DNA from: Bacteroidales bacterium
GTDB lineage: Bacteria; Bacteroidota; Bacteroidia; Bacteroidales; UBA932
DNA length: 44,145 nt
Direction of reading: 5' to 3'
Assembly: GCA_028686425.1 (NCBI GenBank)
Contig: JAQUBZ010000019.1
Coordinates: forward strand, 1-44,145
Part shown: positions 1 through 44,145 of the stretch, one piece after another
How the letters are laid out: every line of letters starts with the position of its first letter
Position numbering within the stretch: position 1 is the stretch's first letter
Made by a program: the position numbers and the translations under genes
Notes under the pieces: model-generated
What the model was told of the DNA's origin: nothing
What the model saw: only the letters and a program-made list of their open reading frames with translations
Database searches by the model: none

Positions 1-16
1 CTCTTGGTGTTTTCAT
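1..16 (-). CDS. Possible 5' end of a gene leaving the left edge
   Basis: An ATG on the minus strand at position 16 opens a frame with five codons (Met-Lys-Thr-Pro-Arg) before the window ends. A TAACTTTG element lies 40 bases upstream on the same strand, which is why it is listed. Five codons cannot identify a product; it may not be a gene. Confidence 0.2.
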
Positions 17-55
17 TTTGTCGATTTTTTTTCGTACCTTATCTCTTTGTAAACA

Positions 56-63
56 CAAAGTTA
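56..63 (-). promoter_or_regulatory. Bacteroidota-type -7 element (TAACTTTG)
   Basis: Read on the minus strand this is TAACTTTG, matching the TAnnTTTG -7 consensus of the Bacteroidota primary sigma factor. It would start transcription near position 49 toward the ATG at 16. I see no -33 TTTG at the usual 19-21 base spacing, so the call is tentative. Confidence 0.3.
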
Positions 64-293
64 GTAATTCCAACTCTTACACCTGTCGCTCATCCAACGT
101 TACACAGATCCGGCAGGAAGTGATTTCGTGGTAGTTTCCACCCTATGGCTTTCGAGGGCTTGATTGCCACAGGATGAATTGGTTGGTTTCGGGGAGGTCA
201 GCTTCAGGAAGGCCCGACTATTGGAATCTGGGGTCTGTCGTGTTGTGGCCTATCTGCTGATGGCTGTCGAGTTGTGCATGAAGGCCCGGTGGT
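64..293. other. Gene-free left-edge stretch
   Basis: No convincing reading frame, tRNA or rRNA is visible here. Base composition looks more GC-rich than the coding DNA beside it. A 9-base word, GAAGGCCCG, occurs twice (208-216 and 280-288). I see no clear terminator for the methyltransferase gene that ends at 294. It could be decayed mobile or intergenic DNA. Confidence 0.4.
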
Positions 294-1037
294 TTACCAC
301 ATTTTTCTCTGTCTGACTGCTTCGTACATGACAATGGCAGCTGCGACAGAGACATTGAGCGAACCGATTTCGCCCATCATAGGGATTTTCGCAGCATCAG
401 TACACAAAGACAAGACAGCATCGGAAATACCCTTACCCTCGGAACCGAGAATTATTACAGTCGGTTTCTTTAGATTGACATCATAAAGGTAACCTTCAGC
501 TTTTTCAGTAGCCGCAATAATTTGAAAACCGGCTTCAATCATATAATAAATCGGAATTTTCAGATTAGAGACCTTGCAAGTCGGAATACGTAGCAGAGCG
601 CCGGCAGAAGTCTTGATTGCATCTGCATTGATAGCCGCCCCGCCCTTTGCCGGCAAAATAATTCCGCTGACACCTGCACACTCGGCACTCCTTGCAATAG
701 CCCCGAAATTACGCACATCGCTTACACCATCCAGCATCAGAAACAGCGGATTCTCACACCGAGACATAGCCATCTCGACAGCCTCTTCAAATGGAACATA
801 GTCAATTTGAGAGATATAGGCAATCACTCCCTGATGAGCCCCTCGCACTAAATAGTTCATCTTTTCACCCGGAACAAACTGATACGGAATATCATTCTGC
901 TGAACCAATTCTAAAAGTTGCCTGAATTGAGGTCCTTCAAGCCCTTGCTTAAATAGAACCTTTTCAAATTTGCGCCCAGCCATAACTGCTTCAGTTACAG
1001 GGTGCATTCCAAATAAATAGTGTTGTTTCTCTTCCAT
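294..1037 (-). CDS. rlmB: TrmH/SpoU-family 23S rRNA 2'-O-methyltransferase (RlmB-like)
   Basis: SPOUT-class methyltransferase that in this family uses SAM to methylate a ribose 2'-OH, for RlmB at G2251 of 23S rRNA. The N-terminal part holds an RNA-binding substrate domain (FGMHPVTEA near the start). The C-terminal SpoU domain shows all three motifs: DGVSDVRNFGAIARSAE (motif 1), ILGSEGKGIS (motif 2) and MGEIGSLNVSVAAAI (motif 3), which form the trefoil-knot SAM site. The start at 1037 (MEEKQ) fits family N-termini; an upstream ATG at 1064 would overlap the ABC-F stop by 16 bases and is possible. Last gene of the long minus-strand operon starting at valS. The target base is family knowledge; other TrmH-family specificities cannot be excluded. 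Confidence 0.88.
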   Translation of the reverse strand: MEEKQHYLFGMHPVTEAVMAGRKFEKVLFKQGLEGPQFRQLLELVQQNDIPYQFVPGEKMNYLVRGAHQGVIAYISQIDYVPFEEAVEMAMSRCENPLFLMLDGVSDVRNFGAIARSAECAGVSGIILPAKGGAAINADAIKTSAGALLRIPTCKVSNLKIPIYYMIEAGFQIIAATEKAEGYLYDVNLKKPTVIILGSEGKGISDAVLSLCTDAAKIPMMGEIGSLNVSVAAAIVMYEAVRQRKMW

Positions 1038-1048
1038 ATCAAATTTGT

Positions 1049-3361
1049 TTATAATGTCGCCCATTCATCCATCTTGGCATCAAGTTCCCGCTTGAAATCG
1101 AGATATTTACGCGTAAGTTCAATAATATCGGTATCAGGTTGTGGAGCTGCCAGAACGGCCTCAATATCAGCCATTTCCTTTTCAAGAGTTGCAATCTGCC
1201 TCTCAAGCAGTGATTGGCGATTTCTCTTCTTTCTGTCTTCTTTGTCAAAAACACGCTGTTCGCTATACGATATTTTTTTTGTTCCTCCCTGAAAATCAGA
1301 TCTTTGGCTTTCACAGAAACCACGTCCTGAAGTGCCTTGCCCTGAAGCGTTTCCGCCGACTGAGCCGCGTCCACCAGAGTCACGTCCAGAAGCGTTTCCG
1401 CTGCCCGAATTGCGCCCAGAAGCGTTTCCGCCACCAGAGTTTCGTACGCCATCGACGCCACGTCCGGCAGAGCCTTGACCGCCAGCCTTTTGCGATGAAG
1501 ATGCCATCTCAATCTCGCGAAAAGACTCGACTTTTTTGCGATGCAGAAATTCGTCAACTCCACCAAGATGCTCTCTTACGCGCCCGTCCCCGAACTCATA
1601 AATCTTGTCCACAAGTCCGTTAAGGAAATCACGATCATGAGAAACGACTATCAAAGTGCCATTGTACGCTTTAAGTGCCTGTTTCAAAATATCTTTAGAG
1701 CGGATATCCATGTGATTGGTAGGCTCGTCGAGAGCCAGCAGATTGTATGGTTTCAGCATCAGTTTGGCCATCGCCAAACGAGACCGCTCTCCTCCGCTCA
1801 ACACCGCCACTTTTTTGTCAATATCCTCTCCCTTAAATAGAAAGGCTGCCAATATGTCTCTCAGTCTGAAGCGGACATCCCCCACGGCAATTTTGTCGAG
1901 GGTATCATAGACCGTATCGGTTTTTACAAGAATATCTTCCTGATTTTGAGCATAATAGCCCACACTTACATTATAGCCGATCTTCGCTTCTCCTGAAAAT
2001 GGTTCGAGTGTTTCCATCAGGATGCGCATCATGGTGGTCTTTCCCTCCCCGTTTCTCCCCACGAAAGCCACCTTTTCTCCGCGCTTGATAGTCATATTAA
2101 CACCTCGCAGGATAATTTTATCATGGGATGCCGGTGCAGAGGCAGAGACGGAGACGGAGGCGGAAGTGGCAGCAACAGCAGAATCAGAAGTCGCAGCGAT
2201 GGCAGATGCAGAAGTAGCAGCGACAGCAGATGCAGAAGTAGCAGCGATGGCAGATGCAGAAGTAGCAGCGACAGCAGATGCAGAAGTAGCAGCGACAGCA
2301 GATGCAGGTGCGGCGGCCTGGGTATTTATCGGATTTTCAGTAGAGTTGTGGTATCCGATGAGTGCATCTTTTACTGAAAATGCAACGTCTCCCGATCTTG
2401 GTGCAGGGGGAAATTTGACATTCAGTGCGGAATTATCCTCCTCGTCAATCTCGATGCGGTCAATCTTGCCGAGCTGTTTGATACGCGATTGAACCTGATT
2501 GCTTTTTGTAGGTTTATATCTGAATCTCTCTATAAAATCTTCCGTCTTTTCAATCATGCGCTGCTGATTGTCGTATGCAGCACGCTGTTGTTCAATACGT
2601 TCCTTGCGAAGTTCGACATATTTGGTATATGGGACCTTATAGTCATAAATGTGCCCGAGCATAATCTCGACTGTCCTCGTGGTACAATTGTCGAGGAATC
2701 GTCTATCGTGTGAAATCAGCACTAATGAGCCGGTGTAACCCTGCAAATAGTCCTCAAGCCACTGAATTGACTCTATATCAAGGTGATTGGTAGGCTCGTC
2801 AAGCAACAGGACATCAGGTTTGCGAAGAAGAATTTTGGCAAGCTCTATCCTCATATTCCACCCTTGACTAAACGTATTAGTCTGTCTATCAAGTTCTTCC
2901 CTCTTAAATCCAAGTCCTGTGAGGGTTTTCTCCGCCTGCATCACGGGAGACTCGCTGTCGGCCATTGCAAGGATGTCGTTTATTTCGTTAAGTTCTATTA
3001 TCAGATTTTGGTAACTCTTTGATTCATAATCCGTTCTTTCGGCAAGTTGAGCAGATATTTCGTCAAGTCGGCGATTTTTTTCAAATATCTCTGAAAATGC
3101 GGTAAGGGTTTCGTCAATGACCGATTTGTCCTTGGCGTGTTCCATGATTTGGGGCAGATAGCCGATTTTCTGACCGGAAGGCATTAATATTCGTCCGGAT
3201 GTAGGAGTCTGAAGCCCCATTATCAGCTTGAGAATGGTGGATTTACCCGCACCATTCTTCCCGACCAGACCTACCCTGTCCTTATCACTGATGTGAAAAT
3301 TAATGTCGTCGAGCAGCGTATATCCACCGAACGAGACCGTCAAATCATTAATGGAAATCAT
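1049..3361 (-). CDS. ABC-F family ATPase with internal repeat insertions
   Basis: Soluble twin-ATPase ABC-F protein (Uup/EttA group); relatives act on the ribosome, not in membrane transport. Two ABC domains are clear: Walker A GKNGAGKST near residue 34 with Walker B LLLDEPTNHLD, and Walker A GRNGEGKTT near 432 with signature LSGGERSR and ALDEPTNHMD. The first signature reads FSQGW where LSGGW/FSGGW is usual. At 770 aa it is about 120 residues longer than typical. The excess sits in an Ala/Ser/Thr/Val repeat (about residues 354-401), between the linker and domain 2, and a Gly/Ser/Asn tract (about 630-680) before the C-terminal coiled coil rich in Lys/Glu. Its ATG overlaps the tatC stop as ATGA, implying translational coupling. 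The ATPase call is secure; the ribosomal role is inferred. Confidence 0.9.
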   Translation of the reverse strand: MISINDLTVSFGGYTLLDDINFHISDKDRVGLVGKNGAGKSTILKLIMGLQTPTSGRILMPSGQKIGYLPQIMEHAKDKSVIDETLTAFSEIFEKNRRLDEISAQLAERTDYESKSYQNLIIELNEINDILAMADSESPVMQAEKTLTGLGFKREELDRQTNTFSQGWNMRIELAKILLRKPDVLLLDEPTNHLDIESIQWLEDYLQGYTGSLVLISHDRRFLDNCTTRTVEIMLGHIYDYKVPYTKYVELRKERIEQQRAAYDNQQRMIEKTEDFIERFRYKPTKSNQVQSRIKQLGKIDRIEIDEEDNSALNVKFPPAPRSGDVAFSVKDALIGYHNSTENPINTQAAAPASAVAATSASAVAATSASAIAATSASAVAATSASAIAATSDSAVAATSASVSVSASAPASHDKIILRGVNMTIKRGEKVAFVGRNGEGKTTMMRILMETLEPFSGEAKIGYNVSVGYYAQNQEDILVKTDTVYDTLDKIAVGDVRFRLRDILAAFLFKGEDIDKKVAVLSGGERSRLAMAKLMLKPYNLLALDEPTNHMDIRSKDILKQALKAYNGTLIVVSHDRDFLNGLVDKIYEFGDGRVREHLGGVDEFLHRKKVESFREIEMASSSQKAGGQGSAGRGVDGVRNSGGGNASGRNSGSGNASGRDSGGRGSVGGNASGQGTSGRGFCESQRSDFQGGTKKISYSEQRVFDKEDRKKRNRQSLLERQIATLEKEMADIEAVLAAPQPDTDIIELTRKYLDFKRELDAKMDEWATL
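1344..1431. repeat. Imperfect repeats coding for the Gly/Ser/Asn tract of the ABC-F protein
   Basis: The 13-mer GAAGCGTTTCCGC occurs three times (1344-1356, 1389-1401, 1419-1431) inside a wider degenerate repeat region of roughly 1320-1480. It encodes repeated Gly-Asn-Ala-Ser-Gly units in frame. Confidence 0.7.
2160..2303. repeat. 24-bp tandem repeat, six units, in frame in the ABC-F gene
   Basis: Six consecutive 24-base units (gcagaagtagcagcgacagc plus agat; the two outer units at 2160-2207 are diverged). Each encodes eight residues of the form ASAVAATS on the minus strand. Unit length is a multiple of three, so copy number change alters protein length without breaking the frame. Confidence 0.9.
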
Positions 3362-4539
3362 TTTGAACCTCCTTTGTCACCGTCAGCGCTGGTCTTTCGG
3401 CGTGAATCGTCGGCGCAGCCGTCGGCGCTGGTCTTTCGGTGTGAATCGTCGGCGCAGCCGTCAGCGCTGGTCTTTCGGCGTGAATCGTCGGCGCAGCCGT
3501 CAGCGCTGGTCTTTCGGCGTGAATCGTCGGCGCAGCCGTCAGCGCTGGTCTTTCGGCGTGAATCGTCAGCGCAGCCGTCAGCGCTGGTCTTTCGGCGTGA
3601 ATCGTCAGCGCAGCCGTCGGCGCTGTCATTCACAGCCACATCGGCAGCCACACCATCACCAGCCACACAGCCATCACCGGCCCCGCCTGAACCATCTGAG
3701 CCATCTGAACCGTCAGCACTATCGCCGTCACCGCCATAGCCACCGGCCCCGCCTTCCCCATCTTCTTCGACAGATTTTTTCTTACAGACAATGATACTCA
3801 CCTCATAGAGGCAGTAAAGCGGAACAGCCACGAAAAACAACGTTACAGCATCACCTGAAGGGGTGATAATGGCCGCAACGAGCATCAATATCACCGCTGC
3901 ATGCCTTCTGTATTTTTTAAGCAATTCTTTATTAATAATCCCGAACCTTGACAGCACAGCCGACAAGGCGGGCATCTCAAACACAATTCCCATAATCAGA
4001 ATCAGCGAAATAAACATTCCGATATACGATTTCAGGGAGATTTGATTGGGTACATCCACAGATACCTGATAAGTTCCCAGAAATCTGACAGTCAGCGGAA
4101 ACACAAGATAATAACCCACAATGAGCCCGAGATAGAACAGCACCGCCGCAAAACCGAAAGACTTGCGCACAGCCTGTTTTTCTTTTTCATAGAGGGCCGG
4201 AGCCACAAATGTCCATAATTGATAGAACACAAAAGGCATCGCCACGATTAGAGCCACATAGAACGAGACCCTCAAATGGGTAAAGAACTGGGCTGCCATC
4301 TCAATATTTATCATCTGAATATTGAAAGTTTCCATCTGTCCCAGCCCGAAAAGCCCAAGAAGATAGTTAAACCATTGATACAGTGCAAAATCGGAAGAAA
4401 GAGGGGCTAAGATAAAGCCGAAAATATAATCCTTGCAGAAAAAAGCCGCCACCATCAAAGCAACAATGACAAGAGCAGAGCGAAAAACTACCTTTCGCAG
4501 CTCATCGAGATGCTCCCAGAATGTCATATCAGTTCCCAT
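3358..4539 (-). CDS. tatC: Twin-arginine translocase subunit TatC with a repeat tail
   Basis: Membrane receptor of the Tat pathway, which exports folded proteins with twin-arginine signals. The core (to about residue 265) has the N-terminal FWEHLDELRK motif, six hydrophobic segments, and the conserved periplasmic region with LWTFVAPALYEKEK. TatC is normally 240-280 aa; this one is 393. The extra 125 residues form a hydrophilic tail that should lie in the cytoplasm: first Gly/Asp/Ser-rich, then six copies of a 13-residue unit SADGCADDSRRKT (one has His for the first Arg), each with one Cys. Start is the ATG at 4539, with a second in-frame ATG at 4527. It lies 129 bases after tatA in the same operon, and its stop overlaps the ABC-F start. 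The core is a firm call; the tail has no known function. Confidence 0.93.
   Translation of the reverse strand: MGTDMTFWEHLDELRKVVFRSALVIVALMVAAFFCKDYIFGFILAPLSSDFALYQWFNYLLGLFGLGQMETFNIQMINIEMAAQFFTHLRVSFYVALIVAMPFVFYQLWTFVAPALYEKEKQAVRKSFGFAAVLFYLGLIVGYYLVFPLTVRFLGTYQVSVDVPNQISLKSYIGMFISLILIMGIVFEMPALSAVLSRFGIINKELLKKYRRHAAVILMLVAAIITPSGDAVTLFFVAVPLYCLYEVSIIVCKKKSVEEDGEGGAGGYGGDGDSADGSDGSDGSGGAGDGCVAGDGVAADVAVNDSADGCADDSRRKTSADGCADDSRRKTSADGCADDSRRKTSADGCADDSRRKTSADGCADDSHRKTSADGCADDSRRKTSADGDKGGSK
3381..3614. repeat. tatC: 39-bp tandem repeat, six units, encoding the TatC tail
   Basis: Six back-to-back 39-base units (beginning cgtcagcgctggtctttcgg on the plus strand) differ at only a few positions, with a partial seventh to about 3625. 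Units are 13 codons long and in frame with tatC on the minus strand. No unique spacers separate them, so this is a minisatellite and not a CRISPR array. Confidence 0.95.
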
Positions 4540-4668
4540 TGCAACGTCTTAACTAACTATCCATTATTTATTAAATACCGAACACCGACCGCCATACTCG
4601 TTGCCGCATAACACGGCATAATACGGCAGCGAACATCATCATCACTCTCTGTCACAGTCTCATTCAGA

Positions 4669-4890
4669 CTATTTCTTCCGGTCGTCAGAGTCAATGTCTT
4701 TTACATCATTTTCAATCTCTTTCACATCCTTTTCCACATCTTTCATCCCATCTTTGAAACTGCGGATACCTTTTCCGAGTCCCTTCATCAATTCGGGAAT
4801 TTTTTTGCCGCCAAACAGCAACAGGAATACAAAAGCAACTATAAGCACTTCTGCCCATCCGATCGATCCAAACAGTAAAAATGTTCTCAT
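4669..4890 (-). CDS. tatA: Twin-arginine translocase subunit TatA/E
   Basis: Pore-forming or membrane-thinning component of the Tat system. The 73-residue protein has the family layout: a short N-terminal transmembrane helix (about 9-26, [17 protein letters not shown]), the hinge GGKKIPEL, an amphipathic helix ([14 protein letters not shown]), and a charged Lys/Asp/Glu tail. It lies one base after the P-type ATPase stop and upstream of tatC. tatA and tatC may therefore be a minimal two-part Tat system; no TatB-like gene is visible here. Confidence 0.93.
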
Positions 4891-4891
4891 T

Positions 4892-7789
4892 TTATTTTTT
4901 AGTTTTAAATTTACGTATCGCCCTTACAATTTCTCCAACCCACAAAATTAATGAAGTTGAACAAATAATAACCAACCATTCTTCAAGAGTTAAAGGTTCG
5001 GTTCTGAAAAATCCGCCTCCCAACTGCACTATAATTATTTGCAGCACAAGTATCAGCACCACGATAAACAGAAATGACTTGTTTTTGAAGAAATGATGAA
5101 ATGCCGAATGATTTGTCCCCGAAACGCGCACATTGAACAAGTTCCAGAACTGCATCATCACAAATGCCGTAAAAAACATTGAAAGCTCATGAGAGCCAAG
5201 CCCCTGAAGGTCTTTAATCCATGTCGTGAATGCAAATTTGAGCTGGGCATCCGGTCCTGCACCTTCGGAATATTTCAGGAAAAATATCATCATCGCAATC
5301 ACAACTGCCAAAAACGAGGCACCTTGTATGCAAATATTTGAAAACATGCGCTTTGTAATGATAAAGTCATTTACTCCGCGAGGTTTGTTTTTTAGTACTT
5401 CCGGATCTGAAGGCTCTGTAGCCAGGGCTAAAGCGGCAAATGTATCCATTATGAGATTGACCCACAACATCTGTGTCACAGTCAGAGGAAATTCAATCCC
5501 TATAAACGGTCCCAGCAAAGCTGTCAGAAGAGCCACTACATTGATTGTCAGCTGAAACTGAATAAATCTCTGAATATTCAGATAGATGGAACGTCCCCAC
5601 TGTACTGCAGTGATAATACTTGCAAACGAGTCATCGAGCAATACGATGTCGCTCGCCTCTTTCGCAACGGCCGTCCCGGTCCCCATTGCAAGCCCCACAT
5701 TGGCATGATTGAGTGCCGGAGCATCATTTGTACCGTCACCTGTCACAGCCACCACCTTGTCGGCTTTCTGCAGTAGTTTGACAAGCCTCATCTTATCGGC
5801 AGGTCTCGCTCTCGACATCACTTTGATTCTCAATGCCGCAGTATATGCTTCGTCATCAGAAAGGGCTGCAAATTCGCTTCCCGTAATGATGGCATCATCT
5901 GTATCTTCTTCTTCCCAAAGTCCTGATTGGCGTGCTATCTCTTTTGCTGTCAACGAATTATCCCCTGTTACAATCTTAACTTCTATTCCTGCATCGTTGC
6001 AGGCTTTCATTGCCGCCGGAACATCTGTCCTGATAGGATCGGCAATTGCCATAAATCCCACAAACCTCAACGGCGTAGAAGCTATCATTTCCGAAAATTC
6101 ATCAGTGGAAAGGCCTTCTTCCCCATTTTCAGACTCTTTATCGAATGTATTTTTAGAGACAAATCCATTGGCAAATGCGAGGATTCTCATCCCTTTACCC
6201 TGATATTCCTTGATTTGCGCTGCAATCGCAGCTTTATCGAAACTCCCTTCACAAGCACTTGTACACATCTCAAGCACTATTTCGGCTGCACCTTTTATGT
6301 AGAGTGAATATTCCGAAGAATGTTCCGATTCGACAAATTGACTGTCCACAAGGGAGGCCATGAATTTGCGTTCGGTAGAGAACGGAAGTCTTGCCATAAG
6401 CCGCTCTGCCGCTCTATATTCGCGATAGTCATATCCCGACTCCCTGACCAGCAGCAGCATAGCCCCTTCGGTCGCATTGCCGACAACTTCTATTTTTTCT
6501 GTAAATCTGACATTCGGAGCCTCAACTATTTTTACATCATCACCTGACAAGCCATTTTCGGAACCATTTTCTGAGACATAACCATCGGAGCTTTTTCCGG
6601 TGACACCGCCATTTTCGGGGGATTCCGCCTCGCTCTTTGCTCCAAGGCTTAAATGGGCAGTCGAATTGGCTGCAATCTGTTCCACAAAATGGGGCTCGAC
6701 CGGAACTGTGCAGTACTGCACTTTCATACGGTTCTGAGTGAGTGTACCTGTCTTGTCTGTGCATATTACCGTAGTAGCACCCATAGTTTCACATGCGTGC
6801 ATCTTGCGAACAAGTGTGTTTCCCGCCGTCATACGCCTCATGCTGTATGCGAGCGAAAGTGTTACGCTCATTGCAAGTCCCTCAGGTACAGCCACTACTA
6901 TCAGTGTAACGGCTATCATGAAGAAACTCAGCAGCACTTCAAAGTTGGCAAGTGTAAGTTCGAGGGTCACTTCCCCTATAATTAATCCTCTGATTATCAG
7001 TGCTAAAAATGTAACCCCTGCTACTGTAAATCCGATTCTTCCTATCAGTTTGCCGAGTTTGCCGAGCTGCTTGTTGAGCGGCGTCTCCTCCCCTGTCAGT
7101 TCGGCTGCCTGCCTTGCAGTCTTACCGATTTCGGTATTATCTCCTACGGAAAATATCCGGATGGTCCCCGTCCCCTCCATAACTGTCGTACCACGAAACA
7201 CCTTTGTCAGAGGATATGCTCCGGCATCGGACTCTTGTCCTTCAGGTCGCGATTTGAGCGTATCGGAAGAGTCATCCACAGAGGCATCGTTCTCAGGCAG
7301 ACCGGCATGTTTTCTGGCCGGAACAGACTCTCCGTTAAGGGTTGATTCATTGACACTCAAGTTCATGGCCTCAAGAATATCTCCATCGGCAGGGATCTCG
7401 TCACCTTGTTCCAAAAACACTATATCTCCAACAACTATCTCGGTCTTAGGTATTTCCATGACCTTGCAGTCCCTTAGCACTTTGACCGGTACGGTGTCGC
7501 TGATCTGGTTTAGTATGTCAAACTCCTTGCTTGCCTTGTATTCATTTATGAATGAGAGAAATGTGGCAAGAAATATTGCAAGCAGAATACCTATGCTCTC
7601 TGTCAGGGAGCCGTGAAAGTATCCTGAGATAAAAGAAAGTACTGTAGCAAAGAGAAGCAGTTTGATAATCGGGTCGTTGAATTTGCCCAGCAACATCTTA
7701 TACCACTTCATTCTGACCGGTGGGGTAAGGTCGTTGGAGCCGTGTGTGCGCCTGCTCTGTATAACTTCGTCTTTGGTTAAACCTTTCAT
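4892..7789 (-). CDS. Calcium-translocating P-type ATPase (PMCA/SERCA-like)
   Basis: Integral membrane ion pump of the P2 class, which in this family exports Ca2+ with ATP. Visible in order: N-terminal cation-ATPase domain, first membrane helix pair, actuator loop with [10 protein letters not shown], membrane segment with VAVPEGLAM, phosphorylation site DKTGTLTQN (Asp345), nucleotide-binding [22 protein letters not shown], hinge [10 protein letters not shown], and the C-terminal helix bundle with the acidic [13 protein letters not shown] segment. At 965 aa it is longer than most bacterial members because of two Ser/Asp/Glu/Gly-rich inserts, about residues 158-190 (A domain) and 385-420 (N domain). 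Start overlaps the valS stop as ATGA. Ca2+ specificity is inferred from motif similarity; other divalent cations are possible. Confidence 0.9.
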
Positions 7790-10440
7790 TTTAATGTATC
7801 TAATCGTTGTTTTAAATTATCAATTTTGGTCTGGGCATCGCCCATCTTCTTGCGTTCAAGTTCAACTACCTGTGCAGGAGCATGTTCCACAAATTTGGCA
7901 TTGCCGAGCTTGGCTGATACCGATTTGAGGAAGCCTTCATATCTGGCAATTTCGGCTTTGACTTTGGCAATCTCTTCTGCTACATTAATCATACCACTGA
8001 GAGGTACGTAATATTCGATGGTTTCAATCATAAATGCCTGTCCTGCGGTAGCATTGTCAAATGTGTCAACCACGCCTATTTCCGAGATATTGGCCATCTT
8101 TTTGATGATTGGCGACATATCGGCAGGATACCCGGCTCTCTTGACCAGAAGAGTCAGTGCCTCTTTCGGCGAGATATTCCTGGACTGTCTCAAGGCACGC
8201 AGAGCCACAACTGTGTCAGCCGCCTGTGAGAACGAATGTATCAACTCTTCACTGTAAGGTTTGGCCTTGACCATCGGCTGAAGCATGATGGTCTCTCCGG
8301 CTTTTCTCTCATCTATATTGTGCCAAAGTTCTTCGGTGATAAACGGCATGAACGGATGGATAATCTTCAACAGACTGTCGAAAAATGAGATAGTTGCATC
8401 AAATGTCGTCTTGTCTGTCGGCATCTGTCGGCCGTCCACAAACGCAGGCTTGATTATCTCAAGGTACCATGCGCAGAAATCATCCCAGAAAAATTTGTAA
8501 ATCACCATCAGAGCATCGTTGATGCGGAATTTGTCAAAATGGTCATTTACAATCTCTATTGTCCGGCTCAGTTTGGCGTCAAACCACTTGACGGCAATTG
8601 CAGCCTCTTCGCTCTGTTTAGCACAATCATCTATTGTCCAGCCTTTTATAAGCCTATATGCGTTCCATATCTTGTTGCTGAAATTTCTTCCCTGCTCTAC
8701 CTGACTTTCGTCAAACAAAATATCGTTGCCGGCAGATGTGCATAGAAGCATGCCGAGCCTGACACCGTCCGCTCCGTATTGTTCCATCAATTTAATCGGG
8801 TCCGGAGAGTTGCCGAGTTGTTTTGACATCTTCCTTCCCTGCTTATCTCTCACGATACCTGTCAGATATACATTTCTGAAAGGGATGTCGTGGCAGAATT
8901 CCTGTCCCGCCATAATCATCCTCGCTACCCAGAAAAACAATATTTCTGGAGCTGTAATCAAGTCATTTGTAGGGTAATAGTATGCAAGTTCCTTATTAGG
9001 TTCCTTGTCGGGAAAGCCCGGTTTTTCAGGGTCGAATACCGAAATGGGCCACAACCATGAAGAGAACCATGTATCAAGTACATCTTCATCTCTGGTAAGG
9101 TCCGAAGCTTTAAGATTCGGATCAATTTTCTGTGCAGCAGCTAAAGCCTCTTCCGGAGTATCTTCTACAACATATTCACCATCAGGTAGATAATATGCTG
9201 GTATCTGCTGTCCCCACCAAAGTTGGCGGGAAATGCACCAATCATGAACGTTCTCCATCCAATGACGGTATGTATTCTTGAATTTGTCGGGAATCAACTT
9301 AATCTCGTCATCCTCAACCACTCTCAATGCCTCTTTTGCAATGACGTCCATTTTCAGGAACCACTGCATCGAAAGACGAGGCTCAATGACGGCGTTGGTG
9401 CGTTCCGAATACCCTATTTGAGATTTGTAATCCTCTGTTTTTTCGAGAAGTCCCGCCTCATCGAGCATTTTTACAATCTTCTTGCGGGCGACAAACCTGT
9501 CTTCACCGACAAGTATCTGCGCTTTTGCATTCAATTTGCCGTGTTCGTCAATGATATCGATTACAGGCAGTTTGTGACGCAATCCTATTTCGTAGTCGTT
9601 AATATCGTGTGCAGGGGTCACTTTAAGGCATCCCGTACCGAAATCCATTGTCACATAACTATCTTCAATAATAGGTATCTCTTTATTAATGAGAGGTATA
9701 ATTACCTTCTTCCCGCGAAGATGGTGAAATCTCTCATCATCAGGGTGAATGCAGACTGCCGCATCGGCCATGATGGTTTCGGGTCTTGTTGTCGCAATGA
9801 TTACATACTCCCCGTTTTGTGAACCGGAGATTTTATATCTCAGATAGTAGAATTTGGAATCGGTCTCTCTGTGAACCACCTCTTCATCACTTACTGCTGT
9901 AAGCCCTTCGGGGTCCCAATTGACCATTCTGACACCTCTGTAAATATATCCTTTCTTATAAAAATAGACGAATGTGTTTATGACAGCCTTGCTCATCGCC
10001 GGATCCATCGTAAATTTGGTACGGGCCCAATCGCATGAAGCGCCAAGCTTTTTCAACTGCTCGAGAATGATTCCTCCGTGTTTTTCACGCCATTTCCATG
10101 CGTGTTCAAGGAACTCTTCACGTGTCAGATCCGACTTCTCGATCCCTTCCGCTTTCAGTTTGGCTACCACTTTCGCCTCTGTTGCAATTGAAGCATGGTC
10201 CGTCCCGGGAACCCAGCACGCATTCTTTCCCATCATCCTCGCACGCCTGATAAGCACATCCTGAAGGGTATTGTTCATCATGTGGCCCATGTGAAGCACT
10301 CCTGTAACGTTTGGAGGCGGGATAACTATAGTATATGCTTCGCGATTATCGGGTTCTGAATGAAAAAAATTGTGTTTCAACCAATAAGAATACCATTTAT
10401 CCTCTGTCTGAGAAGGATCATACTTTACAGGGAGTTCCAT
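7786..10440 (-). CDS. valS: Valine--tRNA ligase
   Basis: Class I aminoacyl-tRNA synthetase that charges tRNA-Val. The 884-residue protein has the HIGH motif as HMGH (residues 50-53) in PPPNVTGVLHMGH, a connective editing domain with ATTRPETIMADAAV, the KMSK motif (537-540, KMSKQLGNSPD), an anticodon-binding domain, and a C-terminal coiled-coil arm typical of ValRS. The length is normal for the family. It is the first gene of the minus-strand operon ending with the rRNA methyltransferase, and diverges from the 10556 gene across a 115-base gap holding a -7 element on each strand. No T-box leader is apparent. Confidence 0.97.
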   Translation of the reverse strand: MELPVKYDPSQTEDKWYSYWLKHNFFHSEPDNREAYTIVIPPPNVTGVLHMGHMMNNTLQDVLIRRARMMGKNACWVPGTDHASIATEAKVVAKLKAEGIEKSDLTREEFLEHAWKWREKHGGIILEQLKKLGASCDWARTKFTMDPAMSKAVINTFVYFYKKGYIYRGVRMVNWDPEGLTAVSDEEVVHRETDSKFYYLRYKISGSQNGEYVIIATTRPETIMADAAVCIHPDDERFHHLRGKKVIIPLINKEIPIIEDSYVTMDFGTGCLKVTPAHDINDYEIGLRHKLPVIDIIDEHGKLNAKAQILVGEDRFVARKKIVKMLDEAGLLEKTEDYKSQIGYSERTNAVIEPRLSMQWFLKMDVIAKEALRVVEDDEIKLIPDKFKNTYRHWMENVHDWCISRQLWWGQQIPAYYLPDGEYVVEDTPEEALAAAQKIDPNLKASDLTRDEDVLDTWFSSWLWPISVFDPEKPGFPDKEPNKELAYYYPTNDLITAPEILFFWVARMIMAGQEFCHDIPFRNVYLTGIVRDKQGRKMSKQLGNSPDPIKLMEQYGADGVRLGMLLCTSAGNDILFDESQVEQGRNFSNKIWNAYRLIKGWTIDDCAKQSEEAAIAVKWFDAKLSRTIEIVNDHFDKFRINDALMVIYKFFWDDFCAWYLEIIKPAFVDGRQMPTDKTTFDATISFFDSLLKIIHPFMPFITEELWHNIDERKAGETIMLQPMVKAKPYSEELIHSFSQAADTVVALRALRQSRNISPKEALTLLVKRAGYPADMSPIIKKMANISEIGVVDTFDNATAGQAFMIETIEYYVPLSGMINVAEEIAKVKAEIARYEGFLKSVSAKLGNAKFVEHAPAQVVELERKKMGDAQTKIDNLKQRLDTLK

Positions 10441-10470
10441 TTATATTTTAGTTTATAATTATTAAGGGGG

Positions 10471-10478
10471 CAAAGTTA
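10471..10478 (-). promoter_or_regulatory. -7 element (TAACTTTG) for the valS operon
   Basis: Minus-strand TAACTTTG, 30 bases before the valS ATG, matches TAnnTTTG. A -33 TTTG at the standard spacing is not seen. It is the only plausible start for the whole valS-to-rlmB operon near its first gene. Confidence 0.45.
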
Positions 10479-10498
10479 ATTAATTTTTACAAAATGAG

Positions 10499-10506
10499 TA
10501 TATTTG
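10499..10506 (+). promoter_or_regulatory. -7 element (TATATTTG) for the 10556 gene
   Basis: TATATTTG matches TAnnTTTG and would place the transcript start near 10512, about 44 bases before the ATG. It is divergent from the valS element 20 bases away, so the two promoters could influence each other. Confidence 0.45.
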
Positions 10507-10555
10507 CGCCGATTACCATTGAAACTTATACTTTATAACGTCTCTTTTTACATTT

Positions 10556-11893
10556 ATGAAACATATCAATCTTGTTATTTTCGCCTCGATTCTTCATGAC
10601 GGCACCAGCGTGATGAATTCGAGAAAGCAATTGTTTGAGAACATCCGCAGCTTTGCAGAGGTGGAAATCATCTATCCCACGATGCTCAGCAGCATGTTAT
10701 CCCGCTCCAAATATAGTGAGGACGGTGATAGTTTCACAGATTACGACAATATAGATTTCAGGGAAAAAGACAAAGAGATGACTTCGACACTCTGCTTTAT
10801 CGCAACAGGGGGCACTGAAGAGATTTTTAAGAGTTTTATCAACATTCTTCCAAAGCCTATCATCATTTTGAGTGACGGACTTCACAATTCCCTCGCTGCC
10901 GCCTTTGAAATTTGCACTTTTTTAAAGAATAACGGCATTGAGAATACCCTTCTGAATGCACCCCTTGACAATAACCCTGTTTTTTTCAAGAGAATGGAGA
11001 AAATCCTCTTTTCTGCAGATACAGCACATCCCGCTCCAAAGGAGCTGGACATTAATCCGCACAAGGCCGATTTCACCAAATCCGTTCTTCACTATTTTTC
11101 AAAGGCAAAAATAGGGCTGATAGGGGGAGAAAGTCCGTGGTTGATTTCTTCAAAGGTCGATACACTGTACATTGAAAAAAAATATGATGTCAAGTTCCTT
11201 GAAATACCCATTTCAGAACTTGAACAATCGTTCAATAATATCGATTTATCGGCTCCCGAAATCAAAGGTATAGTTTCCAAAATGGAGCAATATCTGATTG
11301 GAGGACGGACAAAAGAAGACCTTGAAGCAGCGGCAGGAATGTATGTCGCAATCAAGAATATTTGTATCAAATATGAGCTGAAAGCTCTCACCATCAAGTG
11401 TTTCAGCATACTCGACTCTTGCAGGACCACTGCCTGTCTCGCACTTTCACTTCTCAATGATGAGGGAATTATTTCGGGTTGTGAAGGGGATATTCAGACA
11501 CTCTGGAGCATGATGTACTGCTATGCAGCCTATTCCAAGTGTTCATTCATGGCCAATCCTTCATCTTCCAACAAGGATGAGCTTACAGTTGACTTTTCCC
11601 ACTGCACCATACCTCTTTCAATAGTGCACGGATTCAGGCTTCCGAGCCATTTTGAGTCTTCATCGGGGATTGCAATTTCAGGCTCCGTACCTTGCGGAAA
11701 ATACAACCTTATCAAATTTTCAGGTCTTCAACTCGAAAGATTTTATCTCGGCAGAGGAATTGTCATAATGAACACCAACATAGAGCAGAGGTGCAGGACA
11801 CAGATACGGTTCAAATTCAACTCCGCTGACGAATTTGACAATTTCATGAACAACCGATCGGGCAATCATTTTGTACTTGTATCGGACGAATAA
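10556..11893 (+). CDS. L-fucose/L-arabinose isomerase-fold protein, substrate unknown
   Basis: A 445-residue soluble protein with no signal peptide. The C-terminal half carries features of the fucose isomerase-like group (COG2407): ALTIKCFSILD, then ISGCEGDIQTLW, then DFSHCTIPLSIVHGFRLPSH, in the order where family enzymes place Glu/Asp/His metal ligands. The N-terminal half looks like a Rossmann-type domain (FIATGGTEEIFKSF, PIIILSDGLHNSL). Members isomerise aldoses and ketoses or have unknown roles; substrate cannot be read from sequence. It is 48 bases upstream of the KdsC-type phosphatase, but that gene has its own -7 element, so co-transcription is uncertain. Family membership is moderately sure, enzyme activity is not. 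Confidence 0.6.
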   Translation: MKHINLVIFASILHDGTSVMNSRKQLFENIRSFAEVEIIYPTMLSSMLSRSKYSEDGDSFTDYDNIDFREKDKEMTSTLCFIATGGTEEIFKSFINILPKPIIILSDGLHNSLAAAFEICTFLKNNGIENTLLNAPLDNNPVFFKRMEKILFSADTAHPAPKELDINPHKADFTKSVLHYFSKAKIGLIGGESPWLISSKVDTLYIEKKYDVKFLEIPISELEQSFNNIDLSAPEIKGIVSKMEQYLIGGRTKEDLEAAAGMYVAIKNICIKYELKALTIKCFSILDSCRTTACLALSLLNDEGIISGCEGDIQTLWSMMYCYAAYSKCSFMANPSSSNKDELTVDFSHCTIPLSIVHGFRLPSHFESSSGIAISGSVPCGKYNLIKFSGLQLERFYLGRGIVIMNTNIEQRCRTQIRFKFNSADEFDNFMNNRSGNHFVLVSDE

Positions 11894-11915
11894 GTGATTT
11901 TTTAGTAAGTTTGCA

Positions 11916-11923
11916 CCGAAACT
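11916..11923 (+). promoter_or_regulatory. -7 element (TAAGTTTG) before the KdsC-type gene
   Basis: TAAGTTTG fits TAnnTTTG and lies 18 bases before the ATG at 11942, giving a short leader. No clear -33 element is seen at the usual distance. Confidence 0.4.
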
Positions 11924-11941
11924 CGTATAAAAGACAATATC

Positions 11942-12511
11942 ATGTTTGAACACATTAAAGCATTCGCTTTCGATATAGACGGCGTATTTACAGACGGTTC
12001 GGTGATGGCCACTACTGACGGCGACCTTCTCCGCACGTACAATTCCAAAGACTGTTTCGGGGTGAGGACCGCCGCCGACAACGGATATCCGGTTGCCATC
12101 ATTACAGGAGGGTGCTCTGAAAGCATAATCCACCGGAGTCGCTCACTCGGTGTCACCGACAGACATCTCTACCAGCTCTCCAAGAACAAACTTCCGGACT
12201 TCCTCGATTTTTGTGCCGACTGCGGACTGTCTCCCGACCAAGTGGCATTTGTAGGAGACGACATACCCGATATTCCCGCACTTAAAGCTGCAGGTCTCTC
12301 CGTATGTCCCGCCGATGCCGTAGCAGAGGTCAAAGCCGTATGCCGCTATATATCGCCTTATAACGGAGGCAGAGGCTGTGTAAGAGATTTGGTCGAAAAA
12401 GTATTGAAAATGCAGGGAAACTGGCGTTTTGACCCTACAACTCCGTGGAGCGCCAAACATCCCGACAGTGTCTTGAAAAATGCCTTGCTTACAGGCAAAA
12501 ACATCAAATAA
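11942..12511 (+). CDS. kdsC: KdsC-type HAD phosphatase (KDO 8-phosphate phosphatase)
   Basis: Small HAD-superfamily phosphatase without a large cap, 189 residues. The nucleophile motif is FDIDGVFTDGSV near the N-terminus, the second motif is AIITGGCSE, and the third is FVGDDIPDIPAL, the arrangement of tetrameric KdsC enzymes that dephosphorylate 3-deoxy-D-manno-octulosonate 8-phosphate for LPS core synthesis. The C-terminal extension (about 15 residues after GCVRDLVEKVLK) is slightly long. It is followed after 8 bases by maf. The class is clear; KDO-8-P specificity is family inference, as related proteins act on similar sugar phosphates. Confidence 0.85.
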   Translation: MFEHIKAFAFDIDGVFTDGSVMATTDGDLLRTYNSKDCFGVRTAADNGYPVAIITGGCSESIIHRSRSLGVTDRHLYQLSKNKLPDFLDFCADCGLSPDQVAFVGDDIPDIPALKAAGLSVCPADAVAEVKAVCRYISPYNGGRGCVRDLVEKVLKMQGNWRFDPTTPWSAKHPDSVLKNALLTGKNIK

Positions 12512-12519
12512 CAGCTGAC

Positions 12520-13128
12520 ATGTTCGACAAATACAAGATAATTTTAGCCTCCCGGTCTCCACGCAGACGGGAGTTGCTTTCGGGGCTCGACATAGATTTC
12601 AGCGTTGAAATAGACAAAGATGAAAAAGAGGCCTACAGCGCAAATATGCCTCATGACGAAGTGCCCGAATTTCTTGCACGGCACAAATCCGAGTCATTTT
12701 ATAGGCAACTATCTATTAATGAGGCACTTATAACGGCAGACACATTGGTTTTCTGCCCCATGTGCAACGGTACCGGCTCTATTGCCGATTGCGAGATACT
12801 CGGCAAGCCCTCAGATCGCCGGGAAGCTGTCGATATGCTTTGCAGATTGTCAGGGATTACACATTACGTGACCACGGGAGTTGCAATACGCACTATAAAT
12901 GATATACGCTCGTTTTCAGTCACTTCAGAAGTTACGTTCAAGTCCCTGACCAAAGACGAAATTTCTTATTACATAGATAATTACATGCCTTTTGACAAGG
13001 CAGGAGCATACGGTATTCAGGAATGGATAGGATATATCGGCATCACGTCCATAAAGGGCTCGTACTATAATATAATGGGGCTTCCAGTTCAAAGACTTTA
13101 CGGCGAACTCTGCGATATGCTCAGGTAG
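12520..13128 (+). CDS. maf: Maf-family nucleotide pyrophosphatase
   Basis: Cytoplasmic house-cleaning enzyme that hydrolyses non-canonical or canonical dTTP/UTP-type triphosphates to monophosphates. The N-terminal signature ILASRSPRRRELLSGL is intact, followed by ADTLVF, GKPSDRREAVDML, TTGVAI and DKAGAYGIQEWIG. The ATG at 12520 starts exactly at the family N-terminus (MFDKYKIILASRSP), giving 202 residues; a longer frame from 12445 would run into kdsC and is rejected. An insert with two Cys (CPMCNGTGSIADCEILG) sits between the ADTLV and GKP motifs. It ends 6 bases from the convergent recQ stop. Confidence 0.9.
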   Translation: MFDKYKIILASRSPRRRELLSGLDIDFSVEIDKDEKEAYSANMPHDEVPEFLARHKSESFYRQLSINEALITADTLVFCPMCNGTGSIADCEILGKPSDRREAVDMLCRLSGITHYVTTGVAIRTINDIRSFSVTSEVTFKSLTKDEISYYIDNYMPFDKAGAYGIQEWIGYIGITSIKGSYYNIMGLPVQRLYGELCDMLR

Positions 13129-13134
13129 CACCGC

Positions 13135-15000
13135 CTATTCTTTCAGCAATCCGATCAGGCGGTTGTACTCTTCTTCATCGATACAACTCTGTTTCAGGAG
13201 AAGCGATGCCTTATAACGATCTCCTCCGCACTGTTGCAACAACCTATCTGTCAATAATTTATCCTCAACTCCCGGATTATCCCTACGGTCATGTTCTTTT
13301 TTGGAGAGGCAGACATCGCAAATACCGCACGGAGACGAACTCTCCTGCCCGAAATACCTCAACAGACGTACACTGCGACATTCGCTTCCGTCCTCAACCA
13401 AATCTATCATCGAATCCACTCTTCCTGCAAGCCGCTCTACCCTTTCGTTGTATTCAGATTGAGGCAGTCGCAGATTGGCCTCTTCGAGCCTCTCATTGTT
13501 AATATTGAGCATCGGGGACTTAATCCGCGGAATATATGTCAGAATCTTCATTCTCGAAAGGCGTATCAGCTTATCCTTTACCACATTAACCGCATATCTT
13601 CCTATCTTGGCGATATACTCCTCGTCAATTGAGACATATTCTGAAAACAGTCCCGTATAGAGCCTCAGTACCACTTTTATAAACGTATCCATCTCTTCCG
13701 AGCCGAGCTGTATTCTATAGAGTTCGTCACGATTTACAATAAATTGTATTTTGGATGGTATATCCAACTCATCCGTAAGGCTCCAATATCCGGCCATCTC
13801 TATGTATTTAATTGCATAATAAGCAGTTACAGCATGCAATCTGTATCGTTTGCTAAATGCCTGCAAGTCGAATTTAACACTCATCCCCTTTCCAGACTCG
13901 TATGGCAGCCCCAAAAATGTAAACACTTTCTGGTATATATCTCTTATGTAATCCAACGGAGGATAATTGACTTTTGTAATCTGCCTCAAACGGGCAATGT
14001 CGGTACCGTTCCACAGCAGTACCGTGTAGGAGCGATTGCCGTCTCTGCCTGCCCTTCCTGCCTCCTGAAAATACCCTTCTATCGAATCCGGCATGTTGTA
14101 ATGGCACACAAAGCGCACATCCGGCTTATCTATTCCCATTCCGAAAGCATTGGTAGCTACTATTATACGATATTGGTTACTTTTCCATTTGTCCTGAATA
14201 TCCGAACGCATCTCGCGGCTCATCCCTGCATGGTAGGCATGAGCACTGATTCCGCTGTTTTGAAGGAATGAGGCCACGTCCTCCGCCGTCTTTCGCCTGC
14301 CGACATATACTATCCCCGTACCTGGCACTTTCTCTGCTATTTTCAGAAGATATCCCGATTTATCTTCCACTTTTCTGAACACGTATGAGAGGTTGGGCCT
14401 CTCAAATCCCGACCGGATGATATTTCTCCCCCTGAAATCGAGCTTGTCCATTATATCCTGCGCCACTTGTTCTGTAGCTGTTGCGGTCAGGGCTATTATA
14501 GGTACACTCTCCAAAATGTCGGAGTATGTCCTTATTTGGGCAATGGTAAGGTAATCGGGTCTGAAATCGTATCCCCATTGCGAAATACAATGCGATTCAT
14601 CCACCACAAGATAATTGACATTCATCTTGGCTACTCTCGATTTGAAAAGTTCCGTCCGGACCCTTTCCGGAGATACATACAGAAATTTGTAGTCGCCGTA
14701 TATTGCATTGTCGAGTGTAATGTCTATATCTCGGTAATTCATCCCCGAATATATGGCAAGTGCCTTGATCCCCCTGTCATTGAGTGACTGCACCTGGTCT
14801 TTCATCAATGCAATCAGCGGTGAGATGACAATACAGATCCCCTCTTTCATCATTGCCGGAACCTGAAAACAGATTGATTTTCCCCCTCCTGTGGGCAATA
14901 TGGACAGAGTATCCTTTCCGGCAAGTGCAGAAGAAATTATCTCCTCCTGCATCGGCCTGAAACTGTCATATCCCCAATATCTCTTTAATATCTCTCTCAT
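13135..15000 (-). CDS. recQ: RecQ-family ATP-dependent DNA helicase
   Basis: 3'-5' DNA helicase in recombination and repair. The N-terminal SF2 core has motif 0 (FRPMQEEII), Walker A LPTGGGKSICFQVPA, the DESH box in VVDESHCISQWGYDFRPDY, LTATAT, and motif VI QEAGRAGRDG. The zinc-binding region has the Cys set RSVRLLRYFGQ followed by CGICDVC. At 621 aa it stops soon after a short helical segment (KLLTDRLLQQCGGDRYKASL), so the C-terminal HRDC domain of E. coli RecQ is absent; many Bacteroidales have such a RecQ beside a longer one. Monocistronic and convergent with maf. Confidence 0.93.
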   Translation of the reverse strand: MREILKRYWGYDSFRPMQEEIISSALAGKDTLSILPTGGGKSICFQVPAMMKEGICIVISPLIALMKDQVQSLNDRGIKALAIYSGMNYRDIDITLDNAIYGDYKFLYVSPERVRTELFKSRVAKMNVNYLVVDESHCISQWGYDFRPDYLTIAQIRTYSDILESVPIIALTATATEQVAQDIMDKLDFRGRNIIRSGFERPNLSYVFRKVEDKSGYLLKIAEKVPGTGIVYVGRRKTAEDVASFLQNSGISAHAYHAGMSREMRSDIQDKWKSNQYRIIVATNAFGMGIDKPDVRFVCHYNMPDSIEGYFQEAGRAGRDGNRSYTVLLWNGTDIARLRQITKVNYPPLDYIRDIYQKVFTFLGLPYESGKGMSVKFDLQAFSKRYRLHAVTAYYAIKYIEMAGYWSLTDELDIPSKIQFIVNRDELYRIQLGSEEMDTFIKVVLRLYTGLFSEYVSIDEEYIAKIGRYAVNVVKDKLIRLSRMKILTYIPRIKSPMLNINNERLEEANLRLPQSEYNERVERLAGRVDSMIDLVEDGSECRSVRLLRYFGQESSSPCGICDVCLSKKEHDRRDNPGVEDKLLTDRLLQQCGGDRYKASLLLKQSCIDEEEYNRLIGLLKE

Positions 15001-15052
15001 AATATACTGTTACACAATGTTTTATTATTTTTGTTTCATAGTTGCAGTCTTG

Positions 15053-15601
15053 TCATTTACGGCATTTTGCCATTTTTGCGGATAGTGTCGCAAGCATCAG
15101 ATGAAGGTCATCATATAGCGGAACACCATATTTTGCACACGTAATTCTCACATTATCATAACGATAGAAATCTTTTTCGCAGCATACCATAATCTTTCCG
15201 CTCTTCATGTGAAGTCCCATTTCGAGCAGTGTGACTGGTGAAGCGCTGCTTCCCAAAATATACATTATTATGTAGTCCGCCTCTTCAAGATGATCCAGCT
15301 CCCAATTCACCTGATAATCCATTTCTCCTTCACGTGTTGCATCCCAATGGTCCTGTCGCGGATTGAACAGAATATATCTGCCGTTGAGCGATTCAAAATA
15401 CTCTTCTACTTCTGTCTGCCAATCGCGACTGTTGCCCATATCTATGGTTCCTGCCAGAAAAATCTTTGTAAATGATTTATCCTCATCTATTTCGACCGGC
15501 AACTCTTCATGAGGATGAAGCACTGCCGTCAGCGGTTCGCGATTGTCTGAACATGCGGCCAGCACTGCTCCCATGACTATGTACAATACTATTTTTTTCA
15601 T
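15053..15601 (-). CDS. Lipoprotein with nucleoside 2-deoxyribosyltransferase-like domain
   Basis: The 182-residue product begins with a lipoprotein signal (MKKIVLYIVMGAVLAAC, lipid Cys17). The rest resembles the nucleoside 2-deoxyribosyltransferase-like group (PF15891 type): IFLAGTIDMGNSRDWQ, FNPRQDHWDATREGE, WELDHLEEADYIIMY, SPVTLLEMGLHMKSG and VCCEKDFYRYDNV. Glu in LLEMG is at the place of the catalytic Glu of that fold. Such enzymes are normally cytoplasmic, so a lipid anchor is odd. The ATG at 15601 was chosen because an upstream frame start is a TTG and would bury the signal peptide. A minus-strand TACCTTTG at 15606-15613 ends only four bases before the ATG, so the mRNA may have almost no leader. 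Enzymatic activity is inference. Confidence 0.7.
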   Translation of the reverse strand: MKKIVLYIVMGAVLAACSDNREPLTAVLHPHEELPVEIDEDKSFTKIFLAGTIDMGNSRDWQTEVEEYFESLNGRYILFNPRQDHWDATREGEMDYQVNWELDHLEEADYIIMYILGSSASPVTLLEMGLHMKSGKIMVCCEKDFYRYDNVRITCAKYGVPLYDDLHLMLATLSAKMAKCRK

Positions 15602-15652
15602 TCTACAAAGGTAATGAAAAAACAAAAATTAGCATTTTTGATTTTTCTTGAT

Positions 15653-15660
15653 TACATTTG
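15653..15660 (+). promoter_or_regulatory. -7 element (TACATTTG) for the dsrC operon
   Basis: TACATTTG fits TAnnTTTG and lies 35 bases before the dsrC ATG at 15696. A TTTG occurs 12 bases upstream (15637-15640), which is closer than the usual 19-21, so the -33 box is unclear. It faces away from the lipoprotein gene at 15601. Confidence 0.45.
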
Positions 15661-15695
15661 AAGATATTTATACACTTAATTTATTTATCGCATTT

Positions 15696-15998
15696 ATGGA
15701 TATCAAAGATTTTGAAGTTGATGGCGACGGTTTCTTGACCAAGCCTGAATTATGGAATGAAGAAGTGGCAAAGATGTTTGCCAAATCTGACGGAATTGAA
15801 GAGATGACTCCGAAACATTGGGCTGTCGTCAATATCATCAGAAAGAATTTTGAAGAAAAGGGCAACGCTCCCATGGTAAGGACCATCTGCCAGGAAACAG
15901 GATTGAAACTGAGAGAAATATACGAATTGTTCCCTCTGGGACCTGCTCGCGGCGCTTGTCGCGTGGCCGGCCTTCCAAAGCCTGACGGATGCGTATAA
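15696..15998 (+). CDS. dsrC: DsrC-type sulfur carrier protein with both C-terminal cysteines
   Basis: Small cytoplasmic protein of the DsrC/TusE/DsvC family, 100 residues, normal length. Family features are TPKHWAVVNIIRKNFEE in the helical core and RGACRVAGLPKPDGCV at the C-terminus. The flexible arm has Cys88 and Cys99, 11 residues apart with Cys99 penultimate. This two-cysteine arm is the hallmark of true DsrC, which forms a trisulfide between them during sulfite reduction and is the substrate of DsrMK. TusE-type proteins for tRNA thiolation keep only the last Cys. The ATG at 15696 is preferred to an upstream TTG. First gene of an operon with DsrM-, DsrK- and cysteine-desulfurase-like genes. 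No DsrAB or TusBCD genes lie in the window, so its sulfur donor is open. Confidence 0.9.
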   Translation: MDIKDFEVDGDGFLTKPELWNEEVAKMFAKSDGIEEMTPKHWAVVNIIRKNFEEKGNAPMVRTICQETGLKLREIYELFPLGPARGACRVAGLPKPDGCV

Positions 15999-16124
15999 CA
16001 GATGTAACAATGTGACTGTCTGTGCGATACACGATGTCAAATCCATAGGCCATAACCTTGATTAACGATTGCGGCCACATCTGCCTGACAGACTGAACCA
16101 CTTTAAGAATAACACTACCAAACT

Positions 16125-16802
16125 ATGATTATATCTGCCTGGATTTCTATCGCAGCGCTCATCTGGTGCATTGCATTCTTGGTCTCGTATCTGATAGGCC
16201 TTATCAGAAAAGGGGCTCCGAAGGATTTATCCGAACGATCCGGTAATACTGTAAAGGGTATTATCTATTCAAATACAGGTGCCATGCTGCCTGCCGCCAA
16301 AGAGTCGGCATACATGCACCTTCCCACCTATACCGCAGGGATGATATTCCATATCGGAAACTTCCTCTCCTTGTTGATGTTTGTATGGATAATTGTCTGC
16401 TGTTGTTGTAACATCTCGACACCTGCCGTTTTAGCATTGATTTTAGCCGCATTACTGACTGTCAGTTCATTATGCGGCATTTTTATTTTAATAAAGAGAT
16501 TTGTCAACGTCAATCTGCGCTCGATATCGTGTTTTGACGACTTCTTCTCAAATATTATATGCACTCTGTTCCAGATTGCCGGTATATGTATAATGCTTTC
16601 TTTTTCAAATATATGCACATATACTGATGCTTGTTCCGCCGACCGCTTATGTCTGATGAACTTCTATTTCATTGTGGCAGCCATTCTTTTCATCTGGATG
16701 CCGCTTGGCAAGATTAAGCATCTGATTTATTATTTTGCAGCACGTTATCACTTGGGATTTTTCTACGGATGGCGCAACACATGGCCTCCCAAACATATTT
16801 AA
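16125..16802 (+). CDS. DsrM/NarI-like membrane cytochrome b subunit
   Basis: A 225-residue integral membrane protein with about five hydrophobic segments (near residues 4-27, 70-95, 100-124, 142-162 and 178-200). Two pairs of His suit two b hemes as in the NarI/DsrM group: His65 and His76 at the second helix (HLPTYTAGMIFHIGNF) and His199 and His209 at the fifth (WMPLGKIKHLIYYF). The tail FFYGWRNTWPPKHI is on the presumed cytoplasmic side, as in DsrM. Such subunits pass electrons between menaquinol and a soluble FeS partner. That partner is encoded 12 bases downstream. Overall similarity to DsrM is weak by eye and rests on topology, His placement and neighbours. A run of four Cys (residues 92-95) in or next to a membrane helix is unusual. 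Confidence 0.65.
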   Translation: MIISAWISIAALIWCIAFLVSYLIGLIRKGAPKDLSERSGNTVKGIIYSNTGAMLPAAKESAYMHLPTYTAGMIFHIGNFLSLLMFVWIIVCCCCNISTPAVLALILAALLTVSSLCGIFILIKRFVNVNLRSISCFDDFFSNIICTLFQIAGICIMLSFSNICTYTDACSADRLCLMNFYFIVAAILFIWMPLGKIKHLIYYFAARYHLGFFYGWRNTWPPKHI

Positions 16803-16814
16803 GCACATTGTCTT

Positions 16815-18203
16815 ATGGATACAATAACTAAAGAACAACGAAAAGCGGCTCTCGATTTGATGAAAGCCAATCTTGCATCTGACAGCAAGTTTCAGACACA
16901 CCTTAACGCCTGTGTCCGTTGCGGGCTATGTGCTACTTCGTGTATGTACTATATCGCATTCAAGGATCCGAAATATATACCGGGGCGTAAAGTTAACCTC
17001 GTAAGTTCTATTTACAGAAGGTATTTTACCCCTGAAGGAAAATATTTTCCGTCTCTGTTCAATGCCCGCAATCTCGATGCCGAGATGGCAGAAGAGATGG
17101 TTGACTGCCTGTTCGGCGGATGTACCATGTGCGGAAGATGTGTCAAACACTGCTCCATAGGTGTCGATGTCTCCTATATTGTCAAAAAGGGGCGTGAAAT
17201 GCTTGCAGTGATGGGGCTTGTCCCCAAGACACTTCAGGCAACTGTGGATGCCGCAATCAATACAGGCAACAACATGGCCATCCCTACCGAAGAGTTTGTC
17301 GATACCATCAAATGGATGGAAGAGGAGCTTCAGGACGAGATGGGAGACCCAAAAGCCAATATTCCTCTTGATGAGACAAATAGACACATAATATATACTC
17401 TCAATCCGCGTGAACCGAAGTTTTTCCCGCTCTCCATTTCTGCCATGGCCAAAGTATTTTACGCCGCAGGCGAGAGCTGGACACTCTCTTCCAAATATTA
17501 TGACGTGACAAATTACGGATTTTTCAACGGAAATAATGAGGAAGCTGCCAAGATTGCAGGTTACCTGTATGACGAGACTCACCGCCTGAAAGCCGATAAA
17601 CTTGTGCTCGGAGAGTGCGGACACGGTTCAAGAGCTTCGCGATGGGAAGGTCCCAACCTCCTGAAAAAGGCATACGATTTCGAGATGACTACCGCCCTTG
17701 AACTCATGGCTGAGTACATCCGCACCGGACGTATTAAGGTAGATAAGACTAAAAATCAGACTCTCTGCACATTGCACGACCCTTGCAACCTCGTCCGCAA
17801 CGGAGGTCTCCTCGAGGAGATGAGATTTGTGGTCAAGTCGTGTGTCGCCAATTTTGTCGAAATGACCCCTCACGGAAACGACAACTTCTGCTGCGGAGGT
17901 GGAGGAGGACAGCTTGCCATGAGTGAATATAATGAACGCCGTCTGAAAATCGGAGGCATAAAGGCCGATCAGATTAAGGCCACAGGTGCCAAAATCGTGA
18001 TTACTCCATGTCACAATTGCGTTGACCAGCTGATGCAGATCAATCACACATACAAATTGGGGGTGACCATCAAGACTGTCGCCGAAATAGTGGCAGACGC
18101 CCTTGTCCTCCCCGACCCGGCATCACCACATGACAACCCCGCGGATACCGCCGCCGAAACAGTTGCCGACCCTCTCCACACTGATTCCAATTCATCAAAA
18201 TAA
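16815..18203 (+). CDS. DsrK/HdrD-like FeS protein with CCG domain
   Basis: Cytoplasmic-side iron-sulfur subunit, 462 residues. The N-terminal ferredoxin part has two four-Cys sets: CVRCGLCATSC (Cys33, 36, 39, 43) and CTMCGRCVKHC (Cys103, 106, 109, 113). The C-terminal half has a degenerate first half-motif LGECGHGSRASRW and a complete CCG motif (LHDPCNLVRNGG, then NFCCGGGGGQLAM, then ITPCHNCVDQL) of the kind that binds the special [4Fe-4S] cluster which cleaves disulfides in HdrB/HdrD and, for DsrK, acts on the DsrC trisulfide. It is adjacent to dsrC and a cytochrome b gene, matching a DsrMK-type module. The last 30 residues are a Pro/Ala/Asp-rich low-complexity tail. HdrD, GlpC or TmcB-like roles are alternatives, but the DsrC neighbour favours DsrK. 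Confidence 0.85.
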   Translation: MDTITKEQRKAALDLMKANLASDSKFQTHLNACVRCGLCATSCMYYIAFKDPKYIPGRKVNLVSSIYRRYFTPEGKYFPSLFNARNLDAEMAEEMVDCLFGGCTMCGRCVKHCSIGVDVSYIVKKGREMLAVMGLVPKTLQATVDAAINTGNNMAIPTEEFVDTIKWMEEELQDEMGDPKANIPLDETNRHIIYTLNPREPKFFPLSISAMAKVFYAAGESWTLSSKYYDVTNYGFFNGNNEEAAKIAGYLYDETHRLKADKLVLGECGHGSRASRWEGPNLLKKAYDFEMTTALELMAEYIRTGRIKVDKTKNQTLCTLHDPCNLVRNGGLLEEMRFVVKSCVANFVEMTPHGNDNFCCGGGGGQLAMSEYNERRLKIGGIKADQIKATGAKIVITPCHNCVDQLMQINHTYKLGVTIKTVAEIVADALVLPDPASPHDNPADTAAETVADPLHTDSNSSK

Positions 18204-18222
18204 TAATCCTAAAACTATCAAT

Positions 18223-19386
18223 ATGAGCAAATTAATTTATTTGGACAATTCAGCCACCAGCTTTCCCAAACCCGAATCGGTTTATGACTTCATGAACACA
18301 TTTTATCGCAAACATGGAGTAAATCCGGGACGTTCCGGTTTTGATGCTGCCATTGAAACTGAAGAAGTTGTCAACAATACCCGTAAACTCCTGACCAAGC
18401 TGTTTAACGGCGGAGAAGACTATAACCGTCTGACATTCAGTTATAATGCCACAGACTCTCTCAATCTGATTATCAACGGACTTGTAGAGCCGGGTGCTCA
18501 CGTGATTACCACCATGCTTGAGCATAATTCGGTCTTAAGGCCTCTATATCAGCATAAAGAAGCCGGTACAATAGATGTCACCTACCTTTCTTTCGACAAA
18601 AACGGTTATGTCGATCCGGAAGATGTGCGCAAGGCAATCCGTCCGAACACCAAGTTTGTGGTCATGACCCATTGTTCCAACGTCATCGGGACCGTCCAGC
18701 CGCTTGCTGCCGTAGGTAAAATCTGCAAGGAGAACAATATCATCTTTGTAGTTGACGGAAGTCAGGGAGCAGGTTGCAACACTATGGATATGCAGGCTTT
18801 CAATGTGGATGTTTACTGCTTTACGGGGCACAAATGTCTTATGGGCCCTACCGGCATCGGCGGTTCTTATGTCAGAGAAGGCATCACCATCAATAAGACA
18901 CGCGCAGGCGGAACAGGTGTAAGATCCGCTTATCCCGCTCATCTCGAAGAATATCCGTATCGACTCGAATATGGTACTCTCAACCTTCTCGGTGTCGCAG
19001 GTCTTAATGCCGGCGTAAAATGGCTTAACGAACAGGGAATGGAGAATATCCACGCCCGCGAGATAGCTCTATGGGACAAACTCCGTCTTGCTCTTCAAAA
19101 CATCAAAGGTGTAACCACATATTGTGCCAACTCCACCGACAACCATAATCCGGTATTGAGCTTCAATATCAACGGATTTGAGGCAGGAGACGTTGGGATC
19201 ATGCTTGATGTAGATTACAATATTGCAGTGCGTACAGGTCTGCAGTGCGCCCCTAAAGTTCACGAAGTCATCGGTACATTTGACATGCACGGCACTGTCC
19301 GCATGAGTATCGGCGCTTTCACCACCGAAGAGGATGTTGACACCGCCATCAAGGCGGTTACCGAAATAGCTGCCATCAAAAACTGA
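18223..19386 (+). CDS. Cysteine desulfurase family protein (class V aminotransferase)
   Basis: PLP enzyme of 387 residues that in this family removes sulfur from L-cysteine as an enzyme-bound persulfide, leaving alanine. The start is ATG 18223 (MSKLIYLDNSATSFPKP), not the frame opening at 18103, which runs inside the preceding gene. Visible: LDNSATS near the N-terminus, HNSVLRP, VVDGSQGAG, the PLP lysine in TGHKCLMGPTG (Lys204), and RTGLQCAP with the candidate persulfide Cys342. These fit the EF2568-type cysteine desulfurase group better than IscS. It is 19 bases downstream of the DsrK-like gene and followed by a strong terminator, so it closes the operon and could load sulfur onto DsrC. That coupling is inference. 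Confidence 0.85.
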   Translation: MSKLIYLDNSATSFPKPESVYDFMNTFYRKHGVNPGRSGFDAAIETEEVVNNTRKLLTKLFNGGEDYNRLTFSYNATDSLNLIINGLVEPGAHVITTMLEHNSVLRPLYQHKEAGTIDVTYLSFDKNGYVDPEDVRKAIRPNTKFVVMTHCSNVIGTVQPLAAVGKICKENNIIFVVDGSQGAGCNTMDMQAFNVDVYCFTGHKCLMGPTGIGGSYVREGITINKTRAGGTGVRSAYPAHLEEYPYRLEYGTLNLLGVAGLNAGVKWLNEQGMENIHAREIALWDKLRLALQNIKGVTTYCANSTDNHNPVLSFNINGFEAGDVGIMLDVDYNIAVRTGLQCAPKVHEVIGTFDMHGTVRMSIGAFTTEEDVDTAIKAVTEIAAIKN

Positions 19387-19409
19387 AATAGACTATTTTA
19401 AACTATTTA

Positions 19410-19447
19410 TGTTCCGTTTGAGAATCATCTCGGGCGGAACATTTTTT
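19410..19447 (+). terminator. Rho-independent terminator of the dsrC operon
   Basis: Stem TGTTCCGTTTGAGA (19410-19423) pairs with TCTCGGGCGGAACA (19428-19441), allowing three T-G wobbles, with loop ATCA, followed by six T. It lies 24 bases after the desulfurase stop and separates that operon from pckA. Confidence 0.9.
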
Positions 19448-19536
19448 ATATAAATTGGTATGTTTTTTGCATGGAGTTTACGGCACCACGAGCGCCTGAA
19501 ATGAAATTAACAATTTAAGATTAAATACATACCAAC

Positions 19537-21141
19537 ATGGCAAATATCAATTTAGAAAAGTACGGCATTAAAAATGCCGCAAAAGTGATCTACAATCCGA
19601 GTTATGAGGATTTGTACAAGGCAGAAACAGATCCGTCACTGACCGGTTTTGAAGTGGGTCAAAAGACCGAACTTGATGCAATTAACGTTATGACAGGCAT
19701 TTATACCGGCCGTTCTCCCAAAGATAAATTCTGGGTTAAGGACGATGTCACCAAAGATACCATCTGGTGGACTTCGGACGAATACAAGAATGACAACAAA
19801 CCTGCTTCTCCCGCAACATGGAAAGTGTTGAAGGAGATTGCTTCCAAAGAGCTTTCAAATAAACCTCTCTATGTAGTGGATGCTTTCTGCGGAGCAAACG
19901 AGAACTCTCGTATCAAGATTCGTTTCATCATGGAAGTGGCATGGCAGGCACATTTTGTAAAAAATATGTTTGTCCGTCCTACAGAAGATGAGTTAAAGAA
20001 CTTCGGCGAGCCCGATTTTGTCGTTCTGACAGCCTCAAAGGCAAAAGTTGACAATTATAAGGAGCTTGGACTCAACTCCGAAACAGCCGTTGTATTTAAT
20101 CTTACAGAGAAAATGCAGGTGATTATCAACACATGGTATGGTGGAGAGATGAAGAAAGGTATGTTCTCATACATGAACTATCTGCTTCCACTAAAAGGAA
20201 TTGCCGCAATGCACTGCTCTGCCAATGTGGGCAAGAATGGTGACACCGCTATTTTCTTCGGTCTTTCCGGAACAGGCAAGACCACACTTTCAACCGACCC
20301 TAAACGTCAGCTCATCGGCGATGACGAACACGGCTGGGATGATGACGGAATTTTCAATTTTGAAGGGGGCTGCTACGCCAAAGTAATCAATTTGAGCAAA
20401 GATGCCGAACCTGACATCTACAATGCCATCAGACGTAATGCCCTTCTTGAAAATGTAACTGTTGACAAAGACGGCAAAATAGATTTCAACGACAAGAGCG
20501 TTACAGAAAACACCCGTGTTTCTTACCCTATTTACCACATTGACAACATTGTCAAACCTATCTCCAAGGCAGGTCCTGCAACAAAAGTCATATTTTTGAC
20601 CGCAGATGCATTCGGTGTGCTACCTCCGGTATCCAAACTTACTCCGGAACAGACTCAGTACTATTTCCTGAGCGGATTTACAGCTAAACTTGCAGGTACG
20701 GAACGCGGTATTACCGAACCTACCCCTACATTCTCGGCTTGTTTCGGTGCTGCATTTCTTTCACTTCATCCTACCAAATACGGTGAAGAACTTGTAAAGA
20801 GGATGAAACAGAGCGGTGCAACTGCCTATCTTGTAAACACGGGATGGAACGGCACGGGCAAACGTATCTCAATCAAAGATACACGAGCCATCATAGATGC
20901 TATTCTTGACGGCTCGATGGATAAGGCTCAGACCATCAATATTCCTATCTTCGACCTTGCTGTGCCTGTAGCGCTGCCTAATGTAGATACCAACATTCTT
21001 GATCCTCGCAACACATACTCAACACCTCAGGAATGGGAAGTAAAGGCCAGAGATCTTGCCGGAAGATTTGTAAAGAACTTTACGAAATTTACAGGAAATC
21101 CTGCCGGAGCGGCATTGGTTGTTGCCGGCCCGAAAGCATAA
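19537..21141 (+). CDS. pckA: Phosphoenolpyruvate carboxykinase (ATP)
   Basis: Cytoplasmic enzyme interconverting oxaloacetate and ATP with PEP, CO2 and ADP; in fermenting Bacteroidales it often runs toward oxaloacetate to fix CO2 and make ATP. At 534 aa the length is standard. Motifs: [12 protein letters not shown], the kinase-1a P-loop [11 protein letters not shown], kinase-2 [19 protein letters not shown], and the adenine-binding [15 protein letters not shown]. It lies between two terminators (19410-19447 and 21170-21200) and so is a single-gene unit with a 90-base leader region. I saw no perfect -7 element in that leader; TATGTTTT near 19459 is the nearest. Confidence 0.97.
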
Positions 21142-21169
21142 TTTTATGTAAATATTTCAAATAAATATG

Positions 21170-21200
21170 AGAGGATGAAAAATATTCATCCTCTTTTTTT
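21170..21200 (+). terminator. Rho-independent terminator after pckA
   Basis: Perfect 10-bp stem AGAGGATGAA / TTCATCCTCT with a five-base loop and a T run, 28 bases past the pckA stop. Confidence 0.93.
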
Positions 21201-21207
21201 ATATTTG
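21200..21207 (+). promoter_or_regulatory. -7 element (TATATTTG) for the 21235 lipoprotein
   Basis: TATATTTG starts on the last base of the pckA terminator T run and lies 27 bases before the ATG. It may drive both the small lipoprotein and the peptidase gene. The would-be -33 region is inside the terminator stem and has no TTTG. Confidence 0.4.
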
Positions 21208-21234
21208 TGGGCTAAAATTTAAACTTATTGTATA

Positions 21235-21705
21235 ATGATTAAAAAAGCGATTTTTTTATTTACAGTCCTTATTGCCGCTCTCACCACCTCAGGATGCGAA
21301 GATTTGTGGGAGATGCTTACAAGTGAACTCTCTCTTCTATACGGACGTTGGGATGTATCCAAAGTGTATGTGGATGACAGTGAGGAATATTACGAGAATA
21401 CTAAATACACTTACATCTTCGAGAAAGACGGCGATTTTAAGTTTATCAACCGTATGGGACAGAGTACCGATAATCCTGTAAATGACACAATTAAAGGGAA
21501 ATTCACCTACGATAAAAAGAATTTCACTCTTCATACCGAATTTTTGATTCCCGACAAGGAGACCAATCTTCCATCTTCAACCATAGTCCTTTTTCAGATC
21601 AAAGAGATAACATCCAAAAGATTATTATTGGAAGTATCTGAGGATAAGAAGGATATGTTTTCAATTGGCACCACTTGGGATATGAACAGGAATAATGACG
21701 ATTGA
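21235..21705 (+). CDS. Small lipoprotein, lipocalin-like beta-rich domain
   Basis: A 156-residue protein with an N-terminal membrane signal and lipid-attachment site TTSGC (Cys21). The rest is rich in alternating polar and aromatic residues (LLYGRWDVSKVYVDD, YTYIFEKDGDFKFIN, GKFTYDKKNFTLHT), a pattern typical of Bacteroidales lipocalin-like lipoproteins that start with a G-x-W motif. No catalytic motif is visible. It sits 24 bases before the peptidase gene and may be co-transcribed. A second protein of the same general kind is encoded at 23404-23769. Function unknown. Confidence 0.75.
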   Translation: MIKKAIFLFTVLIAALTTSGCEDLWEMLTSELSLLYGRWDVSKVYVDDSEEYYENTKYTYIFEKDGDFKFINRMGQSTDNPVNDTIKGKFTYDKKNFTLHTEFLIPDKETNLPSSTIVLFQIKEITSKRLLLEVSEDKKDMFSIGTTWDMNRNNDD

Positions 21706-21729
21706 TTTAATCATACTAAACCTAATAAT

Positions 21730-23400
21730 ATGAAACGAATTTTTGCATTTTTAACAATTTCATTCATGATGATTGGATGTACGCAACGTAACGAAATGAA
21801 ACTCAATACACTTATCGATAATATCGAACAGATTTCCGCGCCTGTTTCCGCAAAAGCAGAAGCAGCTTATTGGAGAGGCGCCACTACAGGCAACCCTGAA
21901 GATTTTAAATTGAATGCCGAAAGCAATATGGAACTCGCTTCTATTTTTTCCGATAAGAACACATTTGAACAATTGAAAAAATACAAGGATGGCAGAAGTA
22001 TCAAAAATCCGCTTCTCAAACGTCAGTTGACAGTATTATACAATGCCTATCTTGAAGGGCAGGCAGATACTAAGCTACAAAACGAAATTATTATAAAGGG
22101 AAGTACCATCGAACAAAAATACGGGGAATTCAGAGCCGTTTTCAAAGGTAAACCGATAAATGACAACGAAGTTGAAGAAATACTTCACACTTCTACCAAC
22201 AATTCGGATCTTGAAGCTGTATGGAAAGCACACAAAGCCATCGGGCCTTATGTTGCCGAAGATATTCTCGAAATAGTAAGACTTCGCAACAAGCTTGCCC
22301 AATCGCTCGGATTTGACAACTACCATACAATGAAACTTACCCTTGACGAACAGGATCCTGAAGAGATATCACGACTATTTGACGAATTGGACGAAATGAC
22401 TCGGGATGGATTTGCCACCCTCAAAAGCGATATGGACAAATCTTTTTCCAAGAGATATAATGTCCCTGTCGAAAAACTCATGCCGTGGCACTATCAGGGC
22501 CGTTTTTTTCAGGAAGCGCCCAATCTTTATCCTGTTGACCTCGATAAATACTACAAAGGCAAAAATCTCGAAAAGCTGACAACGGATTTCTATGCAAGCA
22601 TAGGTCTTGATGTTACCAAAATCATGGATAACAGTGACTTATATCCGAAAAAAAAGAAAAATCAGCACGCATTCTGCACTGATATAAACAGAAACGGAGA
22701 CATTCGCATTCTTTGCAATATAACAGACAATGAAACATGGATGTCCACCATGCTTCACGAATTCGGGCACGGAGTATATGCTGCAGGCCATGATGCTGCC
22801 GGCAATCCCTATTTTCTTCGCGATGCGGCTCACACATTCACTACAGAAGCCGTTGCAATGATGTTCGAGCGAGTCTCACGTAATCCTGAATGGATGAAGC
22901 AGATGCTTGGCATCAGCGAGGAAGAGGCTTCATCAATAGCCGGAGACTGCAAAAAATCGGCAAGACTTCAGAAACTCGTTTTCAGCCGCTGGACTCAGGT
23001 ACTTTACAGATTTGAAAAGGAGATGTATGCCAATCCAGAACAGGATTTAAACAAACTATGGTGGGATCTGGTAGAAAAATATCAGATGATTAACCGCCCC
23101 GAAGGTCGCAATGAACCGGACTGGGCTTCAAAGATTCACATAGCCTTATATCCATGCTATTATCACAACTACCAACTCGGAGATTTATTTGCTTCGCAAA
23201 TACACCACTACATCGTTACCAACATTACCAAATCGGGCGATACAGACAAAGAGTGCTATATCGGGAAAAAGGAAGTCGGTGAATGGATGCAGGAGTATAT
23301 ATTCAATACCGGCAAATGCTACGAATGGAATGAAATGATAGAGCGTGCAACAGGAGAAAAACTGACTGCCAAATACTATAAAATGCAATATGTCGATTAG
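21730..23400 (+). CDS. Zinc metallopeptidase lipoprotein (M2/ACE-like gluzincin)
   Basis: Peptidyl-dipeptidase-type zinc peptidase of 556 residues, exported and probably lipid-anchored (MMIGC, Cys17). The zinc site is HEFGH (residues 343-347) in MSTMLHEFGHGVYAAG, with Glu373 in FTTEAVAMMFE as the likely third ligand. The helical N-terminal half with LRNKLAQSLGFDNYHTMKL is characteristic of M2 and related all-helical peptidases. Oligopeptide dipeptidase activity in the periplasm would fit an amino-acid-using organism. M3 (oligopeptidase F-like) is the main alternative because HEFGHG is also common there. It ends three bases from the convergent lipoprotein stop at 23404. Confidence 0.82.
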   Translation: MKRIFAFLTISFMMIGCTQRNEMKLNTLIDNIEQISAPVSAKAEAAYWRGATTGNPEDFKLNAESNMELASIFSDKNTFEQLKKYKDGRSIKNPLLKRQLTVLYNAYLEGQADTKLQNEIIIKGSTIEQKYGEFRAVFKGKPINDNEVEEILHTSTNNSDLEAVWKAHKAIGPYVAEDILEIVRLRNKLAQSLGFDNYHTMKLTLDEQDPEEISRLFDELDEMTRDGFATLKSDMDKSFSKRYNVPVEKLMPWHYQGRFFQEAPNLYPVDLDKYYKGKNLEKLTTDFYASIGLDVTKIMDNSDLYPKKKKNQHAFCTDINRNGDIRILCNITDNETWMSTMLHEFGHGVYAAGHDAAGNPYFLRDAAHTFTTEAVAMMFERVSRNPEWMKQMLGISEEEASSIAGDCKKSARLQKLVFSRWTQVLYRFEKEMYANPEQDLNKLWWDLVEKYQMINRPEGRNEPDWASKIHIALYPCYYHNYQLGDLFASQIHHYIVTNITKSGDTDKECYIGKKEVGEWMQEYIFNTGKCYEWNEMIERATGEKLTAKYYKMQYVD

Positions 23401-23403
23401 TCG

Positions 23404-23769
23404 TTATCGCTGACGATATTCGATATAATATTCTTTATAATTGATAATCAAACTGTTGTTTTCAAAAGCATAAACTTCATAAACCAAGTCTTCTTTTCCA
23501 TCTTTAAATGTCAGTGTTTTTTTGGTGTTGTCAAACACATAAGGAACCTGAAATACTATCGATCCCGAATCGTACCATATAGCTGTTCCATCTTCAAGAA
23601 ATATATATTTTTCCTTGGTATAGGTGGAAGGCTCACTTTCCATAGTTTTGTAATAAGCATAGGAAGTCCACGTTCCAACTATAAGCTGAGAATCGACTTT
23701 TAATTTGGAACATCCTGACAATAACCCTATTGTCACAAATAATAAACACACGGTAACTAATTTCTTCAT
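23404..23769 (-). CDS. Small lipoprotein, lipocalin-like
   Basis: A 121-residue protein with signal peptide and lipobox LLSGC (Cys20), then LIVGTWTSYAYYK, followed by short beta-rich stretches (KYIFLEDGTAIWYD, KTLTFKDGKEDLVYEV). The V-G-T-W start and repeated F/L-x-D-G turns resemble lipocalin-like lipoproteins of Bacteroidales. It has its own near-consensus promoter, which overlaps the end of the upstream MBL gene. Function unknown. Confidence 0.72.
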   Translation of the reverse strand: MKKLVTVCLLFVTIGLLSGCSKLKVDSQLIVGTWTSYAYYKTMESEPSTYTKEKYIFLEDGTAIWYDSGSIVFQVPYVFDNTKKTLTFKDGKEDLVYEVYAFENNSLIINYKEYYIEYRQR

Positions 23770-23791
23770 AACTATAAATTTTAATTATCTA

Positions 23792-23821
23792 CAAAATTAA
23801 ACAATTAGTTTTAAATACAAA
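23792..23821 (-). promoter_or_regulatory. Bacteroidota promoter: TTTG-N18-TAATTTTG
   Basis: On the minus strand TTTG (23821-23818) is followed by 18 bases and TAATTTTG (23799-23792), 22 bases before the ATG at 23769. The spacing is one base short of the usual 19-21. Its -33 end lies within the last codons of the MBL gene. Confidence 0.6.
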
Positions 23822-24608
23822 ATTTAGATGAAGGCTGACAGCGCGGCAGACAGTGAAGCATTACGTCGCTTTTGACCTTCAATCCGAGGGTATGCAGAGC
23901 ATCTTCGGCATAACCGTATGCCAAATCGGGAGTATTGTTATTTTGGCTCAAATGACATAAGTATATATTTTTCAATTCCTTATGATACGCTCTCCTGATA
24001 AGTGAGGCCGTCTGCTCGTTAGAGAGATGTCCGTGATCCTGCATTATCCTCATTTTCAATTCTTTGGTATATGTACCTGTAAGCAGCATATCCACATCGT
24101 AATTAGACTCGACTATAAGATTATTGGCAATCTTGGCATATTTGACGGCATCTTCAGTAGGTGCACCGAGATCTGTCAGAAATGTAAATGTCTCTCCAAA
24201 AAAATCGATATAATACCCGACCGTCTCTGTCGCATCGTGAGGCACCACAAACGGGGTGACTTCAATATCCTCCGCAATACTCTGCTCCCTCATTTTCAGC
24301 TCGTTGACACATCCCATCATGCGTCCGCGAGTACAAAAGTGATAATTCAACGCCTTGCTCAGCTTTTCTGTTGTATATACGGGGCGCATATACCGCTCTG
24401 TAAAACTTCCAAGATGCTTGATGTGGTCCACATGGTCATGAGTAATAAGCACCGCATGCACATTATCTATCGACAAGTCATTTTCAGCGAGACGTTTTTT
24501 TATGGTCCTGACTCCGATACCGACATCTATCAGTATTGCAGTCTTCTCATTTCCAATATAATAGCAATTTCCGTTACTACCACTCGATAAACTGATAAAT
24601 GTAATCAT
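23811..24608 (-). CDS. MBL-fold metallo-hydrolase (YycJ/WalJ-like)
   Basis: A 265-residue metallo-beta-lactamase-fold enzyme. It begins MITFISLSSGSNGNCYYIG, the typical start of the YycJ/WalJ group, and has the metal motif LITHDHVDHIKHLG, then FVVPHDATETVGYYI and the C-terminal LCHLSQNNNTPDLAYGYA. YycJ members are reported to be single-strand 5'-3' exonucleases or to link cell-wall signalling and DNA repair; the exact substrate here is unknown. Its ATG shares one base with the mtnA stop (TAATG), making it the last gene of the methylthioadenosine salvage operon. That position may be incidental. Confidence 0.85.
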   Translation of the reverse strand: MITFISLSSGSNGNCYYIGNEKTAILIDVGIGVRTIKKRLAENDLSIDNVHAVLITHDHVDHIKHLGSFTERYMRPVYTTEKLSKALNYHFCTRGRMMGCVNELKMREQSIAEDIEVTPFVVPHDATETVGYYIDFFGETFTFLTDLGAPTEDAVKYAKIANNLIVESNYDVDMLLTGTYTKELKMRIMQDHGHLSNEQTASLIRRAYHKELKNIYLCHLSQNNNTPDLAYGYAEDALHTLGLKVKSDVMLHCLPRCQPSSKFCI

Positions 24609-25678
24609 TACAATAATTTAGTCAATTCATTCGGTTTATAAATGCCTCTCTCGGTAACAATTCCTGTAATTAACTCGGCGGGAGTTATATCAAATGACGG
24701 ATTATACACTTTCACCCCTTCCGGAGCTGAAGGTTTGCTGAAATACATATCTGTCACTTCGTATGAAGCCCTCTCCTCTATCACAATGTTATCGCCTGAA
24801 GGGCAGTTGAAATCAATTGTGCTTGTAGGTCCGAGAGAATAGAACGGAATCCCGTAGTGCTTGGCAAGTATTGCCACACCGCTCGTCCCTATCTTGTTGG
24901 CCACATCTCCGTTGGCAGCCACTCTGTCGCATCCCACGAGTACTATATCTATCTTTCCCTGGCTCATTACGATTGAAGCCATGTCGTCACATATCAATGT
25001 CGTGTCGATTCCGGCATTCATCAGTTCGTATGCCGTCAGCCTTGCTCCCTGAAGCAGCGGCCTCGTTTCATCGACATACACTCTCGGGGCATATCCCTGT
25101 TGTTGGGCAAGATAAATCGGGCCGAGAGCTGTACCATAGCGCGATACGGCAAGATGACCGGCATTGCAGTGTGTAAGTATTCCCACTCCCGGTTTCAGCA
25201 GATTGCATCCGTTCTCGGATATTGAGAGACACATCCTCGTATCCTCCAATTTGATGGAACGAGCCTCGGCAATCAAGGCGTTCTTTATAACTTCTATAGG
25301 TTTTTTGTCCTTATCGTCAAGTTTTGATTTTGTGACATAAAAACACCTCTCCATCTTATCTAAAGCCCACATCAGATTGACCGCTGTCGGTCTTGATATG
25401 TAAAGGTATCTTTTTACTCTCAAAAATTCTTTTTCGAGAGCCTCTACATTTTTGGCCTTAAAACGATTGATACTCATCGCAAGTCCGAATGCGGCCGCTA
25501 TTCCGATGGCAGGCGCACCCCTTACCTTAAGGAGGGTTATTGCAAAAAACACCTGCTCGGCCGTAGTCAGATGAAGAAATTTTTCCTGATTGGGCAATAG
25601 TGTCTGATCAAGAATAATCACTTCCCTTCCGTTAGCGCTCAACTCAACGGAATCGTATGAAAACACACTCGCAAGCAT
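24608..25678 (-). CDS. mtnA: S-methyl-5-thioribose-1-phosphate isomerase
   Basis: Aldose-ketose isomerase of methionine salvage, converting methylthioribose-1-phosphate to methylthioribulose-1-phosphate. The 356-residue protein shows KVRGAPAIGIAAAFG, the catalytic Cys in ILTHCNAGHLA, and the catalytic Asp in VLVGCDRVAANGDVANKIG, as in characterised MtnA enzymes and unlike eIF2B subunits. Start and stop are each fused to neighbours by a one-base TAATG overlap (phosphorylase before, MBL after), so translation is likely coupled. No mtnB, mtnC, mtnD or mtnK is visible in the window, so the fate of its product is unknown. Confidence 0.93.
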   Translation of the reverse strand: MLASVFSYDSVELSANGREVIILDQTLLPNQEKFLHLTTAEQVFFAITLLKVRGAPAIGIAAAFGLAMSINRFKAKNVEALEKEFLRVKRYLYISRPTAVNLMWALDKMERCFYVTKSKLDDKDKKPIEVIKNALIAEARSIKLEDTRMCLSISENGCNLLKPGVGILTHCNAGHLAVSRYGTALGPIYLAQQQGYAPRVYVDETRPLLQGARLTAYELMNAGIDTTLICDDMASIVMSQGKIDIVLVGCDRVAANGDVANKIGTSGVAILAKHYGIPFYSLGPTSTIDFNCPSGDNIVIEERASYEVTDMYFSKPSAPEGVKVYNPSFDITPAELITGIVTERGIYKPNELTKLL

Positions 25679-26505
25679 TACAGTGTCTCTATTATTTTTC
25701 CGAATATTGCCGACATCTTATCGGCAGCAGCATCGGCAGCTCTGACAACATCATCACCGTCATTGACAAAATCTTCTGCAAAGTCACCGTGAGCTTCGTT
25801 GGTTATCACAGACATTCCGAAAACGGGAATATTAGAATGACGAGCCACAATTACCTCAGGTATTGTTGACATGCCTATGGCATCGGCCCCGATCATTCTG
25901 AAAAATGCATACTCGGCAGGTGTTTCGTAAGATGGTCCTGTTCCTGCAAGATAGACCCCCTTTCTCAGGGTTATACCGAGTTCTTTTCCGATTGCCTCCG
26001 CCTTTCTGATCAGATTAAGATCGTATGGACGTGTCATATCGGGAAATCTCGGTCCGAAGTCTTCAAGATTCTTTCCTACGAGAGGATTAGGTAATTTGTT
26101 GATATGATCCCTGATAATCATCAGATCACCCACTTTATAGTCAAAATTAACACCACCTGCAGCATTGGAGACAAACAGATACCCGATTCCCAACACTTTC
26201 ATGACACGTACGGGAAGTGTCACCTGATCCATGCCATATCCTTCATAGTAGTGAAATCTCCCCTGCATGGCACAGACAAATTTGCCGGACAATTGTCCGA
26301 AAATAAAGTTCCCCTTGTGTCCTATCGCCGTAGATTTGGCAAAATTCGGAATTTGTGTATAAGGAATAACGAGCGTATTCTCTATCTTGTCGGCAAGTTT
26401 GCCCAATCCGCTTCCGAGAATAATTCCCACTTGCGGAACTTTTCCGTTCAGCTTTGATTTTATAAAATCGGCTGCTTCATAGATTTTTTTCAGTTGTTCT
26501 TCCAT
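25678..26505 (-). CDS. PNP-type purine nucleoside phosphorylase, probably methylthioinosine-directed
   Basis: Trimeric-type nucleoside phosphorylase (PNP/MTAP family), 275 residues from the ATG at 26505. Motifs: [13 protein letters not shown] (phosphate loop), [29 protein letters not shown] (Glu194), and [10 protein letters not shown]. Asn236 is in the position of human PNP Asn243, which selects 6-oxopurines; MTAP has Asp there. Fourteen residues on, human PNP has His257, which binds the ribose 5'-OH; here that position is Gly250. Together this suggests a 6-oxopurine nucleoside with a changed 5' group, such as 5'-methylthioinosine. Neighbours agree: a deaminase lies one base upstream and mtnA overlaps by one base. 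The family is certain; the substrate is inference. Confidence 0.9.
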
Positions 26506-26506
26506 A

Positions 26507-27766
26507 TTAATTGATTTTTGATAATTTCCATGCAATTTCATTGGCTTTCTCCAATATTTCGTCTTCTCCAACAACTTTCCTCCCCTCCATGATTATATTT
26601 CCGTCACAAATAACAGTTTCTACGCAAGAGCTGTTGGCGGAAAACACAAGGTTGGCTTCAAAATTAAAGTCCGGAACGAAGAAAGGAGAGTGTGTATCTA
26701 TCAATATTAAATCTGCCAATGCTCCTTCCCTGATAATTCCTGCATTCATATTCAGTGCCACAGCCCCGTTATGCGAAGCCATTTCCATCAATTCCGAGAT
26801 AGGCATAGCCTTTGGATCCTCTCTCCATGCCTTCTGGGCCATTGCCACGGTCTTCATGGTCTCAATCATATCGAGATTGTTGGAAGATGCTGCCCCATCT
26901 GTTCCGAGGCACACATTGGCCCCCGCATCTCTCAATTCATTGTATTTGAATTTATACCCCGAAGCAAGCTTCAAATTGGAATTAATGTTATGTACTACAT
27001 TGACCCCCCTCTTGCCGAGGATTTCGATATCGTTTTCATCAACCCATACACAATGAGCCGCTACTGTATTTTTATCTAAAAGTCCGAGAGACTCAAAATG
27101 TTGAACAGGGGTCATGCCATACCTCTTTTTGTCTTCCAGATTCTCTTTGAGAGTTTCTGATATATGTGTGTGCAAAACCAGACCGCGATCTTTGGTGAAA
27201 CTGCCAGCCCATCGCATAGTGTCCTCACATACAGTATAATCTGCATGAATTGCTACACCATACCGGCATCTTTGATTCCACTCTCTTGAGCGTTCATACA
27301 GACTTTCACACTCCTTTATCTGCCTTGCAGCCTTCTCTCTATCGAAATTATCAAGTAGGACGTATGTAAGATCGGCCCTTATGCCCATCTCTTCGACAGC
27401 TCTGTAAATCTGCGGAATAATCCAATACATATCGAGAAAACAAGTAGTCCCGCTTTTAATCATTTCGAGGATTGCAAGCTTGGCCCCCCAATATATCATT
27501 TCTCCGTCAATATGCTCCTCTATGTCCCAGATTTTATTGAGCCACTCCTGCAAAGGAGAGTCTTCGCTTATGCCTCTCATCAGGGTCATTGATGAGTGTG
27601 TATGCATATTTACAAATCCGGGAAGAAGCCATTTGCCGTTGCAATTAATAGTTCTATCCGCCTTAATATTCTTTAAATCACCGATTTCAGCAATTATGTT
27701 CCCTTTAATCAGAACATCTTTCTTCTCCCCTTTAATTGTTACCTGCTCAAGTAATATTGTACTCAT
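26507..27766 (-). CDS. mtaD: 5'-methylthioadenosine/S-adenosylhomocysteine deaminase-like amidohydrolase
   Basis: Metal-dependent amidohydrolase of the TrzA/ATZ/MtaD group, 419 residues. The ATG at 27766 is used; an upstream TTG at 27796 would lie on the -7 promoter element. Motifs: [23 protein letters not shown] (first metal His pair), [26 protein letters not shown], and [15 protein letters not shown] (catalytic Asp). Family members deaminate MTA or SAH to methylthioinosine or S-inosylhomocysteine. It is the first gene of the four-gene unit with a PNP-type phosphorylase and mtnA, which strongly favours MTA as substrate. Guanine or chlorotriazine-type activity is the alternative. Confidence 0.87.
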
Positions 27767-27793
27767 ATTTGTTTTACCTCTCTTAAAATTCAG

Positions 27794-27824
27794 CAAATTT
27801 AAATATTATTTGGCGGAAAAGCAA
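27794..27824 (-). promoter_or_regulatory. Promoter of the MTA salvage operon: TTG-N20-TAAATTTG
   Basis: Minus strand: TTG (27824-27822, preceded by G) then 20 bases then TAAATTTG (27801-27794). Both boxes and the spacing match the Bacteroidota consensus. Transcription would begin near 27788, about 22 bases before the mtaD ATG. Confidence 0.65.
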
Positions 27825-27919
27825 CAGTTATTTATTTCGGCAATAGTGTTAGTAAATTCAGCCTAAATAATTCAAATCATTAGTTATTGTTAACAAATAA
27901 TTAATTTTTGTAATTTATA

Positions 27920-27945
27920 ATGAATATTTTATTATATATATTCAT
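27920..27945. promoter_or_regulatory. AT-rich dyad upstream of the acyl-CoA synthetase promoter
   Basis: Perfect 8-base inverted repeat ATGAATAT (27920-27927) and ATATTCAT (27938-27945) with a 10-base spacer. It ends nine bases before the -7 element at 27954 and would cover the -33 region. A dimeric regulator could bind here; in AT-rich DNA, chance is also possible. Confidence 0.35.
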
Positions 27946-27953
27946 ATATTTAT

Positions 27954-27961
27954 TATATTTG
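27954..27961 (+). promoter_or_regulatory. -7 element (TATATTTG) for the ACD-VOR operon
   Basis: TATATTTG fits TAnnTTTG and lies 22 bases before the ATG at 27984. The upstream region is nearly pure A/T and lacks a clear -33 TTTG. Confidence 0.5.
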
Positions 27962-27983
27962 CATGATATAACAAACATAAATA

Positions 27984-30047
27984 ATGATTACAAGACAACT
28001 CATTTCACCCAAAAGCATTGTCGTAATTGGAGGCAGCGATGATATTCACAAGCCCGGAGGGACTATATTACAGAATCTTATAGACAACAAATTTGAAGGG
28101 CAGGTACTTGTCGTCAATCCCAAAGCAACCGGAAACATACACGGTCTGCCTACTTATCACGCCGTTGAAGAGATTCCGGAAATAGACTTGGCTATATTGG
28201 CAATCCCTGCCAAATTGTGTGTCGATGTTGTCGATACATTGTGCTACAAGAAAAATTGCGGAGCCATAATCATCATCTCCGCCGGATTCGGAGAGGACGG
28301 TCCCGAAGGTGTAAAGATTGAGAAAAAAATAGTAGAGATTACAGACAGCGTAGGTGCTTCTCTGATAGGACCGAATTGCGTTGGAGTAATAACCCCTTCA
28401 TATACAGGCGTTTTCACCAAGCCTATCCCTAAGCTTTCCCACGACGGCGTGGATTTCATTTCTGGTTCGGGAGCAACTATCGTATTTATTCTCGAAATAG
28501 CCATGCAGCTCGGATTACGCTTTGCAAGTGTATTTTCCATAGGGAATTGCGCACAGATAGGTGTCGAAGACATGCTTGAATATCTTGACCTCACTTATGA
28601 GCACGGGAAGAGCTCCCCTGTCAAGATGTTATATATCGAAAGCATCAACAATCCTCAGAAATTATTGAAGCATGCGGCTTCTCTTGTCAGTAAAGGGGCA
28701 AGAATTGCAGCTATCAAATCGGGGTACAGCGAGGCAGGAAGCAGAGCAGCTTCTTCGCATACCGGAGCTTTGGCTTCTCCTGACAAGGCAGTAACCGCTC
28801 TTTTCAGGAAAGCAGGCATAGTCAGATGTTATAGCAGAACCGAATTGGTAACCACTGCGGCTGTCATGATGTTTCCAAAGCCTTCAGGCAAAAAGATGGG
28901 AATTGTCACACATGCCGGCGGACCTGCCGTAATGCTTACGGATGTTTTGTCTTCCAACAAAATACAGATACCTCACATTGAAGGTGAGAAGGCAAAAGAG
29001 TTGCTTTCACAGCTTTATCTCGGATCATCAGTCGGTAATCCTATTGATTTTCTTGCCACGGGCACTGCAGGACAGCTTGAAAAGATCATTGATGCCTGCG
29101 AAAACGACTTTGACGTCGATTGTATCTCCGTAATCTTCGGAAATCCGGGACTCGGCAATATCACCGATGTCACCGATTCCATTCTGAAGAAACAGAAAAC
29201 CTGCAAAAAACCTATTTTCCCGATTCTCACTTCCATAGTGAATGCTCATGACGAAATAGTTCATTTTCAGTCAGAAGGTGGAATATCTTTTCCTGAAGAG
29301 GTAATGTTCGGTTCGGTATTTGCCAAGATTATGAACACTCCCGCCCCTATAACACAGACAAATCTTCCACCTGTGGATATTAATATCATCAGAAAAGTTA
29401 TTGACTCCTGTGACAATGGTTATCTCGCTCCAAATGATGTTCAGATGCTTTTAGATGCGGCAGGGATTAATCGTTCAAAGGAGGTTATTGCAAGGACGGA
29501 AGAAGAAGCGATTATCGGAGCAAGGGAAATAGGATGGCCTATCGTGATGAAAGTTGTCGGTCCCGTCCACAAATCGGATGTCGGAGGTGTCGTTCTGAAC
29601 ATCAATGACGAAAATACACTTTCGGCCGAATTTGCGAGGATGATGAAGATTAAAGACACGACAGGCATTTTGCTCCAGCCGATGCTCAGCGGACAGCAGA
29701 TTTTTGTCGGAGCCAAACGCGAAGGGAAGTTCGGACACATGGTAATGTGCGGACTTGGTGGTATTTACATTGAAGTATTGAAAGATATTTCATATAGTAT
29801 CTCCCCTATTTCACAGATTGAAGCCGATGAGATGATCAAGCATCTGAGAAGCTACAAACTTATTCAGGGGGCAAGAGGTCAGGAAGGTATCAATGAAGTG
29901 GTATTCAATGAAATAATCAGACGTGTCTCTGCTTTGTGCATGGCCGCTCCAGAGATTTTTGAGATGGACATCAATCCATTGCTCGGCAACATGAAAGGTC
30001 TGACAGCAGTTGATGCACAAATTAGAATAGAGAAAGATGTTAAATAA
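27984..30047 (+). CDS. ADP-forming acetate/acyl-CoA ligase (fused alpha-beta)
   Basis: NDP-forming acyl-CoA synthetase of 687 residues that makes ATP from ADP, phosphate and acyl-CoA. Order: CoA-binding domain (SIVVIGGSDDIHKPGGTILQ), succinyl-CoA-synthetase-like flavodoxin domain with FISGSGATIVFILE, the phosphohistidine site SSHTGALAS (His259), a ligase-CoA-like domain (IVTHAGGPAVMLTDVL), and a C-terminal ATP-grasp domain (IGWPIVMKVVGPVHKSDVGGV, GLGGIYIEVLKD). It starts an operon with a 2-oxoacid:ferredoxin oxidoreductase, so branched-chain or other acyl-CoA from that enzyme is the likely substrate, giving substrate-level ATP. Its stop overlaps the start of a 51-codon membrane gene by 11 bases. 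Acetyl-CoA versus isobutyryl- or isovaleryl-CoA cannot be told by eye. Confidence 0.92.
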   Translation: MITRQLISPKSIVVIGGSDDIHKPGGTILQNLIDNKFEGQVLVVNPKATGNIHGLPTYHAVEEIPEIDLAILAIPAKLCVDVVDTLCYKKNCGAIIIISAGFGEDGPEGVKIEKKIVEITDSVGASLIGPNCVGVITPSYTGVFTKPIPKLSHDGVDFISGSGATIVFILEIAMQLGLRFASVFSIGNCAQIGVEDMLEYLDLTYEHGKSSPVKMLYIESINNPQKLLKHAASLVSKGARIAAIKSGYSEAGSRAASSHTGALASPDKAVTALFRKAGIVRCYSRTELVTTAAVMMFPKPSGKKMGIVTHAGGPAVMLTDVLSSNKIQIPHIEGEKAKELLSQLYLGSSVGNPIDFLATGTAGQLEKIIDACENDFDVDCISVIFGNPGLGNITDVTDSILKKQKTCKKPIFPILTSIVNAHDEIVHFQSEGGISFPEEVMFGSVFAKIMNTPAPITQTNLPPVDINIIRKVIDSCDNGYLAPNDVQMLLDAAGINRSKEVIARTEEEAIIGAREIGWPIVMKVVGPVHKSDVGGVVLNINDENTLSAEFARMMKIKDTTGILLQPMLSGQQIFVGAKREGKFGHMVMCGLGGIYIEVLKDISYSISPISQIEADEMIKHLRSYKLIQGARGQEGINEVVFNEIIRRVSALCMAAPEIFEMDINPLLGNMKGLTAVDAQIRIEKDVK

Positions 30048-30192
30048 GATTAAAATATGGTATAAGTCCCAGAGCGATACGACAAAAGGGATGATTTGGT
30101 TTGGTATTGTGCTGATTATAGGCATTATACTCAGGTGGGATTATATTATGGAACACATAGCCAAAGGATTTAACTTTTATTCGACAAAATAG
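30037..30192 (+). CDS. 51-residue single-span membrane protein
   Basis: Short frame beginning with ATG at 30037, 11 bases inside the end of the acyl-CoA synthetase gene, and ending with TAG at 30192. The product has a basic N-terminus (MLNKIKIWYK), one hydrophobic helix (about residues 19-33, MIWFGIVLIIGIILR), and a polar tail with Trp34. The start overlap suggests translational coupling. It fills most of the gap between the synthetase and the ferredoxin subunit, where no other function is apparent. It could tether or modulate the oxidoreductase at the membrane, but nothing in the sequence shows this. Not a family I recognise. Confidence 0.6.
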   Translation: MLNKIKIWYKSQSDTTKGMIWFGIVLIIGIILRWDYIMEHIAKGFNFYSTK

Positions 30193-30215
30193 AATATTTA
30201 ACAACAATTATAAAA

Positions 30216-30221
30216 AAGGAG
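30216..30221 (+). promoter_or_regulatory. Strong Shine-Dalgarno (AAGGAG) before the delta subunit
   Basis: AAGGAG lies six bases before the ATG at 30228. Bacteroidota genes seldom show a clear Shine-Dalgarno, so this one stands out and may raise translation of the ferredoxin subunit. Confidence 0.6.
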
Positions 30222-30227
30222 AAAAAT

Positions 30228-30449
30228 ATGGCACTAAAAGGAGCTATTGTAGTAGATACAGAGAGATGCAAGGGCTGCAGCGTTTGCATTGCCAACTGTC
30301 CTACCGGCACCATTGCTTTATCCAAAGAGGTTAACAGCAAAGGGTATAATTACTTGTATATGGCCAATCCGGACAATTGTACCGGATGCACCAATTGCGC
30401 AACCGTTTGTCCGGATGCAGTGATTACTGTATATCGTGTAAAACTTTAA
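30228..30449 (+). CDS. 2-oxoacid:ferredoxin oxidoreductase, delta (ferredoxin) subunit
   Basis: A 73-residue two-cluster ferredoxin with CKGCSVCIANCP and CTGCTNCATVCP, each a CxxCxxCxxxCP set for a [4Fe-4S] cluster. It passes electrons from the TPP enzyme to free ferredoxin. It is encoded 10 bases before the alpha subunit. In the four-subunit VOR/KOR type this delta subunit is a separate gene, as here. Confidence 0.92.
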   Translation: MALKGAIVVDTERCKGCSVCIANCPTGTIALSKEVNSKGYNYLYMANPDNCTGCTNCATVCPDAVITVYRVKL

Positions 30450-30459
30450 ATATTATAAT

Positions 30460-31539
30460 ATGGCAGAAAAAATATTAATGAAGGGAAACGAAGCTATTGC
30501 ATACGCTGCAATCAATTGCGGATGTGACGGTTATTTCGGATACCCTATCACGCCTCAGTCCGAAGTGATGGAGACGCTTATGAAAGAAAAGCCTTGGGAA
30601 ACAACAGGAATGGTGGTTCTTCAGGCAGAGAGTGAAACATCGTCAATCAACATGGTATATGGCGGAGCTTGCTGCGGTAAGAAAGTGATGACTTCTTCAA
30701 GCAGCCCCGGAATCAGTTTGATGTGTGAAGGAATCAGCTACCTTGCAGGAGCGGAACTTCCGTGCCTTGTGGTCAATGTCATGCGTGGCGGTCCGGGACT
30801 TGGAACTATACAGCCGAGTCAGGGTGACTATTTTCAGACTACAAAAGGTGGAGGACATGGTGACTATCGCAATATAGTGCTTGCCCCTGCTTCAGCACAA
30901 GATATGTACGACTTTGTTGACCTCGGATTTGAACTTGCTTTCAAATATCGCAACCCTGCAATCATTTTAGGTGACGGAGTTATAGGCCAGATGATGGAAA
31001 AAGTGGAATTGAGACCTGCAAAGGCACGCAGAACAGATGAAGAAATCAAGAAATTGTGTGCATCATGGGCTACTATCGGCAAAACTGCCGACAGAAAGGC
31101 TAACACAATTACATCACTTGCTCTTGAAGCTGACGTACAGGAAAGATTCAATATCAAGTTGCAGAAAAAATATGCCGAAATAGAGGCCAATGAAGTGAGA
31201 TACAGCACATACAAGACTGAAGATGCCGAACATCTTATTGTTGCTTTCGGCTGTATGTCGAGAATTTGCGAAAATGTAGTTGAGCTTGCAAGAGAACAAG
31301 GCATCAAACTCGGTCTTCTTCGTCCGATTACATTGTTCCCTTATCCTAAAGCTGCAATCGACGCGCTTGTTCCTCAATTGAAGAGCATCATGTCGGTTGA
31401 ACTTAATGCAGGTCAGATGATTGAAGATATTCGTCTTATCTCCAACGGCAGAGTGCCTGTTAATTTCTACGGACGTCAGGGTGGTATGGTTCCATCTCCT
31501 GAAGAAATCTTTGAAGCTTTCATTAAAACAATTAAATAA
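30460..31539 (+). CDS. 2-oxoacid:ferredoxin oxidoreductase, alpha subunit (VorB/KorA-like)
   Basis: The 359-residue subunit holds the pyrimidine-binding half of the TPP site: GNEAIAYAAINCGCDGYFGYPITPQSEVME, QAESETSSINMVYGGACCG, TSSSSPGISLM, and the RGGPGLGTIQPSQGD segment. The C-terminal transketolase-like domain includes RPITLFPYP. This subunit set is usually annotated as 3-methyl-2-oxobutanoate (valine-derived) or 2-oxoglutarate ferredoxin oxidoreductase; sequence by eye does not separate these. It converts a 2-oxoacid and CoA to acyl-CoA, CO2 and reduced ferredoxin. Flanked by delta and beta genes at 10 and 8 bases. Confidence 0.92.
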   Translation: MAEKILMKGNEAIAYAAINCGCDGYFGYPITPQSEVMETLMKEKPWETTGMVVLQAESETSSINMVYGGACCGKKVMTSSSSPGISLMCEGISYLAGAELPCLVVNVMRGGPGLGTIQPSQGDYFQTTKGGGHGDYRNIVLAPASAQDMYDFVDLGFELAFKYRNPAIILGDGVIGQMMEKVELRPAKARRTDEEIKKLCASWATIGKTADRKANTITSLALEADVQERFNIKLQKKYAEIEANEVRYSTYKTEDAEHLIVAFGCMSRICENVVELAREQGIKLGLLRPITLFPYPKAAIDALVPQLKSIMSVELNAGQMIEDIRLISNGRVPVNFYGRQGGMVPSPEEIFEAFIKTIK

Positions 31540-31547
31540 GCAGGACT

Positions 31548-32309
31548 ATGGATATAAAAGATATAATCAAACCCGAAAACAAAGTTTACGGAAAAACACC
31601 TCTTTTGAAAGATGCCATTTTGCACTATTGCCCCGGATGTTCTCACGGCACAGTTCACAAAATCATCGCTGAAATTATTGAAGAGATGGGTATTCAGGAT
31701 AGAACTATCGGTATTTCACCTGTAGGTTGTTCGGTTTTCGCATACAACTATCTCGATATAGATTGGCAGCAGGCCGCTCACGGAAGAGCTCCGGCACTCG
31801 CAACAGCTACCAAGAGACTTATGCCTGACAAATATGTATTTACATACCAGGGAGATGGCGACCTTGCTTCTATCGGCACCGCTGAAATTATGCATGCCTG
31901 CAACAGAGGTGAAAATATCGTGGTCATTTTCATCAACAATGCTATCTATGGTATGACCGGCGGTCAGATGGCGCCTACCACCCTTTTAGGACAGGTTACT
32001 GCCACCACTCCTTACGGAAGACAAGCCGATCTTAATGGTTATCCTCTGAAAATCACCGAATTGATAGCACAACTTGAAGGTACTTGCTATGTTACACGTC
32101 AGTCCGTTCAAAACCCTGCTGCTGTGCGCAAGACCAAAAAAGCCATTCGAAAAGCATTCGAAAATTCGATGATGAAGAAGGGCACTTCTTTTGTTGAAGT
32201 TGTAAGTACCTGTAACTCAGGGTGGAAAATACCTCCTGTACAGGCAAACAAATGGATGGAGGAAAATATGTTTCCTTTCTATCCGCTTGGTGATATGAAA
32301 GACAGATAG
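31548..32309 (+). CDS. 2-oxoacid:ferredoxin oxidoreductase, beta (TPP-binding) subunit
   Basis: A 253-residue subunit with LHYCPGCSHGTVHK, the TPP-Mg motif QGDGDLASIGTAEIMHACNRGENIVVIFINN (Gly-Asp-Gly through Asn-Asn), and YGMTGGQMAPTT. It binds the diphosphate of TPP and partners with alpha. Cys in CPGC is at the place of FeS or CoA-site cysteines of the family. Eight bases downstream of alpha and 12 before gamma. Confidence 0.93.
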   Translation: MDIKDIIKPENKVYGKTPLLKDAILHYCPGCSHGTVHKIIAEIIEEMGIQDRTIGISPVGCSVFAYNYLDIDWQQAAHGRAPALATATKRLMPDKYVFTYQGDGDLASIGTAEIMHACNRGENIVVIFINNAIYGMTGGQMAPTTLLGQVTATTPYGRQADLNGYPLKITELIAQLEGTCYVTRQSVQNPAAVRKTKKAIRKAFENSMMKKGTSFVEVVSTCNSGWKIPPVQANKWMEENMFPFYPLGDMKDR

Positions 32310-32321
32310 TAATCATTAAAA

Positions 32322-32873
32322 ATGTCAATTATGAAAGAAGAAATAATAATAGCAGGTTTCGGAGGACAGGGAGTCCTCTCCATGGGCAAAATACTTGCCT
32401 ACGGTGGAATTATGCAGGATCAGGAAGTTACTTGGATGCCTTCTTACGGTCCTGAAATGCGTGGGGGCACATGTAATGTAAGCGTTATTTTGAGTGACAA
32501 CAAGATCAGCTCACCTATTTTGAGCAGATTTGACACAGCCATCATTCTTAACCAGCAGTCAATGGACAAGTTTGAAAATCAGGTCAAACCTGGCGGCCTT
32601 CTCATCTATGACCCTAACGGAATTACACGCCATCCGCAAAGAAAAGATATAACTATTTGCCGTATTGCGGCTGTCGATGAAGCAGCAAAACTCGGCAATG
32701 CAAAAGCATACAATATGATTATTCTCGGCGCTTTCCTCAAGAAAAAACCGATTGTGACCATGGAAAATGTTTTGAAGGGACTGAAAAAATCTCTACCTGT
32801 ACGTCACCACAATTTAATACCTATGAATGAACAGGCTATTACTGTGGGAATGAATGCAGTAGAAGATATTTAA
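32322..32873 (+). CDS. 2-oxoacid:ferredoxin oxidoreductase, gamma subunit
   Basis: A 183-residue subunit that binds CoA in this family: IIAGFGGQGVLSMGKILAYGG, SYGPEMRGGTCNVSVI, NQQSMDKFENQVKPGG, and the C-terminal NMIILGAFLKK. The ATG at 32322 is used; a second ATG at 32331 is equally plausible. Last gene of the ACD-VOR operon. A bidirectional terminator follows 22 bases after its stop. Confidence 0.92.
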   Translation: MSIMKEEIIIAGFGGQGVLSMGKILAYGGIMQDQEVTWMPSYGPEMRGGTCNVSVILSDNKISSPILSRFDTAIILNQQSMDKFENQVKPGGLLIYDPNGITRHPQRKDITICRIAAVDEAAKLGNAKAYNMIILGAFLKKKPIVTMENVLKGLKKSLPVRHHNLIPMNEQAITVGMNAVEDI

Positions 32874-32895
32874 GCATTAAACGGATAACTGTTGG

Positions 32896-32930
32896 GAAGC
32901 ACTAAATCAGTTGATTTAGTGCTTCTTTGT
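32896..32930. terminator. Bidirectional terminator overlapping the response-regulator 3' end
   Basis: A perfect 13-bp stem GAAGCACTAAATC (32896-32908) / GATTTAGTGCTTC (32913-32925) with loop AGTT, then TTTGT on the plus strand. It ends the VOR operon on plus. On minus the same hairpin contains the last codons and stop of the response regulator (Glu-Ala-Leu-Asn-Gln-Leu-Ile-stop). Confidence 0.8.
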
Positions 32931-33594
32931 ATTGTTCCCCCACAGGTATAGCAGAATAATCGAAGAGTGTAATCGTATTCTTGGTTATTTCCTTTATTTT
33001 CAGTTTGTTGACAATATAAGACCTATGAACTCTCACAAACCTGTCATCCGACAATTTATCTACGATGGCTTTCATTGATGAAAGGGTCATAACACACTCT
33101 CCACCCTCGATATGGATATTCACGTATTCGCTTTCACTCTCGATATATGTAATATCCTCAATCTCTATTCCGATATTTTTGTAGCCTGATTTGAAAAAAA
33201 CTTTGCGGGACAATGGATGAGATGCTGCCATTTTCACCAGATCAACCATCTTTTGAACCTTCACTGCAGAATTCAGGAAATCCGCATAACTGAACGGTTT
33301 CAGCAGATAGTCGATTGCTTCCACCCTAAATCCCTCCACAGCGTACTCTGCATAAGCTGTGGTAAACACTATCATAGGCCTTTCCGCCAATGTTTTAACA
33401 AAATCAAGTCCGTTAATGTCCGGCATATTGATGTCAACGTACATCAGATCGACAGTATTGTTTTTTAAAGCTGAAATTGCATTAAACGGGCTGTTGCACA
33501 AAGAGATAAGATTCAAAAACAGAGTACGGCCGATATAATCGGACATTTGGGCAAGAGCCAGAGGCTCATCATCTATGACGATACAATTGATCAT
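32902..33594 (-). CDS. LytTR-family response regulator
   Basis: A 230-residue two-component regulator. The receiver domain (1-120) has IDDEPLAL with the acidic pocket, the phospho-acceptor Asp54 in MYVDINMPDINGLD, FTTAYAEYAVEGF, and the Lys of LLKPFSY. The C-terminal LytTR DNA-binding domain (about 130-230) has ITYIESESEYVNIHI, SSMKAIVDKL and FVRVHRSYIVNKLKI. Its ATG shares one base with the kinase stop (TAATG), so the pair is coupled. Its C-terminal codons lie in the terminator stem shared with the VOR operon. The regulon is unknown. Confidence 0.93.
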   Translation of the reverse strand: MINCIVIDDEPLALAQMSDYIGRTLFLNLISLCNSPFNAISALKNNTVDLMYVDINMPDINGLDFVKTLAERPMIVFTTAYAEYAVEGFRVEAIDYLLKPFSYADFLNSAVKVQKMVDLVKMAASHPLSRKVFFKSGYKNIGIEIEDITYIESESEYVNIHIEGGECVMTLSSMKAIVDKLSDDRFVRVHRSYIVNKLKIKEITKNTITLFDYSAIPVGEQYKEALNQLI

Positions 33595-34784
33595 TATACT
33601 GGAATTGTAAGGGTTACGGAATATGTGTCACTATTATCTGTTATTTTCAAGTCAAAATCATCATTGTAGATAAGTTGCAATCTCCTACTTGTGTTTTCCA
33701 TACCGACATAAGTGGAATTCACTTTATTGTCGGATGAGAAATTGGAGTTGACCACTGTCATTTTCAGGCGATTATCACATTCATTCTCAAAATTTATCCT
33801 GATAAATGATTTATATTTATAGCTGACACCGTATTTGAAGGCATTTTCGATATATGAAATGAACAGCAGCGGAGGAATATTGACCGAAGGTATCTCATCC
33901 GGAAACGATACTTCGATTTCCACATTGTCGGTAAATCTCAATTTCATCAGTTCTATGTAATTGGTCATGAACTGTATCTCTTTATCTAACGAAATCAATG
34001 GTTTATCAGCCTCCGAAAGGATATATCTCATCAGTTTGGAGAGCTTGATCACGGCATCCCCGGCTTTATCCTTATCAATATCTATCAACGCATGTATATT
34101 GTTGAGAGTATTCATGAAGAAATGAGGGTTAATCTGCCACTTGAGATAATCAAGCCGTGTCTGAAGATTCTGCTGTTCAAGGTCCTTCATCAGCCTTTCA
34201 TCTCTTATTGACTTGAATAACAGCTTAATGGCAATATTAAAGCCTATTATAAAAATAGCAAGAATGATATTTCCGAACAACGGAGCCCTATGAGCAGGTG
34301 GAAACAAATCCATTGGTTTGCGAGGAGGCTTGCGGAAATTATCATCCGGAGGAATCATCTTATTATCTCCCTGTGCAGGAGGTATTTTAAGGGATGAATC
34401 CCGATTCGGTGTCATATTCTGCCCCATTTCTACCCGATTTGCTTCACGGAACGGCCTGCGGCCATCAGGTGAGAGATGTGGGTAAAAGGCAAATAGCAAC
34501 ACTATCATGCACAAAGCGATAAGAAGGTATTGCCAATATTTCTTTTTGATGAGAAAATATGGTATCAGAAAGAAGTTGTTAATTAGAAAGATGATAATGA
34601 AAGGAACCGTCATCTTCCACTCCCAAAAGACCACATTCCAATTGAATGTAGCGCCTCTGAGCTCGCCGACTATCGGCATCACAAACATAATGACCCAAAT
34701 AATCCCATAAATGAGATATTCGAGAAATATTTGTCTTTTTTCTTGTGTCACAACTATATCTGCATCTCTACGCTTCTCCGCCAA
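33594..34784 (-). CDS. LytS-type sensor histidine kinase
   Basis: Membrane histidine kinase of the His_kinase (PF06580) class. It has three hydrophobic segments near the N-terminus and a fourth (about 170-190) after a long Pro/Arg/Asn-rich hydrophilic loop. Then come the phospho-acceptor region WQINPHFFMNTLNNIHALID, the HATPase N box FISYIENAFKYGVSYKYKS, and the G box VGMENTSRRLQLIYND. No extracytoplasmic sensor domain is recognisable beyond the loop. The start is unclear: the longest frame begins with TTG at 34784, overlapping the DUF3467 gene by 17 bases; GTG at 34751 is an alternative, and no ATG occurs before residue 33. Confidence 0.87.
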   Translation of the reverse strand: MAEKRRDADIVVTQEKRQIFLEYLIYGIIWVIMFVMPIVGELRGATFNWNVVFWEWKMTVPFIIIFLINNFFLIPYFLIKKKYWQYLLIALCMIVLLFAFYPHLSPDGRRPFREANRVEMGQNMTPNRDSSLKIPPAQGDNKMIPPDDNFRKPPRKPMDLFPPAHRAPLFGNIILAIFIIGFNIAIKLLFKSIRDERLMKDLEQQNLQTRLDYLKWQINPHFFMNTLNNIHALIDIDKDKAGDAVIKLSKLMRYILSEADKPLISLDKEIQFMTNYIELMKLRFTDNVEIEVSFPDEIPSVNIPPLLFISYIENAFKYGVSYKYKSFIRINFENECDNRLKMTVVNSNFSSDNKVNSTYVGMENTSRRLQLIYNDDFDLKITDNSDTYSVTLTIPV

Positions 34785-35070
34785 ATCCCATTGGCGGCAT
34801 GGCAGGGCCCGGATTCTGAATCAGAGTAATCTCTCCGAACTGACTCTCATATTTCGAGATATTATCCCTTAACGCATTGAACAGACGTTTGGCATGTTCC
34901 GGTGTCATTATTATACGATTGGTCACTTCCGGCTTCGGAACTCCCGGTAACATCTGTACAAAGTCCAAAATAAACTCACTCGACGAATGAGTTATGATAG
35001 CAAGATTGGAATACGAACCACGAGCCACCTCAGGCTTGAGTTCTATGTCTAATTGTCTGTTTTCGGCCAT
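34768..35070 (-). CDS. DUF3467 domain protein
   Basis: A 100-residue soluble protein from the ATG at 35070 (MAENRQLDIEL). It has the family pattern: YSNLAIITHSSSEFILDFVQMLPG, then a mid region VTNRIIMTPEHAKRLFNALRDNISKYE, and a Pro/Gly-rich tail. DUF3467 proteins are small, conserved in Bacteroidota and of unknown function; the shape suggests a binding domain and not an enzyme. It overlaps or abuts the kinase gene, hinting at co-expression. Confidence 0.85.
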   Translation of the reverse strand: MAENRQLDIELKPEVARGSYSNLAIITHSSSEFILDFVQMLPGVPKPEVTNRIIMTPEHAKRLFNALRDNISKYESQFGEITLIQNPGPAMPPMGFGGEA

Positions 35071-35112
35071 AATACTCAATTATTAATGTTTAATTTTCTA
35101 CAAAAACAGTTC

Positions 35113-36657
35113 CTATTTTGCAAAAGCCACGGCACGAGTCTCGCGGATAACGGTAATTTTCACCTGTCCGGGATATACCATTTCGTCCTGAATCTTTTTG
35201 GCTATGTCATTTGATAGATCTTCGCACTGCTTGTCATTAATTTCTTCAGCCCCAACAATGACTCGCAATTCACGACCGGCCTGAATAGCATAAGTTTTAG
35301 TTACTCCTGGGTGTGAAAGGGCTATATCTTCCATATCTTTAAGTCGTTTGATGTAAGATTCGATCACCTCGCGTCTTGCACCCGGACGTGCACCTGAAAT
35401 AGCATCGGAAACCAATACGAGAGGTGCAATCAATGATGTCATTTCAACCTCTTCGTGGTGAGCACCGATAGCATTGCAGACATCCGGTTTTTCTTTGAAT
35501 TTTTCGGCAAGTTTCATACCTAAAATAGCATGCGGCGATTCGGGATCTTCTTCCGAAACTTTGCCTATATCGTGCAACAAACCTGCTCTCTTTGCCACTT
35601 TAGTATTCAAACCGAGCTCTGAAGCCATAGTTGCACAAATATTGGCAACCTCTCGAGAATGCTGCAACAAATTCTGACCGTATGATGAGCGATACTTCAT
35701 CCTTCCTATAAGACGAATCAGTTCAACATGCAGGCCATGCACGCCAAGGTCGATACATGTACGTTTACCTGTCTCCATGATTTCATCTTCAAGTTGTTTC
35801 TTTACCTTTTCCACAACTTCTTCGATTCTTGCAGGGTGAATACGTCCGTCAGCAACAAGCTGATGTAACGCTAAACGAGCCACTTCTCTGCGAACAGGGT
35901 CAAAGGCGGACAACAGGATAGCTTCAGGAGTATCATCAACAACTATCTCAACGCCTGTTGCGGCCTCGAGAGCCCTGATATTTCTACCTTCACGCCCGAT
36001 AATGCGACCTTTTATCTCATCGCTTTCAATATTGAATACCGTTACGGCATTTTCGATTGCCGTCTCCGGAGCTGTACGCTGTATAGTATTGATTACTATA
36101 CGTTTAGCTTCTTTACTTGCAGTAAGTCTGGCTTCATCCATCACATCGTTGATGTAGGACATCGCCTGAGTTTTGGCCTCTGCCTTCATAGTCTCCACCA
36201 ATTGGCTTTTTGCCTCTGCGGCAGATAGTCCGGCAACCTCCTCTAACTTTGTAATAACCTGATCTCTAAGCTTTTCATACTCTTCTGACTTCTTATTAAG
36301 AAGATCGAGCTGAACTTTTAAATTTTCCTTGATTGTTTCCGTTTCTTTCTGTTTACGGCCAAGTTCAGAATTTTGCTGATTGAGGACAAGTTCTCTTTGC
36401 TTTAATTTGTTTTCAAGTTGTTGAACCTGAGCATTTTTGTCGTTGATGTAAGCCTCATGCTCACTCTTTAATTGAAGAAATTTCTCTTTTGCCTGAAAAA
36501 TTTTCTCTTTTTTAATATTTTCTCCTTCCAGTTCTGCAGTTTGAAGAATAGCATCTTTCTTTTTCTTCAATATAATGTTCCTGACAAACAAGTAGCATCC
36601 TATTGCTACGGCGGCAGAAATAATTGCTGTAATAATGATAATTGTAACTGAATCCAT
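35113..36657 (-). CDS. rny: Ribonuclease Y
   Basis: Membrane-anchored endoribonuclease that starts mRNA decay, 514 residues. Order: an N-terminal transmembrane helix (about 4-25), a long Lys/Glu-rich coiled coil (30-190), a KH domain ([21 protein letters not shown]) and an HD domain with the metal-binding [11 protein letters not shown] and [10 protein letters not shown]. The length is normal. It is downstream of zapA and a structured RNA candidate on the same strand, a gene order seen widely in Bacteroidota. Confidence 0.96.
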
Positions 36658-36741
36658 AAATTTAAGTATATATATAGTTTATTTGTTAGTATTCAACTAT
36701 ATGATAGTAACTTAAATTAAAAAGCCGTTAGTATGATCTAT

Positions 36742-36766
36742 CAAAAATCTTAAATGAATAAGATTT
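36742..36766 (-). terminator. Terminator-like hairpin at the 3' end of the RNA candidate
   Basis: On the minus strand AAATCTTA and TAAGATTT form a perfect 8-bp stem with loop TTCATT, followed by TT-G. The T run is short and A/T pairs dominate, so strength is modest. It lies 85 bases before the rny start. Confidence 0.5.
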
Positions 36767-36870
36767 GAGCTCCGAATTATGTCTCAGACTTCCAACGTCC
36801 TATAAATTAGAATCCTCCGAAGAGTAACCCAGGCCTGTCTTCAACTTTCGAGTTGGCTCGGTTTATTTTT
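36742..36870 (-). ncRNA. ssrS: Structured RNA candidate between zapA and rny (6S-like position)
   Basis: The 241-base gap has no reading frame but dense pairing potential on the minus strand. CAACT-CGAA-AGTTG forms a tetraloop hairpin, CTC-TTCG-GAG another, and GAGC and AGAC words pair with downstream GCTC and GTCT to close an outer stem around an A/T-rich centre (TTCTAATTTATAGG). It ends at a terminator-like hairpin. 6S RNA lies beside zapA in many bacteria, so ssrS is the leading guess. The plus strand has an alternative hairpin plus a T run near 36870 and cannot be excluded. Exact 5' end is unknown. Confidence 0.5.
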
Positions 36871-36898
36871 TAGTGTTGATTTTAGCAAAGAGCAAAAA

Positions 36899-37198
36899 CT
36901 AACGGCTAACTAAATAATCTCCAAGTTGTTCATCAAGTGATTGCAACTTCTGCAATATATCATTGACTTCTTCTCTGTTCTCCAATGCAATAAGATCCAT
37001 CTCCAAATGTATAAGTATCACGCTGAGGGCATCCTGAACATCCCTGTGGTCATAACTATTAAGAATGTCGGTGATTTTGTTGTTGATTCGCTCCACTGCT
37101 AAACGCAACTTCCCCTCGCTTGCCGGCTCAATACTCATCTGGTATCTCCTATCGGCAACCTGTATGGAAATCTTCTGTTTATTTATCTCCTCATTCAT
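36899..37198 (-). CDS. zapA: Cell division protein ZapA
   Basis: A 99-residue FtsZ-ring associated protein that bundles FtsZ filaments. It has the N-terminal beta strand region KISIQVADRRYQMSI, then a predicted long coiled coil (VERINNKITDILNSY, LSVILIHLEMDLIALENRE). The length and the order match ZapA. Its start overlaps the stop of the upstream coiled-coil gene by eight bases. It precedes the structured RNA candidate. Confidence 0.87.
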   Translation of the reverse strand: MNEEINKQKISIQVADRRYQMSIEPASEGKLRLAVERINNKITDILNSYDHRDVQDALSVILIHLEMDLIALENREEVNDILQKLQSLDEQLGDYLVSR

Positions 37199-37475
37199 TT
37201 AACATCCCTATGCACTTGTCAATCTCTTTTATCAATTTGGCAACCTTAAGTTTAGCTTCATGTCTATCGTCAGATGAGTTTTTGAATGCTTCTTTCAATT
37301 GTAAGTTACCTATCTGTTGTTGTTGTAATTGTATTTGTTTGTTTTTAAATTCTAATTGTTTGTTACATTCGAATAACTTTTCAGCCAAATCGGCATTCTC
37401 GGATATAAGCGACTCATATCGAGATATAAGTTGCTCTATCTTGCTTTTCAATCCGTTTATCAAGTCATTCTCCAT
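37191..37475 (-). CDS. Small coiled-coil protein upstream of zapA
   Basis: A 94-residue protein that is almost entirely a heptad-like coiled coil (LINGLKSKIEQLISRYESLI, KQLEFKNKQIQLQQQQIG), with no catalytic motif. Position immediately before zapA, with an eight-base overlap, suggests a cell-division scaffold role similar to ZapB, but sequence alone does not prove this. Conserved small coiled-coil genes in this place are common in Bacteroidota. Confidence 0.75.
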   Translation of the reverse strand: MENDLINGLKSKIEQLISRYESLISENADLAEKLFECNKQLEFKNKQIQLQQQQIGNLQLKEAFKNSSDDRHEAKLKVAKLIKEIDKCIGMLNE

Positions 37476-37495
37476 AAATAAAAATGCAAGTTGTG

Positions 37496-37503
37496 CAAAG
37501 TTA
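37496..37503 (-). promoter_or_regulatory. -7 element (TAACTTTG) for the zapA operon
   Basis: Minus-strand TAACTTTG lies 20 bases before the ATG at 37475. TTTG upstream is at 15 bases, shorter than usual. It would drive the coiled-coil gene, zapA, and perhaps the RNA and rny. Confidence 0.45.
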
Positions 37504-37510
37504 ATAAATA

Positions 37511-39121
37511 TTATTCAACAAATTTCCAGTTAGTTGAAGTAATTAAATATATTTCTTTATGTTTGACTATATAATCGCTGAGCAATTCTCTGATTTCGGG
37601 CAAATTATGGATGGTAATATCATCAAGATTATCTGCATCCACCCCTGCTCCGATAGTCAATAATCCCCCTGCTCCGCTTGCTCTATACGAATTAATCGCC
37701 ACTTTATAGGTTTTCGACAAATCAAATGTATCTCCATTTTCCATAGACACGATAGTTACCCTATTTCCCTTTTCTGCACTTTTGCTGACTGTATAAATAA
37801 TGCCTGCCGCCGAATCATAATTGAATGAAGGTCCTATTTTGTTAATCCAGCAGTCATACGAATACTCAAGATAATTTTTAATCTGACTGCCTGTCAAATT
37901 AATCACATATAATTGATTTTCAAAAGGATAAATAGTAAATAAGTCTTGATATGTCACACTACCTTTATCTATTTTCCCCGATTTTGTCAAAGGGGCTGCG
38001 AAAGAAATTTCAGCTCCGGAAGTTGACATTTGAACAGTATGAATCAAATTGAGATATGATGACGGACCATCCTGTGCATCAGAAAAATACAAATCATCGG
38101 CCAAATATCCTATAACCCTGTTAGTGAAGTTTTTGACTAAATTATATTCTCGTTTGAATGTTTTTGTATAGTCTTTGTCTATAGGGATATCGGACATCGG
38201 AACCAACCTGTAACTAATAGATTTTGAAGATATTTCGCCATTTTTACGCTCAACTGATATTTCACACTGCGCAACCACCACGCACTTGCTTCCCGCATCA
38301 AGCACCACCACGTTTCCATTCGGATTATCAACTTCTTTTGCTGCGGCATGATGATCATGTCCGCATAAAATGAGATCTACTCCTCTTATTTGAGAAGCAA
38401 GCAATTTTCCGGAGTTTTCAAAATTGCTTTCGCTCCCGTCTCCGATTCCCGAATGTACTGCCATAACTACAATATCGGGCTTTTCTTTGGCAATAACCAT
38501 ATCTGTAACTTTCTGGGCAACGGATGTAAGGGTACCAAATTCCATTCCCGACCATAAAGATGGAGACAACCAGCTCTTTATACATGGATTGGTCATACCT
38601 ATGACAGCTATTTTCAACCCGTTTCGCCTGACTATGGTATAAGGGTCAAAATATGGTCTGCCTTTATCCTGCCCCTCAGTAATTATCGCATTGGCTGCCA
38701 TATATGGTATTTTCACCTCTTTTCTGAACTTGTCATAGACATCGTGTCCTGTTTCAATATCATGATTCCCCACAACCAATGCGTCATATTTAAGGTATTT
38801 TGTTATTTTTGAGAACAGATGTTCCTCATTATTATGTACATAATTGAAAAAATAAGCGGCATTATCTCCCTGAAGGTTATCCCCCACATCAATCAGCACG
38901 GGATTGTCTCCGTTTTCGCGAAGTTGTTTGATATAAGTTGACACATTGGCAAGAGATGTCTGATTGGTGCGGCCTCCCACATACAATGAATCAAAATATC
39001 TGCCGTGAATATCGGTCGTTGCACATATTATCACTTTCCGTTTTCTTGGTGTCGTATCACAAGAGATTGAAATTAAAGCGATTACAGCCAATATTAAATA
39101 TATAAATGTTTTATTGTTCAT
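37511..39121 (-). CDS. 5'-nucleotidase/UDP-sugar hydrolase-type lipoprotein
   Basis: Exported metallophosphoesterase, 536 residues, with lipobox ending ISISC (Cys21). The N-terminal calcineurin-like domain has all metal motifs: TTDIHGRYFDS, DVGDNLQGD, VGNHDIETG, AVHSGIGDG and CGHDHHAA. The C-terminal 5'-nucleotidase domain includes QLYVINLTGSQIKNYLE and SYRASGAGGLL for nucleotide stacking. It would dephosphorylate external nucleotides to nucleosides in the periplasm or on the surface. It follows the nitrilase gene by six bases. Cyclic-nucleotide or UDP-sugar substrates are possible. Confidence 0.9.
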   Translation of the reverse strand: MNNKTFIYLILAVIALISISCDTTPRKRKVIICATTDIHGRYFDSLYVGGRTNQTSLANVSTYIKQLRENGDNPVLIDVGDNLQGDNAAYFFNYVHNNEEHLFSKITKYLKYDALVVGNHDIETGHDVYDKFRKEVKIPYMAANAIITEGQDKGRPYFDPYTIVRRNGLKIAVIGMTNPCIKSWLSPSLWSGMEFGTLTSVAQKVTDMVIAKEKPDIVVMAVHSGIGDGSESNFENSGKLLASQIRGVDLILCGHDHHAAAKEVDNPNGNVVVLDAGSKCVVVAQCEISVERKNGEISSKSISYRLVPMSDIPIDKDYTKTFKREYNLVKNFTNRVIGYLADDLYFSDAQDGPSSYLNLIHTVQMSTSGAEISFAAPLTKSGKIDKGSVTYQDLFTIYPFENQLYVINLTGSQIKNYLEYSYDCWINKIGPSFNYDSAAGIIYTVSKSAEKGNRVTIVSMENGDTFDLSKTYKVAINSYRASGAGGLLTIGAGVDADNLDDITIHNLPEIRELLSDYIVKHKEIYLITSTNWKFVE

Positions 39122-39127
39122 ATTTGC

Positions 39128-39919
39128 TTATTTTTCAATTATAAAATTGTCGGAATCTTTCCACGCGGGGAATCTCTCTCTAAATATTAAAAGCGGTTCG
39201 ATGTCAATCTCTCCGTATATAAAATCGGTACCTGCCACATTAATCGTGCTGCCAACGTCAATTCCCCTTGAATCAACGATTAAAGAGTGTCCGTTATAAT
39301 CACAGGAAGTATCCGATCCAACGCGATTGCAAAAGAGATAATAACATACATTCTCGATCGATCTTGCCTTTACTAAAATTTGAGCAGCATCTATTCTCGA
39401 TGATGGCCAATTTGCAATATTTATCATCAAATCATAACCATTCTCCCTGTTTCTGCTCCATACCGGAAATCTTAAATCATAGCAGACGGAAAGTGCGATT
39501 TTCCACCCCTTAAAAGGGACAATGACCTGCTCGTTACCGGGAGAATAAGTATCTCCTTCTGCTGCCACATTAAAAAGATGCCTTTTATCATAATGGTATT
39601 CCTCTCCCGAATCTGTAATAAAATAACATCTGTTAACCCTTTTTCCTCCCTCTGAGAGTGTAGGAACGGAGGTCACAACCGAAATACCCAATTCTTTTGA
39701 AATATTTCTCAGCCATGAGACAGATATGCCCTTATCGTCTTCCGCCAAACTGCGGTCCATGGTAAATCCTGTAGTAAAAAACTCCGGAAAAACCATAATG
39801 TCAGGCTTCCCCACCTGTCTGCAATATTCACGGACCGTCAGATCATATCTTCCGATATTGTCTGACGGATTTTCCCAAAGAATATCTGTCTGACATAATG
39901 ATATTTTAAGAGTGTTCAT
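39128..39919 (-). CDS. Carbon-nitrogen hydrolase, omega-amidase (YafV/NIT2-like)
   Basis: Cytoplasmic nitrilase-superfamily amidase, 263 residues from the ATG at 39919 (an upstream TTG is rejected). The Glu-Lys-Cys triad is visible in MVFPEFFTTGF, HYDKRHLF and ALSVCYDLRFPVW. The DLRFPVW and NVAAEGDTYSPG segments match omega-amidases, which deamidate 2-oxoglutaramate or 2-oxosuccinamate produced by glutamine or asparagine transamination. It overlaps the symporter stop by 14 bases. With the asparaginase and the symporter it forms an Asn/Asp/Gln-using gene set. Confidence 0.87.
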   Translation of the reverse strand: MNTLKISLCQTDILWENPSDNIGRYDLTVREYCRQVGKPDIMVFPEFFTTGFTMDRSLAEDDKGISVSWLRNISKELGISVVTSVPTLSEGGKRVNRCYFITDSGEEYHYDKRHLFNVAAEGDTYSPGNEQVIVPFKGWKIALSVCYDLRFPVWSRNRENGYDLMINIANWPSSRIDAAQILVKARSIENVCYYLFCNRVGSDTSCDYNGHSLIVDSRGIDVGSTINVAGTDFIYGEIDIEPLLIFRERFPAWKDSDNFIIEK

Positions 39920-41093
39920 AAACAATGGGCTGTTCTTTCTTTTTTATTTTTATGGTATTAATTATCAATGCTATAGCCCCATCACCGGTAACATTTCCGG
40001 CAGTACCGAAACTATCCATTGCTATGTACAACGCTATCATCAGCCCTTGAAGATTTGAATCGAATCCGAGCATTGTTCCGATTAATCCGATAGCTGCCAT
40101 AATAGCCCCTCCAGGCACTCCCGGAGCGGCCACCATTGTGATTCCGAGCATCAATATAAAACCTCCATATACCTCAAGACTTATCGGCATTCCCATACTC
40201 AATGATATAGCATACGCACAAGCCACTATTTTCAGAATACTTCCCGAAAGATGAATTGTCGCACAAAGAGGAATTACAAATTCCGCAACTTCAGGTTTTA
40301 CACCATTTTTAAGAGTTTGAGCCAAAGTAACGGGAATAGTGGCGGCTGAAGACTGAGTACCAAGCGCAGTAACATAAGCCGGAAGCATGGTTATCAGCGC
40401 CTTAAAAGGATTCTTCCTTGCAATGATTCCGGCAATGCAATATTGCAAAACAAGGAATGTGACGTGCATGGCAAAGATAATCACTATGATTTTCAAGAAC
40501 ATGCCCATGACAGCTCCAACCTTTCCCTCGGCTCCCATTTGAAGAAATATACCGAAAATAAAAAGAGGCAGCAGCGGTACGATGACTTTTTTTATGACAA
40601 TATATATCAAGTCCCTGAAATCCACCATAAGATTCTTAAACGTATCTCCTTTTACTGCAACAAGTCCGAGTCCAATTACAAATGCTATGACAAGAGATGT
40701 CGTGACATTCATGACAGGAGGCATATCTATCACAAAATAAGGAGCTAATCCACCCGACATATCTACATTGCCGAGTGAAGATACAGACTCTCCCAATAAT
40801 AGAGGATAGGACCATCCGCACGTAAAATACGAGAAAAATCCCGATAATATCGTTGATAAATATGCTATCAATGCGGTTATTAGCAGCAGCTTACCTGCAT
40901 TATTGCCTAATTCGGTTATCCCCGGGGCAATCAGGCCTATTATCAACAATGGGATAATCAGCCCTAAAAAATTGCTGAACAAAGAATTAATCGTAATAAA
41001 TATCCTTACGGCCCAATCGGGAAAAAAGAATGAAAATATAATACCTATAGCAATTGCTATCAGCACTTTAGGCAGTAATCCGAGTTTTTTCAT
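39906..41093 (-). CDS. Dicarboxylate/amino acid:cation symporter (DAACS family)
   Basis: Inner-membrane secondary transporter of 395 residues with about eight helices and re-entrant loops. Family signs: the Ser-rich loop GTQSSAATIPVTL (hairpin 1), GSILKIVACAYAIS, and the substrate/cation region APGVPGGAIMAAIG and ALYIAMDSFGTAGNVTGDGAIALI. Substrates in the family are aspartate, glutamate, C4-dicarboxylates, serine or threonine with Na+ or H+. The neighbouring asparaginase and amidase point to aspartate or glutamate. Its start overlaps the asparaginase stop as ATGA. Confidence 0.92.
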   Translation of the reverse strand: MKKLGLLPKVLIAIAIGIIFSFFFPDWAVRIFITINSLFSNFLGLIIPLLIIGLIAPGITELGNNAGKLLLITALIAYLSTILSGFFSYFTCGWSYPLLLGESVSSLGNVDMSGGLAPYFVIDMPPVMNVTTSLVIAFVIGLGLVAVKGDTFKNLMVDFRDLIYIVIKKVIVPLLPLFIFGIFLQMGAEGKVGAVMGMFLKIIVIIFAMHVTFLVLQYCIAGIIARKNPFKALITMLPAYVTALGTQSSAATIPVTLAQTLKNGVKPEVAEFVIPLCATIHLSGSILKIVACAYAISLSMGMPISLEVYGGFILMLGITMVAAPGVPGGAIMAAIGLIGTMLGFDSNLQGLMIALYIAMDSFGTAGNVTGDGAIALIINTIKIKKKEQPIVYEHS

Positions 41094-42112
41094 ATCTTCT
41101 TCTCTTCAGGATTGGTTCTATTGACTGCAGCACCTGTATCCCCTGACGATTTAGCCCATGCTCTGAACATTATCTTGGTCGTAAAATCCATTACAATATC
41201 GCCTGTGGCATCTATACAAATTACTCCACCGCCGGTACCGCCTTCCATTTTGTCTATTTTATTCCAAAGAACTTCATGTACAGCCTCTTTTAGTGTCATT
41301 CCCTTATACTCCATGAGAGCATAAATGTCATGAGCCACAGATTGACGTATCCACAACTCGCCATGACCGGTGCTCGATACTCCTACCACACCGTTATGTG
41401 CAATAGTAGAAGCCCCTACAATTGGAACATCTCCCACTCTGCCCCATTTCTTCCCGGCCATACCGCCTGTCGAAGTGGCAGCGGCAATATTGCCGTTTTT
41501 GTCAATGGCCACACAACCTACAGTACCCATCGGGGATCCCTGCTTGCGTTCGGAGAGGAGCTTCTCAATCTCTTTTACCCTGCCTTCTGTTGTAAAATAT
41601 GAATTAGGCACTATCTCAAGTCCCTGTTCCTTGGCAAAATGCGAAGCTCCTTCTCCAATAAGAAGTACATGAGGAGTCTTTTCCATGACCAATCTTGCTG
41701 CTTTTATCGGGTTTTTGACATCGGTAAGACCTGCCACTGCACCGGCCATCAGATTACTCCCGTCCATTATACATGCATCAAGCTCGTGACGCTTGTCGGA
41801 TGTCATCACAGCCCCTTTTCCGGCATTGAACAAAGGACAATCCTCAAGGTAGATGACTGTAGCCTGAACTGCATCGAGAGCGCTGCCTCCGTTTTCCAAA
41901 ATGGTTTTTCCCTCTACAAGAGCTTCGTTTAAAAATATTTTAAATATCTCTTCATCCTCGGCAGGCATTTCCGATTTTCCCCCTGCCCCTCCGTGAAGTA
42001 CAATTGACCATTCTTCCTGAATAGGTTCCGGCCGGACCCCACTGTTATCAGTACATGATGCTACAAACAATCCAGATAGGACAAACAATGTAATAGAAAT
42101 AAATTTTCTCAT
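41090..42112 (-). CDS. Isoaspartyl peptidase/L-asparaginase (Ntn-hydrolase) lipoprotein
   Basis: Exported type-2 asparaginase, 340 residues with lipobox FVASC (Cys20). It starts WSIVLHGGAGG, the usual N-terminus of the family after the signal, and self-cleaves before the nucleophile Thr in GSPMGTVGCVAID. Further motifs are ATSTGGMAGKKWGRVGDVPIVGAS and HGELWIRQSVAHD. It should release aspartate from asparagine or iso-Asp dipeptides outside the cytoplasm, to be taken up by the symporter encoded next to it. Confidence 0.92.
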   Translation of the reverse strand: MRKFISITLFVLSGLFVASCTDNSGVRPEPIQEEWSIVLHGGAGGKSEMPAEDEEIFKIFLNEALVEGKTILENGGSALDAVQATVIYLEDCPLFNAGKGAVMTSDKRHELDACIMDGSNLMAGAVAGLTDVKNPIKAARLVMEKTPHVLLIGEGASHFAKEQGLEIVPNSYFTTEGRVKEIEKLLSERKQGSPMGTVGCVAIDKNGNIAAATSTGGMAGKKWGRVGDVPIVGASTIAHNGVVGVSSTGHGELWIRQSVAHDIYALMEYKGMTLKEAVHEVLWNKIDKMEGGTGGGVICIDATGDIVMDFTTKIMFRAWAKSSGDTGAAVNRTNPEEKKI

Positions 42113-42200
42113 AATATAATTTAAGTGTGTTAATATTTTATTTTACAAGCAATTAGCATCGGTTAGATTTATTTATCAGTTTCCAAAGAGCGACCAAAGA

Positions 42201-43388
42201 CTATTCAACGTTCTCATAATAAGTATGATACGCATTCACTAACTGATTCATAGCCTTTTCAAGTATTGAACGCGGACACCCGACATTCATACGCATAAAT
42301 CCCTCTCCTCCATGCCCGAAATCCTCACCGTCATTAAGTGCAAGATGAGCCTTGTTTACAAACAGATCAATCAACTTTTCATGGCTCAATTCCAATCTGT
42401 TGCAGTTAATCCATACTAAAAATGAAGCATCGGGCTTGACAACAAATATTTTAGGAATGTTAACACTCAGAAAATCATACACATAGTCAACATTTTTCTG
42501 AACATACTTCAGCATATTTTTTCTCCACTTGTCACCTTTGGTGAAAGCTGCCTCGGTCGCAATCGCAGAAATAAAAGTAGGTGCATTTAATTCATTATCA
42601 TTCAGATACTTAAAGAACTTATCCCGAATTTCTTTATTATGAACTACGGCAAATGAACTTACAAGACCCGCCATATTGAAAGTTTTGGTGGGAGCAGCGA
42701 AAGTAATAGAGATGTCTGCCGCAATTTCCGATGCCATTGCAAAAGGTACGTGAACTTTATCATAAAGTGCCATATCTGCATGAATTTCATCAGAAATGAC
42801 TAATACACCGTGCCTTGCACAAATTTCAGCAAGTCTTGCCAGAGTCTTCTCCCCCCAAATACGTCCTGCAGGGTTATGAGGATTGGACAATATCAACAAT
42901 TTCGGATTCTGCTCCATGCACTCTTCAAGTTGGTTGAAATCCATCTCATATACACCTCTGTTGTATATGAGCGGATTGTATATCAGCTCACGGTCATTGT
43001 TTTGAGGAAGATGAATAAATGGCATATAGACCGGCGGCTGAATGACTATTTTATCTCCCGGCTTTGTAAAACACTGTATCACAAAACCTATCCCCCTTAC
43101 AATCCCAGGAATAAACGTCAACTCTTCCCTTGTAAATTCCCATCCGTGAATAGAGTTCTCCCAATTGATGATCGACTCCCAATAACTCTCCTTCGGAATG
43201 GAATATCCGTATATCTGATGCTCCAATCTTTCTTTTAATGCATCGGCAATGCAGTCGGGAGTTTTAAAATCCATATCGGCCACCCATAACGGTATAAGAT
43301 CTTCATCTCCAAAACGTTCCTTTAAAACGTCTGTCTTGATGGCACCACTTCCGCGCCTGTCAATGACTTTATCAAATATACTTTTCAT
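42201..43388 (-). CDS. MalY/PatB-type C-S lyase (cystathionine beta-lyase family)
   Basis: PLP-dependent fold-type I enzyme, 395 residues from the ATG at 43388 (MKSIFDKVIDRRGSGAIK); upstream in-frame extension lacks homology. Signs: LIPLWVADMDFKTP, PGIVRGIGFVIQ, LSNPHNPAGRIW, SDEIHADMAL, and the PLP lysine in AAPTKTFNMAGL. PatB/MalY enzymes cleave cystathionine or cysteine conjugates, giving pyruvate, ammonia and a thiol or sulfide; some release H2S from cysteine. It has a -7 element 19 bases upstream. Aminotransferase activity is the alternative. Confidence 0.9.
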   Translation of the reverse strand: MKSIFDKVIDRRGSGAIKTDVLKERFGDEDLIPLWVADMDFKTPDCIADALKERLEHQIYGYSIPKESYWESIINWENSIHGWEFTREELTFIPGIVRGIGFVIQCFTKPGDKIVIQPPVYMPFIHLPQNNDRELIYNPLIYNRGVYEMDFNQLEECMEQNPKLLILSNPHNPAGRIWGEKTLARLAEICARHGVLVISDEIHADMALYDKVHVPFAMASEIAADISITFAAPTKTFNMAGLVSSFAVVHNKEIRDKFFKYLNDNELNAPTFISAIATEAAFTKGDKWRKNMLKYVQKNVDYVYDFLSVNIPKIFVVKPDASFLVWINCNRLELSHEKLIDLFVNKAHLALNDGEDFGHGGEGFMRMNVGCPRSILEKAMNQLVNAYHTYYENVE

Positions 43389-43406
43389 ACGTAAAAAATC
43401 TAACTT

Positions 43407-43414
43407 CAAATATA
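43407..43414 (-). promoter_or_regulatory. -7 element (TATATTTG) for the PatB-type gene
   Basis: Minus-strand TATATTTG is 19 bases before the ATG at 43388. No -33 TTTG is seen at the right distance. Confidence 0.45.
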
Positions 43415-43537
43415 CATAAAAAATCACAGAGGCATGACACAAGATTATCAAAACTCTACAAAGAATTTGCAAATCACTGAAAACAAGTTAAATAAATATA
43501 CCATATCATGAATAGCACACAATTGGTTATCATAATA

Positions 43538-43561
43538 TGACAGCTGCACCCCATAACGGAC
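43538..43561. repeat. Terminal inverted-repeat end of the IS3-family element
   Basis: The sequence beginning TGACAGCTGCACCCCATAAC resembles IS3-group ends (TG start followed by GCACCCC). It lies about 80 bases past the stop of the transposase on the side where the element's 3' end is expected. The partner end is not visible. Confidence 0.6.
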
Positions 43562-43596
43562 TGCAGCTGTTTGTAAGGAGCGCACCCGGTGCGCTC
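43562..43596. other. Two hairpins at the IS3 end
   Basis: ACAGCTGCA (43540-43548) pairs with TGCAGCTGT (43562-43570), and GAGCGCACC pairs with GGTGCGCTC around one C (43578-43596). Neither is followed by a good T run. They may block read-through into or out of the element. Confidence 0.4.
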
Positions 43597-43641
43597 AAAA
43601 AGTATTAGATTTGGAATTGCAAACTTTATTGGTACAAAAAG

Positions 43642-44091
43642 TTAAGCCACATTAATTAATTTATTTTGTTTATAATATTCATCCCAATATTCTTCAATTG
43701 TAAGATTATGAAGAGTAGAATGCCTTCTTTTTTTATTATACCACACTTCTAAATATTCAAATATTGCAGATTCCATTTCTGTATAATTCAGTTTTTTGCT
43801 ACCATATATCAATTCCACTTTAAGTGTTTTAAAGAAACTTTCTGCGACAGCATTATCCCAACAATTCCCTTTTCTGCTCATACTTTGTATTATACTTAAA
43901 GATTTTAATTGTCTAACAGTGGCTTCACAGGCATATTGAACACCTCTGTCTGAGTGAAAAATTAAATCAGGCTTTCTCACTCTGGCCGATAACGCCATCT
44001 TCAACGCCAGCAGCACAGTTGTAATCAGTAACTTTGAATCCCCGAATTTTCGCAAAGTTAATTCCCCGTTTTGAGGAATAGAAAAAAGCAT
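43642..44091 (-). pseudogene. IS3-family transposase OrfB, C-terminal fragment
   Basis: The 149-residue frame contains the rve/DDE integrase core of IS3 OrfB: LIFHSDRGVQYA (second Asp of DDE) and GNCWDNAVAESFFKTLKVEL (catalytic Glu), then YLEVWYNKKRRHSTL and the C-terminal IEEYWDEYYKQN. Intact OrfB is about 270-290 residues. The first roughly 25 residues here do not look like IS3 and seem to be read from DNA fused at the break. The HTH region and first catalytic Asp are missing, so it should be non-functional. Confidence 0.8.
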
Positions 44092-44102
44092 TCATAACTT
44101 TG
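44070..44102 (+). promoter_or_regulatory. Near-perfect Bacteroidota promoter: TTTG-N21-TAACTTTG
   Basis: TTTG (44070-44073), 21 bases, then TAACTTTG (44095-44102): both boxes and the spacing agree with consensus. It faces the right edge and would start transcription near 44108, about 19 bases before an ATG. Confidence 0.7.
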
Positions 44103-44136
44103 TAAATGACAAAAAATACAAAAAATATGAATGCTT
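44086..44136. repeat. 10-bp inverted repeat around the right-edge start site
   Basis: AAGCATTCAT (44086-44095) and ATGAATGCTT (44127-44136) are perfect inverted copies. The left copy abuts the -7 box and the right copy begins with the ATG of the edge gene. It could be an operator or a structured leader. Confidence 0.55.
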
Positions 44137-44145
44137 ACAATCTCG
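44127..44145 (+). CDS. 5' end of a gene leaving the right edge
   Basis: ATG at 44127 opens Met-Asn-Ala-Tyr-Asn-Leu before the window ends. A strong promoter stands upstream, so it is likely a true gene start. The product cannot be identified from six residues; a transposase of a second element is possible. Confidence 0.45.

Follow-up and report, generated by a model that had tools for sequence, protein, structure and literature searches.

Sulfate and sulfite reducers combine DsrC with DsrMK or DsrMKJOP, in which a NarI-like membrane subunit accompanies an iron-sulfur subunit bearing the CCG motif. DsrABCMK is the minimal set for dissimilatory sulfite reduction, and a DsrC with two arm cysteines is commonly taken to indicate that sulfite or sulfate chemistry is present. 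According to a passage of PMC3397948, the inner cysteine, CysB, is found only with DsrAB, with few exceptions. DsrMK without DsrAB has already been published, and the menaquinol:DsrC reaction of DsrMK has been questioned on thermodynamic grounds (excerpt of PMC3949148).

DsrC and TusE constitute one family, and E. coli TusE acts downstream of IscS (PMC3397948, in part) in the IscS-TusA-TusBCD-TusE relay. A syntrophic propionate oxidiser expresses dsrC, asrAB and a cysteine desulfurase, and a link between DsrC and cysteine sulfur has been suggested for it during growth without sulfate or sulfite; passages of that report place dsrC with asrAB and do not present the desulfurase as a neighbour of dsrC (PMC10579422). 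Cysteine has also been raised as a possible electron acceptor for Acetomicrobium (parts of PMC10579422 and PMC11201294).

Here we analyze a four-gene cassette, DsrC-M-K-CD, located in a window of 44,145 nucleotides (the whole stretch of Bacteroidales DNA under study). Our literature searches found no description of such a cassette. It shares with the propionate oxidiser the suggested link between DsrC and cysteine, but here the genes form a single unit and no siroheme reductase was found. We propose, with a probability of about one half, that CD, DsrC and the M-K pair form a cysteine-to-sulfide electron-sink module that operates without sulfite reductase.

Organization of the unit

The genes are all on the plus strand: dsrC (15696..15998, 100 aa); M, a NarI/HmcE/DsrM-like membrane protein (16125..16802, 225 aa); K, an HdrD/DsrK/HmcF/TmcB-like iron-sulfur protein (16815..18203, 462 aa); and CD, a PLP-dependent cysteine desulfurase of the TIGR01977 family (18223..19386, 387 aa). 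The unit ends at a terminator-like hairpin of 15 pairs followed by a T-rich tail (19409..19442, plus strand), identified by a stem scan against shuffled sequences. Six terminator-like sites occur in the region, compared to a shuffle mean of 3.4, and this one has the longest stem. The original prediction, made from the DNA letters and translations, of one plus-strand unit closed by a terminator is confirmed with small corrections.

Upstream of dsrC, TACATTTG (15653..15660, plus strand), read in the sequence, is a weak candidate for a −7 promoter element matching TAnnTTTG, which we take to be the Bacteroidota consensus; no −33 element was seen at the usual spacing from it. An Rfam scan of the window gave no match at gathering scores.

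A DsrC with two arm cysteines

The dsrC product, which starts at an ATG, belongs to the DsrC family by both PF04358 (116.9 bits, cut-off 24.9) and TIGR03342 (98 bits, cut-off 53.5), and phmmer matches it to DsrC chains in the PDB. The two arm cysteines that had been predicted, Cys88 (CysB) and Cys99 (CysA), are present in the translation, 11 residues apart in an arm ending in GCV, as in the DsrC of sulfate and sulfite reducers. Among the relatives fetched, both arm cysteines and a third, Cys65, are present in all 35 distinct DsrC proteins encoded next to M or K. None of the 43 unlinked relatives has both, the inner cysteine being replaced by Ser, Thr or Ala, in agreement with the earlier premise that TusE-type proteins keep a single arm cysteine. 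Dividing the proteins by linkage or by 60% identity gives the same 35 and 43 (a match in genome G237, below cut-off and with a stop, was left out of this count). Identity is at least 64% among the M/K-linked proteins and below 42% for the others. The cassette DsrC is, thus, not an ordinary TusE, since it has both arm cysteines and is set apart from the one-cysteine type.

A cysteine desulfurase adjoining a DsrC-family carrier nevertheless recalls the Tus relay. CD and DsrC could feed tRNA thiolation, Fe-S assembly or cofactor synthesis, with M-K repairing oxidised DsrC, a role consistent with the kinship of DsrC and TusE, with the place of E. coli TusE downstream of IscS, and with the membership of CD in a sulfur-mobilising family. 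However, the cassette DsrC retains CysB, which TusE lacks, and the unit includes a membrane redox pair. Eight genomes of the family carry both the two-cysteine cassette DsrC and a separate one-cysteine, TusE-type protein. The cassette also has a scattered distribution, occurring in 27 of the 249 genomes sampled from the family, unlike a housekeeping pathway, and a SufS is encoded separately in the genome to which the window belongs. We therefore regard such a biosynthetic relay as unlikely.

The membrane protein and the iron-sulfur protein

The AlphaFold model of M contains the five long membrane-type helices expected from the original prediction, plus a sixth helix at the C-terminus. The two predicted histidine pairs correspond to His65/His76 and His199/His209. 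Across all 21 homologues, the first three of these residues do not vary, while the fourth position is His in 18 and Asn or Gln in the other three, so that the presence of two hemes in M is uncertain. The first eight Foldseek matches of the model are all NarI, but they are weak (E 0.055–0.23), and a profile search with M against PDB sequences returned no match. M scores below the curated cut-offs for HmcE (34.7 bits vs 275) and TmcC (19.6 vs 240), and its length in cassette loci is about 205–228 aa.

Cysteines 33/36/39/43 and 103/106/109/113 of K make up two 4Fe-4S sets; Cys268 lies in a GECGHG motif, and there is a single complete CCG set (C324, C359/C360, C399/C402). None of these cysteines varies among the 23 homologues compared, and the GECGHG and CCG motifs noted earlier are thereby located. 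Together with matches to PF02754 and PF13183, these sets give K a pair of 4Fe-4S sites plus one CCG domain, as in DsrMK. K scores highest with HmcF (304.5 bits vs a cut-off of 750), then TmcB (297.7 vs 735), then DsrK (257.2 vs 400), and is, therefore, not a true member of any of the three. The pair had been described as DsrMK-like, which stands with respect to the domain layout of K. As a name, "DsrMK" is too precise, since the curated DsrK, HmcF, TmcB, HmcE and TmcC cut-offs are all missed. The HmcEF and TmcBC subunits of the Hmc and Tmc complexes, of which HmcF and TmcB are the closest to K by score, differ from M-K in that all of these cut-offs are missed and in that here the pair is linked to DsrC and a desulfurase. 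Compared to DsrMK and DsrMKJOP, the unit has no J, O or P genes; it has a desulfurase, the invariant Cys65, a short M, and K and M proteins that lie below the cut-offs.

The model of K resembles EtfD, its best solved match, and chain B of Hdr complexes, but its quality is low across the CCG loop (pLDDT 52–55, residues 351–370). A sequence search for DsrK-type structures gave 9ojn as the only match. With EtfD of mycobacteria and HdrDE of methanogens, the M-K pair would share an HdrD-like fold, a five-helix heme b membrane part and quinone coupling (PMC13083937, in part). EtfD is, however, a single chain with two CCG domains that serves ETF, whereas the cassette has two chains, one full CCG set and DsrC as a neighbour. 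With DsrMK, M-K would share a likely transfer of electrons from menaquinol to the DsrC disulfide.

The cysteine desulfurase

CD scores 417.5 bits against TIGR01977 (cut-off 377), the family of EF2568 and SclA. Lys204 and Cys342, which we take to be the PLP lysine and the catalytic cysteine, are invariant in 18 of 18 homologues, and Cys342 lies in the RTGLQCAP motif by which a desulfurase had been recognized from the translation. CD is not the only desulfurase of its genome and cannot be the sole housekeeping one, because a separate SufS is present (519.5 bits vs a cut-off of 475.1).

The TIGR01977 family also brings in selenium, since EF2568 has been proposed as a selenocysteine lyase (excerpt of PMC2276186), and selD is over cut-off in 9 of the 17 cassette genomes tested. 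If CD were such a lyase, the unit would handle selenium rather than sulfur. In the other 8 of the 17, however, no selD is over cut-off, and selD has no match in any of the four cassette genomes of the window's genus, its own included. The neighbour of CD is a DsrC, and the SclA score of CD is 312.5, below the cut-off (525). Selenium use is rejected as the general role, and a selenium route is highly improbable.

Conservation of the cassette

The recurrence of the four-gene order had been set beforehand as a test of the prediction. In 17 of 23 named GTDB loci the order DsrC-M-K-CD is conserved although the flanking genes differ between groups, which indicates that the grouping is not due to chance. 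It also occurs in 8 of 8 cassette loci from a wider cut, where L091 is the same record as L060. Of the 17 named loci with the complete order, 15 are the same records as genomes in the family sample (249 genomes), so neither survey is an independent check on the other; the class survey is a sample of 395 genomes. The GTDB scan used exact peptides of the window's K and may, thus, miss distant relatives and other phyla. The cassette is carried by some Bacteroidales, and two relatives are titled rumen.

Among the six loci without the full order, CD is present elsewhere in the genome in five. DsrC-M-K is on one contig and CD on another in G645 and G646, while DsrC-M, K and CD are spread over three contigs in G647 and G649. 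No DsrC was found in G648 and no CD in G644. CD is absent (E≤1e-40) from 7 of 7 tested genus-mates without DsrC, of 20 such genomes listed. Distances between K proteins correlate with those between CD proteins (r=0.91, 23 pairs including 5 unlinked), with 0 of 5000 permutations as high. These sequence comparisons support the view that CD tracks K even when the two genes are unlinked.

Siroheme reductase and other sulfur proteins

PF01077, the NIR_SIR domain shared by DsrA and DsrB, was found in neither the window's own genome nor 28 others (29 of 30 distinct genomes lack a match). By this domain, the DsrAB part of the DsrABCMK set is missing, as is the expected DsrAB company of a two-cysteine DsrC. 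The own genome is 92% complete, so that a single absence is weak evidence, but the absence of the siroheme domain repeats across genomes. In the exception, G623, an Asr-like siroheme protein is encoded on a contig of 3.3 kb, and the assembly has 7% contamination. As none was found by this domain, we reject a hidden sulfite reductase in the own genome; its discovery would have counted against the original prediction.

The same absence bears on the direction of electron flow. Dsr proteins are reversed in sulfur oxidisers (PMC10504309, in part), and EtfD passes electrons into menaquinone (PMC13083937, in part); K-M might, likewise, oxidise DsrC-bound sulfide or persulfide into menaquinone, with CD handling sulfane sulfur or supplying cysteine sulfur. 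No siroheme reductase was found, however, that could carry the sulfur further, and a strong oxidant would be improbable in the rumen, the source named for two relatives. A desulfurase is also a poor enzyme for sulfide uptake. The oxidative direction appears quite unlikely.

Another donor could load DsrC. A disulfide reductase fusion with rhodanese, TusA and DsrE2 domains is encoded on contig G000:C45 of the own genome, and published evidence supports DsrEFH as a sulfur donor to DsrC (PMC3397948, in part); CD would then serve a parallel purpose. The only PF02635 (DsrE) match in this genome is a domain of this long fusion, a further difference from the TusE relay. However, the conserved neighbour in the cassette is CD and not the fusion. 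PF02635 has no match in 6 of 19 distinct genomes, all six of which keep the cassette, although the fusion itself fits PF13686 better than the PF02635 profile used in this comparison. Loading by a donor other than CD is, in our judgment, rather improbable.

For the quinone, MenA is over cut-off in the own genome and MenD has no match there. Menaquinone may, therefore, depend on scavenging of a precursor, on the futalosine route, or on genes in the 8% of the genome that is missing.

Proposed function

In the proposed electron-sink module, CD would strip sulfur from L-cysteine, leaving alanine and a persulfide on Cys342. The sulfur would then move to Cys99 at the DsrC tail, with Cys65 perhaps taking part. 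In A. vinosum DsrC, sulfane sulfur was carried after incubation only when the penultimate cysteine was present (excerpt of PMC3397948). Attack of Cys88 on the Cys99 persulfide would release sulfide and form a Cys88-Cys99 disulfide. M would hold K to the membrane, and menaquinol would supply electrons that pass by way of heme b in M and then the two 4Fe-4S clusters of K to a CCG-bound non-cubane cluster, where the DsrC disulfide would be reduced. The net reaction would convert cysteine and menaquinol into alanine, sulfide and menaquinone. The genes and their motifs, the conserved grouping and co-occurrence, the two-cysteine arm and the lack of a detected siroheme reductase are the observed basis of this scheme; from them we infer the transfer and redox steps, the clusters, the hemes and the direction of electrons.

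The original prediction likewise had the desulfurase, in place of DsrAB, load DsrC and the membrane pair reduce it with menaquinol. Of its interpretation, the absence of a DsrAB-type domain, the kept gene order and the single-cysteine rule for TusE stand. The tracking of K by CD, the separate SufS and the lack of a selD match in four cassette genomes of the genus lend it further support, and the interpretation as a whole is partly supported. It had also considered redox sensing: DsrC could read the quinone pool through M-K and alter expression or enzyme activity. Part of DsrC resembles a helix-turn-helix, and it has been proposed to act in regulation, but neither a sensor nor thiol repair readily accounts for the desulfurase in the unit, and we consider this very unlikely.

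Complete cysteine respiration, with cysteine as terminal electron acceptor, a dedicated three-cysteine DsrC and a stripped-down, possibly energy-conserving DsrMK-type complex that would link the oxidation of menaquinol to the release of sulfide, is a more tentative extension of the electron-sink module. It would represent a sulfite-reductase-free Dsr branch and would explain, at the molecular level, how anaerobic Bacteroidales make sulfide from cysteine. If the module is real, cysteine gains a defined quinone-linked membrane route to sulfide, relevant to the rumen, guts and digesters, and organisms thought to use cysteine as an electron acceptor gain a candidate mechanism. At least 28 distinct genomes that gave no match to the siroheme reductase domain keep a two-cysteine DsrC with a DsrK-type partner, and DsrC or DsrMK-like matches in metagenomes are, thus, no proof of sulfite reduction.

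Beyond the cassette, a plasmid search with K matched 3 of 72,556 records. DsrC is not among the 13 features listed near the best match, a Methylovirgula Fe-S protein (30%) that lies beside hydrogenase genes. An apparent TGA inside K of G141 was dismissed, as the matched stretch finishes at the stop codon that closes the open reading frame, which we read as a normal end.

Gene organization of the cassette

The cassette begins with dsrC (15696–15998, plus strand), whose product belongs to PF04358/TIGR03342, and continues on the same strand with the genes for the membrane protein M (16125–16802), the iron-sulfur protein K (16815–18203) and the cysteine desulfurase CD (18223–19386). A terminator-like hairpin of 15 pairs lies 3′ of CD (19409–19442, plus strand). 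Divergent from dsrC, the minus strand encodes a protein with a PF15891 nucleoside 2-deoxyribosyltransferase-like domain (15053–15625), whose start resembles that of a lipoprotein when read by eye. Between dsrC and M lies a gap of 126 bases (15999–16124) that matches no RNA family; it is at most 45 bases in the 20 GTDB loci having both genes, with starts taken from the longest ORFs. CD scores 417.5 bits for TIGR01977 (cut-off 377), and its residue 205, right behind the PLP lysine (TGHKCLMGP), is a cysteine in all 18 cassette desulfurases. A separate SufS, above its own cut-off, is encoded elsewhere in the genome.

Structural relationships of K and M

K contains one complete CCG set, two 4Fe-4S cysteine sets, and C268 within a GECGHG motif. 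It scores below the curated cut-offs for HmcF (304 versus 750 bits), TmcB (298 versus 735) and DsrK (257 versus 400). Pfam gave no match for M at E≤0.001, and the profile scores of M for HmcE (34.7 bits) and TmcC (19.6 bits) are weak. The AlphaFold models of K (mean pLDDT 83.5, pTM 0.83) and M (81.8 and 0.77) are of fair quality. The K model is most similar to mycobacterial EtfD (E 1.1e-11, TM 0.67 by query), followed by a LutA-LutB model and chain B of Hdr complexes. For the M model, each of the first eight Foldseek matches is a nitrate reductase NarI; their E-values (0.055 to 0.23) are weak. PMC13083937 describes EtfD as a relative of HdrDE that wires electrons to menaquinone through Fe-S clusters and heme b. 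Based on these similarities, M and K resemble a two-chain, quinone-linked reductase of the HdrDE/DsrMK type, with putative heme and quinone binding. For the pair called DsrMK-like in the original prediction, DsrMK itself would be an over-precise label, as K scores under the DsrK cut-off.

Conserved cysteines of DsrC

As originally observed, DsrC carries both arm cysteines, the inner Cys88 and the penultimate Cys99. Its top PDB matches are 2xsj and 2v4j, structures from Desulfomicrobium and Desulfovibrio. We compared 78 distinct relatives, 35 linked to M or K and 43 unlinked. All 35 linked proteins have Cys at both positions; the unlinked ones retain the outer Cys, the inner residue being Ser in 26, Thr in 16 and Ala in one, in agreement with the expectation that TusE-type proteins keep a single arm Cys. 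All 35 linked DsrCs, and none of the 43 unlinked, have a further cysteine, Cys65, which is replaced by Ser, Ser and Thr in the three aligned PDB chains. Located in the conserved region preceding the arm, Cys65 may participate in sulfur transfer. One-Cys and two-Cys DsrCs occur together in eight family genomes and in genome G172.

One-Cys TusE-type DsrC is found in 35 of the 395 Bacteroidia genomes sampled (loci L004–L030, L085, L096, L172–L177 and others); the copy in genome G051 contains an in-frame TAG.

Conservation of gene order and co-occurrence

A GTDB scan with K yielded 23 loci, every one from a record with Bacteroidales, Bacteroidetes, Bacteroidia or Rikenellaceae in its title. The anticipated conservation among relatives is evident: 17 loci keep the order DsrC-M-K-CD (CD being cut by the contig end in L070), three (L066, L068, L072) have DsrC-M-K with CD not adjoining, and three (L079–L081, two titled rumen) have K by itself. 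In a second set of cassette loci, cut wider, eight of eight contain all four genes, with CD at the contig end in one; one of these, L091, is the same record as L060. The flanks vary, with RecQ and PEPCK (named by eye) around the cassettes of the window, L060/L091, L089 and L090, and histidine-biosynthesis and sugar-nucleotide genes (also by eye) at other loci. In the family sample, DsrC occurs in 28 of 249 genomes, and is a two-Cys form with adjoining M in 27; the remaining genome, G586, has the one-Cys type only. In the class sample, K (E≤1e-60) is found in three of 395 genomes, the same three that hold two-Cys DsrC.

Where the genes are split, they largely co-occur. The genomes of L068 and L072 have the same CD on a separate contig (E 5.5e-229), and those of L079–L081 (G647–G649) also contain it (E about 1e-210 to 1e-212); none was found in the genome of L066 (G644). 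A DsrC-M pair sits on a third contig in G647 and G649, and no DsrC was found in G648. These three Bacteroidales (L079–L081, L119–L123), in which the cassette is dispersed yet mostly retained, constitute a natural test of functional linkage. Such a CD (E≤1e-40) is absent from all seven genus-mates without DsrC that were tested, out of 20 listed, and in five order-mates the search gave matches of only 165–206 bits. The distance matrices of K and CD are correlated (r=0.91, 23 pairs), and none of 5000 permutations reached that value, to which common ancestry contributes.

Sulfite reductase

PF01077, the domain of DsrA, DsrB, AsrC and CysI, was searched in 31 genome entries; G404 and G643 are identical in coordinates, leaving 30 distinct genomes, among them G586. 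Controls were positive in 11 of 14. No match was obtained in 29 of the 30, including the window's own genome (92% complete), in line with the predicted lack of DsrAB. The sole match, an Asr-like protein under its own cut-off, is on a 3.3-kb contig of G623 (7% contamination). According to PMC3397948, the inner Cys occurs only alongside DsrAB and is otherwise nearly always Ala, Ser or Thr, with exceptions in Methylococcaceae, Marinobacter and Lawsonia. The cassette is an additional, systematic exception.

Proposed function

Most likely, CD would convert cysteine sulfur into a persulfide, which would be taken up by Cys99 of DsrC; Cys88 would then displace sulfide, forming a disulfide that K would reset using menaquinol electrons delivered via M. 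Such loading of DsrC by the desulfurase was part of the original prediction. PMC3397948 reports that vinosum DsrC binds sulfane sulfur solely via the penultimate Cys, and cites work showing a DsrK-DsrC interaction. In PMC10553843, Tmc is regarded as a reductase of DsrC whose CCG subunit interacts with DsrC.

The genome encodes MenA above its cut-off, with no match for MenD; G404 and G519, two other genomes, have a TIGR01475 prenyltransferase, a type to which MqnP of the futalosine route belongs. From formation energies, the cysteine/alanine plus sulfide couple lies near −0.1 V, which is about the level of menaquinone and would make the reaction feasible at low sulfide with scant energy left over. 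PMC3949148 raises the same doubt for DsrMK generally. For these reasons, electron direction is the weakest step of the mechanism.

The same genome also encodes a fusion protein (G000:C45:1–2424, reaching the contig end) that joins a disulfide reductase with rhodanese, TusA and DsrE2 domains; it is a possible rival sulfur donor and second persulfide-handling system. A search with PF02635 alone, a profile that the fusion matches less well than PF13686, gave no DsrE protein in six of the 19 distinct genomes covered, all six with the cassette.

A full-text literature search, mostly outside subscription papers, found no published description of the DsrC-M-K-CD cassette. It is not fully novel, since PMC10504309 found DsrMK where no DsrAB had been identified, in 7 of 74 assemblies of its basal bacterial group and in basal Chloroflexi. 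PMC10579422 likewise notes a syntrophic propionate oxidiser expressing dsrC, asrAB and a cysteine desulfurase, and discusses cysteine sulfur. The known part is DsrC with an Hdr/Dsr-type membrane reductase; unlike such systems, the cassette has a dedicated desulfurase and no siroheme reductase was found, which is the new part. The selD gene, unmatched in all four cassette genomes of the window's genus, is present in nine of the 17 cassette genomes tested.
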